In this document: positions 1 to 64,000 of the stretch, one piece after another | Layout: each line of letters begins with the position of its first letter | Position numbering within the stretch: position 1 is the stretch's first letter | NCBI GenBank assembly: GCA_019118925.1 | Contig: DWYC01000087.1 | Span: 87,905 to 151,904 of the forward strand | Length of the DNA: 64,000 nucleotides | From: Candidatus Flavonifractor intestinipullorum | GTDB taxonomy: Bacteria; Bacillota; Clostridia; Oscillospirales; Oscillospiraceae | Direction: 5' to 3' | Notes under the pieces: model-generated | Told to the model about the DNA's origin: nothing | What the model saw: only the letters and a program-made list of their open reading frames with translations | Database searches by the model: none | Translations under genes and position numbers: made by a program

Positions 1-1151
1 CTGCGGATATTGGTGAGGGGGGTGCGCAGCTCGTGGGAGACGTTGGCCACAAATTCCCGGCGCATCTCCTCCGTCTTGCGCTGCTCGGTCACGTCGTGGA
101 TCACCACCAGCACGCCGCCCTGCTTCTCCCGGGAGAAGGAGGCCAGCAGCAGTTCCAGGCTGCGGCCGTTCACATCCCGGGTCCCCTCCAGATAGTCGGG
201 CGGCTCCAGGTCCAGCACCCTGGAGAGAGGGGCGATGTTCCCAAAGAGCTCGTCGTAGCCGGGGCCCTCCCCGCTCCCCACCGGAACGGGACGGCCCAGC
301 ATCCGCTCGGCGGCGGGATTGGCGTGAATGACGGCGCCGGACTCGGAAAAGGCTACCACGCCGTCGGTCATGTGGAGAAAGAGCGTGTCCAGCTTGTTGC
401 GCTCGTTCTCCACCTCATCCAGCGTCTCCTGAAGCTGGCGGGCCATGGCGTTGAAGGTGCCGGTGAGAATGCCGATCTCATCCCGGGAGGCCACCTGCAA
501 TTTGTGGGAGAAATCCCCTTCGGCCACCCGCTCGGCCCCCTCGGTAAGGCGCTCGATGGGGATAATCATGGTCTTGGAGAGGAGGAAGGAGAGAAGAATG
601 GAGATGACCAGGCCGAAGAAGAGGGCCCGGATGACCAGATCGATGATGGCGCTGTTGAGGGCGGCGGCGGTCTGGCGGTTATCCTGGATATAGATGACAT
701 AGGACTCCCCGCCCCGCTGAATGGGGAAGGCCACGTCCATATAGGACGCGGAGGGGTCGCTCTGAAACCCCTCCTTCCCGTTGAGGGCGGAGAGCAGATT
801 ATTGGAGTAGCTGGCCGTCAGGTCGCCGGAGGGGTCGGAAGTGGCCAGACACCGGCCGGTCTGCCCCTCCAGCACGTAGTAGTTGCGGGTGCGCCCGTCC
901 ACGCCCAGCACGCCGGTGTAGGAGTCCAGTATCTGGGCCACCATCTCCGCGCCGTTCTCCTCCCCCTCGGTGGGGCTCTGCAAATCCCGGAGGAAGGCCA
1001 CGTCGGTGATGACCTCCTCCATCCGCTCATAAAAATCCCGCAGATAGAAGCCCACCACGGAGTTGATCAGAAACGCGCCCACCACCGTCATCAGGGACAC
1101 GATGAGCAGAGTCATGATGAGCACCAATTTCATATGCAGGCTGCGGAACAT
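1..1151 (-). CDS. Sensor histidine kinase (WalK/PhoR-like; TM, extracellular sensor, HAMP, PAS, start of HisKA), truncated at window edge
   Basis: Reverse-strand reading gives MFRSLHMKLVLIMTLLIVSLMTVVGAFLINSVVGFYLRDF... and ends ...EEMRREFVANVSHELRTPLTNIRS (H-box) at base 1; lies directly upstream of a response regulator gene on the same strand. Confidence 0.9.
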   Translation of the reverse strand, partial: MFRSLHMKLVLIMTLLIVSLMTVVGAFLINSVVGFYLRDFYERMEEVITDVAFLRDLQSPTEGEENGAEMVAQILDSYTGVLGVDGRTRNYYVLEGQTGRCLATSDPSGDLTASYSNNLLSALNGKEGFQSDPSASYMDVAFPIQRGGESYVIYIQDNRQTAAALNSAIIDLVIRALFFGLVISILLSFLLSKTMIIPIERLTEGAERVAEGDFSHKLQVASRDEIGILTGTFNAMARQLQETLDEVENERNKLDTLFLHMTDGVVAFSESGAVIHANPAAERMLGRPVPVGSGEGPGYDELFGNIAPLSRVLDLEPPDYLEGTRDVNGRSLELLLASFSREKQGGVLVVIHDVTEQRKTEEMRREFVANVSHELRTPLTNIR

Positions 1152-1187
1152 GGCGGGACCTCCTCGTTTGAACGGGACTGGATGCGC

Positions 1188-1898
1188 TTATACCGAATGA
1201 AAGTAGTAACCCTGCCCCCGGCGGGTGAGGATGAACTGAGGAGAGGCGGGGTCGTCCTCCACCTTCTCCCGCAGGCGGCGGATGGCCACGTCCACCGCCC
1301 GCACGTCGCCCACGTAGCCCTCGTAATTCCAGACGTGCTCCATCAGGGCTTCCCGGGAGAACACCTTTCCCGGCTGGGCGGTCAGGAACTTGATAAGCTC
1401 ATACTCCCGCTGGGTCAGGTCCAGGGGGCGGCCGTCCTTGTAGACCGCCATCTGGTCGGTATCGACGGCGATGCGCCGCCCGGCAGGCGGAGCAGAGGCC
1501 GCGGAGGGGCCGGGAGCGCGGGCGGAGAGCATCTCGGTGCGGCGGATGTTGGCCTTGACCCGGGCCAGCAGCTCCCGCATGGAGAAGGGTTTGGTGATGT
1601 AGTCGTCGGCCCCCAGCTCCAGGCCCAGGACCTTGTCGGTCTCCTCCTCCCGGGCGGTGAGCATGATGATGGGGGCGCTGCGGTTCTGAGCCCGGATGGC
1701 TTTGCACACGTCAAAGCCGTTCATTTTGGGCAGCATCAGGTCCAGAAGGACCAGATCCGGATTCCGCTCCAGGGCCAGCTGCAATCCGGTCTGGCCGTCG
1801 TAGGCCTCCAGGGTATCGTAGCCCTCCCGCTTCAGATTAAAGCTGAGGATATCCACGATGTTTTTTTCGTCCTCCACAATCAGGACACATTTGCTCAT
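1188..1898 (-). CDS. OmpR/PhoB-family response regulator (WalR-like)
   Basis: MSKCVLIVEDEKNIVDILSFNLKREGYD..., LLDLMLPKMNGFDVC phosphoacceptor region, C-terminal winged helix (VWNYEGYVGDVRAVDVAIRRLREKVEDDP). Confidence 0.95.
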   Translation of the reverse strand: MSKCVLIVEDEKNIVDILSFNLKREGYDTLEAYDGQTGLQLALERNPDLVLLDLMLPKMNGFDVCKAIRAQNRSAPIIMLTAREEETDKVLGLELGADDYITKPFSMRELLARVKANIRRTEMLSARAPGPSAASAPPAGRRIAVDTDQMAVYKDGRPLDLTQREYELIKFLTAQPGKVFSREALMEHVWNYEGYVGDVRAVDVAIRRLREKVEDDPASPQFILTRRGQGYYFHSV

Positions 1899-1942
1899 AG
1901 AAGCCTCCTTTTCTGCCGGTGGTGGGAGAGGGATCGCTGTGC

Positions 1943-2479
1943 CTACCGCGCCAGGAGCGTCTTGACCTTCAGCACGGTGGCCACAGTCTTGCCGTCGGCG
2001 ATCTCGCCGGACATAACCTGCTCCACCAGCGTCTGAAAGGGGATGCGCTCCCCCTCCAGGAACTCGTCCTCGTCGGGGTGGGCGGCCTCCTGGTGCAGGC
2101 CCCGGGCCAGGTACATGTGCAGCACCTCGGTGGAGAAGCCGGGGGAGGTGTAGAGCTCTCCCAGATAGATCAGCTCGTCGGGCACCGCGCCCACCTCCTC
2201 GCCCAGCTCCCGCAGGGCGGCCAGACGGTGGTCCTCCCCGTACTCCAGCTTTCCGGCGGGCAGCTCGGTGACTACCTTTTGGAAGGGATAGCGGAACTGG
2301 CGCACGACGGCCACAGTATCGTCGTCGTACAGGGGGAGGATGGCCACCCCGCCGGGGTGTTCCACCACCTCCCGCGTGGTGACCCGGCCGTTGGGCAGCT
2401 GGGCCTTGTCCAGACGGACGGTGACGATGCGGCCCTGGAATTTGATCTCACTGGATACGGTTTTTTCATAGAGCTCCAT
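1943..2479 (-). CDS. NUDIX hydrolase (ADP-ribose pyrophosphatase-like)
   Basis: MELYEKTVSSEIKFQGRIVTVRLDKAQLPNG...; Nudix-box-like ELPAGKLEYGEDHRLAALRELGEEVG. Confidence 0.9.
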   Translation of the reverse strand: MELYEKTVSSEIKFQGRIVTVRLDKAQLPNGRVTTREVVEHPGGVAILPLYDDDTVAVVRQFRYPFQKVVTELPAGKLEYGEDHRLAALRELGEEVGAVPDELIYLGELYTSPGFSTEVLHMYLARGLHQEAAHPDEDEFLEGERIPFQTLVEQVMSGEIADGKTVATVLKVKTLLAR

Positions 2480-2685
2480 GGGGCAAAACTCCTTTCGGGA
2501 CAAAACCCGGTCGTCTTTTTTACAAGCAGGTCTAGTGTACCACAAAATATTCCGTTCCGCCACCCCGGAAGGGCGGGCGGGGCGGCTGCCAGACATTACA
2601 GCTATCCGCCCGCCGGGGCGGGCGGTATAATGAGGGGCAGACAGGCGCGCCCGGCCGCGCCCATTTGACGAGAGGGGAATCGCTT

Positions 2686-3192
2686 ATGACCATCCATCCC
2701 ATTCAAGGGGCCGGTGTGGCCCTGTACATCACGCCCGCTGAGCTGGAGACCAGAGGGCTCACCGCCCGGGAACTCTCTGCCGTTCAGGCCGGGGCGCTGG
2801 CCCGGCAGGCCTGCGCGGCGGTGGGGCTCCTCCCGGAGGGGGAGCTGGAGATTGAGGCCTTTCCGGACCGAAGCGGGGTTTTGCTCTTTGTCCGCTTCCG
2901 CCCTCCGGAGCGGATGTGGTTTTCCTTTGAGACGCTGGAGCCCCTCTTTGCCGCCGCCCGGGCGGGGGAGGAGCCCCCGGAGCGCTGCGCCCTCTACTGG
3001 TGCGCCCAGCGGTGGTGGCTCTCCCTGGAGGGGGAGGCGGAATCCTGGGCGGCCCGCCTCTCCGAGTTCGGCCGCCGGGAGCGGGAACGGCCCCATCTGG
3101 CCGCCCACCTGGCCGAATTTGGGCAGACGGTGTTTCCATGCCGGGCCCTCCACGAGCTGGGCCGCTACGCCCCGGCCCGGGAGCGCGCGTGA
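2686..3192 (+). CDS. MecA-like adaptor protein (tentative)
   Basis: About 168 aa; two-part layout with C-terminal LSEFGRRERERPHLAAHLAEFGQTVFPCRALHELGRY resembling the MecA C-terminal pattern (LxEYGxVIxxxxALxxLxxY). Confidence 0.5.
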   Translation: MTIHPIQGAGVALYITPAELETRGLTARELSAVQAGALARQACAAVGLLPEGELEIEAFPDRSGVLLFVRFRPPERMWFSFETLEPLFAAARAGEEPPERCALYWCAQRWWLSLEGEAESWAARLSEFGRRERERPHLAAHLAEFGQTVFPCRALHELGRYAPARERA

Positions 3193-3210
3193 GAAGGGGC
3201 CCGCCGCCGG

Positions 3211-3384
3211 TCAGGAGTTGATGAGAGCGGCCAGGAGAAAGACCAATGCGCCGGAGAAGAAGCTGGAGAGGACCTTGTACCGATAGGCGGACTGCTCATC
3301 CGGGCTGCGCAGAGCGTTGATGAGGCACACGGGGAGGGCAAACCCCAGCGCAGCGGCCGCGAGGATTGCAAGATTCGTGAGCAT
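3211..3384 (-). CDS. Small two-TM membrane protein, hypothetical
   Basis: 57 aa MLTNLAILAAAALGFALPVCLINALRSPDEQSAYRYKVLSSFFSGALVFLLAALINS with an upstream AGGAGGT-like RBS. Confidence 0.5.
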   Translation of the reverse strand: MLTNLAILAAAALGFALPVCLINALRSPDEQSAYRYKVLSSFFSGALVFLLAALINS

Positions 3385-3506
3385 AAGGAGACCTCCTTTT
3401 GATTTTCCTGACAAAAGAATACCATAATTCCCACCTTGGGACAAGATAAGGGCACTTGACAGGTATGTTATAATAAAGTACACTTGAGACGATACCCGGG
3501 AAGGAG

Positions 3507-3986
3507 ATGAACGCCGTGGAGCACAAGGGCACCAAGCTGATCGCCAAAAACAGCAAAGCCTTTCACGATTACTTCATTGAAGAGCGCCTGGAGGCGGGCA
3601 TCTCTCTGGCCGGGACGGAGGTCAAATCCATCCGGCAGGGCCATGTAAACCTGAAGGACTCCTTCTGTATCATCAAGGACGGTCAGATGCAGGTGCTGGG
3701 GATGCACATCAGCCCCTATGAGAAGGGCAATGTGTTCAACAAAGACCCCCTCCGCCCCCGGCAGCTCCTGATGCACAAACGGGAAATCCGCCGCCTGTAC
3801 GCCAGGACCAAGCAGGACGGATACGCCCTGATCCCCCTCTCCCTGTACTTCAAGGGACCGCGGGTGAAGATCGAGGTGGGCCTCGCCCGGGGCAAGAAGC
3901 TCTACGACAAGCGGGAGACGGCGGCGGCCCGGGACGCCAAGCGGGAGATGGACCGCGCCATGAAATCCCGCCGGAATTACGATTAA
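3507..3986 (+). CDS. smpB: SsrA-binding protein
   Basis: [42 protein letters not shown]... typical SmpB; ssrA lies downstream. Confidence 0.97.
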
Positions 3987-4015
3987 ACGGTGAAAAAGAA
4001 AGGAAGTGCCCTCCC

Positions 4016-4540
4016 ATGGCTCAAAATCCCATCGTCACCATTGAGATGGAGAACGGCGGCAAGATGGTAGCCGAACTCTATCCCGATGTGGCGCCCAATA
4101 CGGTGCGCAACTTCATCAGCCTGGCGCAGTCCGGCTTTTATAACGGCCTGATCTTCCACCGGGTGATTCCCGGCTTTATGATCCAGGGCGGCTGCCCCCA
4201 GGGCACCGGTATGGGCGGCCCCGGCTACTCCATCAAGGGGGAGTTTGCCCGAAACGGGTTCCGGCAGAACACCCTCCGGCACGACCGGGGCGTCCTCTCC
4301 ATGGCCCGGGCCGTGCACCCCAACTCGGCGGGCAGCCAGTTCTTCATTATGGTGGAGAAGGCCCCCCACCTGGACGGCGATTATGCCGCCTTCGGCAAGG
4401 TGATCGAGGGGATGGACGTGGCCGACGCCATCGTGAATGCCGACCGGGACCGGATGGATAAACCATTCCAGGATCAGCGGATGAAGTCGGTGACGGTAGA
4501 GACCTTCGGCGTGGACTATCCCGCGCCGGAGAAGTGCTGA
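4016..4540 (+). CDS. Cyclophilin-type peptidyl-prolyl cis-trans isomerase
   Basis: MAQNPIVTIEMENGGKMVAELYPDVAPNTVRNFISLAQSGFYNGLIFHRVIPGFMIQGG... Confidence 0.95.
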   Translation: MAQNPIVTIEMENGGKMVAELYPDVAPNTVRNFISLAQSGFYNGLIFHRVIPGFMIQGGCPQGTGMGGPGYSIKGEFARNGFRQNTLRHDRGVLSMARAVHPNSAGSQFFIMVEKAPHLDGDYAAFGKVIEGMDVADAIVNADRDRMDKPFQDQRMKSVTVETFGVDYPAPEKC

Positions 4541-4702
4541 ACCGAAGCTCAACTTTTTCATTTCACGCGGATATGTTCTGCGGCCTCCCCTCTCCCGGCG
4601 AAGCCCAGCGTAAGCGGGTTCGCCGGGAAGGCGAGGAGCAAGGAAACGGAACGAGGGATACCCGTAAGGGGGTTCTGAGTGAAGCGGACTTTGCGACGAG
4701 CC

Positions 4703-5050
4703 GGGGGCGTACTGGTTTCGACGGGGACGTGGGGGCCGGAATAGCGGGCGGATGCGCCTATCATCCTTAAAATGGGCAACTTATAAATTAAAGAACAACG
4801 ATAACGTTGAGCTTGTCGCGGCTTAAGCCGTGACCGTCCTGTCCGGAAGGACCACGAGCCGGAACGGGGCGTCGTTTAGTGGTGCCCGTGCGTGCGCAAA
4901 GCTTTGAGCGCACCATGAATCATGAAGCTACCAAGCCCTGTAGTTTGACGGCCTACGCCAGGGTGAGGGAATGTAAATGACCGTCTGCGCCCGGAGAAGT
5001 TCTTGCTGAAGCGTTTTCGGACGGGGGTTCGACTCCCCCCGCCTCCACCA
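4703..5050 (+). ncRNA. ssrA: transfer-messenger RNA (tmRNA)
   Basis: 5' GGGGGCGTACTGGTTTCGACGGGGACG pairs with 3' CGCCTCC-ACCA; T-arm GGGGGTTCGACTCCCCC; internal tag ORF 4776-4826 ending GCGGCTTAA. Confidence 0.97.
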
Positions 5051-5086
5051 AAAAGAAGCACCTGCCTTGCAGGTGCTTCTTTTTTC
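5051..5086 (+). terminator. Rho-independent terminator after ssrA
   Basis: AAGAAGCACCTGCCTTGCAGGTGCTTCTTTTTT. Confidence 0.9.
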
Positions 5087-5142
5087 TATCGATGGAACGG
5101 AAAACGGCCTGGATGAAATAAATCCGGCGCTCTGGAAAAAAG

Positions 5143-6492
5143 CTATCCCCGCAGCTGATAGCGGGAGAGGTGGAGGCTGCGCATACAAAGGGCGAAGAGG
5201 ACCGAGCTGATGGCCCAGGTCATGGGGTAGGCCCAATAGACCACCGTGATGCTGGAATAGAGGCGGATAGCGACGGTGATGTAAATGATCCGCAGAACAC
5301 ACCAGACCGAGAGCATGATCACCATCGGGACCACAGGACGGCCCAGCCCCCGCAGGATACCCGAGCAGCAGTGAGAAAAGGAGAGCAGGAAGTAGAAAAA
5401 GGACACCGTGCGGGCATAGTGGACGCCGTAGGCCACCACCGCGGGGTCGCTGTTGAAGAGCGCCACAAAAACGGGGGAGCCGGCAAAAATCAGCCCGCCG
5501 ATCAATTCGGCCAGGATAGGACTGCAGACAAGGCTGAATTTGATTCCGCGCTCCACGCGGTCGTACCGCCCGGCCCCCACGTTCTGGCTCACAAAGGTGG
5601 ACAGGGACAGAGAGAAGCAGGTCACAGGCAGGAAAGCGAAGCCCTCGACTTTGCTGTACGCCCCGCAGCCCGCCATGGCCACCGAGCCGAAGGAGTTGAT
5701 ATTGGACTGCACGATCACGTTGGCCAGGGAGATCACCGAGTTCTGCACCCCGGACGGGATGCCCAGTGTGACGACCTGGCGCAAAATGGGGCCGGTAAAG
5801 GCGATTTTCCGCCAGTTGAGGCGGTAGCCCTCCCGGGTGCGGGTCAGCTTGCGGAAGGCCAGATAGGCGCTCAGCGCCTGGCTGATGATGGTGGCCAGAG
5901 CGGCGCTGCCCACCCCCCGGCGGAAGACGGCCACAAAGAGCAGGTCCAGGACCACATTGGTCAGGGAGGCCAGGATCAAATAGACCATGGGACTGCGGCT
6001 GTCCCCCACCGACTGGAGGATGCTCGCTTCCATATTGTAGAGGACCACTGCGCTGGAGCCCAGGAAGTAGACCCGGAAATACAGGATGGAGTTTCCAATC
6101 ACGTCGTCCGGGGTCCCCATCCACCGCAGGATCTGCGGCGTGAGGATTACGCCGGCCACCGTCAGAACCACACCGGCGGCGAGACCCAGGGCGATGGTCG
6201 TGTGAACGGCCTGCTCCAGGCGCTTCTGGTCCTTGGCCCCGTAGTAGCGCGCCACCAGCACCCCCGCGCCAATGGCCACACCGTTGATAAAGCCCACGAG
6301 AAGATAGATCAAACTGGAGGAGGAGCTGACTGCGGCCAGGGCCTGCCGCCCGATAAACTGGCCTACAATCAGGGAATCCACCGCATTGTAGAGCTGCTGA
6401 AACAGATTGCTCAGAAAAATGGGGAATGCAAGCGCGGCAATCTTTTTGGGCACGCTGCCCGTGGTTAGAGAGCGCTCCTCTTCGTCCACCAT
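5143..6492 (-). CDS. MATE family efflux transporter
   Basis: MVDEEERSLTTGSVPKKIAALAFPIFLSNLFQQLYNAVDSLIVGQFIG... Confidence 0.95.
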   Translation of the reverse strand: MVDEEERSLTTGSVPKKIAALAFPIFLSNLFQQLYNAVDSLIVGQFIGRQALAAVSSSSSLIYLLVGFINGVAIGAGVLVARYYGAKDQKRLEQAVHTTIALGLAAGVVLTVAGVILTPQILRWMGTPDDVIGNSILYFRVYFLGSSAVVLYNMEASILQSVGDSRSPMVYLILASLTNVVLDLLFVAVFRRGVGSAALATIISQALSAYLAFRKLTRTREGYRLNWRKIAFTGPILRQVVTLGIPSGVQNSVISLANVIVQSNINSFGSVAMAGCGAYSKVEGFAFLPVTCFSLSLSTFVSQNVGAGRYDRVERGIKFSLVCSPILAELIGGLIFAGSPVFVALFNSDPAVVAYGVHYARTVSFFYFLLSFSHCCSGILRGLGRPVVPMVIMLSVWCVLRIIYITVAIRLYSSITVVYWAYPMTWAISSVLFALCMRSLHLSRYQLRG

Positions 6493-6592
6493 GAATATTA
6501 GCCTCCTTCACCGGCGCTGGAGACGGCCGCCGGCACCCAACAGTATAGCACGAACGCCGCCGGTTTCAAAGAAGCTTTCGCTCAGTTCCGAT

Positions 6593-7855
6593 TTATATCT
6601 GAGTTTGGGACGGAGCGGGAGGCGTCTCCTCCAGCGCGGCGAAAAACGGGACCGACGCGGCGCCGATGAGGCCGACCAGAAGGCCGCTGGGCAGGAGAAC
6701 CCAATAGGGGGCGTGGGAGAAGCAGTCGAAAAGCGCGCCGTAGAGGAGCTGCCCCACGGGCTGCGCGCACATGGAGAGGGTAAAGACGTAGGACATAACC
6801 TTGCCCATCAGGCGCTCGGGCGTGCGGCTCTGGATGACGGTGATGGCGCAGGTGGAAAAGAGGCTGCACCCGAACTGGCAGGCACAGAACACCGCCAGCA
6901 GAACCGCATACCGGGCCAGGGGCCCCAGCGGGAGCAGAAAGGCCAGTCCGGCCGGGAGCAGGCACAGTCCAAACCCCACAAATACGGCGGCGAGCCGGCG
7001 CAGGCGGAGGGTTTGAGCTCTCCATCCCACAAACAGGCTGCCCAGAATGGCCGACACGCCCATCGCGCTCTCGGCCGCGCCGTAGTGCTCTGCGGAGAGG
7101 CCGAGGACGGTACGCACCAGATAGGGGAACCCCACTACGGCCGTCCCCGCCACAAACAGGCTGACCAGCGCGGCCAGAAGGAGCAGTTTCAGGATGCCGG
7201 GCTGTTCCCGGCGCAGGAAGTGCAGGCAGGTGCGGACGTCCTCCCGGAGGGGGACGCCGGGGCGCGGACCGTGCGCCGGGTCCGGGTCCTCCAGATGAAT
7301 CTGGCGCTCCAGGAGCGCGGTGAGGAAAAAACAGGCGGCCGCGCCCCACAGGACGGGCGGGAGGCCAAAGGCGGCGTAGACGACGCTGCCCAAAAACGGG
7401 GTGAACAGGGAGGTGACGGCCTGTACCTGGCTGACCACCGCATTGCCCCTGGCCAGATTTGCCCCGGAGAGCATCTGCGGGATGCAGGCCTGGACGGTGG
7501 GGGACTCCAGCGCGCCCAGAATAGAGAGTATCACCAGCAGAGCGCCAATGGAGAAGAGCGTATTTCCCAGAGAGAGAACCAGGGCGGACGCCAGCACCAC
7601 CGCCCCGGAAAGGGCATCCAGCGCCACCATAATCCTGCGCCGGTTCACCCGGTCCGCCAGAATGCCGCCAAAGGGAGAGAGCAGCACGGTGGGGAGCATG
7701 GAGAGCGCCAGCAGCGAGGCGAACACCGAGGCCGACCCGGTCTGCTCCAGCACGTACATGGAAAGGGCGAATTTCAAGGTGTAATTGCCCGTCAGCGAGG
7801 CGGCCTGCCCCAAAATGAGGAGGACAAAATTGCGGTGAAACCGTGTGTCTCTCAT
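6593..7855 (-). CDS. MFS transporter (drug-efflux type)
   Basis: MRDTRFHRNFVLLILGQAASLTGNYTLKFALSMYVLEQTGSASVFA...; start chosen at 7855 because an SD (GGGAGGGG) and the ATGA overlap with a leader ORF fall there. Confidence 0.9.
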   Translation of the reverse strand: MRDTRFHRNFVLLILGQAASLTGNYTLKFALSMYVLEQTGSASVFASLLALSMLPTVLLSPFGGILADRVNRRRIMVALDALSGAVVLASALVLSLGNTLFSIGALLVILSILGALESPTVQACIPQMLSGANLARGNAVVSQVQAVTSLFTPFLGSVVYAAFGLPPVLWGAAACFFLTALLERQIHLEDPDPAHGPRPGVPLREDVRTCLHFLRREQPGILKLLLLAALVSLFVAGTAVVGFPYLVRTVLGLSAEHYGAAESAMGVSAILGSLFVGWRAQTLRLRRLAAVFVGFGLCLLPAGLAFLLPLGPLARYAVLLAVFCACQFGCSLFSTCAITVIQSRTPERLMGKVMSYVFTLSMCAQPVGQLLYGALFDCFSHAPYWVLLPSGLLVGLIGAASVPFFAALEETPPAPSQTQI

Positions 7856-7956
7856 ACGCCCCTCCCAACGGTCCAAAGGCGGCGCGGTTCCCGCCCCGGC
7901 CCGGCGTACCACCGGGCGGCGGCCGCAGTCCTGTGGTTCCAGCATGGTTTCATCAT
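7852..7956 (-). CDS. Putative 34-aa leader peptide upstream of and overlapping the MFS gene (TGA overlaps ATG as ATGA)
   Basis: Reverse strand AAAGGAGGTATTCTCT-ATGATGAAACCATGCTGG...GGCGTATGA; translation MMKPCWNHRTAAAARWYAGPGREPRRLWTVGRGV*; good SD at 8-nt spacing. Confidence 0.4.
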   Translation of the reverse strand: MMKPCWNHRTAAAARWYAGPGREPRRLWTVGRGV

Positions 7957-7973
7957 AGAGAATACCTCCTTTT

Positions 7974-7992
7974 CATACCTTCTAAAGGTATG
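7974..7992. promoter_or_regulatory. Palindromic operator candidate CATACCTT-CTA-AAGGTATG
   Basis: Perfect 8-nt arms with a 3-nt spacer, between the tetR gene and the MFS gene. Confidence 0.7.
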
Positions 7993-8010
7993 TAATAAAC
8001 CAGAAAAAAC

Positions 8011-8028
8011 AGGTATATATCATACCTT
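8011..8028. promoter_or_regulatory. Second operator candidate AGGTAT-ATATC-ATACCT sharing the same half-site
   Basis: Shares the AGGTAT/ATACCT half-sites of the 7974-7992 palindrome. Confidence 0.6.
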
Positions 8029-8044
8029 CTCAATGAATGTATAT

Positions 8045-8071
8045 GGTTAAAATAAAACTGCCCGAGGGCAA
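8045..8071 (-). terminator. Terminator/attenuator after the tetR gene
   Basis: Reverse strand TTGCCCTCGGGCAGTTTTATTTT immediately after the stop at 8074. Confidence 0.7.
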
Positions 8072-8073
8072 TT

Positions 8074-8721
8074 TTATTCCTGGCCGGGCAGCTGGTCGAA
8101 AAACGCGTCCACCACCCGCCAGAGCTGTTCGTCAAAGAGAGGAACGCCCATGTTCTCCAACATCTCCCCCAGGAAGCGGAACTTGTCCCGCATTTGCTCC
8201 CTGGTGGCCGGAAAGACCGCCGGAAGCAGCCACAGGCTGGTGAGCAGAGGCAGCAGCTCGGCGAGCTCCCTGGCGTATTTGGTGTGGATGGAGCCGTCCC
8301 GGTTGCCCTCTTCCAGCAGCTCCTGAAAGTAAGGGGTGAGCACCTCCCGGTTGGAGCGGATCATTTCCACCAGCAGTTTGGGATTCTGGGTGATGGGGAT
8401 GGCCTGCACCGTCAGACGGACACGGTCGTGGTCGCCCTGATTGAGGCGCACCACCTCCCGAAGCTTCTCCAGCCCGCTGAGATCGGAGCGCTTCCGGACG
8501 GCCTCAAAGGGGTTGTTGGTAAAAAACATCCGGTCGCTCACGGCGTCCAGAATCTCTTCCTTGGACTTGAAGTGGTGATAGACAGCCCCCTTGGTCAGAC
8601 CGCCCAGACCGTCTACAATATCCTGGATGGTGGTGTGCTCATAGCCTTTCTCCAAAAAGAGGCGCTGCGATACGTCCAGAATCCGCTCTACGGTGACCTC
8701 CGGATATTTGTTTCGGGCCAT
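8074..8721 (-). CDS. TetR/AcrR family transcriptional regulator
   Basis: MARNKYPEVTVERILDVSQRLFLEKGYEHTTIQDIVDGLGGLTKGAVYHHFKSKEEILDAV. Confidence 0.95.
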   Translation of the reverse strand: MARNKYPEVTVERILDVSQRLFLEKGYEHTTIQDIVDGLGGLTKGAVYHHFKSKEEILDAVSDRMFFTNNPFEAVRKRSDLSGLEKLREVVRLNQGDHDRVRLTVQAIPITQNPKLLVEMIRSNREVLTPYFQELLEEGNRDGSIHTKYARELAELLPLLTSLWLLPAVFPATREQMRDKFRFLGEMLENMGVPLFDEQLWRVVDAFFDQLPGQE

Positions 8722-8761
8722 GGGTCCGCCCCCTCCCATAACATTCGGTTAGTATGTATTT

Positions 8762-8790
8762 ATTATAGGGGACGATGCCGCAGCTGTCAA
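8762..8790 (-). promoter_or_regulatory. Consensus sigma70/sigmaA promoter of the tetR gene
   Basis: Reverse strand TTGACA-17 nt-TATAAT. Confidence 0.85.
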
Positions 8791-8897
8791 GCCCGGCGTT
8801 TCCCGATAAACGGGAGGATACCTCTGCGATTGACGTGAGCAAATGCCGCTATTATAATAAAAAAGTATATAGAAAAGCGTTAGTACACGCGGGAGGA

Positions 8898-9239
8898 ATG
8901 TCTATGGCAGAGCGGCGGTGCATTTCCGGTGAGAGCCTGGGTGAAACCGGGTTCAGCTATACCCTGTCCCTCATCAATGGGAAGTACAAGATGACGGTGC
9001 TCTATACCCTGATGGAGTTCGGCGTGGTCCGATTTAACGAAATGAAGCGATACATCGGGCCCATCTCATATAAAACGCTCAGCGCGACCCTCAAAGAACT
9101 GGAGGCCGACCAGCTGGTCCACCGGGAGGAGTACCCGCAGATTCCCCCCAAGGTGGAATACAGCCTCACGGAACGGGGGAAATCTCTGATCCCCATTTTA
9201 GACGGCATGTGTGAATGGGGCAATCAGAATCGCATGTAG
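8898..9239 (+). CDS. HxlR-family winged-helix transcriptional regulator
   Basis: ETGFSYTLSLINGKYKMTVLYTLMEFGVVRFNEMKRYIGPISYKTLSATLKELEADQLVHREEYPQIPPKVEYSLTERGKSL. Confidence 0.92.
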   Translation: MSMAERRCISGESLGETGFSYTLSLINGKYKMTVLYTLMEFGVVRFNEMKRYIGPISYKTLSATLKELEADQLVHREEYPQIPPKVEYSLTERGKSLIPILDGMCEWGNQNRM

Positions 9240-9263
9240 CGCGGGCGGGGAAAAAGAAACAGA

Positions 9264-9303
9264 GACGGAGCGCCGGATGGAATATCCGGCGCTCCGTCTT
9301 TTG
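9264..9303 (+). terminator. Rho-independent terminator after the HxlR gene
   Basis: GACGGAGCGCCGGAT-GGAAT-ATCCGGCGCTCCGTC-TTTT. Confidence 0.9.
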
Positions 9304-9339
9304 AAAAGCAGAGAGGGAAACCGTCCGTGCGGCAGCGGC

Positions 9340-10572
9340 TCAAATACTCACAATGTACCAGGAGCGGCCATCTTTCACGCCATAGAGGTACATGCTCTGA
9401 TCCACGCGGTTGGAGCCGTCGGCGGACTCAAGGGTGATCTCCAGCTCCACCTCGGTCACGGCGTCGGCGTTGAAGCCGGTGGCCCCCTCTGAGCGGAGGG
9501 ACTCCACCAGGTCCTGGACCTGGGCCTTGTCGTACTCCTCCCGGGAGACCACTTCGTAGGAGTACGTCCAGTCCTCTCCCAGGTAGTCGTCCAGCTGGTA
9601 GATGGCGCTCTGGAGCTGGTCGCTCAGATAGGCCAGGGCCTCCCGCTCGGTGGCGTAGCCGTCCCAGGCGGCCTCTTCCAGGGCGGCCGCCTGAACGGGC
9701 TCGGGGAAGAGGTTGAAAATGGCCTCGGCGTCGCCGGTGAAGCTGGCCTTCACATAGGCGTCCAGGGCCTTGTTCAGGCTCCGCCCCCCGAAGAGGAAGA
9801 AGGCGAGGGCGAGGATGACCGCCACAGCGGCGACAATGGCCAGAATGCCGATGAGGCGGTGCTTGCCCGGCTTTTTCCCGCCGCTGTGGGCGGAGCCCGC
9901 CGCCTGATAGGGGGGTGGAGGCGGCGGAGGCGGCGCGGAAGGGCCGTTCCTGGGCGGAGTGGGGGCGGCGGAGGCGGCCTGCGGAACCCGGGCGCCGCAG
10001 CTGCCGCAGAAGAGGGCGCCCTCCCGCAGCTTGGCGCCGCACTGGCGGCAGTAGAGGGGCGCGCCGCCGGAGGAGGACTCCGGAGCGGGCGGCGGCGGGG
10101 GTGCAGAGGGCCCGGCCTCGGGAGCGGGCGGCTCCGGCCAGGGGGACTTGGGGGCCTCCTGGGCCTGGCCGGGCCAGGGGGCGGAGCTCTCCTCCGGCCA
10201 TGCGGGGGTCAGAAGCTCGGTGGGCGCCTGGTCGGCGGGGGCGGTGACGCCGATCTCAAAGACCAGGCGGGTAGAACCGATGACGGCCTCATCCCCGGAG
10301 AGGAGCTCCACCGGCTCCTCCATGCGCGCGCCGTTGACCTCCGTGCCGTTGGTGGCGCTCAGATTTTCCAGCCAGACGCCGCCGTCCCGGCAGAAGAGAA
10401 CGGCGTGGGTGCGGCTGACCTTGGGGTCGTGGAGGGTCAGGTGAACGGCGCTGCTGTCGCGGCCGATGCGGAAGGGGAACTCCTTGACCTGGACGGTGTG
10501 GGGCGTTCCATCCACCGTGTAGTGGATGACGGCCAAAATATCCGCTCCGGCGGGGGTGTAATCTCTGTCCAT
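9340..10572 (-). CDS. FHA-domain protein: N-terminal FHA, linker, Zn-ribbon, TM, extracellular C-terminal domain
   Basis: FRIGRDSSAVHLTLHDPKVSRTHAVLFCRDGGVWLENLSATNGTEVNG (FHA); YCRQCGAKLREGALFCGSCGARV (Zn-ribbon); LIGILAIVAAVAVILALAFFLF (TM). Confidence 0.9.
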   Translation of the reverse strand: MDRDYTPAGADILAVIHYTVDGTPHTVQVKEFPFRIGRDSSAVHLTLHDPKVSRTHAVLFCRDGGVWLENLSATNGTEVNGARMEEPVELLSGDEAVIGSTRLVFEIGVTAPADQAPTELLTPAWPEESSAPWPGQAQEAPKSPWPEPPAPEAGPSAPPPPPAPESSSGGAPLYCRQCGAKLREGALFCGSCGARVPQAASAAPTPPRNGPSAPPPPPPPPYQAAGSAHSGGKKPGKHRLIGILAIVAAVAVILALAFFLFGGRSLNKALDAYVKASFTGDAEAIFNLFPEPVQAAALEEAAWDGYATEREALAYLSDQLQSAIYQLDDYLGEDWTYSYEVVSREEYDKAQVQDLVESLRSEGATGFNADAVTEVELEITLESADGSNRVDQSMYLYGVKDGRSWYIVSI

Positions 10573-10590
10573 AATCTCACCTCATCGTGC

Positions 10591-12555
10591 TTAAGAAGTG
10601 GGGCCCGCGGCGTAGGGGAGGGCCAGATACTCGGAAAGGGCGGAAAACTCCGGATAGACGGCGGCGTACTCCTCCCGGACGGCGGGGGAGATGGGGATGG
10701 CGCCGCTGCGGTGGCGGATGTGGAAGTAGTCCTGCGCCGCGTCGCTGGAGAAGAACTCCAGGAGGGCGGTGGCGGCCCGCTCCTCATCTCCGCCCGAGTC
10801 GGTCACGCTCCACAGTGTGGCGCAGGTATAGGCGGCCTGGCCGCAGGCGGGGAACTGGACCTGGTAGAGGCCGGGCATGGCCTCCTGAATGGCGGGGTAG
10901 TCGGCGCTGGAGCCCAGGTAGAGCAGGACCTCCCCCGACAGAAAATCCTCCAGGGCGGAGGGGGCGGCATAGTCCTCTACCTCCGGTCCGTAGAGAGCGG
11001 TGAACAGCGCCCCGCAGGCGGGGGAGAGGGCCAGAGTGGAACCCGCCGCTTCGCACGCCCCGGCCAGGGCGGACACGTCGTCTGAACTGCCGACGCTGCC
11101 CAGGGAGGTGTTGACGTAGAGAAGGGGGAGGGCGAGCCCCGTGGGGTACTGGCGCTCGCCCTCCAGGGGAGCGGCGGCGGCCGGGTCGGTTTGAGCGAGG
11201 GCCTCCAGCGGACCGTCCAGCCCGGCGGCGTTGGGGAGGGCCGCGCCGTCCAGACCGGTGGACTCGTAGAGGTCGGGGCCCGCTCCGTCCACGCTCTCCC
11301 CCAGACGGCGGGCATACTCTGCGGCGGGAATTCCCTCCACCGAGACCGTGACGCCGGTGTACTCCTGGGTAAAGCGCTCAATAATGGCCTGAAGGGCCTC
11401 CTCCTTGGCCGTGTCCAGCGCTTCTTCCCCGGTGGAGCGGTACCAGAGGGTCAGATCGGCCTGGGGGAGCTGGCGGCTGTGCCACAACAGGGCAAAGGTC
11501 CCGAAGGCGGCGGCCAGCACCAGCAGGGAGGCGCAGATGCCCAGCGTTCGTCGGCGTTTTCGGCGCCGGCGGGCGGCCTCCAGAGGCACGGCCTTTTTCT
11601 GCGCCGTGAGGACCGCCTGAAACTCCTCAACCCGCTGATAGCGGAAACGGGGGTCCAGGGCCATGGCGCGCAGGATGGCCACGCTCACATGTTCCGGGAT
11701 GTCGGCGCGCAGGGCGGAGGGAGAGACCAGCTCGTCCTGAATTTTCCGGTCGGTGGACTCGGGGGGCTTCTGGCCCGTGAGCGCGTAGTAGAGGGTGCCG
11801 CCGAGGGCATAGATGTCGGTCCAGGGGCCCTGGCGGTTGACCCGCTCGTACTGCTCCGGGGGGGCGAAACCGGGCTTGACCACGATGGTGAGAGGACTGC
11901 CCTGGTCGGAGGCGAAGCGGGCCGCGCCGAAATCGATGAGCTTGACCGCCCCGTTCCGGCAGAGGAAGATGTTGTCCGGGCTCACGTCCCGGTGGAGAAT
12001 GTTCTGAGCGTGCAGGGCGCTCAGAGCGGCGCACACGTCCTGGGCCAGCTCCAGGCAGCGCTCCCAGGGGAGGGGCGCGCCCGACTGCTGGAGGAACTTG
12101 CTGAGCGTCTGCCCGTCCAGGAACTCCATGACGATGTAGGCGGTATTGTTGGCCTCAAAAAAATCGTAGACGTTGACAATGTTGGGGTGGGTATTGAAGC
12201 GGGCCAGGTTGCGGGCCTCCTCCAGAAAGCGTTCCTTGCCGTAGCGGAACTCCTCCTCCCGTTTGGAGGCCACCAGCATGACCTCGGCCTGGCCGGGCAG
12301 ACGGTTGACCAGACCGCTGGGATAGTACTCCTTTACGGCCATAACGGTCTCCAGCTTCTGATCCCACGCCTGATAGGTGATGCCGAAACCGCCCAGACCC
12401 AGCATCCGGCCGATTAGGTAGCGCCCGGCGATCTCCGTGCCGGGGGTGAGGCAGTAGGCCTCGGCCGTGGCGTCCCCCTCGCTGTAGCCGCAGTAGGGAC
12501 ACACGCCGTAGTCGGCCTCATATTCCTGAAAGCAGTTGGAACAGCGAATCTGCAT
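10591..12555 (-). CDS. Zn-ribbon eukaryotic-like Ser/Thr kinase with TM and a C-terminal extracellular solute-binding-protein-like domain
   Basis: MQIRCSNCFQEYEADYGVCPYCGY; YLIGRMLGLGGFGITYQAWD, HRDVSPDN, LIDFGAAR; TM LGICASLLVLAAAFGTFALLW; then ADLTLWYRSTGEEALDTAKEEALQAIIERFTQEYTGVTVSVEGIPAAEYARRL...ATALLEFFSSDAAQDYFHIRHRSGAIPIS. Confidence 0.9.
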   Translation of the reverse strand: MQIRCSNCFQEYEADYGVCPYCGYSEGDATAEAYCLTPGTEIAGRYLIGRMLGLGGFGITYQAWDQKLETVMAVKEYYPSGLVNRLPGQAEVMLVASKREEEFRYGKERFLEEARNLARFNTHPNIVNVYDFFEANNTAYIVMEFLDGQTLSKFLQQSGAPLPWERCLELAQDVCAALSALHAQNILHRDVSPDNIFLCRNGAVKLIDFGAARFASDQGSPLTIVVKPGFAPPEQYERVNRQGPWTDIYALGGTLYYALTGQKPPESTDRKIQDELVSPSALRADIPEHVSVAILRAMALDPRFRYQRVEEFQAVLTAQKKAVPLEAARRRRKRRRTLGICASLLVLAAAFGTFALLWHSRQLPQADLTLWYRSTGEEALDTAKEEALQAIIERFTQEYTGVTVSVEGIPAAEYARRLGESVDGAGPDLYESTGLDGAALPNAAGLDGPLEALAQTDPAAAAPLEGERQYPTGLALPLLYVNTSLGSVGSSDDVSALAGACEAAGSTLALSPACGALFTALYGPEVEDYAAPSALEDFLSGEVLLYLGSSADYPAIQEAMPGLYQVQFPACGQAAYTCATLWSVTDSGGDEERAATALLEFFSSDAAQDYFHIRHRSGAIPISPAVREEYAAVYPEFSALSEYLALPYAAGPTS

Positions 12556-12558
12556 CGG

Positions 12559-13461
12559 TTATTCCTCCGGGAGATAGCCGTCCCAGGAGAAGGACGGCCC
12601 GCACAGGGGCAGGAAGAGAAACTCGGCCCGGCCCAGGGAGATGCGGTCATAGGCGTGGAGCTCGGCGTGGTCAAAGAGAAGGGCGTCGTTGAGGTAGGTG
12701 AGCCCCTCCCCGGGCCCGGCCTGGAGGAAAAACTGGCGCTGGCGGGGCTCATAGATGAGGATGGCGTGGGGGGTACGGCTGACCGCGCTCTCCCGGGGGA
12801 GGACGATCTCCAGGCCCAGCGCCCGTCCGATGCGGTTTTTGCCCTCCCGGCAGGGAAAAGCCTGTCCCGCGTAGGCGCCCTTCAGGCACACCAGCCAGCC
12901 CACCGGGGGGAACGAGGGGGACGGCTGGGGTTCCTCCGGCTCCATGCCGGGGAAGGCCGGCACGTCGGCGGCGCCGGTGGCCGAGACCGCCTCCGCCAAA
13001 GTGGGTTCTTCCTCCTCGGGCGGGGCCTCCGGCTCCTGGGCCGGAAGCTCCTCCGCCCCAGGTTCCTCCTCAGGCGGGGCGGGAAGGTCCGCTTCCGGCG
13101 GGGCGGCCGGTTCCTCCGCAGCGGGCTCCGGCGAAGCGGCGGGGAAGAACTCCTCCACGGAGACGGGGGACGTCTCTTCCGTGGGCGGGGAGCGCACCGG
13201 CTCCGGCGGGGACTCCGGCTCGGGAGCGGGGGCGTCCCAGGCCGCTCCGGCGGAGCGGAGCGGGTCCTCCTCAGGGAAGAGGAGCTGGGTGGGGGCCAGC
13301 TCATCCACGGCAAAGGAGGGCGCGGCCGGCACCGGCTCCTCCGGCGCAGGGACGGCCGGGGCGGGGGCGGCGAGCTCCTGGCCCTCCGCCCCGCAGATGG
13401 GACAGACATCGAAGCGCTCGGCGTTGTAGAAATGTCCGTTTTGGCACTTTACTTTTCTCAT
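12559..13461 (-). CDS. Zn-ribbon protein with a long Pro/Glu/Ala-rich linker and C-terminal FHA domain
   Basis: MRKVKCQNGHFYNAERFDVCPICGAEG; FHA-like FPCREGKNRIGRALGLEIVLPRESAVSRTPHAILIYEPRQRQFFLQAGPGEGLTYLNDALLFD. Confidence 0.85.
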   Translation of the reverse strand: MRKVKCQNGHFYNAERFDVCPICGAEGQELAAPAPAVPAPEEPVPAAPSFAVDELAPTQLLFPEEDPLRSAGAAWDAPAPEPESPPEPVRSPPTEETSPVSVEEFFPAASPEPAAEEPAAPPEADLPAPPEEEPGAEELPAQEPEAPPEEEEPTLAEAVSATGAADVPAFPGMEPEEPQPSPSFPPVGWLVCLKGAYAGQAFPCREGKNRIGRALGLEIVLPRESAVSRTPHAILIYEPRQRQFFLQAGPGEGLTYLNDALLFDHAELHAYDRISLGRAEFLFLPLCGPSFSWDGYLPEE

Positions 13462-13481
13462 ATGGGACCTCCCTCGCTCTC

Positions 13482-14246
13482 TCAAAGTTGAATCAGAATA
13501 AAAGTGGTGTTGTCCAGCCTGCGCCGGCCGTTCCAGGCCAAAACGGCCTGAAGCAGCCCTTCGGCCCGCTCCTCCAGGGGGAGGGGAAGGGCCAGCAGGG
13601 CCCGTATGGTACCGGCGTCCAGGGCGCCGGGCAGACCGTCCGAGGTCAGAAGAAGCACGTCGCCGGGCCGGACAGCCAGAGGCCGCCGGGTCAGGTCGTA
13701 GAGGGTGAGCCCTCCCAGCCCCAGATAGCTCAGCAGGGCCCGGCTCCGGGGGAGCTGGCTCTGATAGAGGGCGGGGGAGATGCGCCCGGCCCGGAGCAGG
13801 GTGTCCAGCTCCAGGCGGTAATTGTGCTCCCGGGTGGCCGGGACCAGCTCCCCGCCCCGGAGCAGATAGAGCCGGCTGTCCCCCACCGAGGCCCAGTGGA
13901 GCCCCGCATCCGTCAAAAGGAGGGCCGTCAGGGTGGAGCCGCTGCCCCGCAGGGCCTCATCCAGCGCCACGGCCTGGTCGGCCTCCACCAGCGCCCGGCT
14001 CAGAAGGGAGACCGGCTCCATCCCCAGGGATTCCTCCGCCAGGGCCTGAAGGGCCTCCACCGCCCGGCGGCTGGCCTCCCCGCCGGAGGCGGAACCGCCC
14101 ATGCCGTCGCACACCGCGGCGAAGAGACGGCCCTCCCGCTCCAGAACATAGGCCCGGTCCTGCTGCTCCGCCCGGCCGCCGATGTGGGACCGGGCGGCCA
14201 GGACGGCGGCGGTGGAGCCGTCCCGCCGGATGGTCAAATAGCTCAT
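13482..14246 (-). CDS. PP2C-family Ser/Thr protein phosphatase
   Basis: AARSHIGGRAEQQDRAYV...FAAVCDGMGGSASGGEAS...LHWASVGDSRLYLLRGG...LLLTSDGL. Confidence 0.92.
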   Translation of the reverse strand: MSYLTIRRDGSTAAVLAARSHIGGRAEQQDRAYVLEREGRLFAAVCDGMGGSASGGEASRRAVEALQALAEESLGMEPVSLLSRALVEADQAVALDEALRGSGSTLTALLLTDAGLHWASVGDSRLYLLRGGELVPATREHNYRLELDTLLRAGRISPALYQSQLPRSRALLSYLGLGGLTLYDLTRRPLAVRPGDVLLLTSDGLPGALDAGTIRALLALPLPLEERAEGLLQAVLAWNGRRRLDNTTFILIQL

Positions 14247-14255
14247 AGCCCCCTC

Positions 14256-14981
14256 CTATAACAGCACCGCGATGGCGGAGTAGTTGTCCATCTCCCGGCC
14301 CCGGCCGCGCTCCTCCACAATGCCGGCCATCTGCGCCAGCCACTCCTCCGGGGAGGCGGCGCGCCTGAGCTGCGCGCCCATCTCCTTTTCTGTGATGAGC
14401 TCCCAAAAGCCGTCGCTGCACAGCAGAAATGCGTCGAACCGGCGGGCGTCCTGAACGGGGGAGAGTTCGAACCGGGGGGCGTCCCCCGCCACCCCCAGCA
14501 CCCGCAGCAGCCGGTTGCGGTCGGGGTGGCCCCGGATCTCCTTTTCCCGGATGTCCCCCGCCAGGGCCAGCATCTGGGGTACGCTGTGGTCCAACGTGCG
14601 CTCCTTCACCTTGCGCCGGGCGAAGGCGTAGACCCGGCTGTCCCCGATGTGGCCCCAGAGGGCCTGCCCGTCCCGGAGGGCCAGGGCGGCGGCGGTGGTC
14701 TTCATCTGGGCGAAGGCCCCGGCGGCGCGCTGCTCCCGGAGGATGTCCTCCTGAGCTTGGCGGAAGGCGGCGGCCATCTGCCCGGGCATGGGGCCGGGGA
14801 AGGGGGCGGAGTAGAGCGCCCCGAAGGCATCCACCGCCAGGCGGGAGGCCACATCCCCCTGGCCGTGCCCCCCCAGGCCGTCGGCCACCAGAAAGCACCA
14901 GGTATCCCCGGAGGAAAAGACCCCCAGGCTGTCCTCGTTGACCGGGCGGCTCCCCGGCCGGGTTAAGGTCGCATAGCGCAT
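14256..14981 (-). CDS. PP2C-family Ser/Thr protein phosphatase
   Basis: MRYATLTRPGSRPVNEDSLGVF...FLVADGLGGHGQGDVAS...LWGHIGDSRVYAF...LLCSDGFWELI. Confidence 0.94.
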   Translation of the reverse strand: MRYATLTRPGSRPVNEDSLGVFSSGDTWCFLVADGLGGHGQGDVASRLAVDAFGALYSAPFPGPMPGQMAAAFRQAQEDILREQRAAGAFAQMKTTAAALALRDGQALWGHIGDSRVYAFARRKVKERTLDHSVPQMLALAGDIREKEIRGHPDRNRLLRVLGVAGDAPRFELSPVQDARRFDAFLLCSDGFWELITEKEMGAQLRRAASPEEWLAQMAGIVEERGRGREMDNYSAIAVLL

Positions 14982-15013
14982 GGCATTCGCCTCCCTTGAA
15001 AAGAGCGGCCGGG

Positions 15014-18000
15014 TCATACAACCACCAGGCGGATCAGAATGTCGCCCAGGCTGTTCCCGGTGCTAAAGTTGTCCGAGTAAAACAGCGATACGGCAAACGT
15101 GTCGCTCCCGTTTGTGTCCAGGCTGGAGATATCCAGGTCCAGGGTGGTGTGGGTGCTGCCGTCCACATAGTAGGCCCCCAGCTGTTCCCAGGAGTAGCCG
15201 TCCAGCCGGGCCACCCAGAGGGTGAAGAGATCCTCCCCGGACTCCCCGCCGGTGTCGATGTCAATATCCAGCGTCACCGTATCTCCCTGGTGGATGCGCT
15301 CGCTGACGGCGTCGTTGCTGCCGATGGAGAGCGAGACAGGGATCACGATATTCTCCGGCTCCCGGGCCGAGACAGTGACGGTACACTGATCGCGGAAGGT
15401 CTGCCCGCCGGCGGTCACCGAGGCGGTGATGACGGCGGTGCCCTCCCCCTTGGCGGTCACCGTGCCGCCGGAGACGGCGGCGATATCGCTGTCGCTGCTG
15501 CTCCAAACGGTGGGGCCGATGTCGGTGGTGTTGGTAAAGGAGCTGGAGAAGCCCAGCATTTGGGACTCTCCCACGGAGAGGGCGAGTTCGCCCGGCTCAA
15601 TGGTCACATTGCCGATGATCTCCGGCACCTCCACCGTCACAGCGCAGGAGGCCGAGTAGGTCTGTCCGCCGTAGGTCATGGAGGCGGTGATGGTGGCGCT
15701 GCCGCCTCCCTCGGCAGTCACCCGGCCGGAAGAGCTGACGGAAGCCACGCCGGGGTCGCTGCTGCTCCAGGTGACGCGCTGTCCGGCGGGGGTGGTGTAG
15801 ACCGTCAGATCCTGAGAGAGGGGGACCTCCAGCGTCAGGGAGCTGTGGGAGAGGGTAATCCCCGCCGCCTCGCTCACCGTCACCCGGCACTCGTCGGAGT
15901 AGGTGGTGTTGCCGTAGGTCATGGAGGCGGTGATGGTGGCGCTGCCCGCCCCCACGGCGGTAACGGCGCCGGAGGAACTGACGGAAGCCACACCCGAGTC
16001 GCTGCTGCGCCAGGTGACGGAGGAATTGGTGGGAGAGGTGCGGGCGGTGAGGGTGCGCTGCTGCCCGGCCTCCAGGGCCAGCGTGTGATCGGAGAGGGTG
16101 AGAGAACCGCCGGGGGACACGCTCACATGGCAGGAGTCGGAGTAGAGGACCCCGTCGTAGGTCATGGAGGCGACAATGGTGGTGCTGCCGGTTCCCTCGG
16201 CGGTGACCCGGCCGGAGGAGCTGACGGAGGCCACGCTGGGGTCATCGCTGCGCCAGGTGATGGACTGCCCGGCGGGCGTGGCGTCCGCATCCAGCCAATA
16301 GGTCTCGCCCTCCAGGAGGGAAATTCCGCTGCTGCTGATGGTCAAGCCCGCCGTGGGGGTGACGGTGACGCTGCAGGCGGCATGGCAGCGGTAACTGCCG
16401 AAGACGGCGGTGACGGTGATGGTGGTCCGGCCCTCCCCCTGGGCGGTGACCGAGCCGCCGCCGGCGGTGGCCACCTGGCTGTCGGCGCTCTCCCAGAGGA
16501 TCTCGTCGGGCTCGTAGGGATAGCTGCCCACCGAGAGAATCTCCCACTCCCCCGGCGTGAGGGTGAGCGAGGTGTCGGAGAGGGAGATCTCCGGCTCGAC
16601 CACCCGGACGGTGCAATGGTCGGAGTAAACCTGGCCGTTATGGACGATGGAGGCGGTGATCGTGGCCTCGCCGTCCTGCTTGGGGGTGACCCAGCCGTAG
16701 GCGTTCACCTCGGCCACCGCGGGGTCGCTGCTCTGCCAGGAGATGGAGGCATTGCTGGGGTAGACTGCCGCATCTGTGCCCAGAGAGGTCCCGCTCCCCA
16801 GCGTCAGCAGGAGGGAGGACTCGGAGAGCACGACGCTGCCCACCTCGCCCTCGGCCACCGTCACGGCGCAGGCGGCGGAGTAGGTGCGCCCGCTCAGGGA
16901 GCACTGGGCGGTAATGGTGCAGGAGCCGGGGGACTGGGCGGTAATGACGCCGGAGGCGCTGACGCTGGCCACGGCGCTGTTGCTGCTGCTCCAGCGCACC
17001 GAGACCCCGGACGGGTAGCCGGAGGCGGAGAGGGTGGCCTGGGCCCCCGCCGAGAGGGTGAGGGTGGAGCGGTTCAGCCGCGGCGTATAGTCCTGCACGA
17101 CGACGGAGCAGGACACGGAGCTGCCCCCGCTGGAGACGGTAATGGTGGCCTGCCCGGCGCCTGCGGCGGTGACGGAGCCGTTGGAGACGCTGACCACACT
17201 GGAGTCGCTGGAGCTCCAGCGGTAGCTTCCGCCGCCCCCCGAGGCCCGCAGCGTCACGCGGTCCCCCACGTAGAGGCGCAGGGAGCTGCGGTTGAGCTGG
17301 AGCGGGGCGCTCTGGGGGGCCTGGGACTCCGAAGTCCCCTCTTCCGCAGGCTGCTCCAGGGCCGGGTCGGGGCCCTGGCTCACATAGAGAGTCACCGGCG
17401 TACCCGCGGAGAGGGGCTCTCCCATTTCCACGCTCTGGCGGATGACGATGCCCTGGGCCACGTCGGCGCTGTATTCGTATTCCACGCTCACCACCGCGCC
17501 CATCTGAGTCAGGAGGGCGGAGGCCTCCTCCAGGGCGTAATAGGCCACGTCGGGGGCGGTGCCCTCCGGCGTCTCGGCCTCCAGCGGGGCGCTGAGATAG
17601 AGTTCGACCTGGGTGTCCTCCTCCACCACGGCGCCGGCGTCCACACTCTGGTAGAGCACCAGGTCCACCGGAATGGTGTCCGAGCGCTTCCGCCCGCCGA
17701 TGACGGGGCGCAGAGACTGCTCGTCCAGCATCTCCTGGGCCACGCCCACCGAGTAGTTGACCACGCTGGGCACCCGGGTCATCCCCTCGCCCAGGGCGAT
17801 CTCGGTGTTCAGCTCGGCCTGCTCGCCCAGATGGCCGGTGAAGAGAAGGGCCAGAAGCACCAGGACCAGCGCACCCGCCGCCGGCACGGCGATCTTCAAC
17901 GCCAGCGGCCAGCGCAGCACGTCCAGGGGCTTGATATGTCCGCTGCGGCGCTTGACGCCGTCGGGGGAGGTGAGCTCCTGCCAGAAGGCCTCCGCCGAGG

Positions 18001-18934
18001 CCGTGCGGTCCTCCACCCGGACGTTCATGGCGTTTAAGATGGCGTTTTCCAGGTCCCGGTCCAATTTCGCGTGCCTGGAGGGGGGCTCGAGAATGTCTTT
18101 GCGCTTCTTCTCCAGCCAGGCCCGCCGCTCCAGCGCGTCGGGGGGCGTCACACCGGTGATCATCCGGTAGAGTACGGCGGCCAGGGCGTACACGTCGGTC
18201 CAGGGGCCCTGATCGCCCCGGCTGCGGTACTGCTCCTCGGGGGAGTAGCCGGGCTTGATGATGACGGTGAGACTCCGGCTGTGGGACGTGGTGGCGTAGC
18301 GGGCGGCGCCGAAGTCGATGAGTTTGACCCGGCCGTCCCGGGTGAGGAAAATATTGTCGGGGGCGATGTCCCGGTGGAGGATGCCCGCCTGGTGCACCGC
18401 CTCCAGGGAGCGGATCACCGGCTCCAACAGCGCAACCGCCCGCTCCGGCGGGAGCTTGCCCTCCCGCTCCAGACAGGCGGCCAGGGTCTCGCCCTCCAGA
18501 TACTCCATCACCAGATAGGCGGTCTGATTGGCCTCAAAGCTGTCAAATACCCGGACAATGCCCGGCTCGTCCTGGAACTTGACCAGGCGCTTGGCCTCGT
18601 CCACAAATTTGCCCAGGCCGTCGGCAAACTGCTGGGCCTTATTGCCCTGAAAGACCGTCACCCGGCTCTGTCCGGCCATGCGGGTGGCAAATTCACTGGG
18701 CAGGTACTCCTTGACGGCCACCGCCTGGCCCAGAACCTGGTCCCAGCCCAGATAGGTCACGCCGAAGCCGCCGTACCCCAGCACCCGGCCGATGAGATAC
18801 CGCCCGGCCAGAAGGGTGCCCGGGGCCATATGCAGCGGGCTCTCCGCCGGAGCGCCCGCCTCATAGCCGCAGTAGGGGCACACCTCGTATGTACTCTCAT
18901 ATTCGGCCATACAGCCCAAACACCTCTGGCGCAT
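15014..18934 (-). CDS. Zn-ribbon eukaryotic-like Ser/Thr kinase with TM, two PASTA-like domains and about 8 Big2 repeats
   Basis: MRQRCLGCMAEYESTYEVCPYCGYEAG; YLIGRVLGYGGFGVTYLGWD, HRDIAPDN, LIDFGAARYA; PASTA-like VPSVVNYSVGVAQEMLDEQSLRP...; repeated (W)xSSDxxVASVSSSGxVTAxGxGxATITASMTYxGxxYSxxCxVTV. Confidence 0.93.
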   Translation of the reverse strand: MRQRCLGCMAEYESTYEVCPYCGYEAGAPAESPLHMAPGTLLAGRYLIGRVLGYGGFGVTYLGWDQVLGQAVAVKEYLPSEFATRMAGQSRVTVFQGNKAQQFADGLGKFVDEAKRLVKFQDEPGIVRVFDSFEANQTAYLVMEYLEGETLAACLEREGKLPPERAVALLEPVIRSLEAVHQAGILHRDIAPDNIFLTRDGRVKLIDFGAARYATTSHSRSLTVIIKPGYSPEEQYRSRGDQGPWTDVYALAAVLYRMITGVTPPDALERRAWLEKKRKDILEPPSRHAKLDRDLENAILNAMNVRVEDRTASAEAFWQELTSPDGVKRRSGHIKPLDVLRWPLALKIAVPAAGALVLVLLALLFTGHLGEQAELNTEIALGEGMTRVPSVVNYSVGVAQEMLDEQSLRPVIGGRKRSDTIPVDLVLYQSVDAGAVVEEDTQVELYLSAPLEAETPEGTAPDVAYYALEEASALLTQMGAVVSVEYEYSADVAQGIVIRQSVEMGEPLSAGTPVTLYVSQGPDPALEQPAEEGTSESQAPQSAPLQLNRSSLRLYVGDRVTLRASGGGGSYRWSSSDSSVVSVSNGSVTAAGAGQATITVSSGGSSVSCSVVVQDYTPRLNRSTLTLSAGAQATLSASGYPSGVSVRWSSSNSAVASVSASGVITAQSPGSCTITAQCSLSGRTYSAACAVTVAEGEVGSVVLSESSLLLTLGSGTSLGTDAAVYPSNASISWQSSDPAVAEVNAYGWVTPKQDGEATITASIVHNGQVYSDHCTVRVVEPEISLSDTSLTLTPGEWEILSVGSYPYEPDEILWESADSQVATAGGGSVTAQGEGRTTITVTAVFGSYRCHAACSVTVTPTAGLTISSSGISLLEGETYWLDADATPAGQSITWRSDDPSVASVSSSGRVTAEGTGSTTIVASMTYDGVLYSDSCHVSVSPGGSLTLSDHTLALEAGQQRTLTARTSPTNSSVTWRSSDSGVASVSSSGAVTAVGAGSATITASMTYGNTTYSDECRVTVSEAAGITLSHSSLTLEVPLSQDLTVYTTPAGQRVTWSSSDPGVASVSSSGRVTAEGGGSATITASMTYGGQTYSASCAVTVEVPEIIGNVTIEPGELALSVGESQMLGFSSSFTNTTDIGPTVWSSSDSDIAAVSGGTVTAKGEGTAVITASVTAGGQTFRDQCTVTVSAREPENIVIPVSLSIGSNDAVSERIHQGDTVTLDIDIDTGGESGEDLFTLWVARLDGYSWEQLGAYYVDGSTHTTLDLDISSLDTNGSDTFAVSLFYSDNFSTGNSLGDILIRLVVV
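15350..17310 (-). repeat. Tandem Big2-coding repeat array (about 8 units of about 240 bp; units around 15670-16330 most alike at DNA level)
   Basis: GTAGGTCATGGAGGCGGTGATGGTGGCGCTGCC recurs about 240 bp apart (near 15673 and 15913) with a variant near 16158; CCGGA(A/G)GA(G/A)CTGACGGA(A/G)GCCAC recurs in phase. Confidence 0.85.
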
Positions 18935-19059
18935 CGTCTCTCCCTCTCTGCCGGGATATGCCCGGCGCATAAAATACCGCTCTCATTATAGCGCGGCACG
19001 CCCGTTCCTTGCATTAACACAGGTTAATCACGGCAAAAACAGGGCGTTTAAACAGACAT

Positions 19060-19088
19060 CCCCCCCGGCAGTGCCGGGAGGGATGGAA
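19060..19088 (-). terminator. Probable terminator after the CNNM/CorC gene
   Basis: Reverse strand TCCCTCCCGGCACTGCCGGGGGGGATGTCTGTTT. Confidence 0.5.
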
Positions 19089-19093
19089 GGAAA

Positions 19094-20434
19094 TCAGTCC
19101 TCCTGGCCGGAGGGTTCCTCCGGAGGGAGCTTGGAGACCAGGGACCACTCCACCCGGCGCTCCTTCCAGGACTCCACCTGGATATGCAGGCCGTGAATGT
19201 CCAGCACCAGAAGATCGTCCCCGTCGGGAATCACGGAAATCTGGGCGGTCACCAGACCGCTGAGGGTCTCGGCCTCCTCGTCGTCGGGGAAGGAGATCTC
19301 CAGCGCGTCGGCCAGGTCGTCCAGCTCCGCCGAGCCGGCCACCCGCCACAGATTTTCGCCCAGGCGGATGATCTGCTGTTCGTCCTGGGGGTCGAATTCG
19401 TCGTAGATTTTGCCCACCAGCTCCTCCAGCAGATCCTCCATGGTCACCAGGCCTGCGGTGCCGCCGTACTCGTCCACCACGATGGCCAGATGGACTTTCC
19501 GGCTCTGAAGGTCCCGGAAGAGGGCCCCCGCCGGCACCGACTCGGGCACAAAATAGGCCGGCCGAAGCAGCTCGCGCAGGGGGAGAGGCCGCTCCCGGCG
19601 GGCATTGAGGAAGTAATCCCGGCTGGAGAGGATGCCGATGACGTCGTCCGCGTCCTCGTCATAGACGGGGAAGCGGGACAGGCCGCTCTCCTGGATGGTG
19701 CGCAGGATTTCCTCATCCTCGTCGCCCACCCAGAGCATAACCACATCGGTGCGGTGAATCATCACGTCCTCTGCGGTCAGGTCGCTGAAGTCGAATACAT
19801 TTTCAATGAACTGTTTCTCACTGGAGTCAATGGCCCCTCGTTCCTCTCCGATGTCCACCATCATGCGGATTCCCTCTTCGGAGACGTCGTCCTCCTCCTG
19901 ATTGGGGTCGATGTGGAACAGCCGGAGCATCCCGTTGGTAGAGGCGGTGAGCAGCCAGATCACCGGGCGCATCAGCACCGAGAGGATGTAGACAATGTTG
20001 CAGGAAAAGCGGGCCACAGCCTCGCTTTTCTTCATGGCCACCCGCTTGGGGACCAGTTCGCCAAAGACCAGCGTGAAGTAGGCCAGCAGCAGCGTGATGG
20101 CAATCAGAGAGAAGGTGTGCACCGCCGCCACGGCCCCCCCGCTCAGGGCGAACCGCTCCACCAGCCAGCCCGAAAGGCGCCCGGCCAGATTGTCGGCGGC
20201 AAAGGCCGAACCGAGCAGGTTGGCCAGGGTAATGCCGATCTGAATGGTGGAGAGAAATCCGGTGGAGTTTTCCACAATGGAGAGCAGCCGGGCCGATTTT
20301 TTATCGCCGTCCTCAGCCTGACGGCGGATTACCGCCTCATTCAGAGAGATCACGGCGATCTCCGTGGCGGCAAAAAAGGCGTTGAGCGCAATGAGTATGA
20401 CCTGAAGAAGCAGCTGAGGCCATAATGGGGGCAA
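19094..20434 (-). CDS. CNNM/CorC (HlyC-type) membrane protein with CBS domains
   Basis: [23 protein letters not shown]..., [54 protein letters not shown]. Confidence 0.95.
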
Positions 20435-20598
20435 GACAAATTCCTCCTTAACTAAAATAAGATTGAGTATGCGCCGTACGAAAAGAAGTATACCATATTT
20501 CTAAAAAAAATCCACTGGGGGGTGGGAAAAAACTTTTCCCCCATGGTATAATGGAGGCATTCTCACGGCCGGACCGGAGAGAACGGAGGAGGACCCGG

Positions 20599-21915
20599 AT
20601 GCACACGCAAGCATGGAAGCAAACGCTGCGGCACCACTGGAGCGAGGGAGAGACGTTTCTGAAGTGGCTTTTGTTCGCGGGCATTATCGGCGTGGTGGTG
20701 GGCGGCGTGAGTTCGGCCTTCTACCACTGCTTTCACTGGGCCACCCGGGCCCGGGAGGCCAACCCCTGGCTCCTGCTTCTGCTGCCGGCGGGGGGCGCGG
20801 CCATTGTGCTGCTCTACCGCCTGCTGGGCATGGAGCAGGACCGGGGGACGAACTTTGTCCTGGTGGCAGTGCGGGAAAACACCCCCCTGCGCCTGCGCAC
20901 CGCGCCGCTGGTGTTTATTTCCACCGTCATCACCCATCTGGTGGGGGGCTCTTCCGGCCGGGAGGGGGCCATCTTACAGATCGGCGGCTCCATCTCCTCC
21001 AAGATCGGCCGCTGGATGGGCCTGGACGACAAGGACAGCCGGGTCATCACCATGTGCGGCATGTCGGCGGCCTTCTCCGCCCTGTTCGGCACGCCGCTGA
21101 CGGCGGCCGTTTTTGCCATGGAAGTGGTGAGCGTGGGGGTGATGTACTACGCCGCCATCGTGCCCTGCGCCATCGCGGCCATCACCGGACTCTGGGTTGC
21201 GCAGGCCTGCCAGGTGCCCGGAACGGCCTACTCCCTGGCGGGCGTGCCCGACCTGGGGCCGGTGAGCCTCCTCCAGACGGTGGTTATGGGGGCCCTCTTC
21301 GCGCTCTTGTCCATCCTGTTCTGCCTGATGATGCACCTGGCGGGGCACCTCTACCAGCGCGGCTTCCCCAACCCGGTGGCCCGGGGGGCGGCGGGCGGAG
21401 GCGTGGTCATCGCCCTGACCGTGCTGGTGTGGATATGGAACCCCTTTTCCTTTGACTACAACGGCGCGGGGGAGGCGGTGATTCACGCCGCCATCGAGGG
21501 CCAGGTCCGGCCGGAGGCCTTTTTCCTGAAAATCCTCTTCACCGCGGCCACGCTGGGGGCGGGGTTCAAAGGGGGCGAGATCGTGCCGGCCTTTTTTACC
21601 GGGGCGACCTTCGGCGGCACGGTGGCCCCCCTGCTGGGACTGGACCCCTCTTTCGGCGCGGGGCTGGGCATGGTCAGCGTCTTTTGCGGCGTCACCAACT
21701 GCCCCATGACCTCGCTGCTGATGGCGCTGGAGCTCTTCGGCGGCGGAAGCCGGGGGATGTTTACGGGGCAGAGCCTGTGCCTGTTTGCGGTGTCCATCGC
21801 CGTGTCCTATATGCTCTCGGGGTACTATGGCCTGTATAGCGAGCAGAAAATCGTGTATAGTAAGTTCAGACCGGAATTTATCAACCGAAAGGCGAATGAG
21901 GATGAACCAGACTGA
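20599..21915 (+). CDS. CLC-family anion channel/antiporter (possibly CLC-F-like)
   Basis: THLVGGSSGREGAILQIGGSISSKIGRW..., CGMSAAFSALFGTPLTAAVFAMEVV; GTNFVL occupies the place of the canonical GSGIP motif. Confidence 0.92.
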   Translation: MHTQAWKQTLRHHWSEGETFLKWLLFAGIIGVVVGGVSSAFYHCFHWATRAREANPWLLLLLPAGGAAIVLLYRLLGMEQDRGTNFVLVAVRENTPLRLRTAPLVFISTVITHLVGGSSGREGAILQIGGSISSKIGRWMGLDDKDSRVITMCGMSAAFSALFGTPLTAAVFAMEVVSVGVMYYAAIVPCAIAAITGLWVAQACQVPGTAYSLAGVPDLGPVSLLQTVVMGALFALLSILFCLMMHLAGHLYQRGFPNPVARGAAGGGVVIALTVLVWIWNPFSFDYNGAGEAVIHAAIEGQVRPEAFFLKILFTAATLGAGFKGGEIVPAFFTGATFGGTVAPLLGLDPSFGAGLGMVSVFCGVTNCPMTSLLMALELFGGGSRGMFTGQSLCLFAVSIAVSYMLSGYYGLYSEQKIVYSKFRPEFINRKANEDEPD

Positions 21916-23503
21916 ACAGATTTTCTGCAACGGGCCCATTGTGACGCTGGAGGAGGGCCCGGCCCCCCAGGCCGTGCTGGTCCGGGGAGAGCGCATCGCC
22001 GCCCTGGGGAGCCGGGCGGAGCTGGAGGCCATGGCGCCCGGAGCGCTGCGCCGGGATCTGGAGGGGCGGGCGCTGCTGCCCGCGTTTCTGGACGCCCACA
22101 GCCACATCACCGCCGTGGCCGCCACCCTGGACCTGTGCCCCCTGGGGGACGCGGCCTCCCCGGAGGAGGCCGCCCAACGGATGGCCCGATTCCGGGCGGA
22201 GCGGGCCATCCCGGAGGGGGAGTGGGTGATCGGCTTCGGCTACGACCACAATGTGTTCCCGGGGAAGGCCCACCCCACCCGGGCGGAGCTGGACCGGGCG
22301 CTGCCCCGGAATCCGGCGCTGATGACCCACGCCTCGGGGCACATGGGGACGGCCAACGGCCTGGCCCTGTCCCGTTTGGGCCTGAGCCGGGATACCCCTG
22401 ACCCGGAGGGCGGACGCCTGGGCCGGGACGCGGGGGGAGCGCTCACCGGCTATCTGGAGGAGGCCGCCTTTTTTGCGGCCGCCGGACAGATCCCCAAGCC
22501 CTCGCCCGCCCAGGCCCTGGCCAATCTGGAGCGGGCCCAGGAGGTCTACCTCGCCCACGGCATTACCCTGGCCCAGGACGGCCGCACCGGCAGGGCGGAG
22601 GACCAGCTTCTCTCCACCCTGGCGGCCCGGGACCGGCTGAAGCTGGAGGTGGTGGGCTACGCCGACCTCCAGCATTGCCCGGAGCTGGTCCGGCGCCCCC
22701 CGGTGGGACGCTACCGGGTGGGAGGCTATAAAATCTTCCTGGACGGCTCCCCCCAGGGGCGCACAGCCTGGATGCGGGAGCCCTATCTGGGGGGCGAGGC
22801 GGACTACCGCGGCTACCCGGCCCACACCGACGAGGAGGTGGCCGCTGCGGTGGAGCGCGCCCTCCGGGAGGGGAGGCAGATTTTGGCCCACTGCAACGGG
22901 GACGCCGCCGCCGGACAGTTTCTAACGGCCTGCCGCCGGGCCCAGGAGCGGGTGGGGCGGCCGGTGGGGACCATCCGGCCGGTGATGATTCACGCCCAGA
23001 CCGTGGGGAGCGATCAGCTCCGGGAGGCGGCGGAACTGGGGGTCATTCCCTCCTTTTTTGCCGCCCACATCTGGTACTGGGGGGATGTGCACCTGGAGAA
23101 CCTGGGACGCGCGCGGGGAGCGCACATCAGCCCCGCGGGGACCGCCGCCGGGCTGGGACTCCCCTTTACCCTCCACCAGGACTCCCCGGTTTTGCCCCCC
23201 GACCCGCTGGAGAGCGTATGGTGCGCCGTCTGCCGCCGCACCCGGGGCGGGGCGCGCCTGGCGGAGGAGGAGCGGGTTTCCCCCCGGGAGGCCCTGCGGG
23301 CGGTGACCCGCTATGCCGCCCGCCAGTACGGTCTGGAGCGGGAGCGGGGGCGCATTGTCCCCGGACAGCGGGCCGACTTTGTCCTCCTCTCCGGCGATCC
23401 CACGGCGGTGGAGCCCGAGGAGATCCGCTCGCTCCGGGTGGAGGAGACCATCCGGGCCGGGGAGACGGTCTACCGGGCCGGAATACAGAAGACAGACAGA
23501 TAG
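21896..23503 (+). CDS. Amidohydrolase family protein (YtcJ-like)
   Basis: QIFCNGPIVTLEEGPAPQAVLVRGERIAALGS...LPAFLDAHSHIT...FTLHQDSPVLPPDPLESVWCAVCR...GRIVPGQRADFVLLSGDP; overlaps the upstream gene end. Confidence 0.92.
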   Translation: MRMNQTEQIFCNGPIVTLEEGPAPQAVLVRGERIAALGSRAELEAMAPGALRRDLEGRALLPAFLDAHSHITAVAATLDLCPLGDAASPEEAAQRMARFRAERAIPEGEWVIGFGYDHNVFPGKAHPTRAELDRALPRNPALMTHASGHMGTANGLALSRLGLSRDTPDPEGGRLGRDAGGALTGYLEEAAFFAAAGQIPKPSPAQALANLERAQEVYLAHGITLAQDGRTGRAEDQLLSTLAARDRLKLEVVGYADLQHCPELVRRPPVGRYRVGGYKIFLDGSPQGRTAWMREPYLGGEADYRGYPAHTDEEVAAAVERALREGRQILAHCNGDAAAGQFLTACRRAQERVGRPVGTIRPVMIHAQTVGSDQLREAAELGVIPSFFAAHIWYWGDVHLENLGRARGAHISPAGTAAGLGLPFTLHQDSPVLPPDPLESVWCAVCRRTRGGARLAEEERVSPREALRAVTRYAARQYGLERERGRIVPGQRADFVLLSGDPTAVEPEEIRSLRVEETIRAGETVYRAGIQKTDR

Positions 23504-23517
23504 AAAGGACAGCGCAT

Positions 23518-24186
23518 ATGACCCTCTTTGACATCATGGGGCCGATTATGGTGGGGCCCTCCTCTTCACACACCGCCGGTGCGGTCCGCATCGGCCTCAT
23601 CACCCGGAAGCTGCTGGGCGGGGAGCCTGCGGGGGCCGAGCTGGTCCTCCACGGCTCCTTTGCCGCCACCGGAAGCGGCCACGGCACCGACCGGGCCCTC
23701 ATCGCGGGACTGCTGGGCATGGAGCCCGACGACGCCCGCATTCCCCAGAGCTTTGCCCTGGCGGGGCAGCGGGGCCTGGCGTTCCAGTTCCGCCACGGCG
23801 TGCTCAAGGACGCCCACCCCAATTCGGTAAAGATCACCGCTCAGGACGCCGCGGGCGGCCGCCTGACGGTGGTGGCCGCCTCTCTGGGGGGCGGGCGGGT
23901 GAAATTCACCTCGGTGGACGGCCTGCCCGCCGCGTTTTCCGGGGAGAAAAATACCCTCATCATCCGCAACGAGGACCGGGTGGGCGAAGTGGCGGCCATG
24001 GCCAACGCCCTCTCGGACAACCGGGTGAACATCGCCTCCATGCAGCTCTACCGAAATGTCAAGGGGGGCGAGGCCCTCATGGTGGTGGAGAGCGACGAGA
24101 CCATCTCGCCGGCCACGCTGGAGCGGCTGCGGGCGGTGGAAGGCATCCGGCGGGTGACCTATCTGGACGTGGGAGGAGAGAATTAA
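23518..24186 (+). CDS. sdaAB: L-serine ammonia-lyase, iron-sulfur-dependent, subunit beta (C-terminal ACT)
   Basis: MTLFDIMGPIMVGPSSSHTAGAVRIG...; IIRNEDRVGEVAAMANALSDNRVNIASMQLYR. Confidence 0.95.
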   Translation: MTLFDIMGPIMVGPSSSHTAGAVRIGLITRKLLGGEPAGAELVLHGSFAATGSGHGTDRALIAGLLGMEPDDARIPQSFALAGQRGLAFQFRHGVLKDAHPNSVKITAQDAAGGRLTVVAASLGGGRVKFTSVDGLPAAFSGEKNTLIIRNEDRVGEVAAMANALSDNRVNIASMQLYRNVKGGEALMVVESDETISPATLERLRAVEGIRRVTYLDVGGEN

Positions 24187-24187
24187 G

Positions 24188-25048
24188 ATGTTCACATCGG
24201 TTGCATCCATGCTCCGCCGGGCGGAGGAGGAGAACAAGCCCCTCTGGGAGGTGATTCTGGCCGACGACCTGGCCGACCGGGGCGTAAAGCGGGAGGCGTC
24301 TCTGGAGAAAATGGAGGGCCTGTGGCGGGCCATGAAGGAGGCCGAGGCCGACTATGACCCCGCCCGCCGCTCGGCCAGCGGCCTGGTGGGGGGCGAAGGC
24401 GCGGTGATGGACCGCTCCCAGGTGGGGCTGTGCGGGCCCTTCCTGCGGGAGGTGATGGCCACCGCCCTGAAGATGGGAGAGTGCAACGCCTGTATGCGGC
24501 GCATCGTGGCCGCCCCCACGGCGGGGGCCTGCGGCGTGCTGCCGGCGGTGCTGCTGCCCATGCAGCGGCGCTACGGCTTCTCCGACGAACAGATGGCACA
24601 GGCGCTCTATGTCTCCGCGGGCTTTGGACAGGTCATCGCCGCCCGGGCCTCCATCTCCGGGGCCGAGGGAGGATGCCAGGCGGAGGTAGGCTCGGCCTCC
24701 GGCATGGCGGCCGCCGCCATCACCCATCTTATGGGGGGCACGGCGGTACAGATGGCCCACGCCTGCGCCATGGCGCTGTCCAACATTCTGGGTCTGGTGT
24801 GTGATCCGGTGGCCGGGCTGGTGGAAGTGCCCTGCGTCAAGCGCAATGTGATGGGGGCTTCCAACGCGCTGGTCTGTGCGGAGATGGCCCTGTCGGGGCT
24901 GGTGAACCAGATCCCCTGCGACGAGGTCATCGACGCCATGGGCGCGGTGGGCGCCAGCCTGCCCACCGCCCTGCGGGAGACCAGCGAAGGCGGGCTGGCC
25001 GTCACGCCCACGGCCCTGCGCCTGGCCGAGGCCATGGGGGGGACCTGA
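24188..25048 (+). CDS. sdaAA: L-serine ammonia-lyase, iron-sulfur-dependent, subunit alpha
   Basis: GECNACMRRIVAAPTAGACGVLPAVL...EGGCQAEVGSASGMAAAA...GLVCDPVAGLVEVPCVKRN. Confidence 0.96.
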   Translation: MFTSVASMLRRAEEENKPLWEVILADDLADRGVKREASLEKMEGLWRAMKEAEADYDPARRSASGLVGGEGAVMDRSQVGLCGPFLREVMATALKMGECNACMRRIVAAPTAGACGVLPAVLLPMQRRYGFSDEQMAQALYVSAGFGQVIAARASISGAEGGCQAEVGSASGMAAAAITHLMGGTAVQMAHACAMALSNILGLVCDPVAGLVEVPCVKRNVMGASNALVCAEMALSGLVNQIPCDEVIDAMGAVGASLPTALRETSEGGLAVTPTALRLAEAMGGT

Positions 25049-25120
25049 GAGGCCCGGCGGGGAGAAGCCTGCGCCGCCCGGACAGAGGGCGGCGCAATCT
25101 CAACGAAGAAGGTGGTTCCA

Positions 25121-26164
25121 ATGGCGAAACAGCGGGGGAGCCGGCTGCTCTATGCCGACCGGCTGCGGGTGGCGGCCTCCCTGGCGGTGGTGGCCGTCCA
25201 CATCTGCGGGGCCTGGATCGACCAGGCCCCGGTGGGTTCCGCGGCCTGGAATACCCTGAACGTCTACGACAGCCTGGTCCACTGGTGCGTGCCCGTATTC
25301 GTCATGCTCTCGGGTATGTTCCTGCTGGACCCGGAGCGGAAGGTCACCGGACGGGATCTGCTGCGGCATGGTTTGCGCATCGCCGTGGCCCTGGCGGCCT
25401 GGAGCGCCATCTATGCCCTGGCGGGGGTGCTTCTGGACGGAAAGCCCCTGGGGGCCTGGTGGGGCGAGATGCGGAATGTGGTCTGGGGCAAGCTCCACTA
25501 CCACCTCTGGTTCCTGCCCATGCTGCTGGGGCTCTATCTCCTCACGCCGGTGCTGCGGGCCTTCGTCCGGGGAGCCGCCCAGGGGGAGATGCGGTGGTTT
25601 TTCCTGCTGGTGTTCGGGGCGGCCATGGTGCTGCCCACCCTGCTGGCCATCCGGCCCAGCAAGACGGTCTCCACCTGGATGAATCAGCTGGACCTGCGTA
25701 TGGTGCTGGGCTATGGGAGCTATTACATCCTGGGCTATTGCCTGAAGACCTGCCGGCTGAGCCGGCGAAAGGAGGGGCTCATCTACCTGCTGGGTCTGGC
25801 GGGAGCGGTGTGGACGGCGGCGGGGACGGCCTGGCTCTCGGCGGAGATGGGGCCCCGCTTTACCTTCTACGGCTATTTCTCGCCCAATGTGGCCTGTATG
25901 GCCTCGGCGGTCTTTCTGCTCTTCCGCCGCCTGCCGGAGGGGGCGAACGCCGGGCGGTGGACCGGCCCGCTGGCGGGCATCACCTTCGGCATCTACCTGT
26001 GCCACGACCTCTTCCTGATGCTGCTGCGCCACTGGGGGGTGTCCACCCTCTCCTTTGCCCCGGTGCTCTCGGTACCGGTGCTCACCCTGGGGGTCTTTGG
26101 CTGCGCCGCGCTGACGGCCTGGCTGCTCTCCAGGCTGCCGGTGCTGGGCCGGTATCTGACCTGA
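25121..26164 (+). CDS. Acyltransferase-3 family membrane protein
   Basis: LYADRLRVAASLAVVAVHICGAWI..., HWCVPVFVMLSGMFLLDPER..., multi-TM. Confidence 0.9.
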   Translation: MAKQRGSRLLYADRLRVAASLAVVAVHICGAWIDQAPVGSAAWNTLNVYDSLVHWCVPVFVMLSGMFLLDPERKVTGRDLLRHGLRIAVALAAWSAIYALAGVLLDGKPLGAWWGEMRNVVWGKLHYHLWFLPMLLGLYLLTPVLRAFVRGAAQGEMRWFFLLVFGAAMVLPTLLAIRPSKTVSTWMNQLDLRMVLGYGSYYILGYCLKTCRLSRRKEGLIYLLGLAGAVWTAAGTAWLSAEMGPRFTFYGYFSPNVACMASAVFLLFRRLPEGANAGRWTGPLAGITFGIYLCHDLFLMLLRHWGVSTLSFAPVLSVPVLTLGVFGCAALTAWLLSRLPVLGRYLT

Positions 26165-26193
26165 TTGAAACGCGCGAAAAGGAGTTTCTGACT

Positions 26194-27621
26194 GTGCTGT
26201 TCTCCAGTTCCATTTTTCTCTTCCTCTTTCTACCCCTGGTGATGTTGGCCTACTACGGCCCCTGCCGCCTGCTGGGGCGGTGGAGCCGCCCGGCCCAGAA
26301 TCTGCTGCTGCTGGTGTGCTCCCTGTTTTTCTACGCCTGGGGAGAGCCCTGGTTTGTGCTGGTGATGATGGCCTCCATCCTGGCCAATTACGGCTTCGGG
26401 CTGTGGGTACATAGCTGCAAAGTCCGGGGACGCGGCCGCCGCCTGCCCATCGTGTGCGCGCTGGTGTGCAATCTGGGGCTGATGTTTGTCTTTAAGTACC
26501 TGGTCTTCGTCCTCACGCAGCTCAACCGCCTGGGGGCCCAATTTCTCATCCCGGGCATCGAGCTGCCCCTGGGGATCTCGTTTTTCACCTTTCAGGCCCT
26601 CTCCTATGTACTGGACGTGGACCGGGACCGGGGCAAGGTACAGCGCAACCCACTGAAGGTGGCCCTGTACATCTCCTTTTTCCCCCAGCTCATCGCCGGG
26701 CCCATCGTCAAATACGAGACGGTGGCCGAGGAGATCGACGGCCGGCGGGAGAACTGGGCCGACTTCTCCGTGGGGGTGTGCCGCTTTCTGGTGGGCCTGG
26801 GCAAAAAAGTCCTTCTGGCCAATCAGCTTGCGGTGGTGGCCGACTTCGCCTACGGCCTGGAGGCCGGGGAACTCTCCACCGGGATGGCCTGGCTGGGGGC
26901 GGTGTGCTATACCATGCAGATTTACTTTGACTTCTCCGGCTACTCGGATATGGCCATCGGCATGGGGCGTATGTTCGGCTTCCACTTCCTTGAAAATTTC
27001 AACTATCCCTATCTCTCGCGCTCCATCACCGAGTTCTGGCGGCGGTGGCATATCTCCCTGTCCACCTGGTTTCGGGACTATGTCTACTTCCCTCTGGGGG
27101 GCAGCCGGGTGGACCGGCGCTGGAAGCACATCCGCAATCTCTTTGTGGTCTGGCTCCTCACCGGCATCTGGCACGGGGCGGCGTGGACCTTTGTGCTGTG
27201 GGGGCTCTATTATTTTGTGCTCCTGGTATTGGAAAAGTACGGAGGGCTGGGCCGGGGCTGGCCCAAAGCCCTCCAGTGGCTCTATACCATGTTCCTGGTC
27301 AATTTGGGCTGGGTCCTCTTCCGGGCCGAATCGCTGAGCGTGGCCGTGCCCTACCTCACCGCCATGTTCACACCGGCGGCAGGCGGGTGGGACGGATATG
27401 CCACCCTCTTTTTGACGGACAACCTGCCCATCCTGGCCGCGGGAGTCCTGTTCTCCGCGCCGGTGGCCCCCTGGCTGAGCCGAACGGCCGAGAGGTGGAG
27501 GGGCCTTCCCGCCCTGGTGCGGGATGTGGCCTATCCGCTGCTGCTGGTGGCCCTGCTGGCGGTCTCCGCCAGCTTTATCGTCAAGGGTACGTACAACCCC
27601 TTCATCTATTCCAATTTCTGA
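26194..27621 (+). CDS. MBOAT family O-acyltransferase (AlgI-like), GTG start
   Basis: ISFFTFQALSYVLDVDRDRGKVQRNPLKVALYISFFPQLIAGPIVKYE..., FWRRWHISLSTWFRDYVYFPLGGSR, LLTGIWHGAAWTFVLWGLYY. Confidence 0.95.
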   Translation: MLFSSSIFLFLFLPLVMLAYYGPCRLLGRWSRPAQNLLLLVCSLFFYAWGEPWFVLVMMASILANYGFGLWVHSCKVRGRGRRLPIVCALVCNLGLMFVFKYLVFVLTQLNRLGAQFLIPGIELPLGISFFTFQALSYVLDVDRDRGKVQRNPLKVALYISFFPQLIAGPIVKYETVAEEIDGRRENWADFSVGVCRFLVGLGKKVLLANQLAVVADFAYGLEAGELSTGMAWLGAVCYTMQIYFDFSGYSDMAIGMGRMFGFHFLENFNYPYLSRSITEFWRRWHISLSTWFRDYVYFPLGGSRVDRRWKHIRNLFVVWLLTGIWHGAAWTFVLWGLYYFVLLVLEKYGGLGRGWPKALQWLYTMFLVNLGWVLFRAESLSVAVPYLTAMFTPAAGGWDGYATLFLTDNLPILAAGVLFSAPVAPWLSRTAERWRGLPALVRDVAYPLLLVALLAVSASFIVKGTYNPFIYSNF

Positions 27622-27631
27622 GGAGGACACC

Positions 27632-28825
27632 ATGAGACACCGCAAAGAGACCATTACCGCCCTCCTTTTTCTGGCTCTGCTGGCCGCGGGGCTGTGCTAC
27701 ATCGGCGTGCTCTTCCTGAAGGGAGAGAGCGCCCTGCGGACCTCGCTGGGCGCCCTGCGGCGGGATCCGGGGAGTTTTCCCACCTTTGTCGCCCAGGCCG
27801 AGAGCGACCTGAACGAGGACCTGGACCAGAGCCACGGTTTTATTGAACTTTACGGTGGCTTCCAGCGCCTCACGGGCCGCCGGGTGATTCAGGACGTGAA
27901 CCAGGATGCCCAGGTGGTCAAGCTCGCCGACGGGGCGCTGAACTTCTCCTATCTGAGCGGAGAACCCATGGATATCTCGGGTCCGGCCCAGGCCGTGGAC
28001 CGCCTGCGGGGTGCGCTGGAAGAGCGGGGGGTGCCGCTGCTGTATGTGGCCGCCCCTCAGAAGGTGCAGAGTGCCGCCCTGCTGCCCCCGGGCCTTGCCG
28101 ACTACAACAACGGCAATGCCGACCGCCTGCTCGCGGCGCTGGAGACGGCGGGAACCGACACGGTGGATCTGCGCCCCCTCTTTGCGGAGACAGGCCGGTA
28201 CGCCGACTACTTTTTCCGCACCGACCACCACTGGAAGCCCGAGGGGGCCTTCCTCGCCTGGCAGTATCTCACCGGCATCCTGGAGGAGGACTATGGCATT
28301 GCCACCGACCCGGCTTACACCGACGCGGCGAATTATGACCAGGTGGTCTATGAGGACTACTTCCTGGGCAGCCAGGGAAAGCGGGTGGGTACCCTCTACG
28401 CCGGTACGGACGACATCGTGGAATATATCCCAAAATTTGAGACAGACTTTACCTATGAGTGCCCCTCTTATCCCTTTACCCGCACCGGGCCCTTTGAGGA
28501 GAGCCTCCTCTTCCCGGAACGGGTGGCGGAGCGGGACTGGTTCAACGGGAACCCCTACACCCTCTATGCCGGGGGCGACTACCCCCTCGCCACCATCACC
28601 AACCACCGGAATCCCGAGGGGAAGAAGATCGTGCTGCTGCGGGAGTCCTTCTCCTGCGCCATGACCCCCTTCCTGGCCCTGTCCTGCTCCGAGCTGACCA
28701 CCATCGACCTGCGCTACTTCCAGGGGGACCTGACGGAGACGCTGGAGGAGATCGACCCGGACCTGGTGGTAATCCTCTACTGCGTGAGCTCCCTGAGCAA
28801 TCAAGATCTTTTTGACTTCGATTAG
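27632..28825 (+). CDS. DHHW-family (AlgJ/AlgX-like SGNH) membrane-anchored protein
   Basis: N-terminal TM; YFFRTDHHWKPEGAFLAWQYLTG; downstream of MBOAT. Confidence 0.88.
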   Translation: MRHRKETITALLFLALLAAGLCYIGVLFLKGESALRTSLGALRRDPGSFPTFVAQAESDLNEDLDQSHGFIELYGGFQRLTGRRVIQDVNQDAQVVKLADGALNFSYLSGEPMDISGPAQAVDRLRGALEERGVPLLYVAAPQKVQSAALLPPGLADYNNGNADRLLAALETAGTDTVDLRPLFAETGRYADYFFRTDHHWKPEGAFLAWQYLTGILEEDYGIATDPAYTDAANYDQVVYEDYFLGSQGKRVGTLYAGTDDIVEYIPKFETDFTYECPSYPFTRTGPFEESLLFPERVAERDWFNGNPYTLYAGGDYPLATITNHRNPEGKKIVLLRESFSCAMTPFLALSCSELTTIDLRYFQGDLTETLEEIDPDLVVILYCVSSLSNQDLFDFD

Positions 28826-28997
28826 GAGGGGTCTTAGCGAGATGGGAGAGAAGTTTTGGCACAAGTTCGCGTGTGCCTGCCGGATGGCACGTGTTTCTTG
28901 TGACTTTTGACCCTTCCCAGCGGAACGGATTTGCTATATAATAAGTGTGTAGGGAAATGTAAGTTTATGGAAAACGCTGTTTTGGGAGGAAGCGACT

Positions 28998-30416
28998 GTG
29001 AGAAAGACGAAAATTATTTGCACCCTGGGTCCCGCGGTGGACAGCGAAGAGATGATCCGCAAACTCATCGAGACCGGGATGGACGGAGCCCGTTTTAATT
29101 TCTCCCATGGTACTCACGAGAGCCATGCGGCCCAGCTGCGCAAGTTGAAGAACGTCCGCGACGAGATGGGCGTACCTGTGGCCACGATTTTGGATACGAA
29201 GGGCCCGGAGATCCGCATCAAGACCTTTGAGAACGGCCCTGTGACCCTGGAGAAGGGCCAGACCTTTACCCTGACGACCGACGACGCCGCCGGCACCCAG
29301 GAGCGCGTGTCGGTCACCTATGCCAATCTCCACAACGAGGTGGGACCCGGCTGCCGCATTCTGGTGGACGACGGCCTCATCGAGCTGCGGGTGATGGAGG
29401 TCAAGGATCACGATGTGATCTGCGAGGTGGAAAACGGCGGCCCCCTCTCCAGCAATAAGAGCATCAATATCCCCGACGTGAGCATCCTGCTGCCCTCTCT
29501 GACCGAAAAGGACCGGGAGGACCTGAAGTTCGCGGTGGAGAACGACTTTGACTTCATCGCGGCCTCCTTTGTGCGCAAGGCCGCCGATGTGGAGGAGATC
29601 CGCGCCTGCCTGAAGGAGTACGGCGGCGAGCACATTCAGATCATCGCCAAGATCGAAAACCAGGAGGGCGTGGACAACCTGGAGGCGATCATTGCGGCCG
29701 CCGACGGCATCATGGTGGCCCGCGGCGACCTGGGCGTGGAGATTCCCGCCCAGGAGGTGCCTGTGCTCCAGAAGCGTATGATCAAGGCCGCAGTGGCCAA
29801 GGGCAAGCACGTGGTCACCGCCACCCAGATGCTGGACTCCATGATCCGCAACCCCCGTCCCACCCGGGCGGAGGTCTCCGATGTGGCCAACGCCGTCTTT
29901 GACGGCACGTCCTGCATCATGCTCTCCGGCGAGACCGCCTCGGGCAAGTACCCGGTGGAGGCCCTTCAGGTCATGGTGGACATTGCCACGGCTGCGGAGG
30001 AGTCGGTGAATTACTGGAAGCGCTTCAGCCAGCGCACCATGAATTCCCGCGTGGACAGCATTACCGATGCCATGACGCACTCCAGCTGCCTGACGGCTAT
30101 GGACCTGGGCGCCAGCGCCATTCTGGCCCCCACCCAGTCGGGCTACACCGCCCGGATTCTAGCCAGCTACCGCCCCGCCTGCCCCATCGTGGCCGTGTGC
30201 CAGAGCGAGCAGACCCGCCGCAAGCTGGCCCTGTGCTGGGGTGTGACCAGCATTCTCTCCGGCTTTGTGGACTCCACCGACCGCCTGTTCTCCATGTCCG
30301 TGGACGTGACCCGGAAGGAGGGCCTCATCCAGGAGGGCGACATTGTGGTCATCACCGCCGGCGTGCCCATCGGCAAGAGCGGCACCACCAACCTCATCAA
30401 GGCCCAGAAGGTCTAA
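28998..30416 (+). CDS. pyk: Pyruvate kinase (GTG start)
   Basis: RKTKIICTLGPAVDSEEMIRKLIETGMDGARFNFSHGTHE...MVARGDLGVEIPAQEVPVLQKRMI...MLSGETASGKYPVEAL. Confidence 0.97.
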   Translation: MRKTKIICTLGPAVDSEEMIRKLIETGMDGARFNFSHGTHESHAAQLRKLKNVRDEMGVPVATILDTKGPEIRIKTFENGPVTLEKGQTFTLTTDDAAGTQERVSVTYANLHNEVGPGCRILVDDGLIELRVMEVKDHDVICEVENGGPLSSNKSINIPDVSILLPSLTEKDREDLKFAVENDFDFIAASFVRKAADVEEIRACLKEYGGEHIQIIAKIENQEGVDNLEAIIAAADGIMVARGDLGVEIPAQEVPVLQKRMIKAAVAKGKHVVTATQMLDSMIRNPRPTRAEVSDVANAVFDGTSCIMLSGETASGKYPVEALQVMVDIATAAEESVNYWKRFSQRTMNSRVDSITDAMTHSSCLTAMDLGASAILAPTQSGYTARILASYRPACPIVAVCQSEQTRRKLALCWGVTSILSGFVDSTDRLFSMSVDVTRKEGLIQEGDIVVITAGVPIGKSGTTNLIKAQKV

Positions 30417-30428
30417 ACACAGAGCAGA

Positions 30429-30468
30429 ACGCCCCGGAGCACATGCTCCGGGGCGTGAGTTTTATTTT
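30429..30468 (+). terminator. Rho-independent terminator after pyk
   Basis: ACGCCCCGGAGC-ACAT-GCTCCGGGGCGT followed by a T-rich tract. Confidence 0.9.
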
Positions 30469-30501
30469 ATGGCGGCAGGACCGCCGGAAGCCTTATTGTT
30501 C

Positions 30502-30939
30502 TTACAGATCCAGCTGATTGGCCCGGAGATAACCCTCCACCTCGCCGCCGTTCATGGAGTGGACGACGATCCGGAAGGTCTTGCCGCCCGGATTATCATA
30601 GGTGAAATAGCCCTCGCCATTGCCGGAAATTTCCATATCATCTGCCTTAGACCAAGAGCCAAAGAACCCCTGTTTTTGCAGGACGACTTTGGCCGCGTTT
30701 CCGCTCTCATCCCGGTAGAAAATGCGAAGAGTATTCCCGTTTGTGGAGGGACAGGTGAAGGCCGAGGAGGTGTAGGTACCGTTGCTGGCCCGGATATTAT
30801 CCTCGATCTCTACCAAACGGGGGCTGATGATGGGGCTCTCCGCGGGGGTATCCTCGTTGGCCGCGCAGGCGGAGACCGGCAGAGCCGCCGCCATGCAGAC
30901 GGCCAGCAGCAACGTGAACAGCTTCTTGGTGTGTTTCAT
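30502..30939 (-). CDS. Small secreted protein, hypothetical
   Basis: MKHTKKLFTLLLAVCMAAALPVSACAANEDT... signal peptide; 145 aa. Confidence 0.7.
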   Translation of the reverse strand: MKHTKKLFTLLLAVCMAAALPVSACAANEDTPAESPIISPRLVEIEDNIRASNGTYTSSAFTCPSTNGNTLRIFYRDESGNAAKVVLQKQGFFGSWSKADDMEISGNGEGYFTYDNPGGKTFRIVVHSMNGGEVEGYLRANQLDL

Positions 30940-30968
30940 GGTTGAGTTCTCCTTTCATCCTTATGGCC

Positions 30969-31391
30969 TCAGTAATTTACAAATCCCGACACGCTGACCG
31001 TGTACGAGGAGTTGTTGCGGATGGCAAATATGTAGTTGCCCTGTTCGCTGATACGAATGGTCTGGTTTATGGTTCCATTGCTGGCACTGACATAGTGAAA
31101 GATATCGTCCGAATCCACCAATCCAAAGTCTACCTTGGCGTCTGTCGGAAAATAGCTGGCATTGATCGTGACCCGCTCCCCAGCGGCTAGCGAAAACTGT
31201 ATATCGGCGCTTCCAATTTTGTTTGCTGGAATCGTGACGGAAAATTGACCGGATGCACGAAGCACTATACCTTCGGGACCACTTTCATATGGCTGTCTTT
31301 CCAGCGCTTCCACTTGCAGCAAAGCGCAATGAAACAGAACTACGCTGGCTACTAGTGCACAGATAGTTTTTTTGATCTCCACCGGAATCAC
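30969..31391 (-). CDS. Small secreted/membrane-anchored beta-rich protein, hypothetical
   Basis: IKKTICALVASVVLFHCALLQVEA signal-like N-terminus; 140 aa. Confidence 0.65.
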   Translation of the reverse strand: MIPVEIKKTICALVASVVLFHCALLQVEALERQPYESGPEGIVLRASGQFSVTIPANKIGSADIQFSLAAGERVTINASYFPTDAKVDFGLVDSDDIFHYVSASNGTINQTIRISEQGNYIFAIRNNSSYTVSVSGFVNY

Positions 31392-31403
31392 CTCCTTCCC
31401 CGT

Positions 31404-31880
31404 TTACCATCCGATTGAAAACTGTATTTCATCATTCAACTCGATTTCATCCTGTTGCAACTCTTCAAGGGGAGCATCATCCTGCTCTTCTGTATCCGAT
31501 GAGGCACCCAGCCCCACAAACACACCAATCGCAATCCCAACCGCCAACGCCGCGGCGGTGATGGCCGCAGCCGCCCATCTTCTCCCTCGGGGGCGGGGCT
31601 CCGCAGTATGCTCCGGCTCCGGCGGCGCTTCCGGCGGCTCCTGCTCCCGCCGCTGCTGGCCCTCCCGCCAGGCGAGGAGGTCCTGCCCGCCGTCCAGCAG
31701 CACGTCCACCGGTACGCCGTACAGTTCGCTGAGATATTTCAGATTGTCCACCGAGGGCACGGCCGCCCCCACCTCCCAGCGGGAGATGGCCTGGCGGGAC
31801 ACGTTCAGCTTCTCCGCCGCCTCCAGCTGGGACAGCCCCAACTCCTTGCGGAGATGGACGAGTTTTTCACCTAGCGTCAT
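31404..31880 (-). CDS. XRE-family HTH regulator with C-terminal transmembrane segment
   Basis: MTLGEKLVHLRKELGLSQLEAAEKLNVSRQAISRWEVGAAVPSVDNLKYLSELYGVPVDVLL...; TM WAAAAITAAALAVGIAIGVFVGLG. Confidence 0.9.
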   Translation of the reverse strand: MTLGEKLVHLRKELGLSQLEAAEKLNVSRQAISRWEVGAAVPSVDNLKYLSELYGVPVDVLLDGGQDLLAWREGQQRREQEPPEAPPEPEHTAEPRPRGRRWAAAAITAAALAVGIAIGVFVGLGASSDTEEQDDAPLEELQQDEIELNDEIQFSIGW

Positions 31881-32011
31881 TTTTTCCACTCCTATCCTAC
31901 CAAGTTTCCCCCACGGCGGGAACCGTTTCGGCGTTGCACGGGCGCAATTTCGGGTTGCACATCCAGATATTGTTATTGTAAAAGCGGATTTTCCCTCTGT
32001 CAAGGCAAAGA

Positions 32012-32046
32012 AGCGCCCCTTCCCATATCGGATGGGAAGGGGCGCT
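32012..32046 (-). terminator. Hairpin terminator after the YibE/F gene
   Basis: AGCGCCCCTTCCCAT-ATCGG-ATGGGAAGGGGCGCT. Confidence 0.7.
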
Positions 32047-32078
32047 GGCTTCGTTTTTGCGTTCCGGCTATGGATGAT

Positions 32079-33266
32079 TTAAGAATCCCGGGCGCCCTCC
32101 AAGGCGGTGTGGGAAACGGAGGCCGCGTCCTTGTGTTCCTGGCCATGGGTGTAGAGGACCACCGCCAGCAAAACGGTCACAGGTACGCTCAGAACAATAC
32201 CGAAGCTGCCCGAGAGGCCCTGCATAATCGCGATGCCGATGTTGTTGGAGTTGATGATCTGCTGATAGGGCAGGTCGTAGGCGTAGTCCAGCACCAGCAT
32301 GGAGATGCTGCCCCCCGCGAAGGCCAGAATCAGGGTATTGGAGTCGGTGCCCATCATGTCCCGGCCCACGTGCATCCCGGCCTTAAAGAGCTCCCGCCGG
32401 GAGAGGGCGGGATTCTGCTGGTGAATTTCGGCAATGGCGCTGCCGATGGACATGGCCACGTCCATCACCGCCCCCAGGCTGGAGATGAGAAGCCCCGAGA
32501 ACAGCAGTCCGCCCACCTGGATGCCGCTGACGTTCCAGAGGGTGAGGAGGCTCTCGATGTCCGAGACGTTCCAGCCCGAGATGCCGGAGGCTGCGCTGAA
32601 CAGGGAGGCCGAGATGCCCGCGATGACCACCCCGGCCACCGTGCCGCCGGTGGCGACCAGGGTCTTTTTGGTGGGGCCGCCGATGAGATACATGGTCACG
32701 AGGGTGGTGATGATACAGATAAACACCGACACCCAGAACGGGGACAGCCCCCGGTACACCAGAGGCAGATAGACAAAAAGGATGCAGAAAAAGGTAAAGA
32801 CCAGGCCGAGAGCGCCCTTGACGCCCTGCCTGCCCCCCACCAGGATGAGGACAGCCAGATACAGGAGGGCAAAGAGATAAATGACCCCCTCCCGGTCCTG
32901 GGTGTAGACGCTGGTGATGGTGGAATCGCCCGCCACGCTCTGCATGACGATGACCTTCATCCCCGGCACGCACCCCGCGCCGAAGAGATAGCCCGAGGAG
33001 CTGGTGGTCTCCAGCTCCTGCCCGGCCCGGACGCCGGTGGTCATCCGCACCAGTACCCGCTGCTCCCCCACCCGGCTGCCGTCGGGCATGAGGTTGTCCT
33101 GTAAAATCTCGGTGACGACGCCCTTTTCAAAGGTCTGGCCCTCCCGGGAGACCAGGGGAACCTTGTCCACCCGGTTGATGGCAAAGACAAAGACCGCAAA
33201 GACGGCCAGCAGTGCGGCAGGTATGCCCCAGCGGAGGAGAAAATGGGAAAGGGTGTTGGCTTTCAT
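32079..33266 (-). CDS. YibE/F family membrane protein
   Basis: ALLYLAVLILVGGRQGVKGALGLVFTFFCILFVYLPLVYRGLSPFWVSV...GAVMDVAMSIGSAIAEIHQQNP. Confidence 0.88.
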   Translation of the reverse strand: MKANTLSHFLLRWGIPAALLAVFAVFVFAINRVDKVPLVSREGQTFEKGVVTEILQDNLMPDGSRVGEQRVLVRMTTGVRAGQELETTSSSGYLFGAGCVPGMKVIVMQSVAGDSTITSVYTQDREGVIYLFALLYLAVLILVGGRQGVKGALGLVFTFFCILFVYLPLVYRGLSPFWVSVFICIITTLVTMYLIGGPTKKTLVATGGTVAGVVIAGISASLFSAASGISGWNVSDIESLLTLWNVSGIQVGGLLFSGLLISSLGAVMDVAMSIGSAIAEIHQQNPALSRRELFKAGMHVGRDMMGTDSNTLILAFAGGSISMLVLDYAYDLPYQQIINSNNIGIAIMQGLSGSFGIVLSVPVTVLLAVVLYTHGQEHKDAASVSHTALEGARDS

Positions 33267-33291
33267 GGCAAATACTCCGTTCTCGTAATAC

Positions 33292-33324
33292 AGCGGCCCC
33301 CGCGCACCGGGCGCGGAGGCCGCT
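33292..33324 (-). terminator. Possible terminator hairpin after the metallophosphatase gene
   Basis: AGCGGCC...CGCGC-ACCGG-GCGCG...GGCCGCT; weak U-tract. Confidence 0.4.
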
Positions 33325-33345
33325 CTGATTTCCGTGGATGAGGGG

Positions 33346-35208
33346 TTACAGACTCACACCCAGGGTGGACAGGAAGGAGGCGGGCACATAGTAGTTGCCG
33401 CCGGAGAGCAGAGCGGGGGTGGTGCTCTCCGCGCCGTCCACGGTGAGGGTCAGGGTCACGCGCTCGCCGGTGGTGGGGGCGGTGGTGGGAACGGCCTGGG
33501 TGTAAGCCGCGCCGGTGGTGACCACCACGCCGCCGTTCCAGCTCACGTTGAACTGGTTCTCGGCGCCGGAGACAGAGGCGGCCACGTCGCGCAGGCGATA
33601 GTAGGTCTCGCCGTTGGACTCCAGGGTGGCCACGGAGGTCTCGTCAGCGCTCTTCTGGATGGTGAAGGTGTCGTCGATCTTCTCCACGGTGCCGTCGTCG
33701 GTGATCTGATAGGTGTCGATGGTGAAGGCGTCCTCGCTCAGAGAGATGACCGAGTAGCTGGGCAGCCAGTTCTGGCTGCGGTTGGCCACATAGTCCTGCT
33801 GGGCGGAGATGAGCTCATAGAACTTGGAGCCGGAGGCCGAGTTGGCGGTCATATAGAGGATGCCCTGGGGATTGACCACCGTGTTGCCGCTGGTGCTCTC
33901 GATGGTGTAGCAGTTGTTGTCGGCCTGGAAGGCGTCGTGGGCGGCGGTACCGGCCGCGTCGCCCTCCTCCGGGTAGAGGGGAATCTGCTCGTCCGTCTGA
34001 GTGTTGTACGCGTTGTCCCAGTCGTAGTCGGTACCCTCGGCGTTGAGGCGGAACTCGTAGGTGCCGTGGGTCTGGCCGTCGCCGTAGAGGAGCTTGGTGC
34101 GGCTGTAGGTGTGGTCGTGGCCCTGGAGCACCACGTCGATGTCATGCTCGTCGAAGATGGGGGTGAGCTGGGTGCGCAGAATCATGCCGTCCGTGTCGGA
34201 GTGATCCAGGCCCGAGCCGTAGATGTCCTGGTGGATGGTGACGATGCGCCACTGGGCGTCGGGATAGGCGGCAATGGCCTCCTCAATGGCCTTCTCATGC
34301 TCGGCCACATTGTAGTTGTTGGTGTTGAGCACAATGAACAGGCCGGAGCCGTAGGAGTAGTAGTAGTCGCCGCCGGCCTGGGTGGCGCCGTACTCGGTGG
34401 TGTTGGGGTTATTGAAGTGGTACATGTAGTCGGGGTTGAGGGAGTCGTGGTTGCCGATGGTGGTGGCCACAGGCAGGGAGGCCAGGGCCGCGGGATTCAG
34501 GTAACCGGCGTACTCCTCTTCCTTGGCCTGACCGGTCTTGTTGACCTGGTCGCCGGCGGAGATCACAAAGTTCAGGTCGGGATTCTGCTCGGTGGCGATT
34601 TCCAGGGTGCGGTTCCAGCCGTAGCTGTCGTTGCGGGCGGCGGTATTGGCCGCGCCGGAGTCGGCGGCCAGAGCGGCCTCGCCCTGGGTCTGCCCCTTGG
34701 AGGCGCCGATCTGAGGATCGCCCACGTACAGGATCTTCAGGGTGGAGAAGCTGTGCGTCTGATAGGTGACCGGCTCAGTCTCCACGCCGTTCTTCTCCAC
34801 CGTATAGGAGTAAGTGGTGTTTTCCGTCAGGCCGGTGACGGTGACATGGTTGTACATGTAGGCCACGCCGTCGGTGAGCGAGGTGTCCACGGCTTCGGCC
34901 GTGCCGGTGAAGGTCTGACGGTTGTTGGCGTCAGTTCCAAAGTGGACCACAGGAGTGGCCTGCTTGCCCTCCTCCACCTTGCTGTACCAGGCGAAGTTGA
35001 GCTCGGTCTCATCCGCGCCGGGAGTCAGGGAGACCTTGGTGAAGTCAGTGGCGACCGTTTCCCACTCGCTGACCCAGGCGTTCCACTCCTCGGAGGCGCC
35101 GGAGACTGCGCTGGAATCGGTATAGGGGGTGGCCAGAGCCAGAGGACTGGCGGCCAGAACCAGCGCGCCGGTGAGGGCACCGGAGAGCAGTTTCTTGCTC
35201 ATGTTCAT
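33346..35208 (-). CDS. Secreted purple-acid-phosphatase-like metallophosphoesterase with Fn3-like N-terminal and Cu-amine-oxidase-N-like C-terminal domains
   Basis: Signal peptide MNMSKKLLSGALTGALVLAASPLALA; LKILYVGDPQIG, VISAGDQVN, TIGNHDS, VVLQGHDHTYSRTK. Confidence 0.9.
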   Translation of the reverse strand: MNMSKKLLSGALTGALVLAASPLALATPYTDSSAVSGASEEWNAWVSEWETVATDFTKVSLTPGADETELNFAWYSKVEEGKQATPVVHFGTDANNRQTFTGTAEAVDTSLTDGVAYMYNHVTVTGLTENTTYSYTVEKNGVETEPVTYQTHSFSTLKILYVGDPQIGASKGQTQGEAALAADSGAANTAARNDSYGWNRTLEIATEQNPDLNFVISAGDQVNKTGQAKEEEYAGYLNPAALASLPVATTIGNHDSLNPDYMYHFNNPNTTEYGATQAGGDYYYSYGSGLFIVLNTNNYNVAEHEKAIEEAIAAYPDAQWRIVTIHQDIYGSGLDHSDTDGMILRTQLTPIFDEHDIDVVLQGHDHTYSRTKLLYGDGQTHGTYEFRLNAEGTDYDWDNAYNTQTDEQIPLYPEEGDAAGTAAHDAFQADNNCYTIESTSGNTVVNPQGILYMTANSASGSKFYELISAQQDYVANRSQNWLPSYSVISLSEDAFTIDTYQITDDGTVEKIDDTFTIQKSADETSVATLESNGETYYRLRDVAASVSGAENQFNVSWNGGVVVTTGAAYTQAVPTTAPTTGERVTLTLTVDGAESTTPALLSGGNYYVPASFLSTLGVSL

Positions 35209-35376
35209 TCCAGATTACTTCCTTCTTTTCCAAGTTTACAGTCCATTTGCAACTGCGTTGTGAGTATAACACGGTATTTTTCCCTATACAATGGGGTTTT
35301 CTGAAACTTTTCTTACATTTTACATGATCTTTGCAGAAGGACGCGGCAGGGCGGGAAGAGCGGGAAAGAAATTCCG

Positions 35377-35739
35377 CTATCGCGTCAACCGTTCCAGCGC
35401 CTCCTCCTGGGTGGAAACAAAAAACACGTCGTTCCCCCGGTTGCTCTCACAGATCAATGCGTGCAAAGGTCCGCTGGTATAGTGGGAGTAGTCGCCATAA
35501 ATTGCAATGCGTCCGCCGTAATTGACGTATTTTTGCAGAATTTCCCCGGCCAATCCCGTACTGAGGCGGAAGAAATCCTCGGTCAGGAGCCGCTTATCGA
35601 GGATAAGGTTCTTTGTTCCGGCCTCATAGAATGCGCGCATGAGCACATCCAGCGCGGACTGTGCATCGAGGATAACCGGCTCCTCACTCGTGATCACCGC
35701 GCAGCGTATGTGATTCCTTTCGACAGGTTTAACGGTCAT
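35377..35739 (-). CDS. DUF4180-like protein
   Basis: SAQSALDVLMRAFYEAGTKNLILDKRLLTEDFFRLSTGLAGEILQKYVNYGGRIAIYGDYSHYTSGPLHALICESNRGNDVFFVSTQEEALERL-type sequence. Confidence 0.75.
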   Translation of the reverse strand: MTVKPVERNHIRCAVITSEEPVILDAQSALDVLMRAFYEAGTKNLILDKRLLTEDFFRLSTGLAGEILQKYVNYGGRIAIYGDYSHYTSGPLHALICESNRGNDVFFVSTQEEALERLTR

Positions 35740-35758
35740 GTGTTACACCTCCATGAAT

Positions 35759-35812
35759 AAAATAAACAGGAGACAGGTAAGAAGCAACCGCTCCCTTATC
35801 TGTCTCCTGTTT
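35759..35812 (-). terminator. Terminator after grdD
   Basis: Reverse strand AAACAGGAGACAGATAAG...CTTACCTGTCTCCTGTTTATTTTATT. Confidence 0.85.
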
Positions 35813-35884
35813 GATTGGCGTTACAACCGGAGGGGCACTTGCCTCGGCGTGCGCCCGAACCAGGTTATTGCGTATGGAATGAGC

Positions 35885-37042
35885 TTAGGACACGTAGCCG
35901 CCTTCCTTGAGGATCTCCACGGCCTTGTCCTTGTTGGCCTCGGACACGCGGACGATGGGGCCGGTGCAGCCCATGCCGTCCTCGGCATAGATGCCGGCCT
36001 TCCACAGGGACTTCACGGCGTCCTCCAGATCCATGACCTCGATGCCGGGGATCTGGGCGGTGACGATCTCCTTGGGAGGAGCGCTCACCTCTTCGGCGGG
36101 GGCGGCAGCCTTGCTGGCGGCGGCCTTCCGGTCGGCCAGGAGCTTCTCGAGACCGGCCTTCTCGGCGGCGGCAAACTCGGCGGCGGCCACGTCAAAGACC
36201 TTGCCCCGCACCAGCTGGGCGGCGTAGTTGATGGCGCCGGCGATCACGGGCGCGCCGGAGGCGCGGGAGATGATCATGACCAGGCGGTCATAACCCTTGC
36301 CGATGCCGGGGCCGTAGCCGTAGCCCACGGCCTCATAGCTGCCGCCGGTGTTGGCGGAGGAGAGCATCTTGGAGAGGATGTTGCCGGTGAGGGAGTCGGT
36401 GACCATCACGTCGGCGGAGCCCATGAGCACGTCGTTGCCGCGCATCACGCAGCCGCCGTCGGCCCGGGCGGACTCGGCAAAGGTGATGGGATAGCCGTTC
36501 TCCTTCAGGGTCTTGAGGGCACCCTCGGTCTGACGGGCGCCGTCCACGTTCAGGATACCCACGGTGGGGTCGGCCACGCCGCAGGCCTTGGCGGCGATGA
36601 TGCCGTAGATGGCATTCTTAATCATGCCCTCAATCCGGTCGGTGGAGGAGGTGCCGGTGGTGTTGGCGATGAACATCTCGCGGCCCTTGCCGGGGGTAAC
36701 GGCGCGGCCCACGGTGGACACGCCGATGGGGAAGGGGTAGTGCATGGTCACCGCGCCGTCCACGGCGTGGGTCTCCAGCAGCTCTTCCATCTTCTTGTGG
36801 GCCTCGTCCTCGTCGGCCACCGCAACCGTGGTGACCTCGGGGTGGGTGATGGTGCCGATGAAGTACACATCGGCGCCGGCCCGGGCGGCCTGAACGGCGC
36901 CCTGCATGACCACTTCTTCGCCGTGCTCGCTGCCCATGGCAGTGACGGCGATCTTGGGTTTCGCTCCAAACGTGCCGGTCTCCAGGCCCTCAGCGATGGC
37001 CAGGAAAGTATCGGCAATGAGCTTTTTGGTCTTGTCAGCCAT
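35885..37042 (-). CDS. grdD: Glycine/sarcosine/betaine reductase complex protein C, subunit alpha
   Basis: MADKTKKLIADTFLAIAEGLETG...KIAVTAMGSEHGEEVVMQGAVQAARAGADVYFIGT; adjacent to grdC. Confidence 0.92.
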   Translation of the reverse strand: MADKTKKLIADTFLAIAEGLETGTFGAKPKIAVTAMGSEHGEEVVMQGAVQAARAGADVYFIGTITHPEVTTVAVADEDEAHKKMEELLETHAVDGAVTMHYPFPIGVSTVGRAVTPGKGREMFIANTTGTSSTDRIEGMIKNAIYGIIAAKACGVADPTVGILNVDGARQTEGALKTLKENGYPITFAESARADGGCVMRGNDVLMGSADVMVTDSLTGNILSKMLSSANTGGSYEAVGYGYGPGIGKGYDRLVMIISRASGAPVIAGAINYAAQLVRGKVFDVAAAEFAAAEKAGLEKLLADRKAAASKAAAPAEEVSAPPKEIVTAQIPGIEVMDLEDAVKSLWKAGIYAEDGMGCTGPIVRVSEANKDKAVEILKEGGYVS

Positions 37043-37057
37043 GTGCGTCGCCCCCCC

Positions 37058-38596
37058 TTACTCGTCGTCCGCAGCCAGAGTGGCGGCAAACTGACGGAAG
37101 GACTCGGCAATGAGCTTCTTCACCTTCTCGGTGGAGACGCCGCCCTCGTCCACTTCGCCGCTGTTCTTACGCATGACGAAGGAGACGCCGTCGAACAGGT
37201 TGGTCATACGGCCCAGGAACAGGGAGCCCTTGCCGATGATCATGGCGGTATTCAGCTCGCCGGCGAGCATCTCGTCCCGGGCGGGGCCGATGAAGGGCAC
37301 GCCGGAGGGGATGTGGCCCTGGGTGGGAGCCCAGCCGACCAGGCCGTGCTCGCTCAGGAACTTGGGCATCTCCTTCTTGTCCAGGTCGCCGTTCTTGACG
37401 GCCAGGGCGGCGATCATCTTGTAGTTGGCCAGAGGCACGTCGCCGGCGCCGGCGGGCTTGGTGATGTCGGGGTTCTGCATCTCGGGGGAGAACTTGTCGA
37501 TGTCGGTGATCTTCAGACCCACGCGGGCGAGAGGATCGGCCACCAGGGCGCCGATGACGGCCTGAGGCGCAGAGCCGGTGCCCACGGTGTGGCGGCCCAG
37601 GATGGACAGGTCGATCTCGGGGTTGACGCCGTCGTTCTGAGAGATGACGACGCAGAAGCCGCCCAGCATGTCCTCCAGGATGGGCAGGTCCTTCTTGACG
37701 TGATCCTTGCCGTTCATGCCCAGCTTGGCGGTGCAGCCGCCGGCGGTGACGACGACGGTCTTGTAAGTACCGGCGGCCACCAGAGAGGCGGCCTCCACAA
37801 TGGCGTGGGCGGGGCCGGCGCAGAAGCCGCGGGTGTCGGAACCGGTGGCGTGGGCCAGGCCGGCGATCTCAGCGGCCGCCTTGGCGAAGTTGCCGCCGCC
37901 GCGCTGGTTCATGTCGCCGCAGGCCTCCTCGCAGCAGTCGATGACGTACTCGACCTCGCTCTTGTCGATGCCGGCGTTCTTGATGCCGTGGAGCAGGGCC
38001 AGCACGCTGGAGGCCTTGGAGACCAGGTTCTCGTGCATGACGTGGGCGGACAGGTTGTGGTCGATGTCGTGGGCGCGCTTGACGCAGCCCACCAGCTTGT
38101 CGTGGTCGTACAGGCCCTCGGCGCCCTCCTCGTTGACCAGGTGCTCCACCTCGGAGAGCTCCACGCCGTCGTTCAGGCGGCCGGTCATCTCCGCGTCAAA
38201 GAGGGGATGCTCCGCAATGGCGGCCTTGTGGGCGGCCACGAAGTCCTTGTCCAGCTTGACCACATCGAAGCAGTCGCAGATCTGCATCAGGAGCAGGAAC
38301 TCCTCCTGGGGCATGATCTCGCCGTACTTGCCGTGGCGGTCGGTGACGGGGCACTTCAGGTCCACCCAAGTGGAGCCCTGCTCGGCCAGCTGAGCGGGAG
38401 TGACGTTTCCGATGTAGGTCTGGTTGGGCCAGTAGGCCAGCACGTCCTCGTAGCTGCGCAGATGCTTGGGCAGCTCCTTGAGGTACTCGCTCTCGGGGTT
38501 GACCACGCGCTCGGTGGTCTGGGTGGTGCCGTTGTGGATCACCATGTCGGGGGTGTGAACCAGAATGTAACCGGCTCCCTTAACAACGCTGTTCAT
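37058..38596 (-). CDS. grdC: Glycine/sarcosine/betaine reductase complex protein C, subunit beta
   Basis: MNSVVKGAGYILVHTPDMVIHNGTTQTTERVVNPESEYLKELPKHLRSYEDVLAYWPNQTYIGN; thiolase/KASIII-like protein. Confidence 0.93.
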   Translation of the reverse strand: MNSVVKGAGYILVHTPDMVIHNGTTQTTERVVNPESEYLKELPKHLRSYEDVLAYWPNQTYIGNVTPAQLAEQGSTWVDLKCPVTDRHGKYGEIMPQEEFLLLMQICDCFDVVKLDKDFVAAHKAAIAEHPLFDAEMTGRLNDGVELSEVEHLVNEEGAEGLYDHDKLVGCVKRAHDIDHNLSAHVMHENLVSKASSVLALLHGIKNAGIDKSEVEYVIDCCEEACGDMNQRGGGNFAKAAAEIAGLAHATGSDTRGFCAGPAHAIVEAASLVAAGTYKTVVVTAGGCTAKLGMNGKDHVKKDLPILEDMLGGFCVVISQNDGVNPEIDLSILGRHTVGTGSAPQAVIGALVADPLARVGLKITDIDKFSPEMQNPDITKPAGAGDVPLANYKMIAALAVKNGDLDKKEMPKFLSEHGLVGWAPTQGHIPSGVPFIGPARDEMLAGELNTAMIIGKGSLFLGRMTNLFDGVSFVMRKNSGEVDEGGVSTEKVKKLIAESFRQFAATLAADDE

Positions 38597-38728
38597 GTGA
38601 ATGACCGCCTTTCCAAAATAATATAGGTAGACAGAATATCGTGGATGATAAGGGACACAAAACTTTTTGGAAGGAACAGAGATTGGCCTTTTGGGCCGTG
38701 GGAACGGTCAAAAAAGCCTAAAATCCAC

Positions 38729-38771
38729 AAAAGTGGTGACAAGAGCGCTCCGCGTTCCAGCCACCACTTTT
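38729..38771 (-). terminator. Hairpin between grdA and grdC (terminator/processing/attenuation)
   Basis: AAAAGTGGTG...23 nt...CACCACTTTT. Confidence 0.55.
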
Positions 38772-38786
38772 ATGTTTGGGTCGCAA

Positions 38787-39257
38787 TTAGTACTTGCAGT
38801 ACTGCTCGCGGATGGACTTCATCTCTTCGATGATCGAATCCACGTCCAGAACCATTTCCATCATGCCGACCTGCTCATCGTACACGGCGGGATCAACTTC
38901 ATCCTTGATCTCGGGCTCGCACACGTGATAAACCTTGAGTCCCAACGAGACTCCAGTCAACGGACCGGCGAAAGTGGGGTCGCCCGCGGTGACGGTCTCA
39001 GCCGCCAGACCGGAGGCCTCCGCCTCGGAAGCGCCCAGAATAACGATCACGTTCTCAGGGCCAAACTCCTCAGCGAAATCCTTAACCCGCTTCTGATTCT
39101 CCAGATCCATTGCACCAGCGCTGGTTCACACAAAGCACTCAGTGGAGCTGAACACGACGTCCGCGCCCGCGGTCTTGACGCACTCTTCGATCGCAGGACC
39201 GGGGATACCGTCGCGGTCACCAATGATGATAGCCTTCTTGCCTTCCAGCATTCCCAT
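38787..39257 (-). CDS. grdA: Glycine/sarcosine/betaine reductase selenoprotein A; in-frame TGA (39126-39128) read as selenocysteine
   Basis: Reading through TGA gives [156 protein letters not shown]; CxxU motif. Confidence 0.96.
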
Positions 39258-39322
39258 GGTGAATCTCTCCTTCCTTTTAAATTTTTATAGCAGAGCGTTG
39301 CCGCTCGTACTAACAGGGAAAA

Positions 39323-39640
39323 TTAGACGTTGGCCTCCACCATGGCGCGAACGGCCTCGGGAGTGGCGTCGTCCTTCACGCAGGCGGCGATCTGAGCGCC
39401 GTTCTCGTAAATGGCGATGACGGGCAGACCCAGAACCTTCTGGGAGATGGCCAGGCGGCGGGCCTTGGTGGTGTTCAGGGCGCAGAACTTGATCTTGTCG
39501 CCGTACTCGTCGGCCAGAGCGTGCACGTGGGGCATCAGCGCGGCACAGGGCACGCAGCCGTCGCCATAGAAGTCCACCAGGACCTTACCGGGGGCCTTCA
39601 GCACTTCCTCTTCAAAGGTATCCTTCGTCAGTTCCAGCAT
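39323..39640 (-). CDS. trxA: Thioredoxin with noncanonical GCVPC active site (grd-associated)
   Basis: MLELTKDTFEEEVLKAPGKVLVDFYGDGCVPCAALMPHVHALADEYGDKIKFCALN. Confidence 0.95.
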   Translation of the reverse strand: MLELTKDTFEEEVLKAPGKVLVDFYGDGCVPCAALMPHVHALADEYGDKIKFCALNTTKARRLAISQKVLGLPVIAIYENGAQIAACVKDDATPEAVRAMVEANV

Positions 39641-39700
39641 TGTAAAAAACTCCTTTCCATATTGGAAGATTTCGTATAGAATAAGAGAGGGCCGTTCCGC

Positions 39701-40639
39701 TTAGGCGTTGATGTACTTCTCGGCCTGCATGGCGGCGATGGCGCCGTCGGCGGCGGCGGTGACCACCTGACGCAGGCTCTTGACGCGGATGTCGCCGGCG
39801 GCAAACACACCGGGGATGTTGGTGTGCATGTTCTCGTCGGTCTTGATGTAGCCGCCCTCCATGTCCAGCATGCCCTCGAAGAGCTTGGAGTTGGGGTTGT
39901 AGCCGATGAAGCCGAACAGGCCGAACAGGCCGTCGTCGGGGTCGGCCTCCACAGTGGTGAGCTCGCCGGTCTTGACGTTCTTCACGACCATCTTGCTCAG
40001 CAGCTCGTCGCCGTCCACGGACTGGACCACGCTGTCCCACATGAAGTGGAGCTTGGGATTCTTGAAGGCCTTCTCCTGAATGCTCTTGGCGGCGCGCAGC
40101 TCGTCGCGGCGGTGGATGATGGTCACCTTCCGGGCGAACTTGGTCAGGTACATGGCCTCTTCCACGGCGGAGTCACCGCCGCCCACCACGAAGACCTCGA
40201 AGTCCTCGAAGAAGGAGGCGTCGCAGGTGGCGCAGAAGGAGATGCCCTTGCCCATGAACTTGGCCTCGTTCTCACAGCCGATGGGCTTGGGGAAAGCGCC
40301 GGTGGCCACGATGACGACCTTCGCGCGGTACTCGTTCTTGGCGCTCTTGAGGACCTTCACATCGCCCTCCAGCTCCACGCTGGTGATGGTGTCGCTGACG
40401 CGGGCGGCGCCGAACTTCTCCACCTGCTTGGTCATGCGGGCGATGAGGCTGGGACCGCTCTCCTTCTCGTCGACCATCTGGCCGGGATAGTTCTCGATCT
40501 CGTCGGTGATGGCGATCTGACCGCCGTCCTTGCCCTTCTCGATCACCAGGGTGTCCAGACGGGCGCGGCCGGCATAAAGACCGGCAGCCAGACCGGCCGG
40601 GCCGGCACCCAGAATGATCACGTCATAAATCTTATCCAT
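39701..40639 (-). CDS. trxB: Thioredoxin-disulfide reductase
   Basis: YDVIILGAGPAGLAAGLYAGRARLDTLVIEKG...FCATCDASFFEDFEVFVVGGGDSAVEEAMYL. Confidence 0.95.
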   Translation of the reverse strand: MDKIYDVIILGAGPAGLAAGLYAGRARLDTLVIEKGKDGGQIAITDEIENYPGQMVDEKESGPSLIARMTKQVEKFGAARVSDTITSVELEGDVKVLKSAKNEYRAKVVIVATGAFPKPIGCENEAKFMGKGISFCATCDASFFEDFEVFVVGGGDSAVEEAMYLTKFARKVTIIHRRDELRAAKSIQEKAFKNPKLHFMWDSVVQSVDGDELLSKMVVKNVKTGELTTVEADPDDGLFGLFGFIGYNPNSKLFEGMLDMEGGYIKTDENMHTNIPGVFAAGDIRVKSLRQVVTAAADGAIAAMQAEKYINA

Positions 40640-40783
40640 GATACGATTGCCTCCTACAAATCATCTTCGCCGTGGAACCCGTATGTGCAGAGCAGGGCAG
40701 CGGGAAAAGGCTTGTCTAAAACGCCGAAAACCAGCGACCCCTCTCAAAAACGGTTTATTGAAACAATCTATTCTTGTACCGTG

Positions 40784-40812
40784 ATTTTATATTGCTTTCG
40801 CCGGAAAGTCAA
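40784..40812 (-). promoter_or_regulatory. Promoter for the trxB-trxA-grd operon
   Basis: Reverse strand TTGACT-17 nt-TAAAAT. Confidence 0.6.
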
Positions 40813-40872
40813 GAGGAAATTTCGAGCCTGAGCAGGACTTTGGCCAAATAAATCGCGGTTATTTTAAAAATT

Positions 40873-40886
40873 GGTGAATAATCACC
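40873..40886. promoter_or_regulatory. Palindromic operator candidate GGTGA-ATAA-TCACC
   Basis: Perfect inverted repeat abutting the -35 of the 40887-40915 promoter, in the trxB/tetR divergent region. Confidence 0.55.
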
Positions 40887-40915
40887 TTGATTATCATTGA
40901 ATTGGCAGTTATAAT
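40887..40915 (+). promoter_or_regulatory. Promoter for the TetR gene
   Basis: TTGATT-17 nt-TATAAT. Confidence 0.7.
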
Positions 40916-41031
40916 GGATATGAAAATTCGTTCACGGTAAATTCTAAACTCGAAAGTTTTATTTTTGCATGAATGGATAGGAGTTAAAACTGCCCTGTCA
41001 CCCTTGAATTTTTGAGAGGAGGAAGCGACTT

Positions 41032-41685
41032 ATGGCAAGACCACCTTACCGCCCCGACCAGCGCAACCAGATTCTGGCCTGTTTCATCAACGCGGCCAGC
41101 GAGATTATGGAGAGCGAGGGGATGGACGCCCTCACGCTGCGCCGGGTGGCCCAAAAAGCGGGGTACAACAGCGCCACACTCTATAACTATTTTAAGGACT
41201 TGGACCATCTGACGGTCTATGCCTCTATGAAATATTTTGAGGACTATAACCGGAATCTGGCCCGCTATTTGGCGGACGAAAAGGACGACTTTCAACGCCT
41301 GCTGTTCATGTGGCGTTTTTTCTGCGCCTCGGCCTTCCGGCATCCCCACGCCTATTATAATCTCTTTTACGGCAAATACAGCGGGGAGCTTACGGAGATC
41401 ATCGCGGACTACTACAAGGTATTTCCCGACGAGCGCAGCGGCCTGGAGGGCAAAGTTCTGGAGATGCTCCAGAGCGGTTCGCTGGCCGAGCGCAACCGGA
41501 TGATGCTCCTGCCGGTGCTGACGGAGAGCTCCTTCACGCCGGAGGAAAAGGAGCTGATCAACGAGATCATCCTGTATTGCTTTAAAGAGCTGCTCAATCA
41601 GAAATTGGCCCTGGGCGCAGAGGTGGACAGTCAGGTCCTCATCGAGCGGCAGCTGAGCTATATTCACGTGGTTCTCCGCCGCTAA
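41032..41685 (+). CDS. TetR/AcrR family transcriptional regulator
   Basis: MARPPYRPDQRNQILACFINAASEIMESEGMDALTLRRVAQKAGYNSATLYNYFKDLDHLTVYAS. Confidence 0.95.
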   Translation: MARPPYRPDQRNQILACFINAASEIMESEGMDALTLRRVAQKAGYNSATLYNYFKDLDHLTVYASMKYFEDYNRNLARYLADEKDDFQRLLFMWRFFCASAFRHPHAYYNLFYGKYSGELTEIIADYYKVFPDERSGLEGKVLEMLQSGSLAERNRMMLLPVLTESSFTPEEKELINEIILYCFKELLNQKLALGAEVDSQVLIERQLSYIHVVLRR

Positions 41686-41759
41686 AAATAGACGGACAAG
41701 TTCACAAATGAGGGCCTTTTCTCGGGAGAAACCGGCCGAAAAATCGGAAGATATGAACA

Positions 41760-41788
41760 TTGACAGCGAGTATAGGATGGAGTACAAT
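41760..41788 (+). promoter_or_regulatory. Promoter for the [FeFe] hydrogenase gene
   Basis: TTGACA-17 nt-TACAAT. Confidence 0.7.
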
Positions 41789-41847
41789 AGCGCAGTCATG
41801 AGAGAGGAATCCGCCGGTGAAGCCATCGGAGAAAAGAGGTAAAACGG

Positions 41848-43275
41848 ATGCGCGTATTTGAAACGACCGTACAGGAACTGAAGGACGGCGTGCTGCGGGA
41901 AGTGGCGGCGCTGGCCTGGGAAGATAACAAGATGCAGACGGGCGTGCTGGACATCCCGGAAAAGATCATTCCGGGGCCGGAGGCCAAGATGCGCTGCTGT
42001 ATTTATAAAGAGCGCGCGGTGGTCTCCAGCCGGGTAAAGATGGCCCTGGGCGGCGACCGGGCCAACCCCGCCATGGTGGAGGTCATGAACGTGGCCTGCG
42101 ACGAGTGCCCCGTCACCCAGATGACGGTGGGCCCCGCCTGCCGGGGGTGCATCGCCACCCGCTGCGTCCACGCCTGCCCCAAGGACGCCATCACCGTCAT
42201 CAACCACAAAGCGGAAATCGACCACAGCAAGTGCATTCTTTGCGGCAAGTGTCTGAACGCCTGCCCCTACGGCGCCATCATCAAGAACCTGCGCCCCTGT
42301 GAGCGGGCCTGCAAGGTGGGCGCCATCACCATGGGTGAGGACAAGAAGGCCGCTGTGGACTACGGCAAGTGCATCTCCTGCGGTGCGTGCGTCTATCAGT
42401 GCCCCTTCGGCGCGATTATGGATAAATCGTACATCGTGGACGTGGTGGAAATGCTCCGGGGTTCGGCCAAGTGGGGCTACCGGGTCTATGCCGTGCTGGC
42501 GCCCTCCATTATGGGCCAGCTGGGCGACGTGACCCTGGGCCAGCTGGTGACCGGACTGAAGGAGATCGGCTTCTGCGCGGTGCGGGAGGTGGCCCTGGGC
42601 GCCGACATGACCGCCAAGGCCGAGGCCGAGGAGCTGCTGGAGAAAAAGGTGCTCACCTCCTCCTGCTGCCCCGCCTTCGTGGACTATGTGGAGAAAAACT
42701 TCCCCAAGATCGCCCACCTGGTCTCGGGCACCCCGTCCCCCATGGTGATGATCGGCCGGCACATCAAGGAGCAGGACCCCAAGGCCAAGGTGGTCTTTAT
42801 CGGGCCCTGCGTGGCCAAGAAGAAGGAGTTCCAGCTGGGCAAGACCATGGGCGCCATCGACTGCGTACTTACCTTCGAGGAGATGTTCCCCCTGCTGGAG
42901 TCCAGAGGCATCCATCTGGAGGAGCTGCCGGAGGACCCCCTGGACGAGGCCAGCGGCTACGGCCGGGCCTTCGCGGCCAGCGGCGGCGTGGCCGCCGCCG
43001 TGGCCGAGGCGCTCAAGGAGGCGGGCGTTCAGGCGGAGGATTTCCAGCTCCACTGTACCGCGTGCAGCGGCATCGACGCCTGCAAGACCGCCCTGTTCAA
43101 GCTGGAGCGGGGCATCGGGGATATCAACTTCATCGAGGGCATGGCCTGCGAGGGCGGCTGTGTCCAGGGCGCGGGCATCGTAATCCGCAGCCCCAAGAAT
43201 CAGGCCGAAGTGGGCAAGCACGTGAAGGCCGCGGGCGAGCGGACCATCCACGCCGCGGTGGAGGCCGCGCCCTGA
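41848..43275 (+). CDS. Monomeric [FeFe] hydrogenase (group-B-like) with ferredoxin-type 4Fe-4S domains
   Basis: HSKCILCGKCLNACPYGAII, YGKCISCGACVYQCPFGAI; H-cluster motifs TSSCCPAFVDYV, IGPCVAKKKEF, GMACEGGCVQGAG. Confidence 0.92.
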   Translation: MRVFETTVQELKDGVLREVAALAWEDNKMQTGVLDIPEKIIPGPEAKMRCCIYKERAVVSSRVKMALGGDRANPAMVEVMNVACDECPVTQMTVGPACRGCIATRCVHACPKDAITVINHKAEIDHSKCILCGKCLNACPYGAIIKNLRPCERACKVGAITMGEDKKAAVDYGKCISCGACVYQCPFGAIMDKSYIVDVVEMLRGSAKWGYRVYAVLAPSIMGQLGDVTLGQLVTGLKEIGFCAVREVALGADMTAKAEAEELLEKKVLTSSCCPAFVDYVEKNFPKIAHLVSGTPSPMVMIGRHIKEQDPKAKVVFIGPCVAKKKEFQLGKTMGAIDCVLTFEEMFPLLESRGIHLEELPEDPLDEASGYGRAFAASGGVAAAVAEALKEAGVQAEDFQLHCTACSGIDACKTALFKLERGIGDINFIEGMACEGGCVQGAGIVIRSPKNQAEVGKHVKAAGERTIHAAVEAAP

Positions 43276-43299
43276 TCGGGAACGCGCCCGCAATCAGAC

Positions 43300-43335
43300 A
43301 AAAACCGGGAGGGACCACGGTCCCTCCCGGTTTTG
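43300..43335. terminator. Bidirectional terminator between convergent genes
   Basis: AAAACCGGGAGGGACC-AC-GGTCCCTCCCGGTTTT. Confidence 0.92.
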
Positions 43336-44211
43336 CTATACGCCCGTCAGATCAAAGGCGGGGATAAAGGCGCTCTGGGCGGAGGCGTCCTCCTGAACAA
43401 AGCCCTCCAGCCCCAGGGCGGCCATGTACTGCCGGGCGCTGCGGGCCTCGGAGGGGCGCAGGCGGCGGTTGAGCTCGGGAAATTCACCGGCGCGCCCCCA
43501 GGGGATGTACTGGCTCATGAGGGAGAAGAGGACCTCGCCGGGCCGGAAGCGCTCCGCCACCCAGTCCATGACCTCCTTGGCCTCGGAGAGACGGCCGGGG
43601 AGGAGCAGGTGCCGGATGACCACCCCGCGGGTCAACAGCCCCCCGCCGTCGTAGACACAGGGCCCCGTCTGGCGGAACATCTCCAGAATGGCGGCTTTCG
43701 CTACCTCCGGGTAGTCGGGGGCGCCGGAGTAGCGCGCCGCCGTCTCGCTGCGGGCGTACTTCAGGTCGGGCAGATAGACGCCGATCTTCCCCTCCAGGGC
43801 CCGCAGGGTCTCCACCCGGTCGTAGCCCCCCGAGTTCCACACCACCGGCACGGGCAGAGGCTCCGAGAGGGCCTCCATCACCGCGTGGGCAAAGTGGGTG
43901 GGGTTTACAAGGTCGATGTTGTGGGCCCCCTGGGCGATGAGCTCGTGAAAAATCGCCCGCAGGCGGTCCACCGGGATGGGCTTGCCGAAATTCTCGTGGC
44001 TGATGGACTCGTTCTGGCAAAAGACGCAGCCCAGAGGACAGCCGGAGAAAAACACCGTCCCCGCCCCCCGGACGCCGGAGATGGGGGGCTCCTCCCACCG
44101 GTGGAGGGCGGCCCGGGCCACCACGGGGCGGCTGGGCATCCCGCAGCGGCCGGAACCGGCGGTCCCGGTGCGCTCCGCGCCGCAGCGGCGGGGACAGAGA
44201 TTGCAGATCAT
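43336..44211 (-). CDS. Radical SAM protein (PflA/PflX-like)
   Basis: MICNLCPRRCGAERTGTAGSGRCGMP...FFSGCPLGCVFCQNESIS (CxxxCxxC). Confidence 0.9.
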   Translation of the reverse strand: MICNLCPRRCGAERTGTAGSGRCGMPSRPVVARAALHRWEEPPISGVRGAGTVFFSGCPLGCVFCQNESISHENFGKPIPVDRLRAIFHELIAQGAHNIDLVNPTHFAHAVMEALSEPLPVPVVWNSGGYDRVETLRALEGKIGVYLPDLKYARSETAARYSGAPDYPEVAKAAILEMFRQTGPCVYDGGGLLTRGVVIRHLLLPGRLSEAKEVMDWVAERFRPGEVLFSLMSQYIPWGRAGEFPELNRRLRPSEARSARQYMAALGLEGFVQEDASAQSAFIPAFDLTGV

Positions 44212-44235
44212 AAAAGGCCTCCTTTGCCGGGCCGC

Positions 44236-44451
44236 TCACTCCCGCCAGACCGTCCGGCGCTCCGTGCGGCCCATGAGCCAGTCCACGGATACATCGTAAA
44301 AGTCGGCAATGTGGAGGAGCGTATCATATTTAGGCTTTCGGCCCAATTCCAGGTCCTGATATCCCCGCATGGAGAGCTGAACTTCGTGCGCTACTTCCGT
44401 CTGGGTCAGGCCTCGCTCCTGGCGGAGCTCCCGAATCCGCTGTGAAAACAT
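44236..44451 (-). CDS. XRE-family HTH transcriptional regulator
   Basis: MFSQRIRELRQERGLTQTEVAHEVQLSMRGYQDLELGRKPKYDTLLHIADFYDVSVDWLMGRTE. Confidence 0.95.
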   Translation of the reverse strand: MFSQRIRELRQERGLTQTEVAHEVQLSMRGYQDLELGRKPKYDTLLHIADFYDVSVDWLMGRTERRTVWRE

Positions 44452-44462
44452 TTGCCGCCTCC

Positions 44463-44511
44463 TTGACGCACAGTTAACTGTGTGCTAAAATTGTGATACA
44501 CAGTAGACTGT
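44463..44511 (+). promoter_or_regulatory. Promoter TTGACG-17-TAAAAT carrying two palindromic XRE operator candidates (44469-44482 and 44500-44511)
   Basis: CACAGTTAACTGTG fills the -35/-10 spacer; ACAGTAGACTGT lies 30 bp downstream centre to centre; shared ACAGT-NN-ACTGT. Confidence 0.8.
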
Positions 44512-44524
44512 ATATTGCGGGGGG

Positions 44525-44713
44525 ATGAATATGTCACCGACGATTGATCTATTATACGACTATTTTGTGGGATATCCGGACCCGGAGCGCTGGCCGGAGG
44601 AGCTGAGGGACAATCCCGTGGCGGGCCACAGCCGCTACGCCTTTGCAGAGGGCTTCCGCCTGGGGGTCCTGCTCATGCTGGAGAGCGCGGCCGGGGAGCT
44701 ACTGCGGCCCTAG
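44525..44713 (+). CDS. Small 62-aa protein, hypothetical (start may be the second Met)
   Basis: MNMSPTIDLLYDYFVGYPDPERWPEELRDNPVAGHSRYAFAEGFRLGVLLMLESAAGELLRP; RBS GGGGGG and an upstream promoter. Confidence 0.65.
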   Translation: MNMSPTIDLLYDYFVGYPDPERWPEELRDNPVAGHSRYAFAEGFRLGVLLMLESAAGELLRP

Positions 44714-45268
44714 GTTGCCCTCTTTCCAGTGCTTGCGGCACAGGCCGATGTAGCGGTCGTTGGCCCCCAGCACCACCTGCTCGCCTTCCTTGAGGACCAC
44801 GCCGTGGGCGTCGAAGCGGGCGTTGAAGGTGGCCTTCTTGCCGCACCAGCAGATGGTCTTGACCTCCTCGATGATGTCCGCGCAGGCCATCAGCTCCTGG
44901 GAGCCGGGGAAGAGCTCCCCCTTGAAGTCGGTGCGCAGGCCGTAGCAGATGACGGGGATATTCTGCTCGTCCACCAGGCCGGTGAGGTAGCGCACCTCCG
45001 CCCGGGTGAGGAACTGGGCCTCGTCCACAATGATGCAGGCGTAGGCGTGGAGCTGCTCCGGGGTCATGTTCCGCAGGTCGGTGAAGTAGATGCACGGGTG
45101 GCTCAGCCCCGCCCGGGAGGCCACAAACCGGGCCCCGTCCCGCTGGTCCAGCTCGGGTTTGACCAGCAGGGCCTCCTGCCCCCGCTCCTCGTAGTTATAG
45201 CGTACCATCAGGGCGTTGGCCGTCTTGCTGGAGCCCATCACCCCGTAGCGGAAATACAGCTTTGCCAT
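44699..45268 (-). CDS. tdk: Thymidine kinase
   Basis: MAKLYFRYGVMGSSKTANALMVRYNYEERG...IIVDEAQFLTRAEVRYLTGLVDEQNIPVICYGLRTDFKGELFPGSQEL. Confidence 0.96.
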   Translation of the reverse strand: MAKLYFRYGVMGSSKTANALMVRYNYEERGQEALLVKPELDQRDGARFVASRAGLSHPCIYFTDLRNMTPEQLHAYACIIVDEAQFLTRAEVRYLTGLVDEQNIPVICYGLRTDFKGELFPGSQELMACADIIEEVKTICWCGKKATFNARFDAHGVVLKEGEQVVLGANDRYIGLCRKHWKEGNLGPQ

Positions 45269-45299
45269 TGGGCGTCCTCCTTTTCTCTCTCTCGAGGGG

Positions 45300-46667
45300 T
45301 CACATGAGTTTTTTCAGCATCCCCAGGCCCTTGCCCGCGTGGGGCGGGTAGCGCACCGGCACGTCCAGGCTGTACCTGTGCAGCAGGCCCTTCTCGTGGC
45401 TGAAGGTCCGGAAGCCCCACTCCCCGTGGCAGCGGCCCATGCCGCTCTCCCCGATGCCGCCGAAGGGCAGGTTCCCGTTGGCCAGGTGGATGATGGTGTC
45501 GTTCCAGCACCCGCCGCCGAAGGAGAGGGTGTGCAGGGCCTGCCGGGCGGCGGAGCGGCCGTTTGAAAAGACATACAGGGCCAGGGGCCGGGGCTTTTCC
45601 CGCAGGTGGGCCAGAAGGCCGTCCCAGTCCTCATAGGTGAGCACCGGCAGGATGGGCCCGAAAATCTCCTCGCCCATCACCGGGTCGGCCTCGGACACGT
45701 CCACCAGGACCGTGGGCTCGATGCGCCGGGTATGCTCGTCCCAGCCGCCCCCCACCGCCGTCCGGCCCGAGGCCATCAGCCCCCGCAGGCGGGCGAAGTG
45801 CTTTTCGTTGATGATTTTGGGTAGGTCCGGGCTCTCCAGGGGCCGGGGGCCGTAAAAGCGGGTAACGGCCTGCCCCAGCTTGTCCACAAAGGCGTCCCGC
45901 AGGTGGGCGGGGACCCAGACGTGGTCGGGGGCCACGCAGGTCTGCCCCGCGTTGAGGAATTTTCCCCACGCGATGCGCCGGGCGGCCAGGTCCAGGTCGG
46001 CGTCGGCACAGAGAAGGGTGGGGGACTTGCCCCCCAGCTCCAGGGCCACGGGGGTCAGGTGCCGGGCGGCGGCGGCCATGACGGTGCGCCCCACCTGGGT
46101 GCTGCCGGTGAAGAAGATGAAGTCGAAGTGCTCCTCCAGCAGGGCGGCGTTCTCCGCCCGGCCCCCCTGGACCACCGCCACATAGCGCCGGTCAAAGCAC
46201 GCCTCCAGCAGTTCGGCCACCGCCCGGGACGTGGCCGGGGCGTAGGCCGAGGGCTTCACCACCGCGGTGCACCCCGCGGCCAGGGCCGAGATGAGGGGGA
46301 CCAGGGTGAGCTGGAGGGGGTAGTTCCAGGGAGAGAGGATCAGGGAGACCCCGTAGGGCTCCGGACAGACCTGGCTGCGGGCGGGGAAGTGGGCCGGCGG
46401 GGTGGATACCCGCCGGGGGCGGGCCCAGCGCTCCACCCGGCGCAGGGCGTGGCGCAGCTCGGCGCGGACCATGCCCAGCTCGGTCTCGTAGGCCTCAAAG
46501 GCGGACTTGCCCAGATCCTCCGCCAGGGCGGAGAGAAGCGCGCCCTCCCGGGCCTCCAGGCCGTCCCGGAGCCGCCGGAGCATCTCCTTCCGGACGGCCA
46601 CCGGCCGGGTGGCCCCGCTGTTGAAATACTGCCGCTGCCCGGCGACCAGAGCGGAAAAATCCGTCAT
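45300..46667 (-). CDS. Aldehyde dehydrogenase family protein
   Basis: LSPWNYPLQLTLVPLISALAAGCTAVVKPSAYAP...FFTGSTQVGRTVMAAAARHLTPVALELGGKSPTLLCADADLDLAARRIAWGKFLNAGQTCVAPDHV. Confidence 0.96.
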   Translation of the reverse strand: MTDFSALVAGQRQYFNSGATRPVAVRKEMLRRLRDGLEAREGALLSALAEDLGKSAFEAYETELGMVRAELRHALRRVERWARPRRVSTPPAHFPARSQVCPEPYGVSLILSPWNYPLQLTLVPLISALAAGCTAVVKPSAYAPATSRAVAELLEACFDRRYVAVVQGGRAENAALLEEHFDFIFFTGSTQVGRTVMAAAARHLTPVALELGGKSPTLLCADADLDLAARRIAWGKFLNAGQTCVAPDHVWVPAHLRDAFVDKLGQAVTRFYGPRPLESPDLPKIINEKHFARLRGLMASGRTAVGGGWDEHTRRIEPTVLVDVSEADPVMGEEIFGPILPVLTYEDWDGLLAHLREKPRPLALYVFSNGRSAARQALHTLSFGGGCWNDTIIHLANGNLPFGGIGESGMGRCHGEWGFRTFSHEKGLLHRYSLDVPVRYPPHAGKGLGMLKKLM

Positions 46668-46691
46668 AATAGCGTAATCCTCCTAAAAATA

Positions 46692-47762
46692 CTATGGGTT
46701 CCACAGGGACTGCTGCGCGGGGACCTCCAGGCCGGAGCGGGCCGCGCCGGCGAAGGCCCGGAAGGCATTCGGAACGGCGTAGACCTCCTCCAGCTCCCGG
46801 GGCCCGGCCCAGACCCAGCCCTCCGGCAGGGCCGGCGATGCGGCCTCCACCAGCAGGGCGGTCATATGCCACTCGATATGGCTGAAGATATGCTTCCCCG
46901 TTCCGCCCCGTTCCAGACGTGCCGGAACAATGCCCCAGCGGGAGAGGGCGCCCTCATCCGTGCGCAGCTCGTTGGGATACTCCCACAGTCCGGCCAGCAG
47001 GCCCCGGGCCGGGCGGCGGCGGAGGGCCACCTTTCCGCCGGAAAAGATCAGATAGACGGTGCGCTCCTCCACCCGGCGGGGCTTTTTGGGGGCCTTGACC
47101 GGCAGCTCGCCGGTGGTTCCCTCCCGCAGGGCGGTGCAGAGCCCCGCCGCCGGACAGCGCCGGCACAGCGGCGCGCCGTTGGGGAGGCACACGGTGGCCC
47201 CCAGCTCCATGAGCGCCTGATTGTAGTCCCCGGGAGCTTGGACGGGCATGGTCTCCCGCAGGGCGGAGCGGATGCGCTCCTTGGTGGAACTCTTCTGAAT
47301 ATCCCCCCGGTCGCCGGTGATGCGGGCCACCACCCGCAGGACGTTCCCGTCCACCGCCGGGACCGGGATGCCGAACGCGATGGAGGCGATGGCCCCCGCC
47401 GTGTAGTCCCCCACTCCGGCCAGGGAGCGGATGGCCTCATAGGTGCCGGGAAAGACCCCGCCGAACTCGCCCATAATCTGCCGGGCGGCCTTTTGCAGGT
47501 TGCGGGCCCGGTTATAATAGCCCAGCCCCTCCCAGAGCTTGAGCAGCCGGCCCTCCTCCACCTCCGCCAGGTCGGCTACGGCAGGGAGGGCGGCCATAAA
47601 GCGCCGGTAATACTCCAGCACCGCCGCCACCCGGGTCTGCTGGAGCATGATCTCCGAGACCCAGACGTGGTAAGGGGTGGGTTCGCTGCGCCAGGGCAGG
47701 ACCCGGGCGTTGTCCCGAAACCACTGGAGAAGAGGGATGGGGAGCTGTTCAAGTTCGTGCAC
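46692..47762 (-). CDS. mutY: A/G-specific adenine glycosylase
   Basis: LPWRSEPTPYHVWVSEIMLQQTRVAAVLEYYRRFMAALP...SLAGVGDYTAGAIASIAFG...VDGNVLRVVARI; FeS CxxxxxxCxxCxxxxxC-type region. Confidence 0.95.
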   Translation of the reverse strand: MHELEQLPIPLLQWFRDNARVLPWRSEPTPYHVWVSEIMLQQTRVAAVLEYYRRFMAALPAVADLAEVEEGRLLKLWEGLGYYNRARNLQKAARQIMGEFGGVFPGTYEAIRSLAGVGDYTAGAIASIAFGIPVPAVDGNVLRVVARITGDRGDIQKSSTKERIRSALRETMPVQAPGDYNQALMELGATVCLPNGAPLCRRCPAAGLCTALREGTTGELPVKAPKKPRRVEERTVYLIFSGGKVALRRRPARGLLAGLWEYPNELRTDEGALSRWGIVPARLERGGTGKHIFSHIEWHMTALLVEAASPALPEGWVWAGPRELEEVYAVPNAFRAFAGAARSGLEVPAQQSLWNP

Positions 47763-47916
47763 GGCGAGCGACCTCCGAAGGGCGAGGAACCCCCTGGGCG
47801 TCGGGCCGCAGGGGGACCAGGAATACAGCCCTTATTATAGCCGCTTCCAGAGGCGAGCGCAAGAGAGAAAGCGGCGGGGCCCGGGCGGCGAAAAATGAAT
47901 CAGGAGAAAGGCGGAC

Positions 47917-47945
47917 TTGCATTTAAGGGGGATGTATGCTAAAAT
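47917..47945 (+). promoter_or_regulatory. Promoter upstream of the aminotransferase operon
   Basis: TTGCAT-17 nt-TAAAAT. Confidence 0.65.
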
Positions 47946-47960
47946 GACAGACGGTGTGGC

Positions 47961-48000
47961 AAAGGCGCTTTCTTCCGCGGGGGAGAGAGCGCCTTTTTCA
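47961..48000 (+). terminator. Strong hairpin terminator in the 5' leader of the aminotransferase operon
   Basis: AAAGGCGCTTTCTTCC-GCGG-GGGAGAGAGCGCCTTT-TT; fully paired 16-bp stem. Confidence 0.85.
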
Positions 48001-48068
48001 TCGGAGTGCTCCGGTCCCCGGGGAGGGGAGTGGGGACGTGGAATCGGAAAGAGAGGTTTCGGCACAAT

Positions 48069-49373
48069 ATGGAACGCTATTGCACGGAAAAATCCAAGGA
48101 ACTCTACGAAAAGACCCGCCGGACGCTGGTGGACGGCGTAGGGAGCTATTTCCACATCACCTCCTACGGCGAATACCCCATCTACATGACCCACGGAAAG
48201 GGCTCCAAACTCTACGACGTGGACGGCAACGAGTACATCGACTACATTCTGGGCTTCGGTCCCATGCTGCTGGGCTATCAGAACCCCGCCGTGGATGCGG
48301 CGGTCCGGGAGCAGATCGGCCGGGGCAGCCACTTTTCCGCGCCCACCGAGGACCTGATGCGCCTGTCCCGGCGGCTGACCGAGATGATTCCCTGCGCCGA
48401 GACGGTGAGCTTCCAGAACTCGGGCACCGAGGTGGTCATGTACGCCCTGCGCCTGGCGCGGGCCTATACGGGGCGCTACAAGGTCATCAAATTTGAGGGA
48501 CAATACCACGGCTGGTCCGACGAGGAAAAGATCAGCATCGACGCCGACCGGGTGGAGGAGCTGGGTCCCCGGGACAACCCCAATAAGATCATCCACACCA
48601 GGGGCCAGCGCCTCTCTTCCGCCGACGACCTGATCGTACTGCCCTGGAACGACGCGGAGATGGTGCGAAAGACCATTGAGGCCCACCCGGGGGAGATCGC
48701 GGCCGTGATTATGGAGCCCATCATGTGCGACTCCGGCCCCATTCTGCCCAAGCCGGGCTATCTCCAGGCGGTGCGGGACATCACCCGGGAGCACGGCGTG
48801 GTCCTCATCTTCGACGAGGTCATCACCGGCTTCCGGGCCTCTCTGGGGGGCGCCCAGGGCTACTACGGCGTGACGCCCGACCTGGCCACCTTCGCCAAAG
48901 CCATCGCCAACGGCTACCCCTTCGGCGCCGTGGCCGGAAAGCGGGAGATCATGGAGTGCGGCATTCACGCCTCGGGGACGTTTAACGGCAACCCCATCGG
49001 CACGGCGGCCGCTCTGGCCACCATCGAGGAGCTCTCCAAGCCCGGCGTGTACGAGCACTTCGACCAACTGGCCGGGGAGTTCCGGGAGGGCGTCGGGAAG
49101 CTGGCCAAGAAATACGGCCGGAAGATCTACTTCCGGCACATCGGCAGCATCTGCGTGCTGGCCTTCGGCTATGAGGAGGACCCGGAGGACTTCCGGGACT
49201 GGCTGGGCAAGGCGGATATCCCCTTCTACCGGGCGTTTGTGGAAAAGTGCGAGCAGTACGGCGTACGCTTCACCGACCGGAGGGGCCGGGAGTACCTCTC
49301 CGCCCAGCACACCAGCGAGGATATCCGGCGCACCCTGGCCGTCATGGACCAGGTGCTGGGCGAACTGGCGTAA
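48069..49373 (+). CDS. Class-III aminotransferase (glutamate-1-semialdehyde aminomutase-like)
   Basis: YDVDGNEYIDYILGFGPMLLGYQNPAVDAAVREQIGRG...VSFQNSGTEVVMYALRLARAYTGRYKVIKFEGQYHGWSD...LIFDEVITGFR...ATFAKAIANGYPFGAVAGKREIME. Confidence 0.93.
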   Translation: MERYCTEKSKELYEKTRRTLVDGVGSYFHITSYGEYPIYMTHGKGSKLYDVDGNEYIDYILGFGPMLLGYQNPAVDAAVREQIGRGSHFSAPTEDLMRLSRRLTEMIPCAETVSFQNSGTEVVMYALRLARAYTGRYKVIKFEGQYHGWSDEEKISIDADRVEELGPRDNPNKIIHTRGQRLSSADDLIVLPWNDAEMVRKTIEAHPGEIAAVIMEPIMCDSGPILPKPGYLQAVRDITREHGVVLIFDEVITGFRASLGGAQGYYGVTPDLATFAKAIANGYPFGAVAGKREIMECGIHASGTFNGNPIGTAAALATIEELSKPGVYEHFDQLAGEFREGVGKLAKKYGRKIYFRHIGSICVLAFGYEEDPEDFRDWLGKADIPFYRAFVEKCEQYGVRFTDRRGREYLSAQHTSEDIRRTLAVMDQVLGELA

Positions 49374-49397
49374 CCGGGCGCGAAAGGAGGAACCGGA

Positions 49398-50174
49398 ATG
49401 GACAACCAGGATCTGTTTTCCGTGCGCGGAAAGCACGTACTCCTCACCGGCGGCACCCGCGGCCTGGGCTACGGCCTGGCGGAGGGCTTCGCCCGGGCGG
49501 GGGCCCGGCTGGTGATCACGGGGACCTCGGAGCGGGTCTTTGACGCGGCCGAAGCTCTGGCCGGCGAGACCGGCGGCGACGTCCGGGGAACGGTGGCCCG
49601 GCTGGACGAGGCCGAGCACGTGGATGCGTTTTACCGCCAGGCCCTGGAGCAGCTGGACGGACGGCTGGATGTGCTGGTCAACAGCGCCGGAATTCAGCAC
49701 CGCTGCCCCGCCGAGCGCTTCCCCATGGAGGAGTGGAACAAGATTCTCCAGGTCAATCTGACCGCCGTGTTCCGGCTCTGCCAGCTGGCGGCGGGGACCA
49801 TGCTGGAGCAGGCCCGGGGGGGCAAGATCATCAACATCGCCTCCATGACCTCTTTTTTCGGCAGCGAGGGCATCCCCGCCTATACGGCCAGCAAAGGGGC
49901 CGTCATGCAGCTGACCAAAGCCCTGTCCAACGAGTGGGCGGGCCGGGGCATTCAGGTCAACGCCATCGCGCCGGGCTATATGGAGACCGAACTCACCGAG
50001 AGCATGAAGGCGTATAACCCCGGGCAGTATGAGCAGGTGACCCAGCGCATCCCCATGCACCGCTGGGGCCGGCCGGAGGACCTCCAGGGCGCGGCCCTCT
50101 TCCTGGCCAGCCGGGCCTCGGACTATGTCAGCGGCGTGACCCTGCCGGTGGACGGCGGATATCTGGGAAAATAA
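49398..50174 (+). CDS. SDR-family oxidoreductase
   Basis: VLLTGGTRGLGYGLAEGFARAGARLVITG...VNSAGIQHR...YTASKGAVMQLTKAL...DYVSGVTLPVDGGY. Confidence 0.95.
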   Translation: MDNQDLFSVRGKHVLLTGGTRGLGYGLAEGFARAGARLVITGTSERVFDAAEALAGETGGDVRGTVARLDEAEHVDAFYRQALEQLDGRLDVLVNSAGIQHRCPAERFPMEEWNKILQVNLTAVFRLCQLAAGTMLEQARGGKIINIASMTSFFGSEGIPAYTASKGAVMQLTKALSNEWAGRGIQVNAIAPGYMETELTESMKAYNPGQYEQVTQRIPMHRWGRPEDLQGAALFLASRASDYVSGVTLPVDGGYLGK

Positions 50175-50228
50175 AACCCTTCCGGCGGACTGAGCCGGAG
50201 GAGGCCAACGGGAATGCGGAGGATGGCC

Positions 50229-51107
50229 ATGGACGACATTTTGACGGCTGCGGTGGTGAACTTTCACCCCGTCTCCGGGGAAAAGGAGCGCAACCTGTCC
50301 CGGATAGAGGGCTTCGCCCGGGCGGGAGCCCGGCGGGGCGCGGAGCTGATCCTCTTTCCGGAGCTGTGCCTGATGGGGTACGACTACTATCTGGACCCGG
50401 AGATTCCCCGGGCGGAAAAACTGGACTCGGCGGAGCACATGGGCAGCCCGGCGGCGGAGCGCCTGTCCGCCCTGGCCCGGGAGATGGGGATCTACCTCAT
50501 CTGCGGGGCGGCCGAGCGGCGGGGGGAGGCGCTGTACAATTCGGCCTTCCTCTTCGGCCCGGAGGGGAAGGTGGAGACCTATCAGAAAATTCACCCCTAC
50601 GGGGAGGAAAACCGCTTCTTCCAGAAGGGGGACACCCCCGTCCTCATCGACACCCCCTGGGGTCCGGTGGGCATCGGTATCTGCTACGACAGCTACCAGT
50701 TTCCCGAACTCATGCGCTATGAAGTCAGCCGGGGGGCCCGGCTCTACCTGAACCCCACCGCCGAGGTGGAGGAGATCGCCTATGAGGGGAGCCGGGAGTC
50801 CTTCTACCGCTACTACCGGCGGAATCTGGAGTACGGCGCGGCCAGCAACGGCATTTTTATTGCCAGCGCCAATTTGACCGGCTGGGACAGGGGGAGTTAT
50901 TTTGCCGGCGGCAGTATGATTCTGGGGCCCAAGCTCAGCCCCTTTGCCGAGCTGGACGTACACTGCTACGCCGGGGGCGCGGAGGACGCGCAGGAGGGGC
51001 TGGCCCTGGCCACCCTGGACCTGTCTCTGGCGGCGCGGATGCTGGTGCGGGAGAACCCGGGCGGCGGCATGGACTACCGCCCCGAGGTGTACAAGACCTT
51101 CTATTGA
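50229..51107 (+). CDS. Carbon-nitrogen hydrolase (nitrilase superfamily)
   Basis: LILFPELCLMGYDYY...YQKIHPYGEENRFFQKGDTPVLIDTPWGPVGIGICYDSYQFPELMRYEVSRGARLYLNP; E-K-C catalytic motif contexts. Confidence 0.93.
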   Translation: MDDILTAAVVNFHPVSGEKERNLSRIEGFARAGARRGAELILFPELCLMGYDYYLDPEIPRAEKLDSAEHMGSPAAERLSALAREMGIYLICGAAERRGEALYNSAFLFGPEGKVETYQKIHPYGEENRFFQKGDTPVLIDTPWGPVGIGICYDSYQFPELMRYEVSRGARLYLNPTAEVEEIAYEGSRESFYRYYRRNLEYGAASNGIFIASANLTGWDRGSYFAGGSMILGPKLSPFAELDVHCYAGGAEDAQEGLALATLDLSLAARMLVRENPGGGMDYRPEVYKTFY

Positions 51108-51122
51108 GCGCCGGGCTCCCCC

Positions 51123-51154
51123 CTTGCAATGAACGGACAAATGTGCTATACTCT
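51123..51154 (+). promoter_or_regulatory. Promoter upstream of the second CNNM/CorC gene leader
   Basis: TTGCAA near 51123 and TATACT near 51148 with roughly canonical spacing. Confidence 0.5.
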
Positions 51155-51250
51155 ATTGCAACACGGCGCGGGCCGCATTTTGTACGGAAAGGACCTGGTG
51201 ATCCCCTGTGGACGAACCGCCTTTGCCCCAGCAAGATTCGATCTGAATTC

Positions 51251-51295
51251 AAAGGACAGCCTTACTCCTTTCGGAGGAATAGGGCTGTCCTTTCG
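51251..51295 (+). terminator. Strong hairpin (terminator/attenuator) before the CNNM/CorC gene
   Basis: AAAGGACAGCC...TCC-TTTC-GGA...GGGCTGTCCTTT. Confidence 0.75.
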
Positions 51296-51361
51296 TGCTT
51301 ATGCGCCCATCCGTGGGAATATTCCAGAAAATCTGAAACAAATTGGAGTTGATGAGTCCCT

Positions 51362-52627
51362 ATGTTGGACAGTGCCAGTATGGGCATGATTGTTGCCCTG
51401 GTCTTTTTGGTGACCATGTCGGCGTATTTTTCCGCCACCGAGACCGCCTTTACATCCCTCAACCGGGTTCGGCTCAAGAGCCGGGCCGAAGGGGGCGACC
51501 GCCGGGCCGCCCAGGTCCTGGCCCTGAGCGAAGACTATGACAAGCTGCTCTCCACCATCCTGATCGGCAACAACATTGTCAACAACGTGGCCACTACCAT
51601 CGGCGCGGTGCTCTTCATCAAATTTTTAGGCGATGTCCAGGGCCCCACGATCTCGGCGGTGGTGCTGACGGTGGTGATCCTCATCTTTGGCGAGGTCTCC
51701 CCCAAGAGCCTGGCCAAGGAGTCCCCCGAGTCGTTCGCCATGTTCTCCGCGCCGCTGCTGCGCGTGCTGATTATGCTGCTTACCCCCGTGAGTTTTCTCT
51801 TTGCCCAGTGGAAACGGCTGCTCTCCAAGATTTTCCACCACGCCCAGGAGAGCGGCATCACCGAGGAGGAGCTGGTCACCATGGTGGACCAGGCCGAGAA
51901 CGAGGGAGGGCTGGACCAGCACGAGAGCCAGCTCATCCGGGCGGCCATTGAGTTCCACGACCTGGAGGTGGAGGAGATTCTCACCCCCCGGGTGGACATC
52001 GTAGCGGTGGAGGACACCGCCACCATGGACGAGGTGGCCCGGGCCTTTGCCGAGAGCGGCTACTCCCGCCTGCCCGTCTACCATGAGGACCTGGACGACA
52101 TCGTGGGGGTCATCCACGAGAAGGACTTCCACGCCGCCCGCTACCACGGACAGACCGACGTCTCGGCCATCACCGGCACCGTCCTCTACACCACCGGCAA
52201 CACGAAAATTTCCGCCCTGCTGCGGGTTCTCCAGCAGGAGAAGGCCCACATGGTCATCGTCGTGGACGAGTACGGCGGCACGGAGGGCCTGGTCACGCTG
52301 GAGGACATTGTGGAGGAGCTGGTGGGCGAGATCTGGGACGAACACGACGAGGTCATTGAGGAGTTCCGCAAACAGGAGGACGGCAGCTATCTCATCTCCT
52401 GCAACGCCGACCTCACCGACCTCTTCGACCTCTTCTCCATCAAGGGCGAGTGCGACGCCAACACCGTCTCCGGCTGGGTCATGGAGCAGGTGGGCCGGGT
52501 CCCCGAGGAGGGGGATCAGTTCCAGGCCGACGGCCTGGATGTAACCGTCACCAAGGTCGACCACCGCCGGGTGCTGGAAATCCGGGTGGTGGTGCTCCCG
52601 CCGGAGGAGCCGGATCAACCGGATTAA
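51362..52627 (+). CDS. CNNM/CorC (HlyC-type) membrane protein with CBS domains (second copy)
   Basis: [36 protein letters not shown]..., [48 protein letters not shown]. Confidence 0.95.
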
Positions 52628-52640
52628 GCGCCCAAAAGCC

Positions 52641-52674
52641 CGCGCCCGCCCTCTCGGAGGGCGGGCGCGTTTTT
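52641..52674 (+). terminator. Rho-independent terminator after the CNNM/CorC gene
   Basis: CGCGCCCGCCCTC-TCG-GAGGGCGGGCGCG-TTTTT. Confidence 0.92.
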
Positions 52675-52687
52675 GAACCAGGGGCGG

Positions 52688-53425
52688 TCAGTGATAGTCC
52701 ACCGATACCAGAGTGAGGCCCTGGGGCGGCGCGGTAAAACCGGCGGCCGAGCGGTCCCGGGCGGCGAGGACGGCGGGCATATCCCCGGCCTCCCGCTCCC
52801 CCCGGCCCACCTCCAGGAGGGTGCCCACCAGAATGCGCACCATGTGATAGAGGAAGCCGTCCCCGTGGAAGGTAAACGTGAGGTCGCGGCCGCGCCGCTC
52901 CAGACGGATGGCGTCCACCGTGCGCACGGTGGACTTTTTCATCTTCCGGTTGGAGCAGAAGGAGCGGTAATCCTGCCGCCCGGTGAGAAGGGCGGCGGCA
53001 CGCTCCATGGCCGCCAGGTCCAGGGGCTCCGCCACCCGGAACTGATATTTCCGGCAGAATACATCCGGGACATCCCCCAGGCGGACGGCATAGCGGTAGG
53101 TCTTGCCCACGGCGTTGAGACGGGCGTGAAACCGCTCGCCCGCGGGTCGGACGTCCGCCACGGCGATGTCCTCGGGGAGGGCGGCGTTGAGCCGGCGGCG
53201 CAGCTCCTCCGCAGGCAGGTCCAGAGGGAGGCGGACGCTGGCCACCTGGCCCAGGGCGTGGACGCCCGCGTCGGTGCGCCCGGCGCCGTGGACCGCGACG
53301 GCCTCTCCGGCCAGGGCGGAGAGAACCGCCTCCAGCCGGCCCTGAATCGTGTTGGCGCTGTTGCCCTGCTTCTGCCAGCCGTCGTAGCGGGTGCCGTCGT
53401 ATTGCAATAGGAGCTTATAGTTCAT
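52688..53425 (-). CDS. truA: tRNA pseudouridine(38-40) synthase
   Basis: MNYKLLLQYDGTRYDGWQKQGNSANTIQGRLEAVLSALAGEAVAVHGAGRTDAGVHALGQVA. Confidence 0.97.
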   Translation of the reverse strand: MNYKLLLQYDGTRYDGWQKQGNSANTIQGRLEAVLSALAGEAVAVHGAGRTDAGVHALGQVASVRLPLDLPAEELRRRLNAALPEDIAVADVRPAGERFHARLNAVGKTYRYAVRLGDVPDVFCRKYQFRVAEPLDLAAMERAAALLTGRQDYRSFCSNRKMKKSTVRTVDAIRLERRGRDLTFTFHGDGFLYHMVRILVGTLLEVGRGEREAGDMPAVLAARDRSAAGFTAPPQGLTLVSVDYH

Positions 53426-53437
53426 AGGGGCCTCCCT

Positions 53438-53734
53438 CTACCGCTCCAGGGCGTCCAGAAAGTGGAGCAGAGCCTCCTGCTGCCGGGGGGTGAGCCGCCG
53501 GATGCGCCGCAGGAGGGCGTCCTCCCCCGGCGGAGGGCCGGGCTCGTCAAAAAAATCCCGCAGAGAGACCCCCAGCGCGTCGCACAGCAGGCTGAGCGTC
53601 TCCACCGTGGGGCGCTTGGCCCGGCGCTCGATGTCCCGCACAAAGCTCTGGGACACCCCCGCCAGATTGGCCAGGCGGTTGGTGGTGTAGCCCCGGGCCT
53701 CCCGCAGCGCAATCAGCCGCGCCGCAACATCCAT
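53438..53734 (-). CDS. XRE-family HTH transcriptional regulator
   Basis: MDVAARLIALREARGYTTNRLANLAGVSQSFVRDIERRAKRPTVETLSLLCDALGVSLRDFFDE. Confidence 0.95.
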   Translation of the reverse strand: MDVAARLIALREARGYTTNRLANLAGVSQSFVRDIERRAKRPTVETLSLLCDALGVSLRDFFDEPGPPPGEDALLRRIRRLTPRQQEALLHFLDALER

Positions 53735-53759
53735 CTCCCGCGCCCCCCCTTCTTAACGC

Positions 53760-53866
53760 CATAGCGATATCTTATTTTCCCAATGATACACGGTTTGCGG
53801 CCAAATAATTACAGTTATAGCGATAAAAAAGATTGCTATTGCGATAAGAATGTGTTACTATAGCGC
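53760..53866. promoter_or_regulatory. Reiterated CTAT[A/T]GCGATA-type elements in the XRE/serine-hydrolase divergent region
   Basis: CATAGCGATA (53760), TTATAGCGATA (53815-53825), CTATTGCGATA (53836-53846), CTATAGCGC (53858-53866); the latter two overlap a TTGCTA-16-TACTAT promoter. Confidence 0.55.
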
Positions 53867-53967
53867 TGAGTCCCGGCCCCGGTTCCGGCGGACTCTTGCA
53901 AACGGAACGGGGTTGGAGTACACTGGGACCACCATGCGCCCACAGGCGCGAGAAAGGAAGGAAGCAC

Positions 53968-56019
53968 ATGAGACGAACACGCATCCCGGCCCTGGCGCTG
54001 ACGGCCGCCCTGGCGGTATCCGCCGCCCTGCCCGCCGCCGCGGCGGAGGAGGAGCCCCTCACCCGGGCGGAGTCCGCCCAGCAGGCCATCGAGGCCGCCG
54101 CCGCATACGGCGGGGCGGTGAGCATACAATATGCCCTCTGGGAGGATGGGGAGATCACCATGACCGGCCGGTCGGGGACCTTTTCCAAAAGCGAGAACCG
54201 CCTGCTCACCGACCAGGATCTCTACGGCATCGGCTCTGTGAGCAAAATGTACACCACGGCCGCCGTCCTCCAGCTGGTGGAGAAGGGAAAGGTGGATCTG
54301 GACGAGCCGGTCAAGACCTACCTGCCGGAGTTCACCATGGCCGACGAGCGCTATGTGGACATTACCGTGCGGATGCTCCTCAACCACTCCTCGGGCCTGA
54401 TGGGGGACTCCACCCAGAGCGCCTTCCTCTTCGGCGAGTACAACGGCGAGGCCACCGACCGGCTTCTGGAGCGCCTGTCCACCCAGCGCCTGAAGGCCGA
54501 CCCGGGGGCGTACAGCGTCTACTGCAACGACGGCTTCACCCTGGCCGAACTGGTGGTGGAGGCCGTGTCCGGAGAGGACTTTTCGGCCTATGTGCGGGAA
54601 CACATTCTGGCCCCGGCGGGGCTGGAGAACACCTGGTCTCCCGCCGAGGAATTTGACCGGGACGCCCTGGCCCGGGTCTACCAGGGGGAGGACCCCCGGG
54701 CGCTGCCCGCCGACACGCTGAACATCGTCGGCGCGGGCGGATTTTACGCCACCGCCTCGGATTTGGCGGCCTTCGGCGGGCTGTTCTGCGGGGGGAACGA
54801 GATCCTCTCCGACGCGTCCTGGGAGGCCACCGCCAACCGGGAGTATGCCGGGGGCATCTGGGCCGAGGAGAGCGAGGACGACGTGCTGGCCTACGGCCTG
54901 GGCTGGGACAACGTACACATGTACCCCTTCCAGGATAACGGCATCACCGCTCTGGTAAAGGGGGGCGACACCCTCTACTACCACGCGGGACTGGTGGTCC
55001 TGCCCGAGGAGGATATGGCGGTGGCCGTGGTGTCCTCCGGGGGCGTGAGCACCTACAATGAGCTGGCGGGCATTCAGATCCTAATGGACGCGCTGGCCGA
55101 GAAGGGCGTCACGGTGGAGCAGTCCACCGCCCTGCCGGAGGCCCAGCCCGCCGCCCTGCCGGAGGGGCTGGCCGAGGAAGTCTCGGGGGCCTACAGCGGC
55201 CTGACCGCCATGGTCACCGTCTCCCCCAGCGAGAACGGCATTACCCTGGCCGCCGTAGCCGCCCTGGGCGGCAACCGCATGGAGCTGACCTACTACGACG
55301 ACGGCAGCTTCCGGGACGCGGAGAACACCGTGCGCTACCGCTTCGTCACGGAGGAGAACGGGCGGACCTATCTCTATGAGCAGACCTACACGGTCCTGCC
55401 CGGCCTGCCCGCCGTGGGCACCGCCAATTATGCCCTGGAGCGTCTGGAGGACCATCCCCTCCCCGCCGACGTGGCCGCGGCCTGGGAGGAGCGGGGAGAG
55501 AAGGTATACCTCATCGTCAACGAGGCCTATAACGCCCAGACCTACGCCGTCTCCAGCCTGTTTGCAGGGGTGGGGATTCTGCCGGAGATGCCCGGCTATG
55601 CGGCCAATTGCCAGATTATCGACGCGGAGAACGCCCGGTACTACCTGACGCTGCCGGGCACCGGCTCCCGCAACGGGGCGGATCTGCGCTTCTTCACGCA
55701 AGAGGGCGTGGAGTACCTCCAGTTCGGGGGCTATCTGGCGGTGGACAGCGCGTCCATCCCCGCGATCTATACCGGCGCAGGGGCGGCTCTCTCCATCCAG
55801 AGCGACGGCTATGCCCGCTGGTGCCAGGTGGGCGCCTCCGCCGGAAAGACGGTGGAGATCGGCATTCAGGGGACGGGGGGCTTTACCGTCTACGACGCAA
55901 ACGGCCTCATGACCGCCAGCTCGGCGGCCTGGGGGGACACCTCCGCCGTCCTGCCCGAGGGCGGATGGATCGTCTTTGCCGGCGACGCGGGAACCCGCTT
56001 CACGCTTACGGCGCAGTAA
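53968..56019 (+). CDS. Secreted serine hydrolase (beta-lactamase/PBP4-like family) with extra C-terminal domains
   Basis: Signal peptide MRRTRIPALALTAALAVSAALPAAAA; YGIGSVSKMYTTAAVLQLVEKGKVDLDEPVKTYLPEF (SxxK), VYCNDGF (YxN). Confidence 0.93.
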   Translation: MRRTRIPALALTAALAVSAALPAAAAEEEPLTRAESAQQAIEAAAAYGGAVSIQYALWEDGEITMTGRSGTFSKSENRLLTDQDLYGIGSVSKMYTTAAVLQLVEKGKVDLDEPVKTYLPEFTMADERYVDITVRMLLNHSSGLMGDSTQSAFLFGEYNGEATDRLLERLSTQRLKADPGAYSVYCNDGFTLAELVVEAVSGEDFSAYVREHILAPAGLENTWSPAEEFDRDALARVYQGEDPRALPADTLNIVGAGGFYATASDLAAFGGLFCGGNEILSDASWEATANREYAGGIWAEESEDDVLAYGLGWDNVHMYPFQDNGITALVKGGDTLYYHAGLVVLPEEDMAVAVVSSGGVSTYNELAGIQILMDALAEKGVTVEQSTALPEAQPAALPEGLAEEVSGAYSGLTAMVTVSPSENGITLAAVAALGGNRMELTYYDDGSFRDAENTVRYRFVTEENGRTYLYEQTYTVLPGLPAVGTANYALERLEDHPLPADVAAAWEERGEKVYLIVNEAYNAQTYAVSSLFAGVGILPEMPGYAANCQIIDAENARYYLTLPGTGSRNGADLRFFTQEGVEYLQFGGYLAVDSASIPAIYTGAGAALSIQSDGYARWCQVGASAGKTVEIGIQGTGGFTVYDANGLMTASSAAWGDTSAVLPEGGWIVFAGDAGTRFTLTAQ

Positions 56020-56033
56020 CATCCGGAAGAGAC

Positions 56034-56069
56034 AAAAAAGGGACAGGCCCGCAGGGCCTGTCCCTTTTT
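56034..56069. terminator. Bidirectional terminator
   Basis: AAAAAAGGGACAGGCCC-GCA-GGGCCTGTCCCTTTTT. Confidence 0.92.
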
Positions 56070-56077
56070 GCGTCCAA

Positions 56078-56467
56078 TCAGACCTCCAGCATCTCCTGGA
56101 GCGTCTCTACCGCCTCGTACACCAGGGCGTCGCAGTGGGGCTTTTTGGCCAGACCCTCCGCGTTTGCCCGCTGGAGCAGGGAGGCGCAGTCGGTGGCGGC
56201 GTGCTTCTCCCGAAAGCGGCGCACGAACTCCGCCGCCTCCGGGGCGCCCTTGCCCGCCAGGCCCAGCACCAGCATGGCCGCGGCCACCGTGCCGCAGGTT
56301 CCTCCATGGCGCAGGCCGGAGCCCAGATTGCTGGCGAGCTTCCGGGCGGTCTCCCGGTCCAGGCCGCACACATCCCGGAAGGGGATGAGCACCGACTGAG
56401 CGCAGTTGTAGTGGACCTCTTTGTCCTCCCGCAGGGCGCGGGTCTCCTCCATTCGTGTCATGTCCAA
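56078..56467 (-). CDS. C_GCAxxG_C_C-type redox/metal-binding protein
   Basis: HYNCAQSVLIPFRDVCGLDRETARKLASNLGSGLRHGGTCGTVAAAMLVLGL. Confidence 0.85.
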   Translation of the reverse strand: MDMTRMEETRALREDKEVHYNCAQSVLIPFRDVCGLDRETARKLASNLGSGLRHGGTCGTVAAAMLVLGLAGKGAPEAAEFVRRFREKHAATDCASLLQRANAEGLAKKPHCDALVYEAVETLQEMLEV

Positions 56468-56483
56468 TCTCTCCTCTCCAATA

Positions 56484-56951
56484 TCAGCGGGAGGGGACGT
56501 TCAAGTCGCCCTCCAGTACCATCTGCCGGTACTCCAGGAAGCGGAAACCCAGCTTTTCATAGAGCCGGATGGCATTCTGGTTGACGTCGGTGACCTCCAG
56601 CCGGAAGCGGGGATAGTTGGGATACTGCTCCTTCAAATAGCGGAAAACCGCCGTGCCGTAGCCCTTGCCCCGGCACTCGGGCCGGAAATACATCTCTTCA
56701 AAAAAGAGGCAGCGCCCCCCGACCTCGCCGGAATAGCACTCGGTCACATAGGCGTAGCCCACCGGCGCGCCGTCCTCCAGTAGCAGCAGGCCCCGGAGCA
56801 GGGGCTCGGCGGGGTCCACCGCGTCGCGGAAGGTGCGCTCCAGCACGGCCGGGTCGGCGTCGTGCTCCACGGCGGAACTCTGGTAAAAGGTGCGGACCAT
56901 GGGCATCACGGCGTCGAAGTCGGCGGCGGTCATGGCTCGGATTTCAAACAT
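56484..56951 (-). CDS. GNAT-family N-acetyltransferase
   Basis: MFEIRAMTAADFDAVMPMVRTFY...EMYFRPECRGKGYGTAVFRYLKEQ...NAIRLYEKLGFRFLEYRQM. Confidence 0.94.
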   Translation of the reverse strand: MFEIRAMTAADFDAVMPMVRTFYQSSAVEHDADPAVLERTFRDAVDPAEPLLRGLLLLEDGAPVGYAYVTECYSGEVGGRCLFFEEMYFRPECRGKGYGTAVFRYLKEQYPNYPRFRLEVTDVNQNAIRLYEKLGFRFLEYRQMVLEGDLNVPSR

Positions 56952-56974
56952 AGGGATTCCTCCTGATTGTTGCA

Positions 56975-59098
56975 TTAGTTAAACATATCGGCCTGCTCGG
57001 TGAAGAGCCGGCGGATCTGGTCGTTTAAGGGCCGGTGTTCCGGCCGGGAGAGCTCCGGGTCGGAGCGGAGCAGGGCTTTGGCGGCCTCCTGCGCCTCGTG
57101 GAGCAGGGCGGTGTCCGCCGCCAGGTCGGCGATGTGGAGCTGGGGCAGGCCGTGCTGCCGCCTGCCGAAGAAATCGCCCGGGCCCCGGAGCTTCAAATCC
57201 TCCTCCGCGATGCGAAAGCCGTCGGTGGTCCGGGTGAGGGTTTTCAGCCGCGCCCGGGTCTCCTCATTCCGGTTGGCGGTGACCAGAACGCAGTAGGACT
57301 GATGGCGCCCGCGCCCCACCCGGCCCCGGAGCTGGTGGAGCTGGGAGAGGCCGAAGCGGTCGGCGTTCTCCACGATGATGAGGGAGGCGTTGGGCACGTC
57401 CACCCCCACCTCGATGACGGTGGTGGAGACCAGCACGTCCAGCTCCCCGGCGGCAAAGGCGGCCATGGCGGCCTCCTTCTCCCGGGCCTTCATCCGCCCG
57501 TGGACAAAGCCCACCCGCAGGTCGGGGAACACCTGCTCCCGGAGCTCCCGGGCATAGGCGGTCACCGCTTTGAGATCGGCAAATCCCTTGGCGGGGGCCT
57601 CCCGGCCCAGGCCCATGGCGTGCTCGGGCGGGGGCTCGCTCTCCTCCACGGCGGGACAGACGATGTAGACCTGCCGGCCCAGAGAGACCTGCTTGCGGAC
57701 AAAGCCGTAGAGCCGCTGCCGCTTGTCCTCCCCCACCAGAAAGGTCTCCACGGGGGTGCGGCCCGGGGGGAGCTGGTCGATGACGCTCACATCCAGATCG
57801 CCGTAGAGAATGAGGGCCAGGGTCCGGGGGATGGGGGTGGCCGACATGACCAGCACATGGGGAGAGGGGGCCTCCGGGCCCTCCCCGCCCCCCTTGGCGG
57901 CCAGGGACGCCCGCTGCGCGACGCCGAAGCGGTGCTGCTCATCGGTGACCACCAGGCCCAGCCGGGCAAAGGCCACCCCCTCGGACAGCAGGGCGTGGGT
58001 GCCCACCACCAGGTCGAGCTCTCCGGCGGAGAGGGCGGCGCGGAGGGCCTTTTTTTCCGACGGGCGCAGGGAGGCGGTCAGAAGGCCCACGCGCAGCCCG
58101 GCGGAGGAAAAGAGATTCTGAAGGGTATGAAAGTGCTGCCCGGCCAGCAGCTCGGTGGGGGCCATGAGGGCCGACTGCCACCCGGCCTTCCAGGCGAGGA
58201 AGCAGCAGGCCGCCGCCACCATGGTCTTGCCCGAGCCCACGTCCCCCTGGACGAGGCGGTTCATGGAGCGGCCGGAGGCGAGGTCGGCTGCCGCCTCCCG
58301 GATGGCCCGGTCCTGAGCGCCGGTGAGGGAAAAGGGGAGCAGGGCGAAGAAGTCCGGGAGGGCCCGGCTGGAGATGACCGGCCCGGTCTGGCCGTCCCGC
58401 CGGGTGCGCAGCCGGGCGAGGCCGCAGGCGAGGTAGAAAAATTCCTCGAAAATCAGCCTCCGCCGGGCCAGAGCGAGGGCCTCCTCGCTCTCGGGAAAGT
58501 GGATGTTGCAGTAGGAAAAGCCGGCGGCGGCCAGGGCGTGTTCCTGCCGCACCGTCTGGGGGAGCAGCTCGGGCATGTCCTGGGCGCAGCCCTCCACGCA
58601 GCGCTGAATGAGCCCGGCCAGGAGGGCGTTGGACACCCCGGCGGTGAGAGGGTAGATGGGCATAATCCGCCCGGTAAAGCGCGGACGGTCCTCACGTTCA
58701 AAGACGGGATTGGCCATCCGGCGGCGGGAGCCTGTCCCCTCGGCCACGCCGTAAAAGAGGTAGCTCTCGCCGGGGAGGAGGGCATTTTTGACATAGTTCT
58801 GGTTGAAGAAGGTCACTTCCAGCACCCCGCCGCCGTCCACGGCCCGGACCTTGGTCAGCTCCAGCCCCTTGCGGATGTAGGCGTGGCGGGGGACCTCCGC
58901 CACCAGGGCGGCGATGCACACCGGCGCGTCGGGCGGCGCACCGGCAATGGTGCTGCGCCGCCGGCGGTCCTCGTAATCCCGGGGGAAGTAGCGCAGCAGG
59001 TCCTCCACCGTCGCCAGACCCAATTTGGACAGGGCGCGGGCGCGGACCGCCCCCACCCCGGGCAGGGCCTCGACCCTGTCTGTGAGACGCAGCGCCAC
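56975..59098 (-). CDS. recG: ATP-dependent DNA helicase RecG (GTG start)
   Basis: RLTDRVEALPGVGAVRARALSKLGLATVEDLLRYFPRDYEDRR...RLVQGDVGSGKTMVAAACC...VTDEQHRFGVAQR...QLRGRVGRGRHQSYC. Confidence 0.96.
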   Translation of the reverse strand: MALRLTDRVEALPGVGAVRARALSKLGLATVEDLLRYFPRDYEDRRRRSTIAGAPPDAPVCIAALVAEVPRHAYIRKGLELTKVRAVDGGGVLEVTFFNQNYVKNALLPGESYLFYGVAEGTGSRRRMANPVFEREDRPRFTGRIMPIYPLTAGVSNALLAGLIQRCVEGCAQDMPELLPQTVRQEHALAAAGFSYCNIHFPESEEALALARRRLIFEEFFYLACGLARLRTRRDGQTGPVISSRALPDFFALLPFSLTGAQDRAIREAAADLASGRSMNRLVQGDVGSGKTMVAAACCFLAWKAGWQSALMAPTELLAGQHFHTLQNLFSSAGLRVGLLTASLRPSEKKALRAALSAGELDLVVGTHALLSEGVAFARLGLVVTDEQHRFGVAQRASLAAKGGGEGPEAPSPHVLVMSATPIPRTLALILYGDLDVSVIDQLPPGRTPVETFLVGEDKRQRLYGFVRKQVSLGRQVYIVCPAVEESEPPPEHAMGLGREAPAKGFADLKAVTAYARELREQVFPDLRVGFVHGRMKAREKEAAMAAFAAGELDVLVSTTVIEVGVDVPNASLIIVENADRFGLSQLHQLRGRVGRGRHQSYCVLVTANRNEETRARLKTLTRTTDGFRIAEEDLKLRGPGDFFGRRQHGLPQLHIADLAADTALLHEAQEAAKALLRSDPELSRPEHRPLNDQIRRLFTEQADMFN

Positions 59099-59237
59099 GG
59101 CGCTCCCTCCTTTCTCGGTGGCTGCCCACCAGTGTACCACGTTTTTCCCCGCCCGGCAAGCCGCCCACCTGAGAGGGGGGAGAGGGGCGGCGCGTTTTGG
59201 AGAAAAGGACGAAAAATGCAATTTTTATAAAATGAAC

Positions 59238-59266
59238 TTGCAAAACGGGGCGGGGACAGGTATAAT
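59238..59266 (+). promoter_or_regulatory. pyc promoter
   Basis: TTGCAA-17 nt-TATAAT. Confidence 0.8.
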
Positions 59267-59400
59267 GGGCAGGCGGGAAGAAAAATTAAGGTTTTTCTTA
59301 CGGCTCTTTTTAAGAAAAGAAGTGCATATTAGAGAAGGATAAAAACAAGCTAACTGATTAGTAAAATCGAAAAATGACCGGAAAGGACGGCAGAACTGTT

Positions 59401-62400
59401 ATGGCTGAGCGTACATTTGAAAAAGTCCTGGTGGCCAACCGGGGGGAGATCGCCATCCGCGTGTTCCGCGCCTGCTATGATCTGGGGCTGCACACGGTGG
59501 CCATCTACTCCAATGAGGATACCTACAGCCTGTTCCGCACCCGCGCCGACGAGGCCTACCTGATCGGGGAAAACAAAAGTCCCCTGGGGGCCTATCTGGA
59601 CATCCCGGCCATTATTGATCTGGCCAGGCGGCGGAATGTGGACGCAATTCACCCCGGGTACGGCTTTTTGAGCGAAAATGCCGACTTCGCCCGGGCCTGT
59701 GAGGAGGCGGGCATCGCCTTCATCGGCCCCTCTTCCACCATCCTGGCCCAGATGGGAGACAAACTCACCGCCAAGGCCATCGCCCACGCCTGCGGCGTGC
59801 CCACCATTCCCGGCTCCGAGGCGCCGCTGAAGGACGCGCAGGAGGCGCTGGAAAAAGCAACTTCCTACGGCTTTCCCGTCATTTTGAAGGCGGCCGGCGG
59901 GGGAGGGGGCCGGGGCATGCGCCGCTGCGACGCCCCGGAGGAGGTGGCCCCCGCCTTTGAACTGGTGAAGAGCGAGGCCAAGAAGGCCTTCGGCAACGAG
60001 GACATTTTCATCGAAAAGTATCTGGTGGAGCCCAAACACATCGAGGTGCAGATCCTGGGCGACCAGTACGGCAATGTGGTCCACCTGGGCGAGCGGGACT
60101 GTTCCCTCCAGCGGCGCTACCAGAAGGTGGTGGAGTTTGCCCCCGCCTGGTCGGTGCCCGAGGAGACCCGAAGGGCCCTCTACGCCGACGCCGTGAAGGT
60201 GGCCCGGCACGTGGGCTACGTCTCGGCGGGCACGGTGGAATTCCTGGTGGACCAAGAGGGCAGGCACTATTTCATTGAGATGAACCCCCGCATCCAGGTG
60301 GAACACACCGTCACCGAGATGGTCACCGGTGTGGACCTGGTCCGCGCCCAGATCCTCATTGCGGAGGGGAAGCCCCTCTCCACGCCCGAGATCGGAATGG
60401 GGGGCCAGGCGGATTTGAAGATCGACGGCTATGCCATCCAGTGCCGGGTCACCACCGAGGACCCGGCCAACCACTTCGCTCCCGACACCGGAAAGATCAC
60501 CGCCTACCGCTCGGGCGGCGGCTTCGGCGTGCGCCTGGACGGCGGCAACGCCTATACCGGGGCGGTCATCTCCCCCTACTACGACTCCCTGCTGGTGAAG
60601 GTCACCTCCTGGGACCGGACCTTTGAGGCGGTGTGCCGCAAAGCCGTGCGGGCCATCAGCGAGGAGCATGTCCGGGGCGTCAAAACCAACATCCCCTTTG
60701 TCACCAATATCCTGACCCACCCCACCTTCCGGGCGGGAAAATGTCACACCAAGTTCATCGACGAGACCCCCGAGCTCTTCGAGTTTGAAAACAGCCGGGA
60801 CCGGGCCACCAAGGTCCTCAAGTATATTGCCCAGATTCAGGTGGACGCCCCCTCGGCCGAGCGGCGGCAGCTGGACATCCCCCGCTTCCCGCCCTTTGAG
60901 CACACGCCCCCCAGGTGCACCGGCCTCAAGCAGCTGCTGGACCGGAAGGGCCCCGAGGCGGTGCGGGACTGGGTGCTCGCCCAGAAGAAGCTCCTCATCA
61001 CCGACACCACCATGCGCGACGCCCACCAGTCCCTCCTCTCCACCCGGGTGCGCACCCGGGATATGGTGAAGGGGGCCGAGGGCACCGCCGAGATTTTGAA
61101 CGACTGCTTCTCGCTGGAGATGTGGGGCGGCGCCACCTTCGACGTGGCCTACCGCTTCCTCCACGAGTCCCCCTGGGAGCGGCTGGAGCTCCTGCGGGAG
61201 AAAATCCCCAACATCCCCTTCCAGATGCTGCTGCGGGGGGCCAACGCCGTGGGGTACACCAATTATCCCGACAACCTCATCCGGGCTTTTGTGAAGGAGG
61301 CCGCCAAGACCGGTATCGACGTGTTCCGGGTCTTCGACTCCCTCAACTGGATTCCCGGCATGGAGGTGGCCATGGACGAGGTCCTCAATCAGGGCAAGCT
61401 CTGCGAGGCCACCCTGTGCTACACCGGCGACATTCTGGACCCCAGGCGGGACAAGTATACCCTCAAATACTATGTGGACATGGCCAGGGAGCTGGAGAAG
61501 CGGGGGGCGCACCTGCTGTGCATCAAGGACATGTCGGGTCTGCTGAAGCCCTACGCGGCCAGGAAGCTGGTGGAGACCCTCAAACAGGAAGTTGGGCTGC
61601 CCATCCACCTGCACACCCACGACACCTCGGGCAACCAGGTGGCCGCCTACCTGATGGCCGCCGAGGCGGGGGTGGACATCGTGGACTGCGCCATCGACTC
61701 CATGTCCTCCATGACCAGCCAGCCCTCCATGAACGCGGTGGTCACCGCCCTCCAGGGCCAGGCGCGGGACACCGGGCTGGACCCGGTGAAGCTCCAGAAG
61801 CTCAGCGACTACTGGGCCGACGTGCGGGAGCGCTATACCGCCTTCGAGGCGGGCATCAAGAATCCCTCCACCGACATCTACCGCTACGAGATGCCCGGCG
61901 GCCAGTACACCAACCTCAAGAGTCAGGTGGAGAGCCTGGGTCTGGGCCACCAGTTCGAGGCGGTCAAGGAGATGTACGCCGCCGTCAACCAGATGCTGGG
62001 CGACATTGTGAAGGTGACCCCCTCCTCCAAGATGGTGGGCGATCTGGCCATCTTCATGGTACAGAACCAGCTCACCCCCGAGAACATCGTGGAGCGGGGC
62101 GAGGCCCTCACCTTCCCCGACAGCGTGGTCAGCTACTTCAAGGGCATGATGGGTCAGCCCGCCTGGGGCTTCCCGGAGGATCTGCAAAAGGTGGTCCTCA
62201 AGGGCGAGGAGCCCATCACCTGCCGCCCCGGGGAGCTGCTGGAGCCCATCGACTTTGAAAAGGCCCGGGAAGAGGTGCGCAAATTTTACCCGGACACCTC
62301 CGACCGGACGGTCATCTCCTGGTGCCTCTACCCCAAGGTGGTGGAGGAGTTCTGCCGCCATCGGAAGGAGTACGGCTATATCATGCGCATGGGCAGCCAC

Positions 62401-62829
62401 GTCTTTTTCAACGGCATGGCTCTGGGCGAGACCAACAAGATCAACATTGAGGACGGCAAGACCCTGGTCATCAAGTACCTGGGCCTGGGCGACCTGACCG
62501 AGGACGGCAAGCGCATTGTGCAGTTTGAGCTCAACGGCATGCGCCGGGAGGTGGCGGTGCCCGACAAGAGCGCCGTCTCCCAGGTCAAGCCCGTGGTGCT
62601 GGCCGACCCGGAGGACAAGAGCCAGATCGGGGCCTCCATCCCCGGCATGGTGTCCAAGGTGAACGTCAAGCCCGGCGACCAGGTGGAGGAGAACCAGGTA
62701 GTGGCCGTCGTCGAGGCCATGAAGATGGAGACCAGCGTGGTGGCCCGTATGGCGGGCAAAGTGGATCAGGTCTTCATCCGGGAGGGCGCGTCGGTGAAGG
62801 CCGGCGAGCTGCTCATCACCATCAAGTAA
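59401..62829 (+). CDS. pyc: Pyruvate carboxylase
   Basis: VLVANRGEIAIRVFRACYDLGLHTVAIYSNED (biotin carboxylase), ITDTTMRDAHQSLLSTRVRT (carboxyltransferase), VVAVVEAMKMETSV (biotinyl). Confidence 0.97.
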   Translation: MAERTFEKVLVANRGEIAIRVFRACYDLGLHTVAIYSNEDTYSLFRTRADEAYLIGENKSPLGAYLDIPAIIDLARRRNVDAIHPGYGFLSENADFARACEEAGIAFIGPSSTILAQMGDKLTAKAIAHACGVPTIPGSEAPLKDAQEALEKATSYGFPVILKAAGGGGGRGMRRCDAPEEVAPAFELVKSEAKKAFGNEDIFIEKYLVEPKHIEVQILGDQYGNVVHLGERDCSLQRRYQKVVEFAPAWSVPEETRRALYADAVKVARHVGYVSAGTVEFLVDQEGRHYFIEMNPRIQVEHTVTEMVTGVDLVRAQILIAEGKPLSTPEIGMGGQADLKIDGYAIQCRVTTEDPANHFAPDTGKITAYRSGGGFGVRLDGGNAYTGAVISPYYDSLLVKVTSWDRTFEAVCRKAVRAISEEHVRGVKTNIPFVTNILTHPTFRAGKCHTKFIDETPELFEFENSRDRATKVLKYIAQIQVDAPSAERRQLDIPRFPPFEHTPPRCTGLKQLLDRKGPEAVRDWVLAQKKLLITDTTMRDAHQSLLSTRVRTRDMVKGAEGTAEILNDCFSLEMWGGATFDVAYRFLHESPWERLELLREKIPNIPFQMLLRGANAVGYTNYPDNLIRAFVKEAAKTGIDVFRVFDSLNWIPGMEVAMDEVLNQGKLCEATLCYTGDILDPRRDKYTLKYYVDMARELEKRGAHLLCIKDMSGLLKPYAARKLVETLKQEVGLPIHLHTHDTSGNQVAAYLMAAEAGVDIVDCAIDSMSSMTSQPSMNAVVTALQGQARDTGLDPVKLQKLSDYWADVRERYTAFEAGIKNPSTDIYRYEMPGGQYTNLKSQVESLGLGHQFEAVKEMYAAVNQMLGDIVKVTPSSKMVGDLAIFMVQNQLTPENIVERGEALTFPDSVVSYFKGMMGQPAWGFPEDLQKVVLKGEEPITCRPGELLEPIDFEKAREEVRKFYPDTSDRTVISWCLYPKVVEEFCRHRKEYGYIMRMGSHVFFNGMALGETNKINIEDGKTLVIKYLGLGDLTEDGKRIVQFELNGMRREVAVPDKSAVSQVKPVVLADPEDKSQIGASIPGMVSKVNVKPGDQVEENQVVAVVEAMKMETSVVARMAGKVDQVFIREGASVKAGELLITIK

Positions 62830-62839
62830 TCAAAACAGC

Positions 62840-62878
62840 AAAAAACACACCTTCCTGGTGGGGAAGGTGTGTTTTTTA
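62840..62878. terminator. Bidirectional terminator
   Basis: AAAAAACACACCTTCC-TGGTG-GGGAAGGTGTGTTTTTT. Confidence 0.92.
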
Positions 62879-62880
62879 TC

Positions 62881-64000
62881 TTACATGGAGGACAACTGTT
62901 CCTCCAGCTTCTCGATGAGGGCGCGCAGCTTCTCCGCCCGCTCCCGCTCGGCCTCCACCACATGGGCGGGGGCCTTGTTCACAAAGCCGGGGTTCTGGAG
63001 CTTGCCCTCCAGGCCGGAGAGCATTTTGCGGTTCTTCTCCAACTCCTTCTCCACCCGGGCCTTCTCCTTCTCCAGGTCCACCAGCTCGGCCAGGGGCATG
63101 GAGATGTGGGCCGAGGGGGTGGCCACGGTGACACAGCCCTTGCCGCTCGCGTCCGGCTGGCTGGAGGGGGCGGTGATGGTGACCTCGCTGGCGTAGGCCA
63201 GGCGCTTGAGGAAGGGAATGCCGGCGGTGAACACGTCCTGCTCCTGGGTGGCCACCGTGAGGTGGGCCTTCTTGGAGGGGGGCACGTTCATCTCGGCGCG
63301 GCGGGTACGGATCTTGCGGATGGCCTCCATGACCATCTCCATGGCCTTCTCCTCCTGGGGGAAGTCCAGCTCCGCCCGGCGCTCCGGCCAGGCCTGGAGC
63401 ATCAGGTAGTCCCCCTCGTGGGGCAGAGCCTGCCAGATCTCCTCGGTAATAAAGGGCATGAAGGGATGCAGGAGCTTCAAGGTCTCGGTGAGGACATAGC
63501 AGAGGACCTTCTGAGCGTTCTCCTTGGCCTGGGGGTCGTCGCCCTGGAGGCGGGCCTTGGTGAGCTCGATATACCAGTCGCAGTAGGAGTCCCAGATGAA
63601 GTCGTAGACCTTCTGGGCGGCTACGCCAAGCTCGAACTTCTCCATGTTCTCGGTGACCTCGGGGATGACCGAGTTGAGCTTGGAGAGGATCCACTTGTCC
63701 TCCAGCTCCAATTTCTCGGGCAGCTCGCACGTCTCGATGGTGAGGTTCATCATCAGGAAGCGGGAGGCGTTCCAGATCTTATTGGCAAAATTCCGCATGG
63801 CCTCGCACCGCTCGGTGTAGAAGCGCATGTCGTTTCCGGGGCTGTTGCCGGTGACCAGGTTGAAGCGCAGGGCGTCGGCGCCGTACTTGTCGGCGATCTC
63901 CAGGGGGTCGATGCCGTTGCCCAGGCTCTTGGACATCTTGCGGCCCTTGTCGTCCCGGACCAGGCCGTGGATGAACACGGTGTGGAAGGGGGGCTTGCCG
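62881..64000 (-). CDS. valS: Valyl-tRNA synthetase, C-terminal portion (5' part beyond the window)
   Basis: HGLVRDDKGRKMSKSLGNGIDPLEIADKYGADALRFNLVTGNSPGNDMRF (KMSKS); C-terminal coiled-coil arm. Confidence 0.95.
   Translation of the reverse strand, partial: GKPPFHTVFIHGLVRDDKGRKMSKSLGNGIDPLEIADKYGADALRFNLVTGNSPGNDMRFYTERCEAMRNFANKIWNASRFLMMNLTIETCELPEKLELEDKWILSKLNSVIPEVTENMEKFELGVAAQKVYDFIWDSYCDWYIELTKARLQGDDPQAKENAQKVLCYVLTETLKLLHPFMPFITEEIWQALPHEGDYLMLQAWPERRAELDFPQEEKAMEMVMEAIRKIRTRRAEMNVPPSKKAHLTVATQEQDVFTAGIPFLKRLAYASEVTITAPSSQPDASGKGCVTVATPSAHISMPLAELVDLEKEKARVEKELEKNRKMLSGLEGKLQNPGFVNKAPAHVVEAERERAEKLRALIEKLEEQLSSM

Follow-up and report, generated by a model that had tools for sequence, protein, structure and literature searches.

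Gene content of the locus

The window, by which we mean the whole 64,000-nucleotide stretch of DNA analyzed here, carries six contiguous ORFs on the minus strand between positions 9340 and 18934. Both the positions and the very short gaps given in an earlier note on this DNA were confirmed; the junctions lie between an overlap of 4 nt and a gap of ~32 nt, values that vary with the choice of start codon. The genes and the signals around them are as follows.

15014..18934, minus strand: gene 1, kinase; ATG start at 18934 after GGGAG
14256..15017, minus strand: gene 2, PP2C1; probable start codon at 14981
13482..14246, minus strand: gene 3, PP2C2
12559..13461, minus strand: gene 4, Zn-FHA; start at 13461 fixed by an alignment of 22 orthologues
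10591..12555, minus strand: gene 5, kinase-SBP (solute-binding domain)
9340..10572, minus strand: gene 6, FHA-Zn-ribbon-transmembrane protein
9263..9299, minus strand: intrinsic terminator 3' of gene 6; 16 pairs, a match to the consensus only
19057..19085, minus strand: terminator of the upstream CorC-type gene, dividing that gene from the cluster
18985..18990, minus strand: TATAAT, a possible -10 element ~50 nt 5' of the gene 1 start, from direct reading of the sequence

Flanked by two intrinsic terminators, the six ORFs probably form one operon and would be read as one transcript; a promoter scan upstream of gene 1 called no full promoter. Synteny with four congeners stops at ~19,119–19,250, which is the end of the CorC-type gene, and the cluster hence occupies a variable site.

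Two of the genes encode membrane kinases. Gene 1 combines a Zn-ribbon (CxxC..CPYC) and a transmembrane segment with a Ser/Thr kinase domain, two PASTA domains (E=7e-19) and Big_2 repeats, the last three assigned by Pfam searches. The earlier note had described this protein as a Big2-kinase, rightly for the Big_2 and kinase parts, but had missed the PASTA domains. With its kinase-transmembrane-PASTA architecture, gene 1 is, judging by sequence, a membrane kinase with an envelope-facing sensor. Gene 5 has a Zn-ribbon, a transmembrane segment and, from the same Pfam searches, a Ser/Thr kinase domain and an extracellular solute-binding domain. The kinase motifs (K/HRDxxPDN/DFGAA) are intact in both proteins, as are the active-site residues across the orthologues, and positive stretches precede the transmembrane segments, which on this reading of the sequence makes the kinases cytosolic and the sensors extracellular. 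Domains and topology thus agree with the network of writers, erasers and readers, fed by two membrane receptors with cytosolic kinases and large extracellular sensors, that had been proposed earlier.

Among solved structures, the best match of both kinase domains was PpkA of the T6SS, with 170 bits for gene 5 (PknB, 128 bits) and 154 bits for gene 1 (PknB, 118 bits), and PpkA also ranked first in a fold search of gene 5. In a control with the genome's own PrkC, PknB was matched at 232 bits and PpkA was not among the best 60 matches. The model of the gene 5 sensor (pLDDT 92) has a solute-binding fold of the maltose/oligosaccharide type, and its best PDB fold matches were proteins that bind oligosaccharides or dinucleotides, among them GacH and MalE (TM ~0.6–0.7); these matches came from the fold search only, as a sequence search of the domain against solved structures returned nothing. 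The model suggests that the ligand is probably oligosaccharide-like. The domain evolves fast, being only 19–43% identical to its orthologues, and ligands therefore probably differ between species.

Genes 2 and 3 match PP2C_2 in Pfam (E=9e-18 and E=1e-13, respectively) and account for two of the three PP2C_2 genes in the genome. The PP2C motifs (NED/DGLGG/GDSR/SDG/DN) are intact, and the metal-binding motifs are invariant in an alignment of 13 PP2C1 members. Gene 4 consists of a Zn-knuckle (CxxGH..CPxC), an acidic and proline-rich linker and a divergent FHA domain (SRxxHA). The FHA match is weak, with an E-value of 0.003 that lies under the cut-off, and is backed by the alignment of 22 orthologues, most of which keep the CxxGH...CPxC motif. 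Its GR and SR residues are retained, but the SRxxHA motif carries one extra residue and the NGT motif is missing, so that phosphothreonine binding is possible rather than certain. Of the four proteins said earlier to carry CxxC...CxxC modules, the products of genes 1, 5 and 6 do so, whereas gene 4 has the variant motif.

Gene 6 encodes a canonical FHA domain (E=2e-15), a Zn_Ribbon_1 domain (E=2e-7), a transmembrane segment and an extracellular C-terminal domain. Two paralogues of the C-terminal part are encoded in the same genome, on contigs C47 and C2. Since no FHA-fused orthologue was present among 150 genomes of the family, gene 6 was rejected as a member of the conserved module described below; by these comparisons it is a lineage-specific addition.

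The conserved module and its neighbors in relatives

An alignment of PP2C1 was scanned over 84,980 species genomes and yielded 80 loci. PP2C1 and its nearest relatives form a close group as opposed to ordinary PrpC proteins, and within this group the order PP2C1-PP2C2-ZnFHA-kinase(SBP)-kinase(PASTA) recurs in gut Clostridia, with the orthologue of gene 3 coming after PP2C1. The earlier note had stated that its reading would be refuted if the six genes did not co-occur in relatives. Five of the six are found together, including four whose order is fixed (PP2C1-PP2C2-ZnFHA-kinase), and the exception is gene 6. The layout in the window differs from that of the relatives in that the PASTA/Big_2 kinase comes first and gene 6 last. 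Looser relatives also exist that have membrane FHA proteins and lack a T7SS. In ten genomes of the genus, a close PP2C1 was found only in the one studied here, and one other genome (G890) had a distant homologue with 36% identity. A plasmid-borne module was also considered and rejected, as PP2C2 had no match at E<=1e-15 in 72,556 plasmids.

The neighbors of the module were counted, by six-frame searches, in de-duplicated loci outside the window with enough flanking DNA, comprising 18 loci of the same order and 52 with other arrangements. In the fetched flanks of the same-order loci, T7SS genes were present in 12 of 18 and Tad pilus genes in two (G179 and L195, the latter with TadE and DUF5702 proteins), and the remaining four had neither (G247, L212, G006 and G808). 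The T7SS count of 12/18 compares with 3/52 for the other arrangements (Fisher p=6e-7), and a stricter count that leaves out two loci with atypical EssC (L236 and L250) gave 10/18 versus 2/52 (p=6e-6); both p-values are optimistic, because the compared loci and genomes are related and yet were treated as independent. The FtsK-like ATPase of these two loci has a doubtful look, with one FtsK domain. EssC scored above the TIGR03928 cut-off in five checked loci other than L236, where the match fell below the cut-off and covered part of a split gene, indicating a split EssC. No EssC match was obtained in the Tad-linked G179, nor in G380 and G501, in which the module is of incomplete order. At the level of whole genomes, co-occurrence of the module and EssC was 4/7 versus 25/386 (p=7e-4, with kinship ignored) in a set of 394 genomes of the order.

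The module and the T7SS genes are joined in several ways. DUF4176 lies directly before PP2C1 in L172, L197 and G251, and in L174 with a partial module; a WXG100 gene precedes PP2C1 in G360, G455, L193, L180 and L236; EssC lies downstream of the module in G093, L214 and L235; and the arrangement is divergent in L186. Because at least four junction types occur, the T7SS link was gained or retained on more than one occasion. The earlier remark that the cluster has no adjoining secretion or vWA gene is thus true within the window and untrue in relatives, and the conclusion drawn from it, that the output is unknown, need not hold, because relatives tie the module to the T7SS and sometimes to Tad pili.

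A T7SS on another contig of the same genome

The source assembly (2.2 Mb, 94 contigs, 81% complete) contains six kinase genes and five FHA matches. No EssC or WXG100 genes lie beside the cluster. A T7SS locus is present near dnaA and gyrAB on a distinct contig, C21, and comprises FHA406, EssC with FHA domains, a LytTR regulator, YukD, five WXG100-type proteins, DUF4176, a TPR kinase and a vWA protein. No PP2C phosphatase was found in this T7SS locus. The tetranucleotide profiles of C21 and the window correlate at 0.97, which makes a binning artefact between C60 and C21 unlikely.

In one relative (L172), whose PP2C1 is ~59% identical, the module immediately follows a T7SS whose genes are collinear one by one with those on C21. 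The shared order is EssC, LytTR, a ~200-aa protein, YukD, a ~115–140-aa protein, five WXG100-type proteins, a 300–356-aa protein and DUF4176, and the L172 module starts where the C21 locus has its TPR kinase. The same relative has the closest EssC found to that of this genome (43% identity over 1604 aa), followed by the module-linked G093. In the EssC FHA of this genome GK replaces GR, whereas L172 EssC retains GR, S and NGT. Across 16 genomes, the similarities of PP2C1 and of EssC correlate (Mantel r=0.48, p=0.0004). A further relative, G247, carries a T7SS with a TPR kinase on one contig and the module on another, a split as in the genome studied here.

Two congeners, G893 and G888, have the same T7SS (with the TPR kinase in G888), and neither gave a PP2C1 match at E<=1e-30 in its fragmented assembly. 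As 0.6 kb separates the syntenic site from the end of the G893 contig and the G888 assembly is 81% complete, absence of the module from these congeners is likely, not proven. A T7SS that occurs there with no close PP2C1 suggests that the machine can do without the module, which would be at most an accessory controller.

Interpretation and comparison with known systems

The explanation that we favor, and consider reasonably likely, is that the cluster is a phospho-switch for a secretion machine, encoded apart from the T7SS on C21 and probably acting on it in trans. Since most readable relatives have the module beside a T7SS, the cluster is probably a control box for this system and not an orphan. 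Two membrane kinases with PpkA-like catalytic domains would sense two external inputs, namely a solute, probably oligosaccharide-like, through the fused solute-binding domain of gene 5, and the state of the cell wall or envelope through the PASTA/Big_2 domains of gene 1. Signals at the sensors would activate the kinases, which would then phosphorylate threonines of machine components and/or FHA partners. Zn-FHA, and possibly the FHA domains of EssC or FHA406, would be recruited by these phosphothreonines; the Zn-FHA protein would read the modification, and both PP2C phosphatases would reset it. We infer that the control runs from the module to the C21 T7SS, where FHA domains and a separate kinase are encoded but no phosphatase. 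Counting against a T7SS reading are the location on separate contigs in this genome, the separate kinase of the C21 locus, and the modules without a flanking T7SS.

Rather unlikely, and yet the most serious alternative, is a portable envelope-sensing phospho-module with no dedicated machine, which plugs into T7SS, Tad pili and other surface functions and serves another surface function here, for example Zn-ribbon-transmembrane proteins related to gene 6. The Tad linkage in G179 and L195, the stand-alone same-order copies (G006, G808 and L212), the looser relatives with membrane FHA proteins, the congeners that carry a T7SS without the module, and the lineage-specific gene 6 with its paralogues elsewhere in the genome are all consistent with such a module, which may serve envelope machines in general as a plug-in and not the T7SS specifically. 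It accounts less well for the strong excess of T7SS genes beside same-order modules over other arrangements, the collinear T7SS in this genome and the correlated similarities of EssC and PP2C1.

A system for cell-wall growth or stress of the PknB-GarA/PrkC type, to which the earlier note had also likened the cluster, is improbable. The PASTA domains of gene 1 and the triad of kinase, phosphatase and FHA protein would fit it, but cell-wall growth has a system of its own in this genome: contig C69 encodes, adjacent to RsgA, a canonical PrkC/PrpC pair distinct from the cluster, and on contig C14 a PBP comes after a fusion of FHA to RodA. The analogy is accordingly weak. Moreover, the window kinases score 237 and 188 bits against the Stk1/PknB NCBIfam equivalog, below its cut-off of 450 bits, both match PpkA before PknB, and the distribution of the module is patchy. 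A kinase-based anti-phage defence or conflict system is very improbable, as the PADLOC models PD-T4-6 and MAD6 that score on the kinase domains span the generic kinase fold only, the 192 bits scored against the MAD6 equivalog fall short of its cut-off of 460 bits, no nuclease, helicase, methylase or partner genes adjoin the cluster, and the neighbors in relatives are secretion genes.

Returning to the phospho-switch, we tentatively put forward a broader version, in which the module is a widespread and unnamed cassette of gut Clostridia whose sugar-type and cell-wall receptor kinases could jointly license the T7SS (and Tad), with Zn-ribbon FHA proteins as readers and a pair of PP2Cs as erasers. 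Such a cassette could pass from one machine to another and exert its control in trans. If this is true, it would represent a Gram-positive equivalent of the T6SS threonine phosphorylation pathway, and its external signals could be identified directly. The module also suggests that Gram-positive machines share the kinase/phosphatase/FHA logic of the T6SS, along with a related kinase domain. To our knowledge, the signals that turn on type VII secretion in Gram-positives are largely unknown. With secretion tied to solute-binding and cell-wall receptor kinases, the signal could therefore be findable by ordinary ligand-binding assays. A further suggestion is that the switch of an 'orphan' T7SS may be encoded elsewhere in the genome.

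Parts of this scheme have counterparts in known systems. In the mycobacterial GlnH-GlnX-PknG-GarA pathway, a Ser/Thr kinase with FHA output takes its input from a solute-binding protein (PMC6069109), and gene 5 likewise couples a solute-binding receptor to a Ser/Thr kinase. However, solute-binding protein, membrane protein and kinase are separate in that pathway and GarA controls metabolism, whereas the cluster has receptor and kinase in one protein with an oligosaccharide-type fold. In Enterococcus faecalis, the PASTA kinase IreK is needed for induction of the T7SSb during phage infection (PMC7790226), which similarly places a PASTA kinase upstream of a T7SS. IreK is a housekeeping PASTA kinase that acts on transcription; the cluster, in contrast, is a dedicated second kinase set beside PrkC.

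Further counterparts are T7SSc, e, f and j, in which the kinase TsxD, the PPM phosphatase TsxF and the FHA protein TsxJ are encoded in T7SS loci and for which phospho-control was proposed in 2024 (PMC11217815). A membrane kinase, a PPM phosphatase and an FHA protein are likewise all present in the cluster, and the EssC of those subtypes has FHA domains, as does that on C21. Given this proposal, the earlier description of a self-contained, undescribed system was too strong. The cluster differs from T7SSc-T7SSj in being unlinked from EssC/TsxC and WXG100 genes, from T7SSe, f and j in having no TsxJ-type DUF6382-FHA protein (DUF6382 matched none of the six proteins in Pfam), and from the subtypes as a whole in its two PP2Cs and in kinases that combine a Zn-ribbon with an SBP or PASTA sensor. 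The main text of that paper does not mention this architecture, nor does it contain the words PASTA, zinc, ribbon, solute or DUF4176.

The PpkA/PppA/Fha pathway of the T6SS, known for example from Agrobacterium, Serratia and Pseudomonas, in which threonine phosphorylation switches a secretion machine (PMC3953482), proved the better lead of the two analogies offered earlier. It has a membrane Ser/Thr kinase, a PP2C and an FHA reader in one set, like the cluster, and, among solved proteins, PpkA has the kinase domain nearest to those of both cluster kinases. The cluster is unlike it in its Gram-positive-type host, its two kinases and two phosphatases, its Zn-ribbons, SBP and PASTA/Big_2 sensors and divergent FHA, and in its lack of T6SS genes, none of which were found among the examined genes next to it or in the neighborhoods of relatives. 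With the machine genes outside the locus and the DUF6382-FHA protein absent, the cluster belongs neither to the T7SSc-j regulators nor to the T6SS pathway. We would class it as a variant form of secretion-system phospho-control that would work like both.

Arrangements of the module in relatives

Two relatives' loci carry the phospho-module immediately 3' of Tad pilus-type genes (Flp/TadE/DUF5702), and these copies suggest that the module is portable between surface machines.

L195, 100-9970: module 3' of Tad pilus-type genes
L085/L143 (genome G179): module 3' of Tad pilus-type genes

A longer variant, ordered PP2C1-ZnFHA-membrane FHA-kinase-PP2C2-ZnFHA-kinases, was found in L183, L185, L192, L209, L224 and L231, with no type VII secretion system (T7SS) near these six loci. 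In relative G093, the SBP kinase gene is separated from the PASTA kinase gene by genes for an AbrB-like antitoxin and a PIN-like protein.

L053, 4858-5519: small two-gene insert in the G093 module

Cluster edge and gene 6 paralogues

Synteny of the window with four congeners (L262, L265, L266, L267) breaks off at 19119, where the CorC-type gene ends, or close to that point; at the same site, congener G893 has an IS-like transposase fragment at a contig end. Two source-genome paralogues of gene 6, the FHA-Zn-ribbon-TM protein, lack the FHA domain, and the C47 copy contains two in-frame stops.

G000:C47:7753-8421: Zn-ribbon-TM-C-terminal part
G000:C2:4529-5200: Zn-ribbon-TM-C-terminal part

T7SS and other FHA loci of the source genome

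The source genome's own T7SS, near dnaA/gyrAB, comprises FHA406, EssC with FHA, LytTR, YukD, DUF4176, five WXG100-type genes, a vWA protein and a TPR kinase in which DFN replaces DFG; no phosphatase was found in this locus. Nor was one found with a third kinase/FHA pair (kinase, 941 aa; C-terminal FHA protein, 264 aa).

L015 (contig C21:95001-115000), 1336-19773, minus: T7SS
L017 (contig C19), 7962-11744, minus: third kinase/FHA pair
L018 (contig C14), 8527-11721, plus: FHA-RodA/FtsW fusion, then penicillin-binding protein

The C14 pair is a compact cell-wall unit, FhaB-RodA-PbpA-like.
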